Below, piece after piece: positions 1-64,000 of a DNA stretch of 64,000 nucleotides. Source of the stretch: Saururus chinensis (Eukaryota; Streptophyta; Magnoliopsida; Piperales; Saururaceae). The position numbers and the translations under genes are program-made. Numbering within the stretch: the stretch's first letter is position 1; each line of letters starts with the position of its first letter. The notes below the pieces were generated by a model. The model had not been told where the DNA came from, did no database searches, and saw only the letters and a list, made by a program, of their open reading frames with translations. Location: assembly GCA_035235625.1 (NCBI GenBank), contig CP141141.1, positions 9,979,968 to 10,043,967 on the forward strand. The letters are read 5' to 3'.

Positions 1-1259
1 CTTCCTTGGGAGTCATGCTAGCTAGTGGGCCCGACTAATCCATGGGGACACTAGCTGACCCGTTACAACTTACTAATATAATGTCCTTTCTATTCTAATT
101 ATTACAAAAGCTTAACATAGGCAAAGTAGCCTAATGCGAGCAAATAAAAGGGTCAACGGAGTGAAAAGAGAGTCCGGGTGAATGTGCACAACATATCCCC
201 TTTACTGTGTTCGCGTGCATGAAGGTTTCGCTGGCGGCAAGTAGGTTGTGAGTGCTAGAGTTCTACTAATGTCCTCTTTTAGTTAGAAGTTTCATCTTAT
301 TCGTACATGTGTAAGATAGGGCTCAAATTCCTCTTCCCTTTCTTTTTCTCTTAGACATGGTCCACTTGAGAGACTTTGCCCACCTTGGACCTAGTCAAGA
401 TCCAAAATTTTGGTCCGAGTCTCTTTTGGCTTTTTTTAAATAAAAAATAAATATCACCATTTCGTATCTTTATTTTAGCTAATTTAATTTATCTATATGG
501 TTTTTCTTTGGTGCTAACACACTAACTCAGAGTATGACGGGCTTAATAAATGTTCTATAGAACTTACCTTTAAGCTTATTTGGGATGTGTTTATCAAAAT
601 ATTCATATAGAACATATATTTGTCTTAAAATATGTCAAAATTTTAAATTTATGTCTATCTTTAATGTTCATGTTTGATAGTGTTCATAGAGTTTTTAAAT
701 CTCATTCTTTGCGGAAAAACTTTGTGTTATTGATTATATGATATGATCCAAAATTTGGGGTCGTATCTCATATGCTTTACATTTTTTGGAATTTCACAAT
801 TACAATCACCTCGTTTATGTAAGAAAATGAGTAGTTATAAAAAAATATTCACTATTTATTCTATGATTCTCCTAATAATATTCTGTCAGTTTTACTTGTT
901 TACAACTTTGAGAAATAATTGACAAAAAGTTTCATTCAAAACCTCTTTTTTGGGAGTCATGTCTTTTTGACTATCCATCCAATATAGACACTTCAACTGT
1001 ATTTTCCCTAATCTATACCTCTCAGTTTGATTTGATAAGTTTAATGGGATCTCTCTAATGTGTTATAATTGTCCACTGATTTTTCAAAATTTATCTCTCA
1101 GCTCTAGTATATATCCAAAGTAATCTTGTATTAACCAGGATTTAAAATAATACAAGAATTATGAATTTGAAGAAAATTGAAGTAATGTTTCCTTGGGTTG
1201 AGAAACTTGTTATGAGGAGAATCAAAGTGATTCCATGACCTTTGAACATAAGTTTTGTC

Positions 1260-1720
1260 CTAGAAAGGCATATGATGTTGATGATTTTGCCAAAATGGCC
1301 CTAGAATACAATGTAATATAAAATGTTAACATAATACACAAAATGACCCTATAAACATGTAAACCTCCACACATGTAGCATGAATTATTTAAAATATCCC
1401 TTTATCAATTCCTTCATTTTAACTTCACCAACTCACTATTTCTCATTTCTAATAGCTCCAGTTTTGACTCCGCTACCGGCTTTATTGCCTCCAACATCAA
1501 CTTTGTTGCCTCCACAGCCAACTTCGTTGTCTTTCTCATCGGATCTGCTTCATCTAATTTCGTCTTCACATTCTTTACCATCACCTTCTCCTTATCCCCT
1601 CTTCTGCCACCACCATCTCGTAGTCCTCATTTTCCTCCTCCATCCTCTCCTCCTCTTTCTCTCTATCTCCTCTCCTCTCCTCCCCCTCCTCCACCCTTCC
1701 TCTCTATCCTCCTTGATTAC
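1260..1720 (+). repeat. Repeat copy A, C/T-rich, inverted relative to a copy at 9.7-12.2 kb
   Basis: This stretch matches the reverse complement of 12165 back to 11858, and continues beyond the solo LTR at 9816-11852 into about 9815-9780. Shared phrases include a 'cacaaaatgaccctat' block and a run of Pro/Ser/Leu-type codons. The 148-codon open frame at 1380-1826 comes from the C/T-rich composition and shows no domain, so it is not called as a gene. It is probably part of an unclassified transposable element. Its value is that it is an uninterrupted paralogue of the solo-LTR target. Confidence 0.6.
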
Positions 1721-1917
1721 CTCCACTTTCACCCTGCATAAATCTATGAAGACCAATTACAAACTAACAAGCAAAGCTATTAGGAATTTAATTTTTTTAT
1801 CTACAAGTTCACATCTTAAAAAATGAACTTATAAACATGTTAAACTACTAAAAACCAAGAGTGGGTTTTATTTTTACTTGATTATGACCTTTTTCCTAAT
1901 GCTAACCCAAACCTTGT

Positions 1918-2085
1918 ACTAACAGTCGACAATGAAATTTGTTGCAATAAAGAGTATATAAGACAACAGTATGACTGACAATGTCTCCTTAAGTATTTAT
2001 AATGAACTATTTTAACAAACTACATTGAGAAAATAAAAAATAATACAAAATTTAAACATGTGATTGTCGATTGTCGACTGTTGAT
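1918..2085 (+). repeat. Left arm of a long terminal inverted repeat
   Basis: About 165 bp beginning near 'GTCGACAAT' and containing 'gttgcaataaag', 'atataagacaaca' and 'aagtatttat'. The same series appears in reverse complement at 7862-8035. The arms are about 80% alike by eye. They face each other across 5.8 kb that is filled by LTR sequence, so the original element was probably short (MITE-like) and was later split by an insertion. Confidence 0.6.
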
Positions 2086-3178
2086 ATGCACATAATATAA
2101 GCACTTTTAGATACCCTATTTTATGCATTTTATGATTATTTTTTTATTAATATTGGCTTATTTGAGTTTAATTATGTTATATAGGTTTTGATGAATTTAA
2201 TTCGTGACGAGGTTATTTTAGAGCAAAAGGGAAACTTGATAAAGTTGAAAGAGCCTATATGATGGAGTTGACAAAAGACGCGGGTGATTCTAGGGGCAGC
2301 CTTCATGTCAAAAGAAACTTAGCAAAATAATCAATAGAGAGAGGGAGAGAAGAGCCTTCATGTGGATCATTTTCATGAAGAGCATAGTTCCATTTTCAAG
2401 ACCAAGCCCACGAGCCAATAGAAGAAAACTAAAGAGACAACAATAAGGAAAGGAAAAATAGGAAGAGCAGCCAACAATCCAATTCAAGGATCAGCAATTT
2501 GCAGCTAACATTCCAATTCAAGACCCAACACACCATAGAAATAAAAAGCAAAAACCAAAGACAGAGAAGAGAAATAACATTCGGAACAAAGGCCAACTGA
2601 TTTAACCAAGGAAATAGAAAATTTTAGTAGAAAATGAATTCAGAAACAAAAGCAACAAAATAGAGAGAAATAGAAGAAGTTCCAACATCCCATGTCCATA
2701 AACAATAGCAAGTAACCAATGGAAAGTCAGCAGCTACATCCAGGAATAAGACTAGCAGAAACAAAGCCATGTACAAATGTAACATCCTGGGTTTTGGAAA
2801 CAATTGTCATTGCAACATTTTTTTTCTTAAAACTTATTTTTTGGAAAAGTACCTGACCAGGATTTATTTTTCTTTCAAAATCATCGCGGATGTTTTTATC
2901 ATACCATTAATATAATGATATTTACAAAATGTATACATTGTCAGGACCCCTCAGCCATGTACAAATGAAACAACAATTTAAAATAGCACACCTGGTAAAG
3001 CAGTAAATAGCTCAAGCTTCTATCTTTCCAACTTATCCCACAAAAGAGATGCACCCCGCTTTGCACACTTGTTGAAATCCTCCAGTTTTCTAGAATTCAC
3101 GGCTTCACAACCAGCAACACCAAGCATAAACCAACAATGAATGTAGAGAGGGGAAAGGATATGGATTTGGTGCACTCG

Positions 3179-6100
3179 TGTAAGACCCCTAACCCTAACC
3201 CAATTTATTTTAGTTAATTAGGTTGTTATTATGTGGTTTTAGTGTTAATTTGGCTGGTTTGTCTTATTTTGAGATAAAAGATGATTAACGATAGTTGAAG
3301 TCAATGTTTTCTTCATTTTATTAGTTTTAATGTTAAACTAAGTTTATCCAAAATTTTCTAGATTTTTTTGGTAATTTTTTTAAAAAGCAGTGTGGGGGTC
3401 CCACTGTGGACCTCATGTTCATAATTTAGGGTGATGGGTCCCATGAGAACCTAAACTCGACTTATTTCATCATTAAAGTGTTTCAAAAAAATTAAATTTT
3501 GTTTTAGACCTAAAATGAGCAAATTATATTTTTTTAATATTCGTACCTCTAATTTCTAATTCATATACCCCATAACTTACTATAAATAAAAACTCTGACT
3601 TCATTCCTACTTGAGAAGGGCTAAGATCTAGGAGGCTGAGAAGCCCTAATCCCCATTCCAAAAGACGAAAGCCTTTTTTAAGTAAGATTAGTCTTGATTT
3701 TTCATTAATCTTTTAAGGTTTTGCTTATTATTTCTTAATCCGATATTTTTCAAGGTTGAATCTTGTTTTACTCTGCTAAAGTTTCTTATTTTAATCTATA
3801 TTTCAAACCTCTAATGAGGGATTTTTGTTTTTAGACAAAGAAAACCTTAAATCTATGAGTTTTTAAGTGATTTATGTTTAAATAATTGGATTTATCAAGG
3901 TATTAACTAAACTCTAATTGGGGGTAGGAATTTGAAGAGATTCAATCTTCGATTTTGGACTGAGATCTCACTAAAGGTAAGGGTTATTCTTCCAAAATGG
4001 GTTTATGTTTCGGATTTGATGTTTGGGATGGTTTATGTGGGTTTTGCTTGATGTTGAGCTTTATTGTTGGTTGAAGTAAAACATGATCTTTTTAGTAATT
4101 TTCTTGTGTTTTAGTTGATAAATGACTAGATTTATCATTTTCTAAGCTTATATTTTAATATCATGATGTTTGGAAGTGAGATTTGAATGTTCATGTATAT
4201 TTTGTGTATTTTTTGGTTTTGGGTTTGCAAGGTTGAAAATGAACTAGGGTTTACTGTACATGCATTTGAACGGCCTTGTAGGCATTCGAACAGCCAGGCG
4301 ATCAAACGGATGGCTGGCCGATCGATCGGCCAGGCGTTCAAATAGCCTTCTAACCGATCAAACGACTCAATAGTAGTTTTGCTATTTTGTTATTTCCATG
4401 TTTTTCTTTTTAAATCTCGCATTATGATTATAAAGAGTTATTTTTATTTGGAAATACTACTGTGAAGACATGAATTGTATCTTGAAAGCTATGATATTTT
4501 TCAAGTATGAAATTGGTTACATGTTATTAGATGTTAGCATGTTGTTCTTCTTATCCTAAAGTCATGTTGAGTGATTCTTCATGATTTACTTAGGACTCCA
4601 TCAAGTTTTAAGCATGAGAATGAGCATGCATGCTTTCACATGTTATGCTAAATTGTGGGTGAACTATATCTCCATGTCTAGCTTAAGTGTAGTGAGGATT
4701 ATGCTTAGCTAAGTCTAGCATGAAGTTGTAAAAGACTTGGACTTGTGTTTTTCGGGTTTTTTTACAGGGTTTTGTTAATGATTTCAGTAAGAAAGAACCA
4801 TGATAGAATCATGAAAGTATGCTTAATGCATAATGAGGGTTTGTTCATGAAGCATATATATGTACTTAGATTTGAACACTAGCACGTATGTACTATGTTT
4901 TATGCATCATGAAAAAAAATTTATGAATGAGATTTATTGAGATTAGCAGGGATTGATCAATTGGATGCAATTGAGTGATATTACTTGCTAGATTAATCGA
5001 TCAATGACTTATCGAATTGGTTGGGTCTGAAATGACATGATTTCGTTTTGAGTTCCTTTTGGAACATGGATCCTCCCCGGGTTGAGTTGAGATGAGTTAT
5101 TGTGGTTGAGGTTAATTTATTGAGTTATATGAACCCTAAGAATCTAATATGGTATGCCCTTGTGCATCGGCTACCATGCGTTCTAGGTTTCCTTTGAGGA
5201 AATCAAACTCTTCCCCGCAAGAGATGTTCAAGGTGAACACACTACTTTAGTTCTCCGTGAGGAGATCAGACGTTCCTAATCAGGACTATCCAGGGTGAGC
5301 AGATTACTCTAAGTTTCTGTGAGGAAATCAGACCTTCTTTTTTAGATTGTCCAGGGCAAGCAAAGAGGCTAACTACCCCAATGCCTTAGGTTTCTATATA
5401 GGAAATTGAACTATGTCCAGGGTGGGTGGTGAGATTGTATTTCTCTCCATGATGGAGACATTCACCATTGTTTATAATGCATGTGTATGAGATATTATTA
5501 TACCCAGTTACACATGTTGTGTAGGGATAATTGAGTTTATGTGACACATATGGATATGGTTTGCTATGCATGATTTTTGATAGTGTGATTGAGACACTCT
5601 TGTGCAGGATGAATGTTTGTGATTGAGAATGATTATGCATACTATGGATAGTGTGATTGAAACACTCTTATGTAGGATGAATGTATACAATAAAGATGGA
5701 TCATAAATGAGATGATATTGTGTTATGCTATGTGGAATGATATGCTAGATGAATGTATGCATTGAGAATGAATCATGAATGAGATGATATTATGATATGT
5801 CATGTGGAATAGTATAGAGATATGTTGATGATATCATGAGTATGTGTATATGATGAGTAGTCATGATATAGAAATGCACATGTTATGCAAATGTCCCATG
5901 ATAAATGAGTGTATTTTGTGTGATGGATTCTATGTGAAATATATGTGATGATTGTGGATTTCCTCTCTCGACATATAAACCTTGCTAAGTATTTTTACTC
6001 ACCCCTCTTTCTCATGTGTTTTCTATTTTGGGGTTGCATGGTGCAACATATAGGCGACAAGAACTCCCTCTATGAGAAGCGATCGGTGGGCGGTCTAGAG

Positions 6101-6412
6101 TAGGAGAGGATGCCTAGAGGCCCTCCATTCCTTCCTTGTTTATGCAGCTTGTTGTTTGGAGTTTTATGTCTTGATAACTTTATCATATACTTTGTTTGCC
6201 ATTTTGGCATTAGACTCATGACTTTTATCATATATCTCAAAATCTCAATGCCACATACAAATCATCACATTAGGTGTCTTCCCCTCATCTCTAGGGAGGA
6301 GTTATAACTAACTTTAGAAACTGTTTTTTTACCTTAGCTAACACGTCTCCTAAGCTGCAAACATAGGGGAGGTAACACCCTACCTTGCTATGATGCTTAA
6401 TAAGGTCCCCTT
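3179..6412 (+). mobile_element. Long gypsy-type LTR (same family as the solo LTR at 23.4 kb)
   Basis: It begins TGTAAGACCCCTAACC and shares ordered blocks with the element at 23379-26704: a 'ggtcccac' tract, a TATA-like 'actataaataaaaa' at 3580-3594, an 'agggctaag...ccctaatccc' leader, the AACGGCC/GATCGATC cluster at 4264-4371, a 'gtatgcc...gttctagg' block near 5150 and a 'ggggttgcatggtgcaaca' block near 6030. It also carries loosely repeated ATGAATGT/GAGATGAT units at 5580-5830. The 3' end is uncertain: either the 'ggggaggtaaca' ending just before 6385, or about 6412. No matching 5-bp duplication was found. No coding capacity. Confidence 0.6.
4264..4371 (+). repeat. Cluster of paired GATCGAACGGCC-like motifs in the LTR
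   Basis: Successive GAACGGCC, TTCGAACAGCC, GATCAAACGG and GATCGATCGGCC units are spaced by short G/C-rich linkers. The same arrangement recurs at 24456-24620 and, more weakly, at 60999-61100. Confidence 0.7.
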
Positions 6413-7861
6413 ATGGTCACTCTCAAATTAAACCCATACAATAGATATACTAACTAATAAAAAATAAAAAAGCACACTTAAATTAAATAAAATTGCCAAA
6501 ATTTTGAAATGTTATAGTATGAACCAACAGAATATAAATAAAGGAAATAAGACTTTAAGGGGGAAAGAATTGAGCAAGAAGAAAGCTTACAAAATAAATG
6601 ATTAAACAAAACAAGAAGCATCTATTATGGGTTGAAATTGAAGCTTGAGAAAGGCATGGAAGTTGTTGTCCAGCAAGTATAAAAACATAGCAGAGATTTT
6701 AGAAAATCGGAATTGAGAAAAAGTCATAATTCAGTGAAGACTTCAATCGATTTTAGCCTCCAAAATTGATCAACATAGAGTTCTAGAGCCAGAGAATTCA
6801 AGTAGAAGTCAAGAGAAACAAAGCAAGATGCAAAAGAAAAGATTTATCCAATCATGGGTCACTGTAGCACCATATGAAGGTTGAAGACGATGAACATCGA
6901 TATTGTAACAGTTCAATTTTGGTTGATTTTTTTTCTTGATTTTTCTTCAGCACTTGTAATCCCTTTTTCACTTATTTCAATGAAGATTTTTGCTCTTAGA
7001 GTAATGAGAGGCTAAATTTTTTTAACTAGGGCTTGGATGAAGCTTCATTAAATTGTAGAACTTCATGATTATGTGACTTGATTATTTTTTCTTAATGGTG
7101 AGTTTAATGTTAATTGTTTTTACCTCTTTATTGATGGGATTAATTTGGATATGAGTTTAGTCATGCTTCTCTCATTATTTAAGTTAGTTTTCATAAATTC
7201 ATTACTTAGTTTTGTCTTTTTTCATATGGAAATTAGGTATTAGTTGTGATTTACATATGTGGATACAATCAATGACTTGATTTTAATCCGTTGAAGTAAG
7301 GAGGAACTATATATTTTGATTGTGCAAGAGTACTTAACAATGATATTTTTTTATAATAACAAATATTAATTTCTACATTATTATAAGATCAATGTAAAAA
7401 ATAATTAATGATCATAATTATAAGTTTATATTATTTAAAGAGTGTGGATTCCTATGCCCTAGTGTTTTAGTTATTTGGTATTCTAGTTATGTTGCATTAC
7501 TTCCTTAGCCCTAATTTAAGCTTTAGAACTTTAATTTGGATAGTCTCATTGCCTTTAAATTCTTATTTGCTTTTGTTAGTACTTTAGTAAATTTAATTAC
7601 TTTATATTTGTCAACTAAATTAGGGTTTAATTTATATTTGTCTATGTGGGATCAACATTCCATTTAGCCATTTGTCTACTATATATTTATATACTTGCAA
7701 GTAAACAATTAAAATTTAAATACAATTGTCGAAGCCCCAATTATGGACTGTCATAATGTCTAGCGCCAGAGAACACCTTCTTCTCTGGCACCGGCAGTGA
7801 GAATCTTATTCTACAATGCCGACAATCTTTTACTGATATGTGACAAATGACAGTCGAGCAT

Positions 7862-8035
7862 TTGATAGCTGACAGTCAACTATCTCATATTTAAAATTTG
7901 CTTTATTTTTTTCTTTTATCTATGTAGCTTGTTAAGATAGTTCATAATAAATACTTAGGGAGATATTGTCACTCATATTGTTGTCTTATATCCCCTTTAT
8001 TGCAACATATCTAATTGTCGACTCTTGATTATCAA
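7862..8035 (-). repeat. Right arm of the long terminal inverted repeat
   Basis: The reverse complement of this arm follows the left arm at 1918-2085 block by block (GTCGACAAT, 'gttgcaataaag', 'atataagacaaca', 'gaactatcttaacaa'). The outer flanks were not matched to a target duplication. Confidence 0.6.
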
Positions 8036-8204
8036 TACGAAGTTTTGGTTGCCTACATACGTATTGGATATTATCTATGATGTTATTACAATATGACCAG
8101 ATCCGAACATAGTTCTACCTAATGGCTATTACATGCATCAAGCATCACAAAATCATATATGCTAAAATACATATTTCATTATATCCAAATATATCATTCG
8201 GAGT

Positions 8205-8375
8205 CAAGACTGAAATCACATAAATCATCAGAGTTAGATAGAAATCTCATAATTTATTCGAGTTAGATGAAAATCTCATAAATCATCGAAGTCAGACAAA
8301 AAATTTTATAATTCATCGGAATCATACAGAAAATCTTATAAATAATCAGAATCAAAAGCTAACAAATCAATGGAA
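8205..8375. repeat. Short tandem repeat, ~38-bp unit, about 4-5 copies
   Basis: Imperfect units of the form 'AAATCATCAGAGTTAGATAG' followed by 'AAATCTCAT' are repeated head to tail. A second, looser run of 'AGATC/ATATCA' units follows at about 8430-8560. Confidence 0.6.
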
Positions 8376-8734
8376 TTACTCATTTTGCTCTATCATAGAG
8401 CAAAGCAGAATACAATAGAGTGGAATGGATCCTATCAGATCCCTCTGGACCACATCAGATCTCATCAACCATGTTAGATTGTATCAGATCATATCAAAGC
8501 ATATTAGACTATAACAGAGTATATCATAGATTGTCCAATCATATTAGATCATAGCAACTTCATATATCTTAATTAGTATATTAATATTACTAATTAAGAT
8601 GTGCATGCATATAAGTCAATTAACATCCTAAGTTAATTACTTAGGATGCCTACTTATTCTTATACTTATATTAAAACATAAGGTCATAAATGCTTACTCC
8701 TTTGAAATATTGGAAGTGGCGGCGTTCGGAGTTG

Positions 8735-9090
8735 TTCGTTCCATCAGGGCATCTTCTTCCTCAGGTTCGGAGACGGTAGCCAAAGCTTCCTCTTGCTTAG
8801 AGATGCTTCTTGCTTTCCGCACCCATAGGTGATGCACAAAATATCCCCTTACCCAGAGACGCTTTCTTCTTTCTGCGCTTGTAAGTTGCAAACAGAACCT
8901 CCCCTTAACTTGGGGATGCTTCTCTCACTATGTGGCACTTCGGTAGAGGACATAGCCTCCTCTACTCTAGGTCACTTCTCTCGTTGTGGCCCAACAATGG
9001 AAGACAAAACCCCCTCTTGCTCTAGTCCACTTCTCTTCCTTCGGTGCTCAAGGGTGATGGGCAAAGCATCTTCTTGCCTCAAGGTGTTTC
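8735..9090. repeat. Degenerate ~60-bp tandem array
   Basis: Five to six imperfect units alternate a 'GGTGATGGGCAAAAC'-like block, a C/T-rich 'CCCCTCTTGC' block and a 'CACTTCTCT' block. Open frames across it on both strands (8694-8891 minus, 8829-9113 plus) reflect the array and are not called as genes. A similar ~61-bp array sits in the solo LTR at 10620-10815. Confidence 0.55.
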
Positions 9091-9815
9091 CCCATTATAT
9101 GGTTGTCAAATAAAAGAACCCCTCCGTTGTATAGATCACACTTGATTTAGTTTAGAATGCCTTTGAATGGACTAAATCAGACAAGAAATGACAAGAAATA
9201 GAGAAAATAAATTTTTATTGGAAGATGAGCCTCAAAAGGCCTTTAATAGGCTTCGGAGCGCCGAAAACCGCAATGCCACGCTGCACCCCCATTTTCGATG
9301 GCGCCAACCAAAACGGCACTGTACATGCTGCTCAATGCCCGTGCATAACATGCCCGTGCATCACGTCATGCATTATGCGCATTGCTATTGCACGTAACAC
9401 ACACGCGTTTATCGCGTGTGGTGCAATTTTCATTTTTCTTCTTCTTTTTTTAAATACTTATCTTCAAACACACGTATCTTTCGACCCCTGATTTGGATTT
9501 GAGCATTCTTAGTATCGCTAAGCTCATATAGATGGGCCTTATGAAACTAGCCCACTTAAAGTAGTTTATCCCACTCTTTTCAAATATGTTCCGCTCAAAT
9601 TGTACACTTTCAGAGGTCATAAATTTCACTTCTGACCTCTGTTTTGCACGTTCTTTGATTTATTAAGCTCATTTCTTCAAGCTCTACTAATATATGGAGA
9701 CTTCATCCTTTAAAATCTTTTAAAACTTATCCAAAAATTATATAAGTACCCTAACCTAGGGTTAGATGTAACCGGAAAACAAGGTGTCATAGTGAGAGTG
9801 GAGGAGAAGGTAAAG

Positions 9816-11852
9816 TGTAATGCCCTGGAATATCAATGTTTTGAAATTCGGGCATTTGGGTCCACTAACAAGTTTTAAGGCCCATTAACGGATTTTCTTA
9901 AAATTAGACTATTTTGAACATGATTCGTTCAGAGAAGCCTTAAGACATTTGATAGGGCTCGGAGAGACGAACTTATAGAGCCAAGAACACGTGAAACAAA
10001 AATCAGGATAGCAGACTATAGCATTGGGAAATGTGTCATAGGCAGGACCCACTTAAAATTTGTGAGAAAACATACCCTTGTGTAGTCTTGTTTTGAAGAG
10101 CTCATCTATATGATTTCCATAGTACCAAGAATGCGTGATTCAAAGTTCGAGGTAAGGAGTTACGCCCGTTTAAAGTTTGCATTTTTATTTTTAATTTAAA
10201 ATAAAAAATAAAAAAATAATAATACTTTTTGCATCAACCCTGGCGTCAGCCGAAGCTGACGCACTGGCTTGCATCAGCCAGCCCTGCCGCATTGCGGCAG
10301 TTCAACTTGGCAATGTAGGCTAGCCTGTGGCCTACATTGCGGGAGCCATTTCGGCTCCTGCAGCTAGCCAGATGCATGACAAGCATCGCGCATCCCGAAG
10401 CCCTTGTTGGCTATTTAAGGGAGAGGGGAGGGGGATGCTCAATTTGCCCCAACTCTTTGCTTTACACCTGGTTGTGGGGAGGGTAAACATGCATACCTAT
10501 GTCATTTCTCGCCCAATTTTACCCATTAAAAAACCGAACCTACCTAATTCGAGAGTGCCTGGCATTGTGAGAGGGTCTGTTTTTCGAGATAGACTCTCTA
10601 AAAGGTGGGAACGACTTGGAGTAAGAGGAGGCCCTGTCCGCCACTTTTGAGCCAAGAGGAATAATTTGTCCTAACATAAGGGGAGGCTCTGGCCGCCACT
10701 TTTTAGCCGGAAGGATAAATCGTCCTGATGTAAGGGGAGACTCTGCCTGCCACTTCGGAGCCCGAAAAGAGATTCTATCTTGGCACGAGGGGAGGTTTCG
10801 TCCACTGCTCCTAAGCCCACGAACGAGACAAGACTCTGACCACCGGCCGTTACTCCGGTCAATTTCAAGGATGAAGAGTAGGTGGCTTTAACTTCTAATT
10901 TTGTGCTACAACTAGACCATATGATTTTATAATTCAACTAAATAAAATATTATTTTAAAAAATAATGATATTTATTAGAGTTTGGGCGAACATTAAGATA
11001 ATAGTGTATCGTATACCTCTAAGATGGATTTTATTGTGATACATACTTTATGATTGTTATTATTCGAATTACATTTATGAATGATTATGATTGGATTTGA
11101 TGGGTAGTTATTTGGTATAAAGCCCAAAAACTATGATCGGTTTTGAAGGGTAGCTACTTCGTATAAAGCCCAAAAGCTATTGGAGTTATGACTCCTAGGT
11201 ACCGACTATTATGGCATATGGCACACCCATAAAGTTGGATATCGTTGGTAGATCCTCTTCATTATGATCCAGTTGCCCTATGAGCACGGGTGTATGTCGC
11301 TCTGGTATCGGCAACATTTTGTGAACAATCATTTATCCGATTTTGAATTATTTATTGGATTCTAGTTACGAACGAATTATCCGAATTTGTTTGATTCTAT
11401 GAAGAATTATTTTGTCTAACTTTTTATTTAAGAAATGTGTTGGATTTTGTTAGTCGATAATATTGATTTAAGTCGACTTTGTATTATGAGAATGCTTTAT
11501 ACATACTTTATGTTTTAGCATGCTATTAGAATTTAATTCTATCAACTAAGTATAATTATACTCACCCACCCCTAGACGCTGCATGTCCGACTTATGAAGA
11601 TGATGTTAATAAAGATTACTCATAGAACTTCGAAAGATCTACGTTTTATCACGTTCTTTTGTTATGTATTTTGGATGTGCACAACTTTGATTTTGTTAAG
11701 GCACGATAAGCCTTATTTTGTAAAGTTTTTGTAATTACCTAAATTAATAAAAATTTACTCTTCTGTGCACAGTCGATCTTGGCCCACTTTTAATTATTAC
11801 GAATTGTTGGCACTCCAACATTTGAAGTAATTTAAAAAGTTGGGGCACTACA
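9816..11852 (+). mobile_element. Solo LTR (2037 bp) with perfect 5-bp target duplication
   Basis: The ends are TGTAATGCCCTGG and GGGGCACTACA, i.e. canonical TG...CA. The 5-bp flanks are identical: TAAAG at 9811-9815 and TAAAG at 11853-11857. Joining the flanks restores sequence that follows the inverted paralogue at 1.3-1.6 kb. There is no second LTR and no internal coding region, so this is best read as the product of LTR-LTR recombination. It carries a four-unit ~61-bp array. Confidence 0.9.
10620..10815. repeat. Tandem array of ~61-bp units inside the solo LTR
   Basis: About four head-to-tail copies, each with 'aGGGGAGGCTCTGGCCGCCA', then 'CTTTTNAGCC', then an A/T-rich 'GGATAAATCGTCCT' part. 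The later copies are more diverged. Confidence 0.7.
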
Positions 11853-11857
11853 TAAAG

Positions 11858-12165
11858 ACAAAATCGAATGAAGTGGAGCTTGTAGAAAAAAGGACAAACT
11901 TAGTAGTGGAGGCAACAGAGGTGATAGAGCCAGTGGTGGAGTCAAATATGGAGCCACTAGAAATGAGAAACAATGAGTTGGGGAAGTTAAAAGGAAGCAA
12001 TTGAGAATGGATATTTTAGACAATTCATGCCACATGTGTGGAGTTTACATGTGCATAGGGTCATTTTGTGTATTATGTGAAAATATGAGACATTTTTATA
12101 ATATGTTGTATACTAGAGCCATTTTGGTAAAATCCTCTATAATGTTTGTTTCATTGGGTTTTTTT
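11858..12165 (-). repeat. Repeat copy B, inverted relative to 1.26-1.58 kb
   Basis: Reverse complement of repeat copy A; see that entry. The copy is continued to the left of the solo LTR at about 9780-9815. Confidence 0.6.
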
Positions 12166-12171
12166 GCTACA

Positions 12172-12361
12172 ACTAGGGCTACAAGGTTGGCTGGCCGGCC
12201 AAGGCAAAAAAGGGGCTCAGGGCCTATTTTTTTAGCCAATTAGCTGGTCGGGCATTAAAATATCAAGCTTGTATTAGAAAGGGTTGGGCCCAGGCCTAGC
12301 ACGTTGGCCCTCTAAGCCCATTTCTCAAGCCAAACTGCCAAAGCCCAACAATGCCACCCTT
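12172..12361. mobile_element. Possible hAT-type MITE
   Basis: The left end is TAGGGCTACAAGG. The right end, in reverse complement, is TAAGGGTGGCATTG. The interior is rich in GGGCC/GCCC words. These ends resemble the TAGGG(C/G)T-type termini of plant hAT non-autonomous elements. No 8-bp target duplication was found, so the call is tentative. A similar element lies at 33590-33735. Confidence 0.4.
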
Positions 12362-12398
12362 AGCCCTTCACATTCAATCTCTCATGTAAGAACATATG

Positions 12399-15300
12399 TG
12401 TCACGACCCGGATTTTTCAAAGCATTTTTAAATAGCACGAACGGTATGTAAATTTTTTTTTTCTTTAAATACAAAATAAACCCTTCGATTAAATATCCAA
12501 GTCATGATAACTGGGGTTCACAAATACGAATATCAAATCATATGATATTATTTAACATCTAAAAATTCATAAAGACCAGCTCATCCATCTAAGTACAAGT
12601 TTGTCACCCGTCTGAAAATAAATAACAAGTTGACTCTCACGCTTAAGGTACACTTACGTATCGGAGTTTCAAAAATGCGGAAACCTCTTGAGCTCACCTG
12701 CCTTGGTCTCACTTGTCGTCGCCTGGAAAATCTGCAATAAAGCAAACCAAACAACAACCATAACCACAATGGAGCATCTCCGCCCTCAGGAGAAGAGCTT
12801 CCAATGGACAAAAGGTTTTATTAGTATTTTTCGGATCGGGCCAACATCACTTGATGTTAGTTGCCTACGTACTTATCAGACAACATCTCCAATGTTTCCA
12901 ACAAGATCGGATCCAGACGTAGTTCTGCCTAGAAACTACACTATACTAAGAAGCATAGCATCACCCATGCAATGCTTAAGTATTTTCAAGCAACCTATAT
13001 TTTATGCAAGTCCTTTAATCGTTCCACTTGTTCTAATTAAACAAGCAATATCAATCAATGTTATTAATTATTTCTTGAACCATTGGTCAATAATTAATAT
13101 TCCCGTCTAATCCCAAAGACAGACAGACACATCAGATGTCAACCTAAGTGACAAATGATAAGAAACACCATGGAATCCACCAGGCCCCTGAAATCCACCA
13201 AGAAGTGCCATCTCCCAACCTAGCCCATAAGGACCTGACCGGAGTGGAAAGGCATCGCCCACAACTGCACCTGAACAGAAGTGGTCAGAGACGCCAACCA
13301 AGCAGGATGTCAGCGACCCTAATTGCGTGTACACTTAAAGATCCTCAATAGATCTGCGGTGAGCCCGGCTCACAAGGAACTCCCTCCAATGGGGAGGTGC
13401 AACTACACGGTCAAATCAGCAGCTCCTCAATAGAGCTAGAACTCAGGAAACCATTCTGAACCCTATCTTGCTCATCTATAAGCCAGGATTCCGAATGACT
13501 ATCCCAAACCCTATTAGTCCCTTCTAGACTAAGGTTTACAACTCGAGACATGCCATCAGTTCATCAACTAAGGCAAATCGTCAGGTCAAAGGCTTTGTTC
13601 ACTTTATGAACTAGTCCCAGACCCCTCTGAGGTATTTTAGTCTTTATCTTGATTAGGTCTTCTTACCCAATCCAAAGCTATCAAACCCCAAATAATTATT
13701 CTTTCAATAATTTTCAACTAGTGATAAATTACTATCACAACATCAATATCAAAAATCGAAACAAAGAACAACATAAACCATCAGAACTACACAGGTCCAA
13801 GCAAATTATAATATCAATAATAAAATTCATTAATGATATCAGAATTATTCAAGCTATCGTACCCTAACCCTCCTTAGGTTATCTTAATAAATCTTTATAA
13901 AAACTGGTTGTAGTGCACCTAAGGGTATTAAAGTAAATATCCAATATTGGATACGGTCCTCTTTGCTCTCGGGTAAGTCTTTAACCTCTCAAAAGGTTTC
14001 AACATCACATTGGCCCATTAAAAACATCCACACGCATGCGGGCCAATTTACATAGGGGTATTTTTGTCATTTGGTTTAAAGCCTTAATGATATCTGACGG
14101 GTCCAAAATTGAACTCAAGCATACTACTTGACTTCATGGACTCTGTGTAATTTTCCTGGCGTGTGACGGGGTCGTGAACCCCTTGAACCGACCCAAGTTG
14201 ACTTAACGGTTTACTATAAATCCTAAAGGCAAAATGGTCAATTATCCACTCACTGGCATTTTTTTCTCACTTAGTGGTTTGGCCTATAATTAGGTTACTC
14301 ATTAAACTCAAATTGAGAATTTTCCTAATTTTTAGATCAACTTATAGACTCCTGAACCAGAGCCTTGAAGTCGGGTAAGTGGTTTTCACACGATAATTTA
14401 ACTATAAAGGGTAAAATGGTCATTTTATAGTACCTGGGATTTTTCCCGGGCCTAAAACTTGGTCCCAATATTCATCATGCCCCCTCGGACATTATGAAAT
14501 TTTCTTGAAGTTTTTACACACCTAAACCCTACTGAACCGGACCCGGTTCAGTGGGTACTAATTTATTTTTACTGAACCGGACTGGAAATAATTTCCAGTC
14601 CAGTCGTCTTCTTCCCAGAACACCGAACAGGGGAAAAACGATCCCCTGTTCCAGTGTGGCTGACCTGTTTTAAGCTAACTACTTTTAAATTTCTACAAGA
14701 CCCTTATTGAATTGTTTCTACCATTTAAATACTTGTATATTTCAAAGTTAAAAGAATAAATATCTACTCTAGATCATGCAAATGAAGTTATTGATTTTAC
14801 TCAGGCCGTAGCATGATGCTATCCAGTTCAACCCATTAATGACATAGGATGAAGACAAAGAAAAAAAACCATTAGAACCTTCAGCAAACGTTCTAAACAA
14901 TCAAACTCGCACCAGATAAAACAAAACATAGAAAAACATGAAACCTACAGCAGAATTTCTGCCCAATCAAACCAATCACTGAACATGAACATGAAAAGAG
15001 CATCCACTGGGCGTAGAAACACAACATAAATAAAAAGATCTCCCACTAGTTGATTGCCTAGTTTCCACTATCAACGTTATGAACCCAATTTTCTAATCAA
15101 GGGTCCAAGATTACTGCTCAGTTTCTAATTTTCACTTAGAAATCACATGTTTAAAGAATCCCAACTAGGAAGTTACACAGGAACACCAGTTCTCTACGTC
15201 AAAGTTATTGGAAACAGAACTTTTGATTTTAACCAGAGATGTTTTAAGTGGATGACAATTCATATCAGGCATAAGAGTTCTAAATAAAGCCTAATTGAGT

Positions 15301-16045
15301 ACTCAGATACAATTTTATTAGTATTCACAAGTCTAAGAAACCCAAACCAGGAATTAATTAGAACATAGTCTCAATAAAACAGGTAGGAAGATTAAGAGAT
15401 GATGAATACTTGCGTAATTTAGCAATTATAGACATACACACCGAGCGACCCCAAAGACGACTCTAGTCATACTGCATCAAGATCAAATAGGCACTAACAG
15501 AAACATAAAATAAAAACAACTTATCTCAGTTTGATACGGCTTCTCATAGTCCTTTTTCTCAACAACGTCCGTAAATTGTTTTAACATCATCCCACCGAAG
15601 AAGATGACTTCTCCTCTCCCTCACCGTCCCCAAAAACTCTTCCAAAAACTCCCTTTCTATTAGCCCTAATTCGCCTTTTATAGGCATAGGATTATGGCTC
15701 CTAATCCCATGAGAAATTAGGTTTCAAAAACCCAATTTCAGAACAATAATTAATTGGGCCTGTATTGCAACTTAAATGGATAGTTCAGTTCATACGTTCA
15801 ATTCGGGTAAACGGGTCCTGCACGATATATCCAACTTCAGACGGTTGTTTCTCCCTTGTTCTGACTCCGATTCGTGCGTTCTTGGTGGCGTTTTGAAGCT
15901 CTTTCTATCTACTTTCCATCCATATATATATCATCCACCAAATCTAAGCATAGATTAATTTATTCCAACGGAAATGTCAAGGGGTCTAGCACCCTAATTT
16001 CTACGTGTACGACTTCAGGAATTTAGAAAATTCCCGGACGTTACA
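12399..16045 (-). mobile_element. Solo LTR (3647 bp), minus orientation, perfect target duplication
   Basis: Read on the minus strand it begins TGTAACGTCCGGGAATTTTC and ends CCGGGTCGTGACA, a common gypsy LTR pattern. The 5-bp flanks are identical: ATATG at 12394-12398 and at 16046-16050. The minus-strand TATA box TATAAAAGGCGAATTAGGGC lies at about 15664-15683, with a leader like those in the 3.2-kb and 23.4-kb LTRs. There is no coding capacity. A cluster of perfect hairpins sits at 14531-14651. The small open frames inside it are not genes. Confidence 0.9.
14531..14651. repeat. Cluster of three perfect hairpins in the LTR
   Basis: Stem 1 is ACTGAACCGG / CCGGTTCAGT (14531-14540 and 14543-14552, 2-nt loop). 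Stem 2 is GGACTGGAAAT / ATTTCCAGTCC (14579-14589 and 14591-14601, 1-nt loop). Stem 3 is GAACAGGGGA / TCCCCTGTTC (14625-14634 and 14642-14651, 7-nt loop). ACTGAACCGG recurs at 14571-14580 and could pair with the second half of stem 1 instead, giving mutually exclusive folds. Confidence 0.85.
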
Positions 16046-17199
16046 ATATGTGTCATTTGTCTAGTTTATTAGTTTATTTCTTTGTCAAAATTATATCAAG
16101 AAACCATGTGTATGTATTGTGTCTTAGAATATGATTTATGGTTGTTGTGGTCAAGTTAGATTTGGAATTGACATATTTGATCAAGGAAGGAGAGTGAAAA
16201 ATGTTGAAGGGTTTTGAAACTTATTCAGATCACATTTACATACAAAAATTACTTAGAGAGGTTTCAAAAGTGATTTTAGTGGTTTCAAATGGATTTATGA
16301 TAAAAATGACAAAAGGTAAATTTATAGGCAGAACGATCAATCACTGTAAAACAAGGCCAATCAAACAATTGATCACCCATTGGATCAGCCCTATGCAAAA
16401 TAAAGCCAAGACTTATTGATCAATCATTTGAATTATCATGCACATTAAAAACAATGACTGATCAATCGCTATTTAGAATGGTCAATTGTTTTAAGGATTA
16501 GTAACTCTAATTAAGACATGTTGATTTTAATTTTATTCCTTACTCAAAAGCAAGTCTTAAAGCAACCAAAGGAGTTATATAAGGGTTATAAGATTACAAA
16601 ATTTGCGAGAGAAAAACCTAGAGGAGAAAAGAGAGAAGAGAAAAAGGGTTTACACATTTACTTGTTGTTTTTCAAAGGATTATTCACATGAAGCTTTGAG
16701 TTGAAGATCTATGGTGAATTGAAGAAGACAATGAAAAATTAAAAGAGCTTATACATAGAGATTTTAAAAAGGTGTTGGAGCTTATCTTTAATATGAGATT
16801 GAAATTTTCCACAAGGTCAAAATCAAGACAACAAGAAGTACTTGTGAAGACTAAAATGAGACAAAGATAAAGCAAGGAGAAGAAAGTTTCAAGAGCTTCA
16901 GTGAGAATACTTAAATACCAATAATAATGATCTAAATAAGAGGAACTTGTATTAGAGTTTAAACAAGGTTGGTGGTTTACTATTTTCAATGTAAAAGTCT
17001 TAGTTTCTAGTGCATTCATTTGGTTCCTTTGGAACTACCATAATTTTTTACCCTAGTTGGGATTTTTTATGTAAATTATTGTGTTCATGTATAGATTGAA
17101 TAATGGTTGGCTAATTGATATATCATGACTGAGATTAAAGAGAATATTAGGTTTTAATTATTTTCACTTAAAAAAATTGTGCAAAGAGGCTAGAACTCT

Positions 17200-17558
17200 T
17201 ATTGTGAACGTCCTAAAGGCTGCCACTGGGGCTACATGCTAAGGTAATTAGGGTTTTAATTATGTAATAAAAGTAATTAAGTAAATAGATTAATTAGGGT
17301 ATTAGTGGTTTTCTTTTAATTATATTATTGTGCCTTAGGCGTCTATTAGTGGGCCCATTAGTTAGTTTATTTAAATATAAGAACTATACCCTAATTGAAG
17401 TTAGTGAATAAATTATTATCTTATCTTCTCCTTTTTCTTATGTGCCTCTCCCTCTTGTCCCGTGGCCATGTTGCTCCCTCTCCTATTTCTCAGTCATCTT
17501 ATGCTGCACCCTTCCCCTGTGTCGGCTTTCACGTTATTGTAGATGTTCATCCACAATA
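17200..17558 (+). repeat. 5' LTR of the gene-carrying retroelement
   Basis: 359 bp. It aligns along its whole length with 20313-20670. Its ends have decayed from TG...CA to TA...TA by C:G to T:A changes, the pattern expected from methylcytosine deamination. Conserved blocks are 'gtaattagggttttaattatg', 'gattaattagggtatta', 'ccctaattgaagttagtgaat' and 'gcctctccctcttgtcc'. The open frames here are not genes. Confidence 0.9.
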
Positions 17559-17559
17559 T

Positions 17560-17571
17560 TAGTATTGAAGT
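17560..17571 (+). promoter_or_regulatory. Decayed primer-binding site (initiator Met tRNA type)
   Basis: TAGTATTGAAGT directly after the 5' LTR, compared with the common plant PBS TGGTATCAGAGC: 7 of 12 positions match and all five differences are transitions. The position is right, but the match is weak by itself. Confidence 0.5.
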
Positions 17572-18391
17572 CCAAAGTTTAATGGGATAATGGATAGAGA
17601 TACTCGCAAAGATTGTAGCTTCCGTTGTGAAGATACATGTGGAGGTTGCAAATTCGCTAGAGAATCTGACGAGGCTTGTAATATCCCTGGCAATGCCTCC
17701 ACCCTGATTTGTGCAGAAGAAGAGGATGAACCAGTTCGTGCGTGGATAGGGCCTTTCGTTGCCAGAAGAACCCGTTCATGCGGAGTAAGAGAAAGTATGT
17801 AAGAGAAATTATTCCCAAGGATTCTATTCTTGAAGGAGTCCAGCAGAGTCTGTCGACTGTGTCTACTCCTAGCCAAACCAGTCGCTCCTACCGGTTCATT
17901 TCCCCACAACTGGCCCAATGATTGCTACCCTCTGCTGGACTCAGCCATCACCCAGCCGGGATTCACCTTCCGATTCACTGGCACCACCATCCAGCCACCG
18001 TTGTCATCGCAAACTATGGCCACCAGAATTTTCCTGCCTTCTGGAGAACCCTTCTGCTGCCTGGGTGTCTCCCGTGGATGCGATGGAAGGAGATCAGAGG
18101 AGCGTCACAAGCAGAGAACAGAGAGACGGAGTTTGAACTGGGTCGGTTTTGGCAACTGCGATCCACCCGGGATTTGCTTACTGGAAATGACAATTAATTT
18201 GATTCTTCCTGACGCTGCCTCTTGCCGTGGGAAGAAGCCCCAGAGCTTCCAGGCCGTGGGGGGTATTATCTATGACCACCATCTATTCTATTCGACGAAT
18301 TGCTCCAGAGCTTCCTGGCCGCCACAAAGATCAAGCCTGCGGACGTCTAAACCCATTTCACTCCTCCCTCCTCTGGAAGTTGGAGTTTGTG
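17572..18391 (+). other. Unassigned internal segment of the retroelement
   Basis: About 820 bp between the primer site and the xylulose kinase start. Several overlapping open frames occur (for example a 194-codon frame at 17830-18414), but none shows a domain, a zinc knuckle or other gag signature that I recognise. The frame at 18227-18496 is open straight through the ATG of the xylulose kinase fragment, so part of this may be the 5' UTR of that gene. The rest could be a fourth captured piece or old gag leader. Confidence 0.5.
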
Positions 18392-18712
18392 ATGGAGTAT
18401 GCCCTGCCGGATGATGCATTCTTTCTGGGTTTCAATATTTCTACCCAATCTTTAAAAGCAACTATCTTGGATTCCAACTTCAAAATTGTTGCTTAAGAGA
18501 CTGCTCATTTTGATTCTGAGTTGCCGCACTGCAAGACAGAGGATGGATTTTACGGGAATTGGCTCACCAACTTTGATGTGGGCTGAAGCTCTAGATCTTC
18601 TCTTGGAAAAATTTACTAAGTCAAAGTTGGCTTTTGGCAAAATAGCAGATGTCTCCGGTAGTGGCCAACAACATGGAAGTGTCTTTTGGAAGAAAGGAAG
18701 TTTGATAAGTTT
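18392..18712 (+). pseudogene. Captured xylulose kinase (XK2-like) N-terminal fragment
   Basis: The start MEYALPDDAFFLGF is followed by STQSLKATILDS, then (after an in-frame TAA) FDSELPHCKTEDG, then in another frame SPTLMW and VSGSGQQHGSVFWKKGS. These are the N-terminal landmarks of plant D-xylulose kinase (FGGY carbohydrate kinase family): the FLGFD-STQSLK phosphate-loop region, here with N for the conserved D, and the SGSGQQHGSV substrate region. The intact enzyme phosphorylates xylulose to xylulose 5-phosphate. Only about 110 codons survive. A deletion of about 8 codons near 18550 shifts the frame, and the premature stop makes it non-functional. No intron is seen. The sequence then departs from the family at about 18712. 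Confidence 0.85.
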
Positions 18713-18805
18713 CCATCTCCACGGTAAGCACCTATTCACGCAGATTGCTGCTAGTTATCCGCAGATCACCCACGTCTGGGTCAACTACTCCACTACCCCC
18801 AGATT

Positions 18806-19521
18806 GGCCAGCGGTTCTTACTACTCATGGTAGAATGTCGCGCTACAGATGCTCGGAGAGGTGAAGATTGGTGTTGTCAAGCTCGCGTTGGAGAAGCATG
18901 GCCTCACTCTCTCCTCTTACTTTGACTCTGCCAAGGTTGCCTATGTTCTTCAGTGTATTGGATGGGCTGGCATTGTTCTCCTAGAAGCCACTAGAGAGAA
19001 AGTCATTGCACTCAATGATGCCCTGGCTTTACCCTTCGGTGTGGTTACATGGTGGTACAACAGCAATGACACTGAGTTGGTGGTTCTTTTCATGGGTGAC
19101 ACCTCCAAGGGCCACAAGGTAGGAGAATTCACCAACTTCTATCTCACTGGTGCTAATGGCCTATTCACTGGTTTCTTTTCAGAGTTTGTTGGTCGAGCTT
19201 GGGACCTTGATGTTGATGATGTTGCCAAGCTTATCAAAAGCCAATCTGGAAGTGGCATTGTGAAGGTGAAAGAAGGATTCAACATGTCGGAGCCCTCAAT
19301 GGAAGATTGAAAGGGCCTGGTCCTCAACTGCGGGGAGGCTCCTTTGGGTGTTAACATACCAAATGCAGGCTGAGCTGTTGTTCTCAATACTCAAAACCTG
19401 CCCTTGATCAAAGAAGTTGGACTGAGTGCTAACGGTGTTAAGATTGAGGGAAACTCCATGTGCCTTCCAGGATTTTCTTGTGACTCTGTTTCCCAAGTGA
19501 CTTATGTTATCAAGGAAAATG
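18806..19521 (+). pseudogene. Captured 11S-globulin / glutelin type-D-like cupin fragment
   Basis: The frame from GSYYSW (near 18815) runs through KLALEKHGLTLSSYFDSAKV, then GWAGIVL, ALPFGVVTWWYN, ELVVLFMGDTSKGHK, then LTGANGLFTGFFSEFVGRAW, and (past a stop near 19307 and a shift near 19370) the second cupin start with LPLIKEVGLSANGVKI and MCLPGFSCDSVSQVTYV. This order is that of the non-storage 11S-globulin-like proteins annotated as glutelin type-D 1-like in dicots: two germin-type cupin barrels, here the first barrel and the beginning of the second. About 230 codons read without an intron. The longest intact frame is 18849-19310 (153 codons). Stops make it a pseudogene. The join to aconitase sequence is at about 19521. 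Confidence 0.85.
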
Positions 19522-20245
19522 ACTGAGTCCTTCTGAAAGATATGAAGTCAGATTGGTATTCTTGCCTTGATAGTCAAGTTGGATTTAAGGGTTTGTTCCA
19601 AAGGAATTCCAAAACAAGGTTGCAAACTTTTCACTTTAAGAGCATCCAGTAGAGCTCAATCATGGTACTAATACATCAAATCCTAGAGTAATGCTTGGTG
19701 CTGCCTTGGTTACAAATAAGGTGTGTGACTTGGGTATGGAGGTCAAACCTGAGATTAAAACAAGCCTTGCTCCTGATTTTGGCGTTGTTACCAAATATTT
19801 GCAGTAGAGTGGTCTGTAGAAGTATTTGGATCAGCAAGGATTTATCATTGTTGGGTATGGTCACGCTACATGCATTGGAAACTCAGGTGGTCTTGATGAG
19901 TCTGCTGCTTCTGCTATTATAGAGAACGATATAGTTGCTGCAACTGTTTTTGAGGGAAGACAATTACCCTGCTTCAACTTCCTTAGTTGTTGCCCATGCA
20001 CTTGCTGGTACGGTTACTCTTGATTGTGAGGAGCATACTGGTACTGGAAAAGATGCCAAGAGTGTCTACTTCAAGGATACCTGGCCATCGATAGAAGAGA
20101 TTGTTGAGGTTGTTCAATCCTGCGTGTTGCCAGATATGTTTAAGAGTCCATATGATGCAATAACCCAGGGAAATTAAATGTGGAATTAGTTTTCAGTTTC
20201 AGCAACCACTCTTTACTCATGGGCTCCTAATTCAACTTATATCAA
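19522..20245 (+). pseudogene. Captured aconitate hydratase central fragment
   Basis: Recognisable in order: [95 protein letters not shown], then (new frame) [46 protein letters not shown], and a last part resembling TLYSW-PNSTYI. This is the plant aconitase 4Fe-4S region. The cluster motif that is normally G-C-T-T-C-I-G-N-S-G reads G-H-A-T-C here, so one cluster cysteine is lost. Several codons between AAxV and FEGR, and again after FEGR, are deleted. Stops interrupt it. Plant aconitase genes have many introns, yet about 240 codons run on without one, pointing to a spliced-RNA origin. Confidence 0.88.
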
Positions 20246-20312
20246 AGCCTTGGTTCGTTGATATGAGTCTTTAGTCACCTCGAGAACTAGGTGATGCTGA
20301 AGCGTGGTGGAA

Positions 20313-20670
20313 TGTTGTGAATGTCCTAGGGGCTACTACTGAGGCCACATTTTAGGGTAATTAGGGTTTTAATTATGTAATAAGGGCAATTAGGTTAATA
20401 GATTAATTAGGGTATTAATGGGTTTTTTTAATTATATTAATATACCTTAAGCATCTGTTAGTGAGCTCATTAGTTAGTTTATTTAAGTGTAAGGGTTATG
20501 CCCTAATTGAAGTTAGTGAATGAATTATTGTCTTGTCTTCTCCTCTTTCCTCTCTGCCTCTCCCTCTTGTCCGGTAGTCATGCTTCTCCCTCTCCCATTT
20601 CCTGGTTGTCCTGTGCCGCTCCCTTCCCCTACGCTAGCTTTCAGGCCATTCTGGACGCCCGTCCACAACA
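20313..20670 (+). repeat. 3' LTR of the gene-carrying retroelement
   Basis: 358 bp with intact TGTTGTG...CACAACA ends, which form a 7-bp inverted terminal pair. It is preceded by the G-rich 'gaagcgtggtggaa', a plausible decayed polypurine tract, and followed by the ACTCT duplication. Confidence 0.9.
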
Positions 20671-20760
20671 ACTCTTAATTCCTACTTTTTATAGTATTAG
20701 TTTTAAGAGTAATCTAATAATCCGCTAGGTCAATTAGACGGATATTCAACTCATATCTCA

Positions 20761-22540
20761 TCCCATGGATGAATTTGAAAGTTGATTTTTTCCATGGAAG
20801 TGAGGGAAGGGGAGCGTCCTCTGGTGACAGTGATGGCGATGACAAGCAAAAACCCTAGCTAGAGTGTTGCGGCTATCAGCATGCAGTGTCAGGGACAATT
20901 GACTCGTCGTAGAAGAAGAGAGTGTGGCCATGAAAGTACACGCCAGACAGGAGCATATCTTTGGCGATAGATTACATCTCCTTGGCATCTGGTGGACATG
21001 GATTTCTCAGGTACTAATCCCAGTCATTATATTGTTCTTACTTGCGACTGATTGATGAGAGTTCTACTCTATTTTAATTCCTACCGGAGATGATAAGCTC
21101 ACTACTTGTGACTTTGGTCTAGATTATAATCTCCCTAGTAGTGGGTCTTGTGAATGGTATACTTCCAGCTCCAGTTTGTTTTAAAACTGTGCAATTTTAA
21201 CTGTTAAAGTTTTTTTGTACATGAAAGATCAATGAATTGTTGTGTTACATTGTTACTGTGTTATTGTGTTACTACTGTGTTCTGTTTTTTCCTTGAAATG
21301 TTGTCTTACTACTGTGTTATGTTACTAGTGTATTCAGGTTTTACCCTTAGAATGTTTTGAATTCTTGTTACTAAATCTAGCTATAGTAACGATATATATG
21401 TTTCTTGATCTCTATAAAGTAGTAGTTTTAGCATAGTAAACTTCTCAAAGTATATTTTTTTAAGAAGTAATTATACATTGCGTCATCAATTTAAATTTAT
21501 TTTTTTATAACTTAATTAGATAAGTTTTCAATCAAATAACATTTATAATAAATTTTATATTTACAGATAAAGACACAAACGAATATTTTACGTAAGTATT
21601 TTTTCACTAATACCTAAATTGCCCTTATTCTTTGATCTTTTCCTCATCTTCTCTATTATTATGCATTTGTTCTCTTTCTTCCCCATTAGCACTGTTTTTG
21701 GTCTCTAATGAAGAGGAACCGCTTCAGCGGCGGCGCCGGGCATTATCATTGTTAGAAAATGAAAGCGTCATCTCAGTCTATGTCGGAGCAGGTGAAGTTG
21801 GCATAGTACCCGAAGAAAGAAGACCGGGAGGGAGTCATGGATGAGGTGGATGAGCTTCGGCAAAAGGCCCTCAGGCTATTTGTGGAGACTCTAAACCCTA
21901 CCCAAGGAGTCTAATTCCTGGTCGTCGCGGCGGAATTGGAAAAATTGTGGGAATATTTGAACTTTTCCAGCAAAAGGAAGGTAGAGATTTATGAAAATTT
22001 TTGGGTAACAACCTACTCGTGGCCATGGACAAATAGAGAAAGGCAGCCTTTGGAGCCAGAGGTATGTAGGCTGTGGTTTGTTGACTACTTTGAGGGAAGG
22101 AAGAGCAGGGGTGGCTAACAGAGACTCAGTGGTTTGGGTTGGGGTTGTTGGAGGTTTGGTGGCATTGATGGTCGAGAAACATCAGCAGCCTCTATGGTGG
22201 GATGGAAGCTGCCTTTGGGTGGCAGAACGAAGGAGAGGAGAAGAGAAGGGCAGAGGGGAAGCAGGACAACACTCACTTTTCAAAAACCTTTTCCTTTCTG
22301 AGATTTTTTTAGTTACGCCTAATGTATGGAAAACTTCTTTTCTACGACGAACATATTTTCCCGTACATTTTCAAAACCTCTTAACACAGACTTTTTGTTT
22401 TAGAAGATTTGACACACATTTCCAATAAAACAACAGTTGTGCTAGACCTTGTGTTTAATAAATGCCTGAGATAATTGATTCACTTTACACACACAAATCC
22501 AGTCACACGCCTGTACCTAATTTAATATCTGAAATGCTTT
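20761..22540. other. Gene-poor stretch
   Basis: No gene was recognised. It contains simple 'ttactgtgttattgtgttac' type runs at 21240-21330 and an AT-rich block. A few short open frames (for example 21632-21844, basic and with no domain) were not assignable. The part after 21600 could be upstream debris of the DHHA1 relic that follows, but nothing in it aligns with that family by eye. Confidence 0.5.
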
Positions 22541-22550
22541 CTACCACAAG

Positions 22551-23306
22551 CTGTTGATGCTGATTCCATTTCAGAGCTGAGTGAGCTTGGCAACCAGTTA
22601 GCTAAAAAGAGTCGTAATAAAAAATTGATGTGGGATTGAATCCATAATGCTTCATTAACCTTATTGATTTTATTATTTAGAGTTTTTGCTTTTGCATATT
22701 TTGCACTCTTTGAAAGGATTGAAAGAGAAAAGTAAGAAAAGGTAGATAGGAGAATTGGGGTTGATATTTATCTGTAGCGCAAATATGTTCAACAACTTGT
22801 ATGCATCCATTGTACCATAGCCATTGGGGGTGCAGCAGAGTTTTCAAGTTATGAAAACTGGGCTCTTGTTGCCAGGGGCATTGGAGCTGTTGTCTACAGA
22901 GTACCTGAGCTTGAAAACAACCACTTGCTGAAAATAAGCCTTAGAAGCATGGCCACAGAGGACACCACAACCATTTCACAGGTCCTGCCCACTTGGCCTT
23001 GGCTTTAAATTTAACATATCAACTATTTGAAGTTGGCAAAAGTATTACTAAATAAAAAATGAGCTTCTTTTGTAGGAATATGGTGGAGGTGGTCATAGGA
23101 ATGCCAACTAAAGTGGAAGATTGGGGTCAATTCTTGAACTTAGCAGCAATGCAACTTCAGAAATGCAATTCATTGACACTAGTGAGGAGAGTCGAACCCT
23201 CAATTTCCACCCTAAGGCTCAGCTTTTGTCAACCAAGAAGAAAAGCCTTGCTGCAGTTCTTTGCAGGATTGAACATGAATATTCAAGTACCCCAATATCT
23301 AATTGA
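22551..23306 (+). pseudogene. DHH/DHHA1-domain phosphoesterase-like relic (3' part)
   Basis: Three exon-like pieces are seen. First, 22551-22626: VDADSISELSELGNQLAKKS. Second, 22820-22981: AIGGAAEFSSYENWALVARG, then GAVVYRVPELENN and LKISLRSMATEDTTTISQ, ending CAG|GTCCTG. Third, from 23076 after a TGTAG acceptor: EYGGGGHRNAN, then a TAA stop. The GGGGHRNA block is the DHHA1 signature, a substrate-binding module of DHH-family phosphoesterases. The preceding text follows uncharacterised plant DHHA1 proteins. Exon 3 stays open for a further 60 codons in another frame (23121-23306). The N-terminal DHH catalytic domain is missing, the donor after the first piece is lost, and the stop lies within the signature exon, so this is a broken gene. 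Confidence 0.7.
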
Positions 23307-24455
23307 AGAGTTGTTTTTTCTTGTCAACAGTGAAGAGAAGTTCTTATTTCGGTAGAGTTGTGATTATTTATTTGTTTTTGTAAGGACCCTCATCTTTAAA
23401 CCGGTTTTGGTTTTCTTTAATTATTGGTTATCGTGAGATTAATGCGTTTTCTGATCTTATTAGGTGATTTCATAAAACAAATAGTGTTTGTGATGGTTTT
23501 AACCAAAATTAACTTCAATATTAGTGGTTTTAAGTGATTTTAAACCAAATGTGAATTTTTAGGATTTTTTAGAATTTTTACTATTTTCCCAAAAATTAAG
23601 GTTTTGGTGGGACCCTGTGGGCCCCACCGTCAAAAATTTTATTTTTGTGTCAAATGAACCTAGATATATACTTAAGGTCACACAAAAATTTTCAGAATTT
23701 TATTAGGCTTAATTTGTGCTTAAATTTGTAAAATAACCACTTTTAGCCTACTTTTCATATTTATACCCCAAAACTTATATATGCATACCCCAACCCTTAC
23801 TATAAAAGGGCAAACCAGAGCCATTTCAATTTTTGGGAATAGGCTAAGGAAGGAGGGCTGCCTTAATCCCTACTTAGGCCCGAATTAGAAGCCGATTAAG
23901 GTAAGCTTACTCTAATTAAGCACTAATCCATGGCTTTCTTCTTAATTTCTTCCAAATCTACTATTTTCTCCTTGATTCAATTCGTTTTTGACCATCAAAA
24001 GCTACTAACATTCAAAATTTAATTTTTACTACCAACAAGCCCTAGATCTAAGATTTAATTAGGGATTTCTTAGGTAAATCGATTTCTATTAGAGTTTAAT
24101 TCAAACTCATTGTGTTTTCAAGGATTTCAAGAAGGGTGACTCTTCAATCCGAGCTTAATCAAGTGCTGAGGTAATGGGTCTTCAAAATCTCTGTTTATCC
24201 ATGGTAAAACTCTTCATTTTTGGCTTATTTCGAATAGAGTTTGCTTGATTTAGTGTGTTAATGGTAAGATTAGAAAATGGAATTATTTAATCCTGATTTC
24301 TTAGGGTTTTGCATTATTATGGTATGGTTTGATGTTCTGGAAGTCAAGAAGGACTTTTGATGATTATTAGGGTGTTAGATGTGGATTTGAAGTGTTATCT
24401 ATAGTGTTTCGGTTTAATTTTGCGAAAGAAAGAAGATGACCAGTTCTGCCGTGTT

Positions 24456-24620
24456 GGCGATCGAACGGCCCTTGTGGGCGATCGATCGGCAACACTGCCG
24501 AAACGTCGGTTTTCTAGTTCAGCCAATCGAATGGCCTGCTGGGCGATCGAACGGCCGAACTGTAAATTTCAAATTTTCACATTTAACCGATTGAACGGCC
24601 TGAAGGGCGATCGATCGGCT
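24456..24620 (+). repeat. Cluster of paired GATCGAACGGCC motifs
   Basis: Three pairs are seen, each of two ~12-bp boxes, GATCGAACGGCC or GATCGATCGGC, separated by a TGNNGGGC-type linker. They lie near 24458, 24525 and 24588, with A/T-rich sequence between pairs. An unpaired GAAACGTCGG box lies at 24500. Confidence 0.75.
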
Positions 24621-25847
24621 ACACAGGAAATTGTATGTTGTGCATATGATGTCTATTTTGATGATTCCACTTTAGCTTGCCAATTTTATATGAATGTGGA
24701 GTGTTTTAAGCTATGTTAGGCTACTAGAAATGCATGCTATTAAGTTTATGGAATTAAGATATATGCTTAGAGATGGTGGAATGACTTATGTTTTGTGGCA
24801 TGATGTTGGAATCGTCATCTTGAAATTATGAATGGTTGGTTTCTCATTGTTAAACATATTTTCAGTAGAACTATAATCTATTATTGGACTGATTTGTCAT
24901 GATAGCTTGTGGTTAGTTGTGTGTGTGGATGTTGGTGAATGCCATGACTCAATGATGAAATGAGTGATGTTATATGTGTTTAGCCTTTGTGGTTGAGTTT
25001 TGAATTGAGATATGATTTCAACGATTCTTCTCCTATGATTTTCGCTGTGATTCATGTTTAGATGAAAATTCACATGTGTAGTGTGGTAGTGAGTTTAATT
25101 CAAGCATGTTGGCATGCATTATGTGGAATACTTCTACTAGATACACACACATGTGGGGTTAAATGATGATGTTGAAGCTTGATATTGTGATTATGAATGA
25201 TGCATTAGGGGCTGATGAGAACACTTATCATGGATTAGGATTCATGTATGCCTTGCCCACGTATGTACCATGCTGCATGCATCATGAAATGGATTTCCAA
25301 TTGAGACTTCATCGTGATTAATCGAATTTGACCGATTGGATGCAATGTGATGAAATTGTATACCGGATTGATCGGTCGTGGATTAATCGCAAGTTGATTG
25401 GTCCGAAAGGACATATTTTGATTTTGAGTTCCTGTGTGGAACGAGTGCACTCCCCGGGTTGAGTCTTATTAAATGGAATGACATGTGGGGACGAGTTGTG
25501 TACTTGTCTTGCGGATTGTGAGAATGTTATTATGTGTGTCATCTGGACCCTGAGAATCCAGTGTGGTATGCCGTGTGCACCCCGCTACCACATGTTCTAG
25601 GGTTCTCTGTGTGAGAACTCAGGCTCTTCCCTCCGCAGGAGATGTCCCTGGGCGAACACCCCTGCTCTAGATTCTCTGTGTGAGAATGTGACATCTTTGG
25701 CCAGGATCATCCAGGGCGAGCAGTATTAGGGATTGACAACCCCGATCTTTCTTTAAATTCTTGTGTATAATTTTGGATCATGACACGCCTTCGTGGCCTT
25801 GTCCATGCTCCCGTCTGTGTGACATTAATGTGTGATTACTCCTTGAT

Positions 25848-26070
25848 GGAGGTTGATGTTGATGTAATGCATGTGGGAATACGTATGTTAGAGATACATC
25901 CATGCAGGTTGATGTTGATATTATGCATGTGGAATATGTATGTTAGAGATATATCCATGCAGGTTAATGTTAATGTTATGCATATGGAATATGTATGTTA
26001 GAGATACATCCATGCAGGTTGATGTTGATGTTATGCATGTGGAATATGTATGTTAGAGATACATCCACGC
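25848..26070. repeat. Four-copy tandem repeat of a ~56-bp unit
   Basis: Units start GGTTGATGTTGATG, continue 'atgcatgtggaatatgtatg' and end 'gagatacatccatgca'. Copies differ at only a few positions, so the array is younger than, or more homogenised than, the surrounding LTR. The open frame across it is not a gene. Confidence 0.85.
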
Positions 26071-26709
26071 AGATTGATTTTGCACTATGATGCAGTGTTA
26101 GGTGATATGTATATGTGATCAGAAAATGATGCACCATGTAATTCGTTGATTTGAATGATTATATCGCTATGCTATCGCATTTTTCGATGTTGTTAGTGAT
26201 ATTAAAACCATTGCTGAGTTTGTTAAACTCACCCCTCTTTGCGTGTTTTGATTTGGGGCTGCGTGGTGCGACACGTAGACGGACAGGATCGCCTCTTCAA
26301 GGAAAGGTCGGAGGTGGCTTGGATATGATCATGGAGTTCTTTGTGTGGTTGATTTTCCTTAGTTATGCTGTTGTTCAGGACCTTTGTGTATGATTCTTGT
26401 TTTGGATTTATGTCATATCTTATAGTTGTGATGCTTATGACTCATTTTAAGCCGTGTGGGCTTTACTTAACTAAGCTTGTGGGTTTAATATTATTGTTTA
26501 CTTTGTGATAAGCAACACCTTTCCTTTCCCTTTTATTTACTCTTGCTCAAAGGATTGTGTGCACTCCGTGTTTCTGTTAATCGCCCGTGGTTAGGGTTAA
26601 GTCTTCGCTAGAATCGTTTCTCAATCTTCACTTCGTCGCCCCCGTGCGCTTGACCGGCCCTTGGACCGGGTTCGGCTCAGGTCGGGCATCGCCGGGGCGT
26701 GACAGTTTT

Positions 26710-27580
26710 GTTGGCTATAATAATTTTAATAAAAATGTGAAATAATGATCATTCATTCACAATTTGCATAATTTGTCACGAGATGCCAAATGTATATTTT
26801 TAATTTATCACGATATACTCCTATATATGATAATTTAAAGTCAGGATAACTGTGTATTACTCACTCCTCATATTTATTTGTTTGGATTTGAAAAAACACT
26901 TGTACTATACTATTTATTTCAAGCTATCCTTCTCTTAGTGGATGGAGTAAAAAGTTTGGTGGGTTCGTCATATTTTAGCTAAATTCAACAACAAAAAAGA
27001 TAATATAATCTAACATGTTTGATAAGAACAAGTACTATATTTAATTTTTTGCTATTTTGTATTGGTCATTTTTAGTATTCATTAATTTCCATATTTTAAG
27101 TTTCATGCTATGCTTTTTAGCTCATGGTATATGTTTGTAAGAGGTTGGTATACAGTCCTAGTGAAGATAATTTAGTGTGTTAGTCTTGTGTTCACATTCA
27201 GGCTTTAGTTATATATTTTATTTTTTTATTTTTTGCTAGATTCATTAATTTAGAGCCAAGAACGATAGGAAGATAGGAGAAGAAGAAAGATGATGACAAA
27301 TTGAGGTCTGACTTGTAATTTTTTGCTACATTCGATTACCACTTTCTTGTTAAAAACTATCTTGTTACTCAGTTTTATTATGAATGCATACATATATATG
27401 AGAACAAGCAACTCTGTGTACTCAGTTTTTCTTGTTTGTATTTTAGAATGCAGTGGCATCAGGTGTACATTTGCTGATTTGCTTTTGTTTTGTTTTGGAT
27501 TTTTTTTGCATATTTGCTATAAATGAGAGACAGTGGCATCCTAGCACAGGGAAAGAGGGGCAAGTACTATGTAACTAGCC
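26710..27580. other. AT-rich stretch, nothing recognised
   Basis: It continues the locus interrupted by the solo LTR. Short open frames on both strands have no recognisable features. It precedes the reductase relic. Confidence 0.5.
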
Positions 27581-27583
27581 GAG

Positions 27584-28783
27584 ATGCCCGAGTACTATGT
27601 AGCAGGAGGAACCGGTTTCATTAGTGCCTACATAGTGAAATGTTTACTTGAAAAGGGCCATGCTGTGCAGACTACGTTGCGAAACCCAAGCAAATTTTCA
27701 GATTTCGGTTCCAATTGGAGCATGTTCTTATAAATTTCTTTTTCATTACCTTAAATATTTTGTGCCTATCTTTTTTCTACTGGAATGGTAAGACTAGACA
27801 ATTTTATGTTTAGTCCATTTTCAAGTTCTTAGGTGCCCAGAACTTTTTTTAATTTGCAATAGAGGTTAGTCTTTGTCTCTCCTATGAAAAAAAGGGTGCT
27901 AGTTAGCTGAATGCTTTTAGACTCAGTTGAGGGAAATGCATAGTCTTCTTGAATGCTCCATATTACAAATGAATTTAGTTTAGACTAGAATATGTTTGTT
28001 TTTATTTCTGACAGAAATGTGATCATTGTTGTGCTAATGTGATCAATAAGTTACTAGAAAACAAAAAATTGTTTGGAAACAAACTAAAATCAAACAGATC
28101 ACATTTAAACTAGGAGGGAACCATAAAAGAATAGGAAATAAGAATTGACTGGATATTAACTAAAAAGTTGTTTATTCACCTCAAGTTTTGCTAGTAAGAG
28201 AATCTAGAATTGCATTTTATAGATGTTTGGTGTTATTTCCGATATAGCTACATGAAGACTTATTATTCTTTATTTGCAAAGGAAACTGAGAAGGTTGGTT
28301 TCATTTGGAAGCTTGATGGGGCAAAAGAGAGGCTAAAGGTGGTGAAGACAGATCTATTGGTGGAGGGGAGTTTTGATGAGGCCATTAATAGTGCTCATGG
28401 AGTTTTCCACACAACATCTCCTGTGTTTGTACCCTATAACAGTAACCTTCAAGTAAACAGAATGAAAACAAAAGGCAAGAGAAGTTTTTGGTAGAAAAGT
28501 TAACAATAAGCTCACCCATGAATGACTTGCATGTTGTGATGCATCATTTCAACTATAAATTCCTAACTCATGTACTTAAGTAAACTATTGGTTGCAGGCA
28601 ACTTTGCTCAATCCTATTATAGACAGTACTACTAATGTGTTGAAGTCTTGTTCCAAAGCCAGTTCAGTGAAGCAAGTTGTACTTACCTCTTCCTGCTCCT
28701 TTATCATATATTGTGAGGATGAGACAAAAGCTTCCCCACTTAATGAATTACAAGGAACATGGGGACTTGAAAAGCATTTATGA
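27584..28783 (+). pseudogene. Tetraketide alpha-pyrone reductase / CCR-like NADPH reductase, 5' half only
   Basis: The intact family enzymes are SDR-type reductases of the cinnamoyl-CoA reductase/DFR branch; TKPR2 acts in sporopollenin precursor synthesis. Exon 1 from 27584: MPEYYVAGGTGFISAYIVKC, then LLEKGHAVQTTLRNPS, with the Rossmann loop TGGTGFI changed to AGGTGFI. Exon 2 is 28282-28452 (acceptor CAAAG, donor GTAAAC): [38 protein letters not shown]. Exon 3 is 28598-28783 (acceptor TTGCAG): ATLLNPIID, VLKSCSKASSVKQVVLTSSC, SPLNE, then unrelated residues and a TGA. The exon 1 donor position reads CCAA|GCAAAT, a GC in place of GT. The Tyr-x-x-x-Lys catalytic part and the C-terminal half are missing, so it cannot be active. 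Exons 2 and 3 keep frame and splice sites, so truncation is the main lesion. Confidence 0.82.
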
Positions 28784-29029
28784 ACGTCAATAGGAATGAA
28801 CAAAGAAAGCAAACTAGTTGAAGCTTTGAATAATTTTTCTGTTTTTTTCTCTGTATGCACTATGAAGTAGGCAAAATTTTGTTCTCTTCATTAGAGCTTT
28901 TGAGAAGCAATAAGTGTGATATATATTCTATTATGTAACAATTTCATGACTTTTACAAATTCCATAAACATTGAAGCCGAAACTACTTGGACAGAGCTGT
29001 ATTGGGCTGAATTATTTAATTGATGTCAA

Positions 29030-29945
29030 TGTCTTTTTATGCCACAACTCTATCATGATGTCCCATGAAAATACTTTATTAAATTTTAAAAATTCTATTA
29101 ACATTTGATATGGTTAATGCTTTATACTTTTAAGATAATTTAGGCAATGGAATTAAATTAAAGTTTTCAAATTTTATCCTTGTACGAGTTTTTTTTGCCT
29201 TTTTACGCCACAACACTATCATGTTGTTCCATAAAAATACTTTATTAAATATTTAAAATTCTATAATATTTAATGTGGTTAATACCTTACATTTTTATGA
29301 TAATTTAGACAATAGAATTCAATTAAAGTTTTCAAATTTAAGCTCTTGATACCATTAACATGTGTCTCAAGGTGCGGGTGCATGCAACAAAGACAAATAT
29401 CTATTTTTACGCCACAACACTATCATGTTGTCATATGAAAATACTTTATTAAAATTTTAAAATTATATAACATTTAATGTGGTTAATGCCTTACACTTTT
29501 ATGATAATTTAGACAATGTAATTAAATTAGAGTTTTCAAATTTTATCCTTGTATGAAATTTTTTTGCCTTTTTACGACACAACACTATCATGCTGTCTCA
29601 TGAAAATACTTTATTAAATTTTTAAAATTCTATAACATTTAATGTGGTTAATGTCTTACACTTTTATGATAATTTAGACAATAAAATTAAATTAGAGTTT
29701 TCAAATTTTGTCCTTGTACGAGTTTTTTTTGCTTTTTTATGCCACAACACTATCATGTTGTCCCATGAAAATACTTTATTAAATATTTAAAATTCTATAA
29801 CATTTAATGTGGTTGATGCCTTACACTTTTATGATTATTTAGACAATAAAATTCAATTAAAGTTTTCAAATTCAAGCTCTTAATACCATTAACATGTGTC
29901 TCAAGGTGCAGGTGCATGCAACAAAGATAAATATCTATTTTTTAC
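29030..29945. repeat. Satellite-like array of ~166-bp units, some lengthened to ~205 bp
   Basis: Five units each begin with a 'tacgccacaacactatcatg' block, at about 29037, 29203, 29406, 29571 and 29739. They continue with 'gaaaatactttattaaat', 'aatgtggttaatgcc' and 'aaagttttcaaatt'. Units 2 and 5 have an extra block with 'accattaacatgtgtctcaa' and 'gtgcatgcaacaaag'. The order short, long, short, short, long suggests a higher-order duplication. Monomer length is near that of nucleosomal satellites. Confidence 0.85.
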
Positions 29946-30222
29946 TTGGGGGCTAATCACAACTTCAATTAACAAGCACAAACTCTTTATACCATTCATT
30001 AATGAATCAAGTTTTGGTTGAATTAAAAATCATAACTAAAGAACAAGCCTTCTTAAAGTTTAGTACCTAGATCGCCTAAAAATGAAACTGTTACATAACA
30101 GAATCCATATCACAGTTATTGCTTCTCAAAAGCTATAATGAAGATAAAAGACTAAGGATAAATATGTACACATAATAATATTCACACTAAATTGGCAAAA
30201 CTTTACAAGAAAATCGATTACA

Positions 30223-30438
30223 TCAATCGGTTTCATGATCCGGTCCTGGAGAGTACCAAGCAGGAAACCTCCATTTGCTTCTGAAGAGTCTTATGTAGGG
30301 CGACTCCGGTATCATTGTTTTTTCCTCCTCTTCAAACTCTTCTCGGGTTTTTGGCGAACCGTCCGGTATGGGAAAAGGTCTTCTATGCCCCTTCCCTTGG
30401 TTGGAATCTTTAGGCTTCTCTAGTTTTTTGCTAGCCAT
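30223..30438 (-). CDS. Small 71-residue protein, possible single-exon gene
   Basis: Starts MASKKLEKPKD and ends PAWYSPGPDHETD. It is a basic N-terminus (GKGHRRPFPIPDG), then an acidic run (REEFEEEEKT), then a Pro/Arg/aromatic C-terminus (SPYIRLFRSKWRFP). Unlike the other open frames here it has balanced composition, no low-complexity origin and a plausible ATG context (AGAATGGCTAG). I do not recognise a named family. The layout suggests a small conserved plant protein rather than noise, but this rests on composition and pattern only. It sits among gene relics, so it may itself be a captured or retro-inserted copy. Confidence 0.45.
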   Translation of the reverse strand: MASKKLEKPKDSNQGKGHRRPFPIPDGSPKTREEFEEEEKTMIPESPYIRLFRSKWRFPAWYSPGPDHETD

Positions 30439-30757
30439 TCTCCGAACTAATTCAATCCCATGTAGGCATCCAACTAAAGATTTTCCATGTAGGCTTCCCT
30501 TAGTTAATAAAATATTGCTAACACTGTTGAACTAATCACTCTAGTAAACAGTAGTTACAATTGATACATATGCGCTACCTACTTCAATAAAACGTTAAGC
30601 CATGACAGCATTCTGGCAAGTAAACTCACCATATAGTAGAATCCTGAGACAATGAAAATCAAGGACACTTTCCACCCTTTACTAAAAATAGAAAAAATAC
30701 CACTGATATGTTCTTTGTTTGAACAAAATAAATAAACAACAACAACAAAATCCAATT

Positions 30758-30841
30758 ATCATAATCAACTCTAGATCCCATATTATCATACAACCATGTT
30801 TTTATCTTTCCATCCCATGTCGTAGAAAAAATAAGTTGTAG
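30758..30841 (-). pseudogene. TOPLESS/TPR co-repressor fragment (one WD-repeat scrap)
   Basis: The frame reads LQLIFSTTWDGKIKTWLYDN followed by MGSRVDYD. This follows the highly conserved WD40 segment of plant TOPLESS-family co-repressors (IQFIFSTALDGKIKAWLYDN then LGSRVDYD). Only about 28 codons remain, and flanking codons in the 90-codon open frame (30659-30931) do not match. Transcriptional co-repression needs the N-terminal LisH/CTLH and both propellers, all absent. It is a short relic with no clear exon borders. Confidence 0.75.
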
Positions 30842-30899
30842 TAAAGAAGCATAAATGTGAGCATTGCAGAGCAACCACAACCAAAGAGCGTGAAAGTTT

Positions 30900-31065
30900 A
30901 CAGCATAATCATGTTGCCCTTTGAAATCCACTGAAAATTGTATGGCAGCATGAGCCCTTTAAAATCCAGTGAAAATTGCATGGCAACATAATCTTGCTGC
31001 CCTTTGAAATCTATTGGAAATTGTATGGCAGCATGATCATGTTGCCCTTCAAAATCTTCCAAAAA
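30900..31065. repeat. Tandem units with a palindromic GGCAGCATGATCATGTTGCC core
   Basis: Units of about 40-60 bp alternate 'CCCTTTGAAATCCACTG', 'AAAATTGTATGGCAG' and a CATGATCATG-centred palindrome. The same unit recurs in the same orientation at 32815-32890. Between the two lies the kinase relic. Confidence 0.7.
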
Positions 31066-31459
31066 TATGTAGTGATTTCAACCTCATTTACTATAACTAA
31101 AACACAGCTATCTTTTAGGAGCTGATGTGATCTAAGTCAATATGAGAACAAAATGTAGTAATCGCTGATCTAATACTTAAGTAATAGGGAAATGACAACT
31201 CTTATAATTTCAATAACTTTTTTTTTAGTGATTGGGGGGCTGGTTAACATACAAGACATTTCCAGTATATAATGAGATAGATTCATTTTCTATAGAAAAT
31301 GAAGCAAAAACACATAATTCACATAATGATTGCAAGCAAAAAGTACATGAGGCATATTATATCACGACATGGAATTGTTTTGGCATCAGGATGTTGCATT
31401 AAGATGTGCTAAATAACTGAATTATCCATGAGAAAACAAAGCAGTATTTGATTTCTTAC

Positions 31460-31949
31460 GGAGGAAAAGGTGCTTCTCAAGGCTTCTGTAAGCCATATAT
31501 TCATAAACCAACAGCCTATGCTCGTCCTCATAGCAATAGCCAATCAACTTTACAAGATTTGGATGGCTAAGCTACCCAAGATAGTTCACCTCTGCCTGCA
31601 CAAAATGACAACCAATTTAGTTGATTTTCCATTTCCTACATAAGCTTTTGAAATTTGGTCAGTAGCGTCCCAGCCACTCCCTGTCTCCTTGGAAGCCCTC
31701 TTGATCTAGCACTTTAATGGCAACTTCTATAGAGCCTATGTAGACAATACCAAACCCACCCTTGCCTAAAATTTGATCTGGCATGAAGTTCCTAGTGGCA
31801 ACTCTCATCTCATTATATGTGAAGATATCGATGTTCTTGTAGCTGATCTTCCGCAAGTCCTCAACATCTCTGCGAGTTGTTGGCACATATGTGCCTCTGA
31901 ATGTCTCTACAGTTGGTTCATCAGATTTAGTCGGGAAGAAACCAAATGT
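31460..31949 (-). pseudogene. Receptor-like cytoplasmic kinase (RLCK VII/PBL-like) relic, N-lobe only
   Basis: Exon A (acceptor TTTCAG at 31950) reads GFFPTKSDEP, then YVPTTRRDVEDLRK, NIDIFTYNEMRVATRNFMPD, QILGKGGFGIVYIG (glycine loop), EVAIKVLDQEGFQGDREWL (catalytic lysine region). Exon B, 31595 to 31460 (acceptor TGCAG, donor GTAAG), reads AEVNYLG, stop, [33 protein letters not shown]. This is the RLCK-VII layout. Three lesions are seen: about 12 codons lost between VVYKG and STEVAIK, the exon A donor changed (GAGTGGCTGGGACG), and an in-frame TAG at 31572-31574 in place of the usual Gln. The HRD, DFG and C-lobe exons are absent downstream. These kinases normally relay immune or growth receptor signals at the plasma membrane. 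Confidence 0.85.
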
Positions 31950-32814
31950 CTGAAATGCTTCAACTAAAATATATAGTGTGGAAATAAAGGAGTTAGCAAC
32001 TACTCTTTACAAACAACTTCGAGGAATAAGAGGTAAAACAACAACTAGAACCACTGGTACAACTAAGTTACAATGATAATTCATATGAGCTGCAGAAAAA
32101 CCTAATATTTTGATGAACTTTTGGGCTAGCTGGGCATTGCTAACATTCACATACTGACAACATAATTGACAAAGTTACTGAAAAATTTTCCAAATTCTCA
32201 ATTTTGTAGCTAGGACAGTAAAGCTAGTAACTGCTTTTCTGGGCCAAGTCAACTTGAAAGTTGTCTATGTTCACAACAACTTCGTAGAACTTGGACTGGA
32301 CAGTGGACATCCATACTAAAATATTTAGTAACATAATCTCAAACATGTGGGCTAGTATGACAGAGGTCATCTGAATATAATCATGGCAATCATTGGGTTC
32401 ATTGAGCATCCTCACCTTTGCCCACCTAGCCTTGTAAAAAGCTGGTAAGATATTACAGTTACATTAATGAAGATGTTGAAACTCTGCAAGACTCAAACTC
32501 ACGCAATTGTTAACACTAATGCCTGTAGTATAACAACAGACAACCTAGTGTCTATGACATGTCAAATTGGCAATATTGCGCCCGCTCATCTTATAGTAAG
32601 CGGGCCTGGTATGAATGATGATTGATAAATGAACGAGTGTCGTACATGGAAACTTATGCATTTTATCAAACATTCAATAATGACTATCTTATGAAAACTG
32701 TGCATTACAGCAAACATTTAATAACAATTATAATTTTTTTTAATAATACGGGTCTGCTTGGCATTGTAAATTTTTTCAGTTCTTGACTAATTTATAATAT
32801 GGGTCCATTGGAAA

Positions 32815-32890
32815 TTGTATGGCAGCATTATCATGCTGCCCTTTGAAATTCAGTGAAAAATGCAGGGCAACATGATCATGCTACACCTGT
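32815..32890. repeat. Second block of the GGCAGCAT-type palindromic repeat
   Basis: Contains 'ggcagcattatcatgctgcc' and 'ggcaacatgatcatgct' joined by 'ctttgaaattcagtgaaaaa', as at 30900-31065. The two blocks form a direct-repeat bracket around the kinase relic and a 63-codon minus-strand frame (32224-32415) that I do not recognise. Confidence 0.7.
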
Positions 32891-33089
32891 TATATACCTA
32901 TATTTGAGATAAATCTCAAACTCTGCAAACAAACTAACAAATCCATAAGAAAATAAAGGCTACAGAGAAACAACAGAGACATACGTTAAAATTTCCCTAA
33001 AGCAAAAGAGAAAGACCACAACATTGTAATTGAGTAATGGAAGAAAATTGAAAAAATATGTGTGACATGCTTCGAAGAAAAGTGTGGAG

Positions 33090-33355
33090 AAGAAATATGG
33101 CAGAGGATTGAAGAGAGAATCGTCGAAGGACGGAGGAGCAAATCACCGGAGGACGGACGATACAATCGCCGGAGGATGGAAGAAAGAGTTGACGGAAATG
33201 GAGGACCAAATTGTCGGATGATGGAGGACTAATCGCCGGAGGATGGAGGAGACAATTGTCGGAGGATGGAAGAGAGAATCGTCGGAGGATGGAGGACCAA
33301 TTCACCGGAATACGGAGGAGAAAATCGCTAGAGGACGGAGGAGCAAATTACCATA
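33090..33355. repeat. Minisatellite with ~30-bp G/A-rich units
   Basis: About nine imperfect units of the form 'GGAGGATGGAGGAxxAATCGCC', some lengthened. On the minus strand they give a repetitive Ser/Arg/Leu/Pro peptide (SSVLRRF-type), which I treat as an artefact and not a gene. Confidence 0.8.
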
Positions 33356-33589
33356 GGAAGTGAAAATTTCAGAGATCTGATTTAAAATCAACAAAGGAAG
33401 AGAGCAAATAGGATTTACAAAGGTGGGTATTTTTGTCTATTTACACAACCACCACTATTAATAACGTTTTATGGTGAGTAAATTTGTTACTGTAGTTTTA
33501 CATAATTACTAAATTTTCTTTGACTTTATATGTTATTCCCCTTTTTTTTAAAGGCAAAAATAGATAATTATTATTATGTAAAAAGCCCG

Positions 33590-33735
33590 AAAGCTAGTGG
33601 CCAGGGCTAGGCTAGCTTTCTACATATCAAGTTTGGGCAGCTTGGGTCGGGCCAATTTTTGTCCTTAAACTTTAGGGTCGGGCCCGGGCCTGGGCCCGGG
33701 CCTACCCCTGCCCTGCTTGTAGCCCTAGCTACAAC
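33590..33735. mobile_element. Possible hAT-type MITE, GGGCCCGGGCC-rich
   Basis: The right end reads CTTGTAGCCCTAGCT, the inverse of the TAGGGCTACAAG end of the element at 12172. The interior has alternating GGGCCCGGGCCTG words and 'gggcagcttgggtcgggcc', a composition typical of plant hAT MITEs. The left end and target duplication were not resolved. Confidence 0.4.
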
Positions 33736-35990
33736 ACCAAAGTTGGTCAACAATGTTTTCAATCACTAAATAGCCTAATATGTAATTCTAATGGTTTAAA
33801 TTAATTTTGGAAGTAGCTAACTTAATTACACTAAGCATAATAATGAGACAATAATTCTGGTTGTGCTTAAGATTGTGCAAGTTGATTACAAAGATTACCC
33901 ATGTGACGTAGCAATACAAATCTCCCCTGGTGACTTTTTGATGAATAGGCTAGCGCGGATGCAAACGTCTAGCGTCTGGGGTAGGCTAGTGGGTTGCATA
34001 TATCTCGTCTAAATGTCGTTAGGCTTCGGTGACAAGTAAAGGGTTAACACTAGATGATTAACGACAATCACTAAATTGACAATTTTCAAATTTTTCTTTG
34101 GTAGTTTTTTATATGATTACTGTTAAGGAAAAAAATTATAATTGGCATACTCCATGACAAAATACATTGATATGATATATAAGAGATCCATATATAAGTA
34201 GAAAAATTGGGTGGCTCATCAATTTAAGAAATGTGTTTTGGAGTTGAAAGAAAAATTGTTGCAGATTTGAAGTTATAATGAAGAAGCAACTTTGATTTTG
34301 CTGATATTCAAAGAGATCTCAAGACCAATGCATACACGTATGAAAACACCACGTAAGTTGGTCTCTATTTAGACAAATGTATGTAACTCTTCTCTATTGA
34401 TACACATAAACATGTACACACGTGGCATAAATTGACCTAACTATTCTCAGGCCGCTTGTTTTTCTTTATCACCAATAGTTTCATGTAAGAGTTAGACACA
34501 TTTTCCTAAATCGAGTTGTAGTTTATTTTTACATCAAATGGCTAAATTTGGTTCAGTGCAACCACAAATTGCCAACTTGAACAAAGTGGTCCATAGATTT
34601 CATTCAAGGTAAGACAAGGACAAGGGGCATTTGAATGGATGTGAAAGGTGCTTTTAAAGCCTTTTATGCTTTTATTAAACTAGCAAGAATGCACATATAT
34701 AATTAGTGTAAATACAAATAAAATAAGATTAAAAAAAGGCAAGCTTAAGTCAATTTGATAAAAGAGTTTATTAAATTGATTTTTAAAATATAGATCTTAC
34801 TCATATTTATAGAGGGTGGGACTAACGAAAATAAAAAGAGCATTACAAAAATTATGGGCCCCTAAAATTTAGGCCGATTTGGATATATGGGCCCGCATTT
34901 CATCATGGTATTTCAATCTCACAATTAAATAAACTATTGAGATTAAATTTTTTAATTTGGATATTTAGAGTTATAAGATAGGTGCGGAACCAATTAGGAT
35001 TTAAAGATCTTGTTTAAATATAGCGGTCTACTAAATTTGGGGTTATTTTAATATATAAACCCTATTTATTTAACCATGTCAAATTTAAGCAATTTATTTG
35101 GAGTTGAAACTTTGACCAACCTTGATGAGCAAAGTTCAAAATTTATCACATCCCCCTTAGTCCCATACCCCAATTTTACAGTGGCCCACAAAAATGAGCC
35201 CTCTAAAAATTTAACTTAAGAATTTCTTCAACTAATTTAATATTACCACCTCTCTATAAATAAAATATGCATTAAACAAAAATCTCCTTGCATGTCATAG
35301 TTATTGTACATACTTTCAATATAATAATAATAATAATAATATATTACATACACAAACTCTATATTCTCCAAAATATACTCATAGTACATAACGGTGAGTT
35401 CAAATATCATTGTTTAAATATTATATTATATTATAAGTCGGTAAAGATAATGATATCAAAAGACTTCATATTGTAGAGCATGTTATTTATATTTATAACC
35501 ACTTTGGTTGCAAATCTCATTTAATAGAGTTCTTCAAAAAATTTCAAAATAATTAAATTTAAATTATTAGAAATTTTAAAATAAAAAATTAATGCTTAAA
35601 CATAATTATAAAAAAATACAAATCATCTTCATATACATTAAAAAAACTAACCGAACATAAAAAAAACAGCCAAATAAAGTCCTATAGGCCATTTGCGTAA
35701 AAAATTCGGCTAATTATTGCCGGACACCTGGACACAACGCAAACACCAAACAATGGACATGCACAATCAACCCTAATTCCTTTTCCTTTCAACCCATCCC
35801 AACGTGCCAAACAAAGGAAAGTTTTCATTGATTTCTTGAAAAGGAAAAGCGCCTTAACAGCCCTTTCTTTTACCACCCAAAGTTATCCAAACGTCCCCTC
35901 AGTACTTAAAAACTATAAACTACAAAAGATACGAATCAGCATCCAGACAATATTTTGCAAAACATGTCCATGAACAAAAAATTTAACAGC
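33736..35990. other. Intergenic stretch without recognised genes
   Basis: AT-rich. It contains a (TAA)n microsatellite at about 35321-35343 and otherwise no family that I recognise. Open frames are short and compositionally AT-driven. The end lies next to the 3' UTR of the SURP/G-patch gene. Confidence 0.5.
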
Positions 35991-36244
35991 AAAACAAGAT
36001 AAATATTTTACATCGCCCCAACAAGCTCACTTCAAGTGAACGGCACAACCAACATTTTGACTGACTTTAACTATATTTGCCATCATATCCCTTGCACGAA
36101 CTCCTGAATATAATCGAATAAAACCGCACCAATGAACATAACAAGTGATCTACAATCCCGTGCTGCTTATCTTCTAGCACTTCTCCCGTCATCAGATCTC
36201 AACATGTCCGCCAAGAGGGCTGAAAGTTGAAGAAAGCATATTCC

Positions 36245-39200
36245 TCAATAATAGGCTTTTCTCGGATTGTTCTGCAAAAGAGATAGCAATTGGAAGTTAC
36301 CAGTCAAATAAAAGAATAAAAAATGAAAAAATAAACCCATTGAGAACCATGGTTTAAAAAACGGCCCAGCCAGGCTGTTCAGACCGGGTTCAGACTACTT
36401 TCCGGGCAGGGCAATATTCACAATTTCCTAGGTCAATCCAGCATTTGCCCGGTTGAACCAAGATTTTGCCCAATCGAACCGGAAAAGCCCAGACCAGCCA
36501 CCATTCTGGGACGGTGGCCGGGTCAAAACACTGTAGAATAATTTGCATTGGCTTACACACTAAAATATGTTCGTATATTAGGAAGTAGACGTAACAAGAA
36601 ATTTCAAATGAAATAACCTAAACAATGTCCATTCCTTCTGAGGAATTTAAAACAAATTTTTGATAGTTTGAGGATGCAACAACCCAACAGCTACACAATA
36701 GTAATGTCAATACTACACTTCAAAAAATTCAACTCATTTTCCAGTAAAAAAGTTAAAAACATGATTCAGAAGTTCTCTACAGCAATTTATAATTTCTTAA
36801 CAGCAATGATAAAAAAATTGAAGAGTCAAGATAAATCCGTACCAAAGGATTTGGCCTGTAACGATATCCAAGCATCATGCGCTTTTTATACTGCTCATAG
36901 ATATCATCCTCAGGAGTTACCTCACCAGGTTGTTCAGCTCCCACACCTAAATTGTTTAACTTTACATTTCCTGCCAGTACTGGATCTGCACGACCACTTT
37001 TGGAACTGCCAAGGCCCTCACCTACCAGTATAATATACAATTGTGAAGTCTAGTTAAAAAGCAAAAAGGAAGCTAATACTCCAACGTATAAACAATATAT
37101 CTTTAGGTTGGATAAGAATTTCATTAACCCACCAAGAGGACAAGGCAGTAAAACAATATTCGAAGTTTTCAAAATGTCAATTATGTATGTGCAAAATGCA
37201 GAAAGATGTTGACTCCTTTACACATAGATCTAAGATTCATTTTAGACAAAGATTTATGCCAACAGCTGTATAGACTAACATTAACATCATCATATAAATT
37301 TCAATCCCCAATGGTTACCTTCTTTCCAGCCCATTTTCGAAAGAAGTTTATGTCCAACATTGTCAGCTTGAATTTTTGCCCTTTCAGCAGCTTCTCTAGC
37401 AGCTTTTTGGGCAGCAGCATCATTACAGGTCGCCAAGAACCTCTCAAGCTCTTCTTGCGGAATGTAGTCCCCCATATGGTGGCCTTTTTTGGGAGCTGAA
37501 ATCACCATGGGAAATTATTATATATGAATGATAACCAAAAAATTTAGCCCATGGTGTACAAGTAAACCATTAACATAGAACAAATAAAATATTTCACGAA
37601 AATAATATGCAACAAGAAAACTAAAAAAAATGTTTCTTTTAATAAATGTGTTCAATAAACACTGCTGACCTTGGAGAGAAGCAGGGGGCGGCATTTCATC
37701 TTTTGACTGCTTAGGTGGCCTCCGCCGTTCTTCTTGTGCAGCTTTTTTCATGTAATATTCCATCATTGCTATAGGATCAGCTGTCGGAGGTGCACTCGCT
37801 TCACCTGCAAAAAACAAATATCCTGAGAATTACTATTCAATTTGCTCCTACAGAGCATAGCATCACACATCTAAAAATAAGGGGCTTCATGTGCATTATG
37901 GGTCTTTTTCATTTTTGACTGGTGCATTATGGGTCTGTTTGGATATATTCAACAAGAAAAACTGCTTTTCTCATCCCTTGGAAACGAAGAATTCTAATAA
38001 GAACTTCCAAGTGAAAGTAAAGGGATTAAAAGCCTACTCTCTCTCTCCTTCCTCCTTGTTAGTTCTCACAGAAGACCCACCCCATCTCCTTCCTAAAAAA
38101 AGGAAGGAAACAAAACCAAAAACAGCTCCTTCCCACTGCCACACCAAAACCCTAAAAATATGTTTGCTTTCTTTTCCCTGTTTCCAAGCAAATGTTAAGA
38201 CAAGCAGATACATAAGTAGCACCTACCATAGAATGTGTTGTTTCCAGCTGTTGTATTATTTCCATCATTGGTAGACTCATATAGTGCTGAAGCGGGTATG
38301 TGAAAATTGGATTGCGGTGGAGAAGACCTTTGAGCACTGGTTACTGTTCGAGAAGAACCACTTGTACTAACTGAACAGAAAGCATAAAAAAATTGAAGTC
38401 ATCTATCACTCGCTGAAGTTGAACTACACAGATGTCATTTGAATAGTTACATTTATACATGTACAAAAGTGGAACCATCCGGCCATAACACAAGTATCAG
38501 GTTATGACCAGTTGAAATGATAGTGGTAACATGTCTATAAATAAGAGCAATTACAAACTCTTCTTCCAAGAGAAAGATTACAAAGAAGGTACTGTTGGAT
38601 TGGACTACTTATTTAAAACCAAAGCACATAGAGATATGCCCAAGTACAGAAACAATATCATAACAGATAACAGCAGATGAAATTTGAGCACGGCCTGGAA
38701 ACATTTTTTCTTAAAAGAGAATCAAAATGACTGAATCACATATCAATGAACCTAAAACCAAATCCATGTGACATTGTTACAAAGTAGAGATACAATCACA
38801 AAAATTCATACTTAAGAAGACTATAAGAAAGTTTGTCATTTTGTGACTGAAACTTCAAAAATTTTAATAATTTTTTAGACTTAAAGCACATATGTTGGAA
38901 GTAGCCAAATCATAAAGCCCTTGACAAAAGCTGAGAAAGCAATACAAGTGACAATAGAAATTAAAAGAGAACCACATAATTTGAGATGAGCACTCTTACA
39001 TGATAAAACAAATTCTTACTACATAAATCAATATTTGATTGCATGAAAGATAGTCATTTAGAAATTTTCTCAAACAAGTCAATGTGAAATTTAAGGGAAG
39101 TTCAGTATAAGAAATTTTGATGAATCATATATATATATATGAGAACTACTTTGGTCATTGTATATGAGATTCGCAAAAGACACCATAGCACAGCAAATAC

Positions 39201-42200
39201 AACAAACCAGCAGATGAAGCTTGAGATTCTCTAGTCTGTGGAAGAATTTTCTCCTCTTCAGCAAGTCGATATTCATAGTACTTGTAATCTGGGCAGCCAA
39301 TATCAAACAAAAACCTGCCAAGTATATAATACCAACAGAAACGCCAGATCAAAGATATTATAATTATTACCTAGTAAATGAAGATATTACTATCACCAAT
39401 AAACCTTTTGACACAACTAGAATTATATGTTTGTTTATTCTATATAAAATACAAACGACTACACCAAGAAGCAAGCAATAGTATATCACTTCTCATCATA
39501 ATGTCACACCAGTATATGTTATTTGGAGAAAATTTAGCAGTTCACAACCTTATAAGGACTAGAATTTTTCAGATCAGACATCTAGATACAAGTAGATCGT
39601 ACAAAGCCAATGACAATGATGGAAATAATATTGGACTGGCCAATCTCTAATCAAAGAGAGCAAACAGACATTATATTATCATTCTATATTAAATTGCTTA
39701 TCTAACTAGGCAGAGAAGGGGCAAAATAAGATAAGTCAATAATAAATTTCACCAATAAAAGAAAAAAATCTCTCAGCTAAGTCCGAAGAAATGAAAGGTT
39801 GAAAAAGTATCAAAGATAACTTCAAGGAAGGAACTAGTTGCAACAGGTGCATACTTAAAAGGTGTATCTCCGGGATTCTTTTGACGTGTAATATTCTCAA
39901 ACTGCCTTCCATGTTTTGCGACAAAATTTGCAAGTCTGTCTGCAACTTTCTTCACAGAAGGATCACTAGGAGGGGAAGGTGCTGCATGTCACTTAAATAA
40001 CTGATTAATACCAAGTGCATGAACAAAGGAATGCAAAATACTCTTTGTAGCAGCCCATGCCACATTTTTTTTGATATCAACATCTCTTCCCACCAACCTC
40101 GAGAGAGACTTAAGACACAAGCTGCATTGATGAGAAGAAGCTTTCAAGAAAGTTTTGATCATAACATTTAAAAAAGAGAAGAGAAGACCTTGTTCTTTGC
40201 ATATTCTTCACTACTTGCTTAAGGAGTCAAGGTACAAAAAGATAAAGGGAAGGGAAAACATGCATATACAAAATGAGAAAAGACTTCAAGAATTTGCAAT
40301 AAGTTTCCATATATGGCAAAGTTGTGAATTTGCTTGCCTAATATACTAAATGATATAGGCTAAAGCAGGAAAAAGAGCGCACAACATAATGTACTAATCA
40401 ACTTACGATTAAATAGTAACAAAATAAATTCCAACACACTTGAAACTACAAAAGGAACATAGATACAATTTCTCCCAGGAAGTAAACTATGTTTCGGATG
40501 TAGAACCTAAGTGAAAAGAAGAAGAATGCAACAAGTGAACTTAGAGGAACTTTGATTCAAGCAATTTGGACGTTAGGAGAAAGTGATTATTAACTTGAAC
40601 ACACAATATCAAGGTCGAAACAAGTACCCATCTGAAGACAACCCATGGAATTTCATGTAACGCCTGAAGCGGGAGGGACAAATTTTAAAACACTTATGCA
40701 ACTTCAAATATCTAAAGAGATATAAAAAATTGCTTATTAGGCCAGTAGCTTATATATGATGTCATTTGCGAACTTTTTTTTTATGATACTGTATCATAAT
40801 ATTCGCCTCCAAGGTGATTGCCTTAAGGAAAGCCCAGGTTCTTCAAAAATCTCAAAGGCAGAATGGACATATACATAACCATTACCCATTCCTGTCCAGA
40901 CAGCTGTTACTGTACATAACCATTCCCCATTCCTGTCCAGACTTCTGTTACCTCCTCTTAAGACAAAAACGCTGGTAGAAGGCCTTATAGACAACAAATG
41001 ATGCATTAAAAGAAAACCTTCTGAAAAACGTAATGTTTAATATGTTTAATTGAAAAGGACTGCCTAACTTGTGCACTAGGTGGCATACCCAATAGGGAGC
41101 TAGGTGTCAGATCTTCATCCACCGTCATGCCCCCTTCTTCCTCTCTTCCCCACCTGCCGCACAGCTATGAACCCCTTCAAAACTGGAGTGTGTGGGTGGT
41201 GGTAATGGGGTGTGTGTGTGTGTGTTGGTGGGGGCTGTTCATAACCCCCAAACCTGAGATGCCTCGGCGATTCCATTTCCATCACCGGTGCCAGGAAAGG
41301 TCACGACACCTCCTGCACAGAAGTGCAGTGCATGCTAGTTTTTTCTAATTGAAAAATAGAATAAGGAGGCAGCTACACTTATACAGTCATTAAACAAATA
41401 ATGCAGATTCAATAGGTGATATGGTAAATGAGTAGGTAACATAGGTATATATGGATTTGGATTCTTTGAAGAATAGAAACATGTGAGTACAGTTTGGCTC
41501 TCATCCTGAATGGGAGCTATTGTTGTATCAAATATCTGTTTTAACTCTTAATATTTTAATTTATTAATCATCATCATTAAAGGAAAAGAGGAACACCAAT
41601 TATTCACAATAAACATTGAACATTTAATTTTATGCAAAGAGAAAGAAAGGCTGAGCTTATTTGACATCAACCTGCCAATTAGGCATGTTAGTCAAATAAC
41701 ACACCAATACTGAAGCTAAGCTAATGGTCATATATTGATGGTACAATACCATTTTATTTTAAAAATGGCTAGCATGAAGAGCCAAAAAGGTGTAAAGACA
41801 AGCATTGCTTAAACTTTCATCCCATAGATGTTCCACAAATGTAAGACCAGGAGGATTGACAAATTTTTACTGAAGTTCTACAAAGATAAATCATTTTATT
41901 CAACATAGTTATAACAAGGTAAAAGGCACATTGATCAGAATGGGGTAAAATCTACAGAGCTCCTACTTCAATGATCACCCCCCACCAATTCTGTAGGACT
42001 TTCATATCTACTCAACTCAGAATCGGCACACTGACAGTTTTCTAATCTTCATCATTATGGGTAAAAAGTATATGACCCATTGTAACCAATTGTTTTTCAA
42101 CCAAGTATTTTTCTTTAAAAAAACAAATCTACTGGCATAACAAAACAAAAATGAAAACATAAGGAGCATATTATTTTACCTAGATTGTATGGAAATTTAG

Positions 42201-42744
42201 TTTTCGCAAACACACATGCCCATATATATATACACACACAGAGAGAGAAATAGAGAGAGAGGAAATAATCTGCATAGATTTGATACAAGCACAAAACCTA
42301 AAATAAAGCAATCCTTAGATAAAAGCAGTCATTACCCACAGCCCCTTGCTCTGCCACAGACTCGAATGCATCTGGCTGTCCTAACTTTTGCCGTTTCACT
42401 GGCCCATCAGCAAGATTACTTCCAGTATCGCATTCATCTTCTTCTTCTTCTTCTGCACCTAACTTCACAGAAGGCACAGCAAGCTTTGATTTCTGTTTCA
42501 AACTGAATGCAAGTTTTCCATTTGATGAAGAAGGGGTTGATTTCTGAGATTCTCTAGATTTAGAGTCCTGCATAATTTTGTTACTGGCAGAAGTAGGCCT
42601 GATAGCACCAGGAAGATAGGAAGAAGTTGCAGGTTTAGATTCCGTTGAGGCTTCTTTCTTTTGTATCTCTTGTTGCATTTGCTTAAACTTTTCCATGAAT
42701 GAGCCATCATTGACAAAGAGACTGGGGTCAACTCCCTTTTCCAT
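36245..42744 (-). CDS. SURP and G-patch domain splicing-factor-like protein, 434 aa, 8 coding exons
   Basis: Coding exons on the minus strand: 42744-42336, 39981-39855, 39314-39208, 38370-38227, 37804-37670, 37495-37319, 37021-36843, 36271-36245 (TGA). All introns are GT-AG. The sum is 1305 nt, exactly 434 codons plus stop, close to Arabidopsis At3g52120-type proteins. The start MEKGVDPSLFVNDGSFMEKF is preferred because the frame upstream has only TTG. Domains: nuclear signal VKRQK at residues 116-120 after an acidic run; SURP (SWAP) module at about 149-203 with VADRLANFVAKHGRQFE and CPDYKYYEYRLAEEEK; Ser-rich linker 207-262; basic/Pro linker 262-310; G-patch at about 354-382 with VGHKLLSKMGWKEGEGLGSS; conserved tail YEQYKKRMMLGYRYRPNPL to NNPRKAYY. 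G-patch proteins typically activate DEAH-box helicases, and SURP modules bind splicing factor SF1, so a role in pre-mRNA splicing is inferred. No lesion was seen. Confidence 0.93.
36355..36535. repeat. GC-rich 'GAACCGG' insertion in the last intron
   Basis: Between the two last coding exons is a G/C-rich patch with repeated 'cccggttgaacc', 'aaccggaaaagccc' and 'ggccgggtc' words, unlike the AT-rich intron around it. It resembles a common plant MITE composition. Ends were not defined. Confidence 0.45.
40855..40955. repeat. Tandem duplication in intron 2 of the SURP/G-patch gene
   Basis: Two copies of 'acataaccattnccca' plus 'ttcctgtccagac' stand about 50 bp apart. Other simple repeats in the gene's introns are (TG)n at about 41208-41225, (AT)n/(AC)n/(AG)n at 42225-42262 and (AT)n at 39129-39141. 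Confidence 0.7.
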
Positions 42745-43890
42745 TATGACCAAAAGCGAAAAGATATTTTCTTAAATCTGCAGCACTTCAACCTGTCACT
42801 GAATTTTCATTGTTAAAACGATTGCCTCCTCGACAATACTATCATGAACTATTTTGCATATCAGCTGATATCTTCAGGTGCTGCAATCCTTGATCTTCAA
42901 ATCACAGATTGACTAAGATGCAATTATCAGCAGAGATTATATTACAGCATTTTAGAGCAAGTGAATAAAATTATAAATGCCCTGCTACACCCTTACAAAC
43001 TCAAAAGTACATACAAAAATATACTCCTTCCATCCCATATTAATAGCTACATTAAGAAAATAGTGAATTTTATTGAATGGTGAAACTCACATCTAAGAGA
43101 AGGAAAAATAAGCTTATGATACTCTTTTTTAAGTACCCAACCACTTAAATTTAACAAAATAGAGCTATTAATATGGAACAAACTTTTTTGCCAAATGGAC
43201 CTATTAATTTAGGAAGGAAGAAGTACAAAACAAAGAAAAGTATAGGTACGAAACCTTGAAAAAAGGGACAATTTTCATAATTGGAAAAGTCATGCGTACA
43301 TAGAAAGAAACGGGCATTAAAGAGAGGTATGTTCAGAAATAACTGTAATCCATTCAGCAACATACTGGTTCAATATACTTACACCAGAACCGAAAATATG
43401 TTCTATTTCTTTCATGCAGGATTTACATAGTAATTAACAAGTTTGTATATTAAAAATTGCACAGGATTAAAAACATAAATTTGCTTCAAAGAAAAACTGG
43501 GTAAGTTTCCTAATCCAACATTAATTAAAAATAACCAGCCACAAAGGCTTCTTTTTTCCACAATTCCTCAACCCAGTTGGCAGTTTAAGCAGATCGTGAG
43601 GCGGAGCATCAACAAACTATCATATTCTCTATTCCCCCCCCCCTTTTCCGAATTAAAACCAATTAAAAACCAACAGTAATGAAAATCTCCACTACCAATG
43701 AAGGATTTGTCGGTTCAAAAATTTTCATAACATTAAGAAGAGACAGAAACCCACCCACCAGAAACACCAAATACAGAATCCTATCAACATTATGATTAGG
43801 CCAAAACTCTTCGGCATTGACTATCCGCACCAAAAAGTAGATCATCCACGAAGAACTCTTAAAAGAAACAAAAAGAGGGAGAGAAATTAC

Positions 43891-44010
43891 CCGGAGTCTG
43901 GAGTCAGAAATCGGCGGAAAGATGAAGGCTCAGTTGTGCCCTAACAGGCGAAGAACCGCTCCAATGCGGAGGAGCAAGACCTAAGAAAAGGGAAAATCCT
44001 CGTCCTGTTG
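43891..44010 (-). other. 5' UTR exon and promoter-proximal region of the SURP/G-patch gene
   Basis: The minus strand reads CTCCAGACTCCGG|GTAATTTC, a good donor at 43891/43890. The matching acceptor TGCTGCAG lies just before 42772, giving a 1.1-kb intron in the leader and a short UTR part before the ATG. A TATA-like TTTTATAACA occurs at about 44046-44055 on the minus strand. The transcription start is inferred, not seen. Confidence 0.6.
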
Positions 44011-45265
44011 TGAGAGGCCGACAATTACATATACGCAAACCGGTGTTATAAAACCGGACCGGGTAACAACAAATATTTAGCCCGAAAACAAGCCCCTTTC
44101 CTGGGCCCTTATGTGGGATAAATTTTGCAAGGGTGCGTGACCCGTTACGACTAAGGGCTCATTTGTTTAAATCTGAATCTTTTGAGTCCCGACCATTACA
44201 AATTTGTAATTTGGTTTAATAATTAATTATCTTTTGAGTCCCGACCATTACAAATCTGGTTGTATAAGTAACTTTTAAAATTTCTAAAATACTCTTTTAT
44301 CTATTTTAATTAAATTCTAAATTTAAGACTCTAACAGTCTAAATTGGAAGAATGCGCATCATTTGCTTCTGACCAAAACTAAAGCTCCAACGATTTTAAA
44401 TTCCAAAGATTTTAAGTTCTGGCAATTTCAAGCTCCTGCGATTGATCTATTGCCGGCTATCTTCTTCACTGTTTGTTGCTACTCCTAGGACCCCTGTTGA
44501 CCTTATACTACAGACACTGATTGGAATGGGAACTCACGGAGACGAGGGTGGAGAAGTCTTAAAGTGTCGTGTTCCACTTGCTAAAACTCAGTGAGAGGTT
44601 CGGTTGGGATAAGGAAGACAAAAATGGATGGGGAAAGGTGGATTTTTCACTTCTAGGCATGTCAAGAAGAGATCAAATTCCCAAAATTAGAGACTCTGAT
44701 ATGGATTCCTATTTGTCTGTCAGGGATTTAGAGCTTTAGAGCTGATAAATGAGAAAAGGTCTGCCTAGTTCCACTTCTTTGTCATCGTCACGACCCTCTC
44801 CGCCCACCTCCGCCTCTCCCCCTCCATGGGTGTTGTCATCCTCCTCGCCCCCGGCAACAATGCCTTGGACATCTTTGCCTCCATTTCAATTATTCACTCT
44901 GACCACCCTGCACCAGATTCGGTGCTATCCTCTCCTCCAACGCCTTTGTCTCCGCTTTTTTTCTCTAGATGCTCCTTCTCTAGTGTCGGATTCTGCCCCA
45001 ACTCTCCACTTTGTTGCTCCTACTCTTGCTCCTTAGAGAGTCCAGATTCACCCTGTGAATCGTCAGGCTATGATTTCTGTCACATGCGCTTCTTCTGGAG
45101 CATTCACTGCAGGTTCGAACCATTGAAAATGACAGTACGTCCACTAGTAGTCCAGGAAAATGGCAACGTCCGACTCTATGGTCTGTACAACCGGAAGCTA
45201 TGTGAGAAGCTTATCAGACATATCTAATAGCTTAAATTAAACAAATGAAGCAATTAATATAGAAC

Positions 45266-45742
45266 AATATTAAAAACATAGAGTATATATTTACTGTTCT
45301 ATTCTGTGAATGTAAAAAACACAGAGTATATATTTACTGTTCTGTTATGCGGATGTAAAATACACAGAGTATATATTTAATGTTCTATTATGTGGATGTA
45401 AAAAATACAAAGTATATATTTACTATTTTGTTATGTGGATGTAAAAAACATAGAGTATATATTTACTATTTTGTTTTGTGGTGGATGTGAAAAACACAGA
45501 GTATATATTTATTGTTTTGTTCTATAGATGTAATCAACACATAGTATATATTTATTGTTATGTTTTGTGGTGGATGCAAAAAACACAGAGTATATATTTA
45601 CTATTTTGTTCCATGGTGGTTGTAAAAAGCATAGAGTATATATTTATTGTTATGTTCTATAGATGTAAAAAACACAGAGTATATATATTTACTATTTTGT
45701 CCTATGGTGGATGTAAAAAACACGGAGTATATATTTACTGCG
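45266..45742. repeat. Eleven-copy minisatellite, 43- to 47-bp units
   Basis: The 'gagtatatattta' box recurs at about 45281, 45324, 45367, 45410, 45453, 45499, 45542, 45588, 45634, 45677 and 45724. Spacings are 43 bp, or 46-47 bp where GTG is added. Each unit also holds 'tgttctnttatgtggatgtaa'. Since 43 is not a multiple of 3, the frame turns over; the peptides with VKNTEYIF are by-products. Confidence 0.92.
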
Positions 45743-46063
45743 ACAAATGAGGAGAAGAAAGTTGCTTTGCCTAATGGGGCAAAGGATGTTGAATCCAGTA
45801 AAGAGGAGAACGAGGTAGGGGTAGAAGGTGCTATATATTCTCCGAAGGCAAAACTTTCTGAAGTTGTCAAAGGGAGTGAAAATTCTGGATCAGTGAATGA
45901 GCAAACTGTTGACGCTTCCAGTTCAGTTGCAGCTTCTATTATCTCAGGTACATCGCCTGCTATGGATGCAAAGTTTGATCCTAAAGACAATTTAGGATTG
46001 AGAATGGAAACGATCGAGGAGAGCAGCCAATGGAGAATAAATTTTAGCCACCGAAGAACATAA
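45743..46063 (+). pseudogene. Acidic, Ser-rich open frame of unknown origin
   Basis: Directly after the minisatellite the frame reads NEEKKVALPNGAKDVESSKE, NEVGVEGAIYSPKAKLSEVV, then SSSVAASIISGTSPAMDAK and NLGLRMETIEESSQW, ending at 46063. The composition is that of a real disordered protein segment and not of low-complexity DNA. I do not recognise the parent gene. It probably represents captured host coding sequence, as the pirin piece beside it does. Confidence 0.45.
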
Positions 46064-46128
46064 GGGAAAAGAACTCCCACCTTGTATTTGGACTTCATCC
46101 TCTAGTCGAAAGTCCACCTCCGCCACCC

Positions 46129-46365
46129 GTCCCTCCCACTTGGAACATCTTCATTTACATCCTCGATGACGAGGCTGTCTTTAGGAGCCCCCCATTAGCT
46201 GCGATGACAACCGCTCATCACTTTCTTTTGTTGGGCCCTAGCGATGGCGTGGAAGTGTTGAACGATTCGCCCAGGCCACTATGGTTCATACTCATTGGGG
46301 GCAGGCCACTGAATGAGCCGGTAGTTCAGTTTGGACCTATGAATATGGATAGTCAGAGTTCATGA
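46129..46365 (+). pseudogene. Pirin-like C-terminal fragment
   Basis: One continuous frame of 78 codons: VPPTWNIFIYILDDEAVF, AHHFLLLGPSDGVEVLNDSP, then RPLWFILIGGRPLNEPVVQF, GPMNMDSQSS, stop. It follows the second cupin barrel of plant pirins (HHLLLLGxGDGLEAWN, then LRFILVGGEPLxEPVVQFGP, FVMNTxEE). Intact pirins are nuclear, metal-binding cupins; the iron-binding N-terminal barrel is absent. The sequence ends where the last helix should begin. Confidence 0.8.
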
Positions 46366-46699
46366 TGGTGAGATCAGGCTGAAAAGGTACTCGTCAATGT
46401 TCATCACTTTGGGGTGGTCGAGGGAGGAGACGACAAGGAGGGGAAGGGAGCAGAGGATTTGGGAAATGAGGAGAGTAGACTATGACAGAAGCGCAGAGCG
46501 AATGAAGAAGAAGATAGGGAAGCTCGTGCATGTGAGGGTTAATTTTGGGTTCTTGAAAAAAATAATGGCATCATTGTAGTAAAAGAGGACTTAAAGGATA
46601 CAACAAATAGGTAGAAAGGACATGCTAAACAATTAAACTTTGGTCGGGATCTAACATTCATTAACCATAATAGTTAGGACTTAAAGGTAAATTTCTCAT

Positions 46700-47360
46700 T
46701 TTTCAAACTTTGTTGGCCGTGTATTTCATAGTATGACTCATCAGCATTTATAATAGCTTGCTCTAGTGTACAAGTCCGCAATAGATATGTTGTCAAAAAT
46801 TCTAGTCTGGGTTGGGTGGCACAATATAGGGTTGGTGTCCTATGGTTGGCACAATACCAGGGTTGGTGTCCTATGCTGACTTAAACACATTTATAAAGGT
46901 TGGTTACAAGGTTAGGCAGTTGTAGTAAGACTTCTAACAAGACTAGGAGCATGGTTGGGGGCCTCCTACTGGAGCATGAGCAGATGCCTATGTTGGTTGA
47001 GTTTGAGAATGAATGTTTTCCCTTGTATTGGTAGGATTCATGTAATCGAGTATTACTAGATTTTGGCAATATATTAGGTCTATATAAGGAGGGCTTCTAA
47101 AGTGCTATTAAAGCCTCTTTCATTTTATTATTGTAGGGACTTTATAGCAATAAAGCTTGGGTCAATACCTTTACAAATTCGGAGTGCTTGGTGGTTGGTT
47201 CTTGTGCATACAAGTGTGGGTAGAGTGTTAGAAAATATGTATTGTATTGGCATATTTGGTGAATAAAACAATATCAATTTAATGTGTAATTTGAATCATA
47301 AGATAGAAAAAATGAAAAAGGAGAATATTTTGTGGCCGGCGTTATTGTCACAAGTTGCAA
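46700..47360. other. Non-coding stretch, probably leader of a minus-strand gypsy element
   Basis: The part nearest 47360 lies just downstream (minus sense) of a primer-binding site. A duplicated 'ggcacaatancagggttggtgtcctatg' occurs at 46817-46876. No coding sequence was recognised; the truncation point of the element is unknown. Confidence 0.4.
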
Positions 47361-47378
47361 TCCCCGACAACAGTGCCA
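47361..47378 (-). promoter_or_regulatory. Gypsy primer-binding site
   Basis: The minus strand reads TGGCACTGTTGTCGGGGA after the LTR end and an AGTTTT spacer. The common Athila/Tat PBS is TGGCGCCGTTGCCGGGGA; the three differences are all transitions. Confidence 0.8.
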
Positions 47379-47384
47379 AAAACT

Positions 47385-48811
47385 TGTTACACCTAAATAA
47401 TTTATTCATCAAATTGAGCCACAACTTAGAGTAATATAACTTGCAACTGCACAAGTGGATGTGGTCTTGCAAGATTGAATCCACAAGGATTGCTTGTGTG
47501 TGACTATCACAATAATTACAAAATAAAAGAAGTAAAGAAAGATTAAGAGAAAAAAGTATAAGAGTTTTAAGGTAATAATAGGTTGAGAAAATAATAAGAT
47601 AAAACACTAAGGCATTAAGGGTCATTGTACCATTTAGTAATGTTCTTCATGTGTCATATTATTTCAGTTAGATTTAAATGAAGATTTTATCTAACCGGAT
47701 GATATGAACATTAAAAATAAAAATAAAGATAAGAACTACTTTGGATAGATAAAGGATAAAAAAAAATTGTTTCTTCAAGAGTTTTATATATCAAAACCAC
47801 AAAAGATTAAGAAGGAGAACCTTCAAGCATCTTATGTGTTAAGATCACAAAGAAATAAGAAGATAAACAATATTAAATCAACATCACTTCCAATAAGCAA
47901 TACTTCCTTGAAACCATTGATGAAACATAAATAGAACTCCATTACACTATTACAAATCACCTCTACCCTTAGCTAGAGAACCTAGAAAGTTATTACAATA
48001 AAACAAAAAATACAAAAAATAGAATAAAAGAGCTCCAAAGAGGAGGAGATGACGCATCTACCACATCCACCCCTTTATTTATAAGAGTAGAAGAAGTTGC
48101 TTCAAAGGGTAAGGTTTAATCATATCCTTTAATTGCTCGATTAGTTGCTTCGTTGATAATGATTAGATTCTAAGTCAATCAAATAAATCAATGATATATT
48201 CAGCAAATAAGCATCTTTTAGTCTTCCTTTATTTATACAATTAGCCTCATTATCTTTTCTTATCTATATCAATCACAACTAGTGAAAAGATCCTCTATAT
48301 TTTGGCCTCGGGTTAGTTAACAAGTTGTTCATTTGCATGTCAGATTAGACCCACATATCTTTGGAATTATGAGTTTCCTTCTAAACTAGTGATTGTAACC
48401 ATGGAAGTCTTCTTTATAATGCCACTAGAATCATATCCATCTGAATTTTACATAAAAATATATGACCAAAATACTAAGGCTTTATTAATCTGTCCAAATC
48501 AGCTTCTTCCCGAATTTGGTTCTCTTGATGCAAATCTAAAATCCAACGGGTCCACAAGTTTGTGTTTGACCATTCCATGCATGTTAGACCATTATGAGCA
48601 TATTCTTGACTTTTAAATAGCTTTAAATAGTTGGGCTTCACTTCCTCTTCCACTTAGATCCTATTGAAGCCCATTTGGACATGTGAATACAACGGAGGCC
48701 CAAATCACATATTCAAGATATAAATAACCCAAATAAGCAATGAATTAACATAAAATATGATTGCAATTCAAGATTTAAAAAAATTAAATTGAACATTATT
48801 TTAGTGCATTA
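47385..48811 (-). mobile_element. 5' LTR of a Ty3/gypsy (Athila/Tat-type) element, minus orientation
   Basis: It aligns along its length with the two solo LTRs at 51956-53339 (plus) and 58228-59464 (minus). In minus sense it starts at TAATGCACTAAAATAATG (TG decayed to TA) and ends GGTGTAACA next to the PBS. It is inserted in the integrase region of another gypsy element, whose frame resumes directly at 48812. Confidence 0.8.
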
Positions 48812-49400
48812 CCTTATTCATAGGAAGGTTCTAAACATAGTTATATACGATGATGGGCACTCCACTCAACCTCTCAATAGGTAATCATCCTCAAATGAAC
48901 AGGCTAATAGAGAGGGTGAATGAAATCATCAAGGAGTACTTAAGGCACTATGTTACTGCAAATCAATAGAATTGGGTGGATATGTTGGAGATTGTGTAGT
49001 TTTACTATGACTTGCACAAAAGCTTGGTGATGTGCAGCAATACCTTTGAGTTGGAAATGGGCAAGCAACCCCTTGCCCTAAATGATGTAGCCTTTTAATG
49101 CATTGGATATAAGTGCCTTACAATCTATCATTTGATAAGGGAGCATACAAAACATGTGGAGGAAGCACATAACTATTTGGCTAAGACAGTAAAGCATATG
49201 AAAAAGTTTGTTGATCATGAGTTCCAGGTTGGGGACAAAGTTATATTGAAGTTAAGTCCCAAATCTAAAAGAGGATACAAAGAAAGGAGGTGCATAAGGG
49301 TCTAATCTAGGATTATGATGAACCCTTTACGGTGAAGTGGAAGATTGATAAACACAATGTGGAGATTAGTTCATCCAACCTCTCGACAAGAAGTTCATTA
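48812..49400 (+). pseudogene. Gypsy integrase C-terminal / post-integrase fragment, degenerate
   Basis: The frame reads YTMMGTPLNLSIGNHPQMN, then ERVNEIIKEYLRHYVTANQ, NWVDMLEI, FELEMGKQPLA, VEEAHNYLAKTVKHMKKFVD and FQVGDKVILKLSPKSKRGYK. These follow the end of the rve integrase core (the MGTxLNFSTxxHPQTDGQTERVN block) and the GPY/F-type tail (VGDKVLLKLxP) of plant Ty3/gypsy polyproteins. At least four stops and a frame change near 49290 make it defunct. The catalytic D,D part lies upstream of the inserted LTR and is not seen. Confidence 0.85.
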
Positions 49401-49616
49401 CTAGCTCCTTTCTCAATCCTCCGATCTTTCAATGAAGAATTCCCACTCGAATTCCTTTGACTCCATTTATATGTAATACTCCTTTCTTCCATTTGCACTT
49501 TGATCGTAGATGTCATCTCTCTCAAGACTCTATTTTGTTGTTCATCATCTAAGAGTCTTTTTTTCCTAGGAATCATCCAATTTAAAGGAGTGTAACTAAC
49601 TAAATCCATTAGGAAC

Positions 49617-50356
49617 CGTATAACAGCCCACTATTTTTAGCTTAATGGTTTTGCATACATGCCATCAACACATCTTGGGCTTGCCGACATTGTCACCGAC
49701 ACATCGGTGCCCTACTAACAATCCCTAGTCTTGGAAATTTTTGTTGATAAATTTTTTGGGTGTAATTATATAGAGTGTGGGAAAATGACTGAACAAAAAT
49801 TGCATAAGTATGCAAAAATTTTCATCAACAATCGATGGTTATGAGTAGGTGATCAACCAACTTTAAATATGTTTTTAGTAGATTTTACAATACTTTGGAC
49901 TAGGTTTTGTGATTGATTGTTTGAAATCAGTAGGTATAGTGATGGATTGGTAATAGAAAGGGGATCGATTGGTCAGATTTCTGGAAGTTCAATTATGTTA
50001 TTTACAGTAGGAGAGATCAATCAAACATAAGCGATTTTACCTAAAAGATGACATTTAAGGTGGAATTTATTTCCTATTTAAAGTCTAACACCTAAACTAA
50101 CTTAGTGACCTATATAAGGAGTGGTTGGACATGGTAAAATAAAAGTGGGAACCATAAAAAGTTGGAGAAAATTTTGTGATTCCTCTTTGGGATTTTTTGA
50201 GAGATCTATTCAGCTTTGAGAGAGTTGTTTTTAGCCAAGTTCAATTAAAAAAATTCATGTATATGGCTTAGCTTGATGAATGGTTTGTGTGGATGTTTCA
50301 CATATACACTTAAGGTGTAAAGTGACTAGAGGAGAAGAGATATTTGAGTTGGAAAT
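49617..50356 (+). mobile_element. Probable 3' LTR part of the gypsy fragment
   Basis: Starting TATAACAGCCCACTATTTTTAG, it resembles the LTR at 50357 in its opening and in the 'cttgccga' / 'accgacacatcggtg' words. A TATA-like 'cctatataaggag' is at 50110. The position after the pol fragment fits a 3' LTR. Ends and target duplication are unresolved. Confidence 0.4.
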
Positions 50357-53300
50357 GTAACACCCCATATTTTTGAAAAAAATATTATTTTATATTTTAG
50401 ACCATTGGTAACCATTGATGTGGACTTGCCGATAGAATTCAAGAAATTTTTGTTAGTAAACTCATCGACGTGTCGATGAAGTCGCCAATGGTAATTGCAT
50501 ACATGCAATTAATTTAAAATACAAGGTAGTTAATCAATTTTGGATTTTATGGGTAATTATGATAGTATTTAAAGTGTAGGAATGGTTTGAGTAGGAGAAA
50601 ACTTGTAACACGTGAGAATTTTCTAAATTCCCTATACTTTGCCACGTGGATATAAGTAAGTTTGACCTTTAGGTCTTTTTAGTATAATAACTTCTACTAT
50701 ACATGGAGTTTGTATATGAAATTTCATTATTAAATAGTAGACATAAAGATCTTTGTAGAGCTACCAAGACTATGCAAATCGAATCTCAGATGAAAAGGTT
50801 ATGGTAGATGAAACATCAAGCAAGTTTTGAGTGTATATGTAGAAAATAGTAAATTTCACCTTTTAGCATTCTCAATAGGATAACTTATCCTTTGGTTTGA
50901 ATTTCAGTATGAAGCTTTAAAGATAGAAATTGGACATACATAGATTCAAAATATATTTAAGAATACATTAATTAGAGTTTGGATGAAGGAGTTATGATTA
51001 TCTAAAATTAGACTTGCAATGCAATTATGACTTGCAAATGCATGTTGATATGAACCTTGGTTATTATTAAGGTTATAAATTTCACTATAAGATGAATTTT
51101 TATTTGAAATTTTGGATTTAGAAATTAGATAGAAATATATTTGTAACGCTATCAAGAACACATTAATCGAACTTCATATAAGGAAGTTATGGTCATCCAA
51201 AGTTGGGGCTTGGTGCAATCTATCGGCAAGGTTTGACACATCGATGACCTTGCCGATGTTTTATCAATTTTGAGGTTTTGGCTCAAAAACTACCCAGATT
51301 GATGGTTTTAAACCAAATTTTTATCTCATTTACCTTATAAGTGACTTTAAGGCCTTTAGATGATGACGAAGAAGATCAAGGGCTCTTCAAATTAAGAGAA
51401 ATGAAGGGGTGGAGTATATTTATGCGAAGATTAGTAGGCATTGTGTGTGAGAGAGGATTTTAACACAATGAAATATATTGGATTACTAGCCTTGTACTGT
51501 AATTTAACATAAAAAATATATGTACGATTTGAATTATGAAATCATTGGATATGAAAACATGAAAATAAGATTCTTTGTGAATTCATGTCATGGTGATTGT
51601 TGCGAAAGCTTAATTTTATGTCGAATTGCAAACATGATTATGTACTTGGGTTTTATGGTGAAGTGATGGTATGAAATATGTCTTGATTATTTGTATGATA
51701 TGAAAGCATGTAAAGGATAATTTTTAGAATTTTGTCATAATTATGTTATAATATCATATTTTTCCCATGTGTAATAATCAATTGATAGTAAGAATCATCA
51801 TTTATCATTATGGGAAGGATTATGATTTGTCATGATATGCAGTGATTTTGGGAATTCATGATAGTTTTAGTTTTTTCTTCCTAGTCATCAAACAGTTCAT
51901 CAACATGTTGGTGATGTTTCCAATAGTCATGATACGATGAGCATTGACACGTAAGTGATGAATTGAAATAATGTTTAATTAAATAATTTTAAATTTTGGA
52001 TTGCAATCTTATTTTATGTTAATTCATTGCTTATTTGGGTTATTTATGTTTTAAATAGGTTAGGTTGACCATAGTTGTGTTTACATGTCTAAATAGACTT
52101 CAATAGGATCCAAGTAGAAGAGGAAATAAAGCCTAACTACCCAAAACTATTTAAAAGTCTTAAATGGGCTCCTAAAGGTCTAAACATGCATGAAATAGTT
52201 GAACACAACCTTGTAGATTCGTTGGATTTCATATTTGCATTAAGAGAAATAAATTTGGGAAGAAGCTAATTTAGATAGATTGACACAACCTTAATATTTT
52301 GACCATATTTTTTTATTTATAATTCGGATTGATACGCTTCTAGTGGCATTGGAAAGTAGACTTCCATGACTACAATCTCTATGTTAGGAAGAAATTCATA
52401 ATTCTAAAGATATATAGGTCAAATTCGGCATGCAAAAGGACAACTAGTTAACTAACCCAAGGCTAACACATGGAGAATCTTCTCATTGGTTGTGATTGAT
52501 ACACATAAGGAAAGACAAATGAGGCTAATTGGGTAATTAAAAGAAGACTCAATGATACTTATTTGCTAAAAAAATTATTAATTTATTTAGAATCTAATCA
52601 TTACTAAAGAAGCAACTAATCAAGCAATCAATTAGGATGCAATTAAGAAATATAATTGGACCTGCCCCTTTGAAACAACCCCTTTTACTCTTATAAATAG
52701 AAGGGTGGATGTGGTAGATATATCATCGCCTCCTCTTTTGAGCTCTCTTCTCCTATTTTTCTTCTCTTATATTATAGCTTTTGTTTTTAGTTGTGTAATG
52801 ACTTTCTAAGCTCTTGGTTAAGGCTAGGGATGAAGCTCGTACTTGATGTTTAATGGCTATTTCGATTTAAGTTAGTTCTTTATCATTTTAAATTGATATT
52901 TCATATTAAAAGAGTTTATAATCTATATAATTGTTTGATTTGGCATTGATGAAAGGCACGCCGAATGCTTATAATTCCCTTTGATTATATACTTAATGCT
53001 TTCACGTAGTAAACAATCGATTATTGTTGTTCTATTTTAAAGTTCTTTAAGAGTTTAATTTTTTGATTGAGATGAATTTTCATTTGATCTTAGTTGAGTT
53101 ATCGTTTGAATCAAATATATATTAGAGATTTATTGCAAGTGGATTTCTGATGTCTTAGCATTTTCTCTTTGATTGTCTCATATTCTCTCTTTTACCTTAA
53201 TTCTATATTCTATTTTATCGTAACCATTTTCTTTGTCACACAAGGCTTTCCCTGTAGATCGACCTTGTTTACTATAATTGATAAGTAAAAATAAATCTGA

Positions 53301-53868
53301 ATTAGACTACTTCATAGTCTTGGTTTGGACGTAACAATAGTAAGTGTGGCACCGACGAGTCACTGGCAATATGGTCAATGCACAGTACAATACAAGAGGT
53401 TTTAATGATCATAGAAGATGAAACTTCAACCACTTGGGTCTATGAGCCCCTGTGGGCCTTAGCTTCATAGCTTGGATGGGGCATGCAAACTTCAAATACC
53501 TGAAGTCCGAATGTGATTGATTAATGGTCTAGTGAGGCAAAGCTATTTTACTAGATGTGGTTATCGTGTCATAAAGAACCCTTAACTTGCACTTATGAAG
53601 TTGAAGACTTCTAAGTGGGAGTCATGTTATGATGTTCGATATCATGACAAATGCATATGTCAATGTTATGCTTTTTTCACTTATGTGATGATGATGTTGC
53701 TATTGATTATGATAATTGTTTATTTTGTGATGATGTAGTGTAATTATGTACATTGCTGTTATATAGTACTCATTTAGTCATCCCACTAGGTATACTCATA
53801 TACTCAGCATCCATATGATGCAAGTTCCTTACAGGGTTAACGTAACTTTAAGACCTTGGATGTGTGAA
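50357..53868 (+). mobile_element. Gypsy-type LTR, interrupted by a solo LTR
   Basis: Starts TGTAACACCCCATATTTTTG. The tail at 53760-53850 has the 'cccactaggtatactcata' and 'cagcatccatatgatgcaag' blocks that usually lie close to LTR 3' ends. It is broken by the solo LTR 51956-53339 and probably cut off by the copia LTR at 53868. No coding frame. Confidence 0.55.
51956..53339 (+). mobile_element. Solo LTR (1384 bp) with perfect target duplication
   Basis: Starts TGATGAATTGAAATAATG and ends GACGTAACAATA (CA decayed to TA). Flanks are GTAAG at 51951-51955 and at 53340-53344. It belongs to the Athila/Tat-type family of the 47385 and 58228 LTRs. Confidence 0.9.
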
Positions 53869-55179
53869 ATTAAGAGTTTAATATTTGTGTCATTGACCTA
53901 GCGGATCACTAGATTGCTCTTAAAACTAGTACTTTCAACAAGTAAGAATTAAAAGTTCTAGCATTTTTGCACAAAAGTTTTTATTAAGTGAAAATGATTA
54001 AAAGCTAATTGTTTACTCAAACTCACTCTTGAATTATCAATCAATCAATCCACATATAGAAATGACAATTTACGTAGAAAACCTCAAACTTAGGGTTAAA
54101 AAACACAACAATTCCAAAGGAAATACATCAATACACTAAAACACAGATTTTACATGGACACAAGCAAACCACCAGCCGTTTAGACTCTAACACAAGCTCC
54201 TCTTGTTTATATCATTATTGCTAGTCTTCAAGTCTTCTCAAAGTACTTGAAACTCTCTCCTCTTTGCTTTCTTCTATTGTTATCTTGACTTTGGCCTTAT
54301 AAAAATCTTTAATCTTCCATTAAAGACATACTGTAACTCCTCTTTAAATACTCAACATATCAGCTTCTTTAGTTGTGGATTGTCTTCATCAACTCACCAT
54401 AGATCTTCAATACAAATCTCAAGTGAATTCTCCTTTGAAAAACAGTTATCAAATGTGTAAGCCCAATTTTCTCTTTTCTCCTCTAGGTTTTTCCTCTCTC
54501 TAATTTCATGATTTTATAACCCTTATATAGCCTAATAAGTCGATTTATGACTTCCACTTGAATAAGGAATGAAATAGAAATCTAAATGTCTTAAATTAGG
54601 TAAAATGTTATTGAAATGATTAAACATTTAAAGTAGTGATTGATCGGCCACTATTTTCAGTGTGTACAATTCTTCAATTGATCAATCAATTGCGAGAGTA
54701 ATTGATCGATAACTCTTAGCTTCGTTTTGCACATGGTTGTAACGTCAGGTAATCGATCATTTATCAAGCTAATCGATTGATTCAACAGTCTTTAAAAATT
54801 ATGTTTTGATGATATATTGCCCTATTTAACAGTTATATGCAGTGATCGATTGTTCTGCCTAACAATTTACAATTTTGCCCTTTTTACCTAAAAACCTTCT
54901 AAAACCTCTGTAATCACTTCTTTAACCTTTTTCAAGTAATTTATACATGCCAATGTTATCTAGATATACTTCAAAACTCTTCACATTCTTCAGTATTTCA
55001 CCTTACTCGACAAGAACATGTTTGCTCTTATTTTTCAAGTTTATCAATTCCAAATCTTACTTGACCACAATAACCTCAAATCAAACTATAAGACTTCTAA
55101 CATGCATATGGTTCCATGACATAATTTTAATAAAGAAATTAGCCAACAATCTGATAATATGATTCATATGCTCTTATTA
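53868..55179 (-). mobile_element. Copia-type 3' LTR, minus orientation
   Basis: In minus sense it starts TAATAAGAGCATATG after a polypurine tract. It aligns with the plus copy at 12385-20760 and contains 'ggcagaacaatcgatcactg', the TATA region 'tatataagggttataa' (about 54514-54529), 'aacctagaggagaaaagaga', and the uninterrupted 'gctagaacttttaattctta' site at 53925-53945. The internal region to the right is short and unrecognisable. Confidence 0.75.
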
Positions 55180-55180
55180 T

Positions 55181-55190
55181 CTCCCCCTTT
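55181..55190 (-). promoter_or_regulatory. Polypurine tract of the copia element
   Basis: The minus strand reads AAAGGGGGAG directly before the LTR start, as in plant copia elements. The 'gtcaaaaagggagaga' further upstream (55455-55480) is a second, weaker purine run. Confidence 0.7.
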
Positions 55191-55512
55191 GACTATTTCT
55201 TGTCAAAACACTACATTATTGAAAATCAAAAAATAAAATTTAAACTATTGTCATTGACTTTCAAATTGTACAAATTAACTTTGACACTACAAAGACTTAA
55301 CATAAATTCAACTAACTTAAACTCATTAATTTAGAATTGAACTTGAAAAGCCTTGTGTAACCCTGTACTTATCCTTCACACTTAAAAATCAAATATTGAT
55401 TTGCTTAGCACTGTACAATTAATTATAAAGATAATCATTTTGATTTTTATTAGTCATTTCTCTCCCTTTTTGACATAAATAGACAAATAAGTTAAAGCCA
55501 CAATTAATCAAA

Positions 55513-55611
55513 ATAACTATTAAAGCAACACATGTCCAACACATATCCCATAAGAGACATGAAATAAAATTTAACTATTAAAGCAACACATGTCCAACAC
55601 ATATCCCATAA
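55513..55611. repeat. Local direct duplication
   Basis: A 38-bp stretch beginning 'aactattaaagcaacacatg' occurs twice, 60 bp apart and identical by eye, so it is a recent tandem duplication. Confidence 0.85.
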
Positions 55612-58227
55612 TAAAACTAGTTTCAATAATACATCTCATCTGAATAATGAAACATAAGAAAATTGAACAGGTTTTAATCAAAAGGAATACATGACAAGTG
55701 ATAAAAGTAAATATACAAGCACAATCAATTTGCAGTTGTATCATCATCATCACTCCAACCCCCCTCACTAGCACCTAGTAGAAAGTGTGATCTGATTAAG
55801 CGATCAAGGTCTATGAAGCATTGTAACACAACATCCTAGAACATTCTGAACTCTTTCATCGTTACTAACTAATCATCATCTATAGGTGGAGGTGGATCTA
55901 TCATTGCATCTGCCCCCTCAACTACATCTTGTGCTCCCTGTGGCTCCTAATCATCACCCTGATAGTAAGATAGCTTCTTGAAAACCACTCCAATGTCAAT
56001 AGGGCGCATCCAATCATAGTTGGCTGCATCTTGGGTATGCAAACATGAACTAATGTAAAGATCCAACAAATTATGTAGGGATAGGGCAACATCTCATTAG
56101 TGCAACCATGCAAGAACTCCATCATCCGCCCAAAGATCACCATGAGTAAATTAAGCTCAAGCTGAAGCTAGGATAAGGGGTGTAGTACTCTGGCCATCAT
56201 CTTATCCATGAGCTCCTTCCTAGCACTCCACATATCATATTGAGCAATGACATGAAGTAAACGAAAGTCTCTAGTGTAATGTCCCTGATTTTTCTACTAT
56301 TTTTTGTGATTTTTTTGCTATTTTTCTGGTCATTTTCGGTGGGAAAATGTAATGCTTTAGCATATTTGTATTTATGTATTTACCTCATATTTATACCCAT
56401 AGAGTTGTGTGTGGGGCTTAGTCACAGGCCGCGGTCCTCATTGCACGCTTACGATGCGAATTTTGGAGGTATAACGTGTAAACAGGAGGTTGATATGTGT
56501 TGAGGGCATAAATGGAAAAATAAAAAAGATATTTAAGTATGGAATGGATCAACACATTCCAGAGAATTCACGACATCCAGAAACATTCCAGAATTTCAGT
56601 AGTTTTGTGAGAAAACCCAAGTTCATTTTCGGTCGCTCTATTCTCCTTCCTCCATCTGATTCTGTCAGTTCTTGCCGGGATCTTCTTTACCTCACCACCA
56701 TGAGTTTGTAGGTACTAGATATGACCGTCGCCATGGCCTCTTCACTCCTCCATGAGGTACTAGACCTTTCTTCGGTTTTTCTCCCATCTTATTCTCGTTT
56801 TTGAGCTATGGGGGTGCAATTTTGATGTTGTTTACAGTTGCCCTCAACTAGACTTATGTTTGTTTATCTGCTAGGAACCCATAGGTGCTAGCTAAAGCCT
56901 CTGCCATGCTTTCTTAGCTCTGTTGTGAGCTACCGGTACTTTGGTCGATTTTTGTTCATATTTTCATCTCATTGTCCGGAGCATTTTTTTTAGACGTTGA
57001 TGTTTCCGGTCATTGTCCAGCCACCAGATGGACTCTGTCCAACCTATCTCGACCCAATGTCAATTGGGGGTTGCTGTTTCTGACCCCGCTTCGCCCTACT
57101 GTCTTGCTCCGCCCGATTAGAAGCTTTGGGTGCATCTCGTGTCGTTGCCATCGGCAAGCTGTGTGCCATTTGGCCATCGTGAGCTCTACCCTGGCTCGAC
57201 AACAGTGAGGGCCAACCCCACTTGGCCAATTACACCTTCGCCCGGAATGGGCCGCTTGCCTTTGCCCTATACCGTGCGAGATGCACAGCTACCTGCACAA
57301 AATGTGTTGGTTGTGGGTGGCGATTGGCGATGTCGCCGCTTTGATCGGCTACCACTTCCTGGCCCTAGCTCTGTTACCCCTTTGTGGGCCTTGGGTTGCC
57401 GCCGTCTAACCCATCTCCCCCCTAGAGTGACACTTTTTGGCCACATGTGCATGTGGCCACACATGTGTGTTTGGGTTTAGGTGCCATATTTGTGCCACCT
57501 GATCATCGGTTGCCACCAAATGGAGTTGACATCAGAGTCCTCCACCATCTCTCCTCTATCTTCGAGTGTCGCCCCATGCCCTCCGCCCTTATGTGGGCCT
57601 TTGTAAATGCAAAATCGATGTCCTTGGGTGCTGTCGACGGCCAATTTCGACGTCTTGCGGCTAGCCGAGTATTTCTCAGCCGTCGGCCAACCTTCATTGA
57701 GTACACTCTCGACTTCTGGTCGCACCACCACTTATGTTGGCATGACCTTTCTCCTGAATGCCCTAGTGTGCCATTGTGGATTGCGGATTTTTCCACACTG
57801 ATTTGTGTCACCCCATTTGACCGTGATTACTTCTGGGACTTCCTAAACCCTCAGGATAGTAGCTCTTTTAGCTAGGCAATGCTTTTGGCCACCAACTCCA
57901 CCGCCGACGCCACCACCATCGTGTGGTCTCTATCAAATGTCATGATTACAAGGTAGGGGAGCTTTAAACTCATAATTTCATGATAGCATACTTTGAATGA
58001 GTAGCAGCATGCTAGGACTATATGATTGAATGCTATGGAGGTTAGATCATGATCCGTTTTGCATGATGTAAGAAGATAAATTATGCCATGTTGAAATGCA
58101 TATGACTTGCATGTGCGTTGTAAGTATGTATGATGTATGTGGATTATGTATGTGCTAGTGATGACTAGCATGTATGTTTGTAAGCTACGTATGTGGAATC
58201 TGTATGTGCTAGTGATGGCTAGCGTGT

Positions 58228-59464
58228 TGTTGTTACGTCTGAAACAAGACTATGAAGAAGTCAAATTCAGATTTATTTTACTTTCCAATTGTAGTAGACA
58301 AGGTCGATCCACAGGGAAAGCCTTGTGCAACAAAGAAAATAGTTACGAAGAAATAGAGGAAGAAAAATTAAGAAAGAAAGAGTAGAAGAGTATTGAGGGA
58401 ATAACACGTTAAGAAATCAAGATGAGAAAACACTAAGGCATTAAAGATCATTGTAACATCTAATGATGTTCTTCATGTATCATGTTATCTCAGTTAGAAT
58501 TGAATGAAGATTCTATCTAACCGGAAGATATGAACATTAAAATTAAAACTAAAGATAGAAAATGCTTTGGATAGATGAAGGATCAAAATAATTGTCTCTT
58601 CAAGATTTCTATGTATCCAAATCACAAAAGATCAAGAAGGAGAGCCTTCAAGCATCTTATGTATCCAAATCACAAAGAAACAAGAAGAAGAATAATATTA
58701 AATAAACATCACTTCAAATAAATAATACTTACTTGAAACCATTGATGAAACATGAATTGAACTCCATTATATTGTTACAAATCACCTCTAGCCTTAGCTT
58801 GAGAGCTTAGAAAGCCATTACAATAAAACTAAAAATAAAATTACAAAATGAAAGAAGAAAATAGGAGAAGAGAGCTCCAAAGAGGAGAGAATGCCCCATC
58901 TATCACGTCCACCCCTCTATTTATAGGAAAAGAAAGGGTTGCTTCAAAGGGGAAAATCAAATCATATCTCTAGATTTTATTCTGATTGATTGCCTGATTC
59001 GACCCCTATATCTTCGGAATTTGGAATTTCTTCCTGAAATAACACTTGTAGCCACGGAAGTCTTCTTTCCATTGCCACTAGAATCGTATCAATCCAAATT
59101 ATACATAAAAAGATATGATCGAAATACTAAGGCTGTGTCAATTTATCCGAATCAACTTCTTTCATAATTTAGTTCTATTCATACAAATCTCAAATCAAAT
59201 GGGTCCACAAGGTTGTGTTCGACCATTCCATATATGTTAGACCATTATGAGCCCATTCTTGACTTTTAAATAGCTTTGGGTAGTTGGGCTTAACTTCCTC
59301 TTCCAGTTGTATCTTGTTGAAGCTTGTTTAAACATGTAAACTCAATTAAGGTCCAACTAACTTATTCAAAACATAAATAGCCCAAATTAACAATGAATTA
59401 ACACAAAATAGGATTGCAAATAGAAATTTGAAAATATTTTATTAAACATTATTTCAGTGCATCA
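58228..59464 (-). mobile_element. Solo LTR (1237 bp) with perfect target duplication
   Basis: The plus strand reads TGTTGTTACGTCTGAAACAA at the left end and TTTCAGTGCATCA at the right end. Flanks are CGTGT at 58223-58227 and at 59465-59469. The flanking LTR sequence is a tandem 'ctagcgtgtatgtttgtaag' unit, so the restored empty site reads like its neighbours. It is in minus orientation compared with the 51956 copy. Confidence 0.92.
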
Positions 59465-60329
59465 CGTGTATGTTTGTAAGCTACGTGTATGGATGTGTAT
59501 ATATGTGCTAGCAATGGCTAGCGAGTATGATAATAAACTATGTATGTAAAAGTATGTGTTGTTATACATATGTGTGATGGACATACATATGTATGATGGC
59601 TATTTGCATATGCTATGGATATGCGTATGCGTTTGGGGGCATATGTATGGGTGATGAACAGTAAGAGGTGCCAGAGGGTTTAATATGGATTTGTTGTGGA
59701 TGTGTAAGCGTATGACAAAAGACAGAAGATTTCGTATAGAGTTGGATGTGGATGTGCAAGCATATGATGAAAGACAACAGATGTAAGTTTTACGGGCAAG
59801 GATTAGAGTGGACTAGATTGGTTTGGCTTGGACTAGAGCATATGTTGGGGGATTGTCAGACAGTAAGAATGTGCATAATTGTACAAGCATAATGTACAAA
59901 TTATGAAGTGAAAAGTAAGCATAATAAGTAAGGTATGAGTAAGAGGGTATAAGTGGGTTTGGCTATGAGGAGCTCAGTTTGAGGACTTCTAAGTAAGATG
60001 ATTTAGCCATAAGGTGGATGGCAGAGATTATATGAATATGTAAGTTTTGGGTGTATGGTGAGTTATGTTGTAAGATGGATGAGTTAAGTGAAGTCTGCTG
60101 CCCCTACAAACTAGGGTTTCAGATCGGGCTCAGCTTCAGTTTGATCAGTGGAGCACAATATGTTTGAGAATTTGTGTGGCATAATTGTACCGCATAACTT
60201 AATTCAAACTTGAATTATAAGAAAGCTAATAATAGCATTATGAGTTTGAGATCTTAGGGTTTCAACAAATTAAGTTCTGTATTTGAGCTAGTTGATAATG
60301 AGTTGGCTGAGCATTTCTCATATCTTGCC

Positions 60330-60560
60330 ATGGTGTTTACCCTGCGGGATGTTGTCTGTGTACTATATAGAGCACCAGATGTCTGATACTTTGTTGAGAG
60401 CGATGTATATTTTTTATTGGTCTGTGTGCTGCATTGAGCCCTAGACGTCTGATGCTCTATTGAGAGCAATGTATGTTTTCAATTTGGTATGTGCACTGTA
60501 TAAGCCCAGACGTTTGATGCTCTATTGAGAGTGCTGTATGATTTTTGCCCCAGAGTGACA
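60330..60560. repeat. Three-copy ~65-bp tandem repeat
   Basis: Units share 'gacgtctgatgctctattga', 'gagcaatgtatg' and 'tgtgcactgtat' words and lie within the long LTR. Confidence 0.7.
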
Positions 60561-60575
60561 TTGTATGATTATGTC

Positions 60576-62004
60576 TGATAAGTATGAAATATATATCTAT
60601 TTTATATGCCTTTTTACCTTATTTGCTAGTATAGATTAGGTTAATTTAAAGTTAGTTATGGTTTATTTAGATTAAGATAAATATTAGTATTTTAGTTTAA
60701 TTATTAATAATTTTATAGTTATTAGTAGTTTAGATATGTATTTGAACAAAGTTGGGATTTTAGTTATATTGTACATGTCTAAAATATAATATTTTATATT
60801 TTGTAGGTAAAGTGTACTTATCGAGGTACTTGGACAATATTTGAAATGATTCAAAGTAGTCTTGACATGCTTTAAAGTAATTTGGACAACTTTTCGGAGT
60901 TATAAACAAGTTGAAAATTAATATGGACATGAAGAAAAGCTTAATGAACAGAATATGGACTGTCCAGAAAAATTGTCCAGATCACAGAAACACTGTAGCC
61001 GTTCAAATGGGGTCACTTACTATTTGATCGGAATAATGTGAATTCAGACAAAAATACAGTTCAACTGTTCGAACGGGCAAGCAGGGCGTTCGAACGGGAT
61101 AACGCGCAGTTTCCTTGTTTGACCCAAATTTCAAACCTTTTCATATTGGACTTCTTCCTATGGAACTTATGCCTATAAAAAGACATATTTGGCTCAAAAT
61201 TGGAGGATTCCAGTAGATTTTATGAAGAGAAAAAAGAAGAAGAAGATGGAAGAGAACTCAAAGCTTTCAATGGAGATTCAAGTGCTTTCTTCTACAATGG
61301 AAGGCTAGACTTTTCTTTTACTTAGGAGTTGATGAAGCTATAGATAAGTTTCAGTTTCTTTTCTTTTTAATTTAGATCTCAGTTGTGAATGATGACAATT
61401 GTATGATATGGATTTCTTTTTTAATGGAAGAGCTTTTAATGTTTATTCAAGTCTATGTTGATTTATTGTCTTGTAGATAATAGATTAATGTGGTTTTGAT
61501 ATTTTCATCAATTCTAATTTTTGTGATTTAGATGAGATGGTCATACAATAGTTTTAATGTTTAGATAATTAATGACTTAGATGAGTTATACTAAGATTAG
61601 ACGGGTCATGCCTATAGCTAGTTTAGTATAGATGATTTGTGCTATTGTCGAAGATAGTTCATGCCATGGAATTTAATTAATGATTCTTTCTGAAGTAAAT
61701 CTAGCTTGTAGTTGAGAATATTTGTTCATATTCACACTAGATTTAAATTAAGAGTTAAGGAATTGTTATGGTTCTATAGTGGATTCAATTTCCTAAGTAA
61801 TTTTTATCATATTAATCTCTTGTTTTTAAACTAGTTGATTCCTTTATTTTACTTAATTAAAGTTTAAGTTTGTTTTAGTTTTCAATCGGCAAATTCCTCT
61901 TTAGATTTAGTGATAATCTATCCGTCCCTGAGGTTCGACAACTCTTAAATACTTATCCTAGTACAATAACCTTGTACACTTGCAAAGGGTTTAATTATAA
62001 ACGA
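60576..62004 (+). mobile_element. LTR-like block nested in the long LTR
   Basis: Starts TGATAAGTATGAAATATATATC and ends with an R/U5-type tail, 'tccgtccctgaggttcgaca', then 'cttgtacacttgcaaaggg', 'aaacgatca'. A TATA box 'cctataaaaagaca' lies at about 61170, preceded by the GTTCGAACGGG pair (60999-61100). The ends are TG...CA, but no identical 5-bp flank was found, so the borders are provisional. Confidence 0.55.
60999..61100 (+). repeat. Paired GTTCGAACGGG motifs upstream of the LTR TATA
   Basis: CCGTTCAAATGGGG at 60999, then GTTCGAACGGGCAAGCAGGG followed by CGTTCGAACGGGA at 61068-61100. The spacing and flavour equal the clusters at 4264 and 24456. Confidence 0.6.
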
Positions 62005-62289
62005 TCACTGCCCAAGAGTGACACTGGCACTATAAGACCATAATGGTGAGCAATTCTATGACATTATAAGACCCATTATGGTAGGCAACTGTATAGCCCC
62101 TAAAGTGTGGGCGTTTGTGTTTATGTTTGCTCGCTCAGGTAAGTAGTATCATGAGCTTTTACCTGTTTAATCATGTGCCCCACAAGCATTGGTGTGCCTT
62201 GCCTTCGAAAAAGTTCATGGTGTCTAGTCACTCCCCATAGGTTAAGGTAATGCCCCAGTGACATTCTTTTCCATTTTGACGCTGGAGCT

Positions 62290-62700
62290 TATTAGTTGTA
62301 ATGAGCTTCAATAGTCGATAGTATGAGTACAATTGTAAGAGTATGAGTGTGAGTAAGACTATAAGAGTATGAATATGAGTACGATTGTAAGAGTATGAGT
62401 GTGAGTAAGGCTGTAAGAGTATGATTTTGAGCAAGACTGTAAGCATATGTTTCTGAGTAAGGTCGTATGAGTAAGATTGTACAAGTAAGGGCATACAAGT
62501 ATGTGTAAGTTGTATGAGTAAGAGTATAATTGTACGAGTAAGGTTATATAATTATGTGTAAGCTGTATGAGTAAGTGTATGATTGTACGAGTAAGGGCGT
62601 ACAGGTATGTGTAAGTTGTTTGAGTAAGCGTATGATTGTACGAGTAAGTTGTAAGACCCTGATTAAGGGTGTTTGTGTAAGTTTGGTTTGATGGTGTATT
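62290..62700. repeat. Degenerate 'GTAAGAGTATGAGTGTGAGTA' tandem array
   Basis: Many short units of GTAAGAGTATGA, GAGTAAGG and GTATGATTGTACGAGTAAG type. On the minus strand they give overlapping Tyr/Ser/Leu/Thr-rich open frames (88, 68, 119 and 84 codons), which I reject as genes. Confidence 0.8.
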
Positions 62701-64000
62701 ATATGTGATTGTATGCATATGAGCATGATTATGATATGCCTTCTTGCTTCATATTTGAGTTGCATGAACACATCTATGTATGGACTTACTGAGTTCACTG
62801 TTTAGAACTCCCCTACTGGGTATTCTCTTACTGAATATGAAAATACTCATTAGCCCAATTGTTCGGGAGGCTTTTGCAGGTTTATATCAGAGAGCTCCTA
62901 GAGATGGATACTCAATTCCACAGTGGATTGATTTCCTTTGATTCAAGTATATACTTGACTCTTTGCAAGTGTTATTTTGTGCCACAATCTCTTATATTGG
63001 GTAAGATGTGAATTAAGATGTTTATATATTCTCGACTTTTAGTTTGGATCAGATTGTGGACTGTTATGGGACTTGCACTTAGAGATGCCTGGGAGGGATT
63101 TGTATTTAAGTCTACGATCATAGCAATTTATCTATACGTTTGCTTCCAAGTAGCGCCTGATGATGTTTGGTTTGGTCGTGCGATGTTCGATCGAATGAGA
63201 AAATTTTCTATGGGAAAAACTGATGTGTGATGTTTTAAATTATAAAACTGCTTTCACAGGTTTTGTATTTATTATTTTTTCTGATTTATAGCTGCTATAT
63301 TGCAAAAAAATTTTCGTGAATTTTAAGGAAAATGTATGAAAAATCTCGGGCGTTACACCTAGTCATCGAATGTGCCGGTAAGGATTCCTCTAGCTTTGGA
63401 CCTCATGGTAATCCAAATAACGTGGCAGATAACTCATTGTCATGAGGAAAATCATATCTAATAAATGGAAAGGTGAGCTCTCTCCTCTCACAACTGATAA
63501 TAGTGGCAATAACATCAGGTGTTACTCTCACATGTACGCCTTCAGCAACTCTAATAAGAGCATCATCTCCTCCAAGTGGAGTAATGCATACCACTGTTTA
63601 ACAATCCTAGGGTAGACCAACTAGATAGAAGTGGAAATAGGGAAAGGTCTAGCTTCTATCCAACCCATAGAAGTCTATAAGGATATGGGTACCACACTCC
63701 TCTCACATCAAATAGGTTGTACTCGATCTGAACCACTCCTCAATGATCCAGGATCCCCAGAACTAGACTCAACAGTCTTCTGCTTCTTTGCTCTCCCCAT
63801 CTAGATTAATTGACATATAAAATGACCTATAGCTAAGCAATAACTGAAAAAATAGCCTAATAGTTCAAACTACATTGAAATCTGAGCCAAAAATTCAATT
63901 TTTGAATTTGAAAATAAACCCTAAAATTTTGACGTTGTAATGGCTTCAAAATTGAATCCAAAGTAGATCATCATGAGTAGATCAACTTCGTCAACTAGAA

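Follow-up and report, generated by a model that had tools for sequence, protein, structure and literature searches.

The window, a stretch of 64,000 nucleotides of Saururus chinensis DNA, contains an old and decayed LTR retroelement whose body consists of joined pieces of three plant genes (Table 1). It is very probably a non-autonomous member of a gene-capturing family, template switching between co-packaged RNAs being the likeliest means of capture. The three pieces, from a xylulose kinase, a cupin and an aconitase, lie in sense orientation, head to tail and directly abutting, and those of cupin and aconitase derive from spliced mRNA of genes located on other chromosomes.

Table 1. Coordinates of the element and its parts in the window.
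Feature	Position	Strand	Remarks
Whole element with target duplications	17195-20675		Window coordinates; host chromosome C2
Target-site duplication, 5' copy	17195..17199	.	ACTCT
5' LTR	17200..17558	+	359 bp; starts TATTGTG, ends CCACAATA
Primer binding site, decayed	17559..17572	+	TTAGTATTGAAGTC
Family leader	17573..17798	+	Parts common to L039, L040, L046 and L049
Family core segment	17893..18391	+	No gene recognised; also in L035, L037 and the C7:30679641 copy
Xylulose kinase N-terminal piece	18392..18795	+	Frameshifted
Kinase/cupin join	18793..18800	+	~2 nt overlap; one reading frame across it
Cupin (glutelin type-D/11S-like)	18793..19528	+	~residues 5-259 of C5 donor
Cupin/aconitase join	19519..19528	+	In CCGAGT microhomology; codon phase unchanged
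Aconitase	19519..20278	+	~residues 481-751; closest gene on C8
3' terminal block, purine-rich end	20265..20312	+	Block present in 11/13 members compared
3' LTR	20313..20670	+	358 bp; TGTTGTG...CCACAACA
Target-site duplication, 3' copy	20671..20675	.	ACTCT

The LTR lengths and the perfect ACTCT duplication given by the first-pass annotation were reproduced exactly. An alignment of the two LTRs over 360 sites contains 58 transitions and 14 transversions (~80% identity; 80.8% over 355 bp), and the two pair as sisters (support 0.973) when 33 LTRs of the family are placed in one tree; as a control, LTR2 was compared with 200 shuffled LTR1 sequences, for which the best score was 34.6 bits. A perfect 5-mer match at the spacing of the ACTCT copies was found at 27 of 20,000 random places in the same window. 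The first bases of the 5' LTR depart from the TGTTGTG of most family members, and the primer site, decayed here, is clear in several other members as TTGGTATCAGAGC, which we take to be an initiator-Met type primer site. The interior is full of stops and frameshifts. No gag or pol Pfam match was obtained with the ten sense interior ORFs scanned, in keeping with the earlier description of sense, head-to-tail pieces lacking both genes, and five other long ORFs of the window gave no Pfam match. With direct LTRs, a short duplication, a primer site, a purine-rich end and no gag or pol of its own, the element has the make-up of a non-autonomous LTR retrotransposon. TRIMs are very short, and their LTRs are small and enclose next to no interior; at ~3.5 kb, with 359-bp LTRs and an interior of 2,754 bp, this element is not one of them.

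The three gene identities that had been proposed for the interior were each confirmed by comparison with known proteins. The cupin piece matches Pfam Cupin_1 (E 3.7e-11) and plant glutelin type-D/11S proteins (up to E 3.3e-100, 68% identity), the protein matches being headed by Magnolia, Aristolochia and Tasmannia. Its donor is an intron-bearing gene on C5 whose exon matches lie ~1.2 kb apart, and at base level the element crosses the join of donor exons 1 and 2 without an intron at 18954|18955. The piece is internal to the donor and not 3'-anchored (~5-259 of 356 residues of the reference protein). Differences from the donor number 21, 24 and 13 at the respective codon positions, the pattern expected of an unconstrained copy.

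The aconitase piece gave a Pfam match below the cut-off (E 0.0039) and matched plant aconitases at up to E 9.5e-43 and 66%. The closest of three aconitase genes is the many-exon gene on C8, which agrees at 135/150 ungapped sites in one exon (C6, 121/150; C11, 65/79) and is 94% identical to the element in the preceding exon. The exon join AAG|GG is crossed intron-free at 19589|19590, established at base level, and further donor exon joins are crossed as judged from match coordinates. This piece, too, is internal and not 3'-anchored (~481-751 of 1001 residues of the reference protein). A second candidate donor, C1:59844970, was rejected in favour of the C8 gene; it is a decayed copy with in-frame stops, interrupted by ~1.4 kb flanked by CACTTACT.

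The kinase piece was detected by a PDB search and not by Pfam on single ORFs. In PDB it matches a single entry, human xylulose kinase 4bc2 (E 8.4e-12), whereas its first 35 residues by themselves match none; a 63-residue query likewise found nothing in the protein database. We rejected C7:30679641 as its donor gene, that locus being a decayed copy with in-frame stops; the kinase piece is without 20 nt that the C7 copy has.

The intron-free crossing of the cupin and aconitase exon joins indicates that spliced mRNA was captured. The six bases CCGAGT, in which these two pieces meet, are found in both donors, and neither a poly-A run nor an internal duplication is seen in the sequence at the element's joins. 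All 22 candidate places for the cupin/aconitase join were scored and none but the element itself crosses it, nor does any other place among the best 40 of 176 interior-search candidates join two of the three genes.

Related LTRs are numerous in the genome: the best 40 of 1,070 first-look candidates were scored and all 40 match, genome-wide family counts being lower bounds. Host-gene pieces occur in 9 of the 13 other members examined, eight through host-gene models above the Pfam cut-off in sense frames (one frame for L029) and the ninth by protein comparison, and comprise importin, FKBP, PPR, pyruvate kinase, PORR, DUF1005, a PLP enzyme and aconitase. The remaining four (L032, L033, L037 and L044) had no host gene above the cut-off. 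Antisense frames of six members gave nothing above it and three matches below it, the best being Ppx-GppA at E 0.0013 in L050. At least 4 of 14 members, the present element included, join two or more genes. The LTRs are sister to each other in 12 of 12 pairs; the two copies of the target duplication are identical in L037, L039, L046, L048 and L050 and agree at four of five bases in L032, L033, L035 and L040, while an LTR end is truncated or unclear in L031, L038 and L044. None of the 13 has a gag or pol of its own. The only gag-pol inside any member, in L035, was considered as an autonomous partner and rejected, since it belongs to a second element, nested there and bounded by LTRs of its own.

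Different genes are found in relatives that have LTR pairs and target duplications of their own, which bears out the first-pass annotation in regarding the element as part of a non-autonomous gene-capturing lineage. Its suggestion that the order kinase, cupin, aconitase could be diagnostic of a family is not supported: because no other place among the 22 candidates scored crosses the cupin/aconitase join, the three-gene order marks no family. Movement after capture, for which it had named a check, is seen for some relatives, L040 and L049 having 3,292 bp of interior in common at two loci and L031/L041 being another mosaic present at two sites, so that those mosaics moved after they were formed; for the present element no second place with the cupin/aconitase join was found. 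The arrangement that it had named as a refutation, the three segments adjacent outside an LTR pair, was encountered at none of the places scored.

It is quite possible, if short of probable, that the chimera arose mainly from recombination of copies that each held a single gene, the last round only shuffling modules. C7:30679641 is a core-plus-kinase copy; the cupin copy of L029 has changes from the donor in common with the element (12/339 sites); and an in-frame TAG is common to the element and the C1 aconitase copy, for which a parallel C-to-T change is also possible. One cupin lineage is present in two elements with unlike breakpoints, showing that pieces pass between elements. Against recombination as the main route, the element's cupin and aconitase extend further into their donors than do other intron-free copies among the matches listed, and the identity of its aconitase exon pieces with the C8 gene is 90-94%. 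Recombination of copies and direct switching to mRNA are compatible, and the best explanation takes in both.

Successive insertion of three LINE-type processed pseudogenes into an ordinary non-autonomous LTR element is highly improbable: intron-free copies of parts of these genes do exist elsewhere, but here the pieces share one orientation, abut (with a 6-nt overlap at one join) and stay in the same reading frame across each join, 3' anchoring is absent from those of cupin and aconitase, the joins show no poly-A run or internal duplication, and relatives are built alike with other genes. DNA-level capture of the Pack-MULE or Helitron kind, or read-through transduction of neighbouring genes, both described as plant-transposon routes to gene pieces in passages of PMC13317346 and PMC2774510, is scarcely credible for an element that lacks introns exactly at exon joins, has donors on other chromosomes, ends in LTRs with a primer site and a 5-bp duplication, and has no counterpart with the three genes adjacent in order among the places scored.

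Under the favoured reading, template switching between co-packaged RNAs, an element RNA retaining the LTRs, primer site and short 3' block would enter a virus-like particle supplied by another element. Reverse transcriptase would there jump at short matches between the element RNA and co-packaged spliced host mRNAs, and also between RNAs of different family members, to give a product LTR-leader-core-xylulose kinase-cupin-aconitase-3' block-LTR, which would integrate, duplicating 5 bp of the target, and later decay. Packaging, template switching and the supply of proteins in trans are the steps that we infer. The short overlap at the kinase/cupin join (~2 nt), the four members without a host gene above the cut-off and the three antisense matches below it count against this reading. 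A similar process, LTR-mediated retroposition, with co-packaged mRNA and switching at microsimilarity, is attributed to Tan and co-workers in the relevant section of a review (PMC5408686); the present case resembles it as a proposal and differs, as far as that section goes, in being recurrent in one family, with captured pieces also exchanged between members.

The element is of the same gene-capturing kind as Bs1 of maize, which passages of the sources describe as an LTR element containing parts of three cellular genes (PMC13317346) and captured exons only (PMC4717578), and to which the title of a 2001 paper ascribes a hybrid reading frame (cited in PMC13317346). Both are LTR elements with several cellular genes, exons only being found here for cupin and aconitase; genes, plant and LTRs differ, and many members with differing gene sets are seen here. 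Host gene fragments are likewise carried by LTR retrotransposons of maize (425 intact gene-carrying elements with at least 189 captures, PMC2774510), rice (672 genes) and sorghum (1,343 genes; PMC3726574), according to the portions of these surveys that we cite. In no element did the maize survey, under its own conditions, find fragments from two or more standard nuclear genes (PMC2774510, same portion), in contrast to the multi-gene members here. The soybean TRIM GmaRetroS15 is described as having pieces of three genes, one of them exons 5-9 without introns, in a group of gene-bearing TRIMs of 1,172-1,449 bp (PMC4717578, section on these elements); it is likewise a short LTR element with three gene pieces, whereas ours is ~3.5 kb, and nothing in that section describes members passing pieces to one another. 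Judging from these accounts, LTR elements that combine several host genes seem rare in the papers cited (Bs1, one soybean TRIM, none of the 425 in maize), and searches of open-licence literature on LTR gene capture listed no report of this element family. Multi-gene joining recurs in this family, together with donor genes, exon joins crossed without introns, microhomology at one join and a sharing of pieces among members. A single genome thus offers a test of how mRNA is acquired by LTR elements and of whether selection acts on fused frames.

Five of the six gene-gene boundaries read are in frame (2/2 in the element, 1/1 in L029, 2/2 in L039 and 0/1 in L040), against one third expected (binomial P ~0.018, a hand calculation on a comparison chosen post hoc); the stronger claim of in-frame joining throughout was given up on account of L040. 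A dedicated gene-shuffling family, with little constant beyond LTRs, primer site and short 3' block and an interior rebuilt time after time by spliced-mRNA capture and piece exchange, in which joined genes are kept in one frame, perhaps since element RNA with a long readable frame escapes nonsense-mediated decay, is a speculative reading that we consider rather unlikely.

The stretch 17559-18391, left unexplained in the first-pass annotation, holds the family leader and the family core segment, and small blocks of the latter also occur in L038, L040, L044, L046 and L049.

The first-pass annotation had placed segments of xylulose kinase, an 11S-type cupin and aconitase in the interior of this element, all in sense orientation, and matches in PDB, Pfam and a protein database bear this out; the LTR lengths and the perfect ACTCT duplication that it noted were likewise both recovered, at 17195-20675. 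The cupin piece matches Pfam Cupin_1 (E 3.7e-11); its best match among glutelin type-D/11S proteins has E 3.3e-100 and 68% identity, and its top protein matches are from magnoliids. The aconitase piece, residues about 481-751, is under the Pfam cut-off (E 0.0039) and matches plant aconitases at best with E 9.5e-43 and 66% identity. For the kinase piece, human xylulose kinase 4bc2 is the single PDB match (E 8.4e-12); a query with just the first 35 residues found nothing in PDB, and one of 63 residues found nothing in the protein database. Family leader and core, with no recognised host gene, make up the 5' third of the interior, and the interior as a whole has many stops and frameshifts.

A perfect 5-base match at the spacing of the duplication occurred at 27 of 20,000 random places, and the best score in a shuffled-LTR control was 34.6 bits. 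Across 360 sites the two LTRs show 72 differences (58 transitions and 14 transversions; K2P 0.24), which makes this an old insertion, and the pair is the most diverged of the 12 measured, the remaining pairs lying at 0.078-0.201.

The cupin and aconitase pieces cross exon joins of their donor genes without introns, so they were captured from spliced mRNA. The cupin donor on contig C5 has two exon matches about 1.2 kb apart, the second lying in an open frame of 322 codons; its exon 1 stops at a GT site, an AG site precedes exon 2, and the element is continuous across the join. There are three aconitase genes of many exons each, on C8, C6 and C11, of which that on C8 is closest (135/150 ungapped sites, vs 121/150 for C6 and 65/79 for C11; 94% identity to the element in the preceding exon). 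The element crosses the aconitase join at residue ~506 intron-free with base-level evidence, and those near 570-590, 631, 672 and 706 as judged from match coordinates. Element and donor cupin differ at codon positions 1, 2 and 3 by 21, 24 and 13 changes, the pattern of an unconstrained copy. Since their K2P of 0.087 does not exceed half the LTR divergence (0.12), the cupin was probably captured shortly before insertion, with the caveat that rates vary between regions.

The cupin-aconitase join lies within CCGAGT, which each donor carries at the same codon phase, and the kinase-cupin join has an overlap of about 2 bases with a single frame kept across it. It had been proposed that further copies with the same junctions would show movement after capture; all 22 candidate places in the genome for the cupin-aconitase join were scored, and only the element itself crosses it. 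Similarly, among the 40 of 176 candidates scored with the interior as query, two of the three genes were joined nowhere besides the element.

An LTR query of the 516-Mb genome gave 1,070 first-look candidates, and all 40 that were scored matched, the element's own two LTRs counted; family counts are lower bounds. We took 20 regions around the top LTR matches: 11 have LTR pairs, one (L046) is a short rearranged element and eight have a single LTR, of which L036, L042 and L045 have perfect target duplications, like solo LTRs. Because these members were picked by LTR similarity to the element, they are not a random sample. In the LTR tree both LTRs are sisters in 12/12 pairs (the 11 regions and the element). 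A block preceding the 3' LTR is seen in 11 of 13 members compared (not in L034 and L037), nine having ~340-390 bp in common there, and several classes of leader can be distinguished.

We scanned sense frames of 13 other members with Pfam (nine complete, plus L037; L030 and L041 partial; L029 in one frame). Host-gene models exceeded the cut-off in eight; L033, L037 and L044 had no Pfam match over it, and no gag or pol was found in the sense frames of the 13. In the antisense frames, scanned for six members, no match exceeded the cut-off and three weak ones fell below it (best E 0.0013). At least two host genes are carried by the element, L029, L039 and L040.

The element and host-gene content of related members in the same genome
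Member	Window position	Structure or host gene	Evidence
Element	17195-20675	ACTCT + 359-bp LTR + 2,754-bp interior + 358-bp LTR + ACTCT	
L029		PPR; cupin	PPR above Pfam cut-off
L030		PLP enzyme	above Pfam cut-off
L031, L041		DUF1005	above Pfam cut-off
L032		TPR	weak match
L038		aconitase residues 72-149 (47-149 in the genome search)	E 1.6e-24 for 72-149 (protein comparison)
L039		importin-type HEAT + UBA; PPR	PPR below Pfam cut-off, others above
L040		FKBP; PPR; 30 cupin residues	FKBP above Pfam cut-off, PPR below; cupin E 3.4e-5
L048		pyruvate kinase	above Pfam cut-off
L050		PORR	above Pfam cut-off

Six gene-gene boundaries are readable, three of which (two in L039, one in L040) depend on the sub-cut-off PPR matches: five are in frame (two in the element, one in L029, two in L039) and one, PPR-cupin in L040, is out. 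Against one third by chance this gives a binomial P of ~0.018 under a post hoc choice, and we treat an in-frame bias as a lead only. In L039, two stops and unassigned sequence separate the gene pieces. In L029, PPR and cupin share a stop-free frame at 2352-3311, 320 codons up to the end of the analysed stretch.

Common interiors in three pairs of members show that mosaics moved once formed. L040 and L049, at C4:22.8 Mb and C4:45.5 Mb, have one stretch of 2,858 bp at 87% identity and another of 434 bp at 91% within 3,559 bp, where the analysed L049 sequence ends. The DUF1005 part of L031 matches that of L041 at 81% over 648 bp and at 91% over 86 bp, and a further pair is L035 and L037. Pieces also pass between elements, as a single captured cupin lineage occurs in elements with differing breakpoints. 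L029 has donor cupin residues ~118-236 placed after its PPR piece, and eight further cupin copies begin at residue 117-120. Of 339 sites shared by the three cupin sequences, 12 have a base common to the element and L029 but not the donor, 6 differ in the element only, 25 in L029 only, and 1 is different in all three; judged against sequences of the family, several of the 12 look derived in the elements. The core-plus-kinase unit occurs again at C7:30679641 (84%).

In the mechanism we propose, a non-autonomous LTR RNA would be co-packaged with spliced host mRNAs, reverse transcriptase would jump template at short matches, and integration would use the integrase of a partner element. Co-packaging and template switching make up the model of LTR-mediated retroposition described in PMC5408686. 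The members analysed yielded no such partner. L035 (G000:C10:10250300-10260299) contains a nested element, oriented 2822-8379 and judged gag-pol by eye from its ORFs; it is ruled out as the autonomous partner because it has LTRs of its own (436 and 447 bp, 88.6% identical). The closest precedent is maize Bs1 (PMC13317346), followed by soybean GmaRetroS15 (PMC4717578), and a maize survey of 425 gene-carrying LTR elements reports none with more than one gene under its conditions (PMC2774510). What is new here is one family that repeatedly joins host genes and whose members exchange pieces.

An N-terminal aconitase piece ending at residue 147-149 lies at five places, C10:35334673 (inside L038), C4:38204613, C5:16616127, C5:48328317 and C2:15214332, and is a second, separate captured aconitase segment. 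Another aconitase copy, at G000:C1:59844949-59846927, has an in-frame TAG that the element also has and is interrupted by ~1.4 kb lying between two direct copies of CACTTACT, an 8-bp duplication of the kind made by hAT-type DNA transposons. More cupin fragments lie at G000:C5:34539131, C1:34973743, C1:35381656 and C10:10731009; the two on C1, with similar scores, may reflect local duplication.
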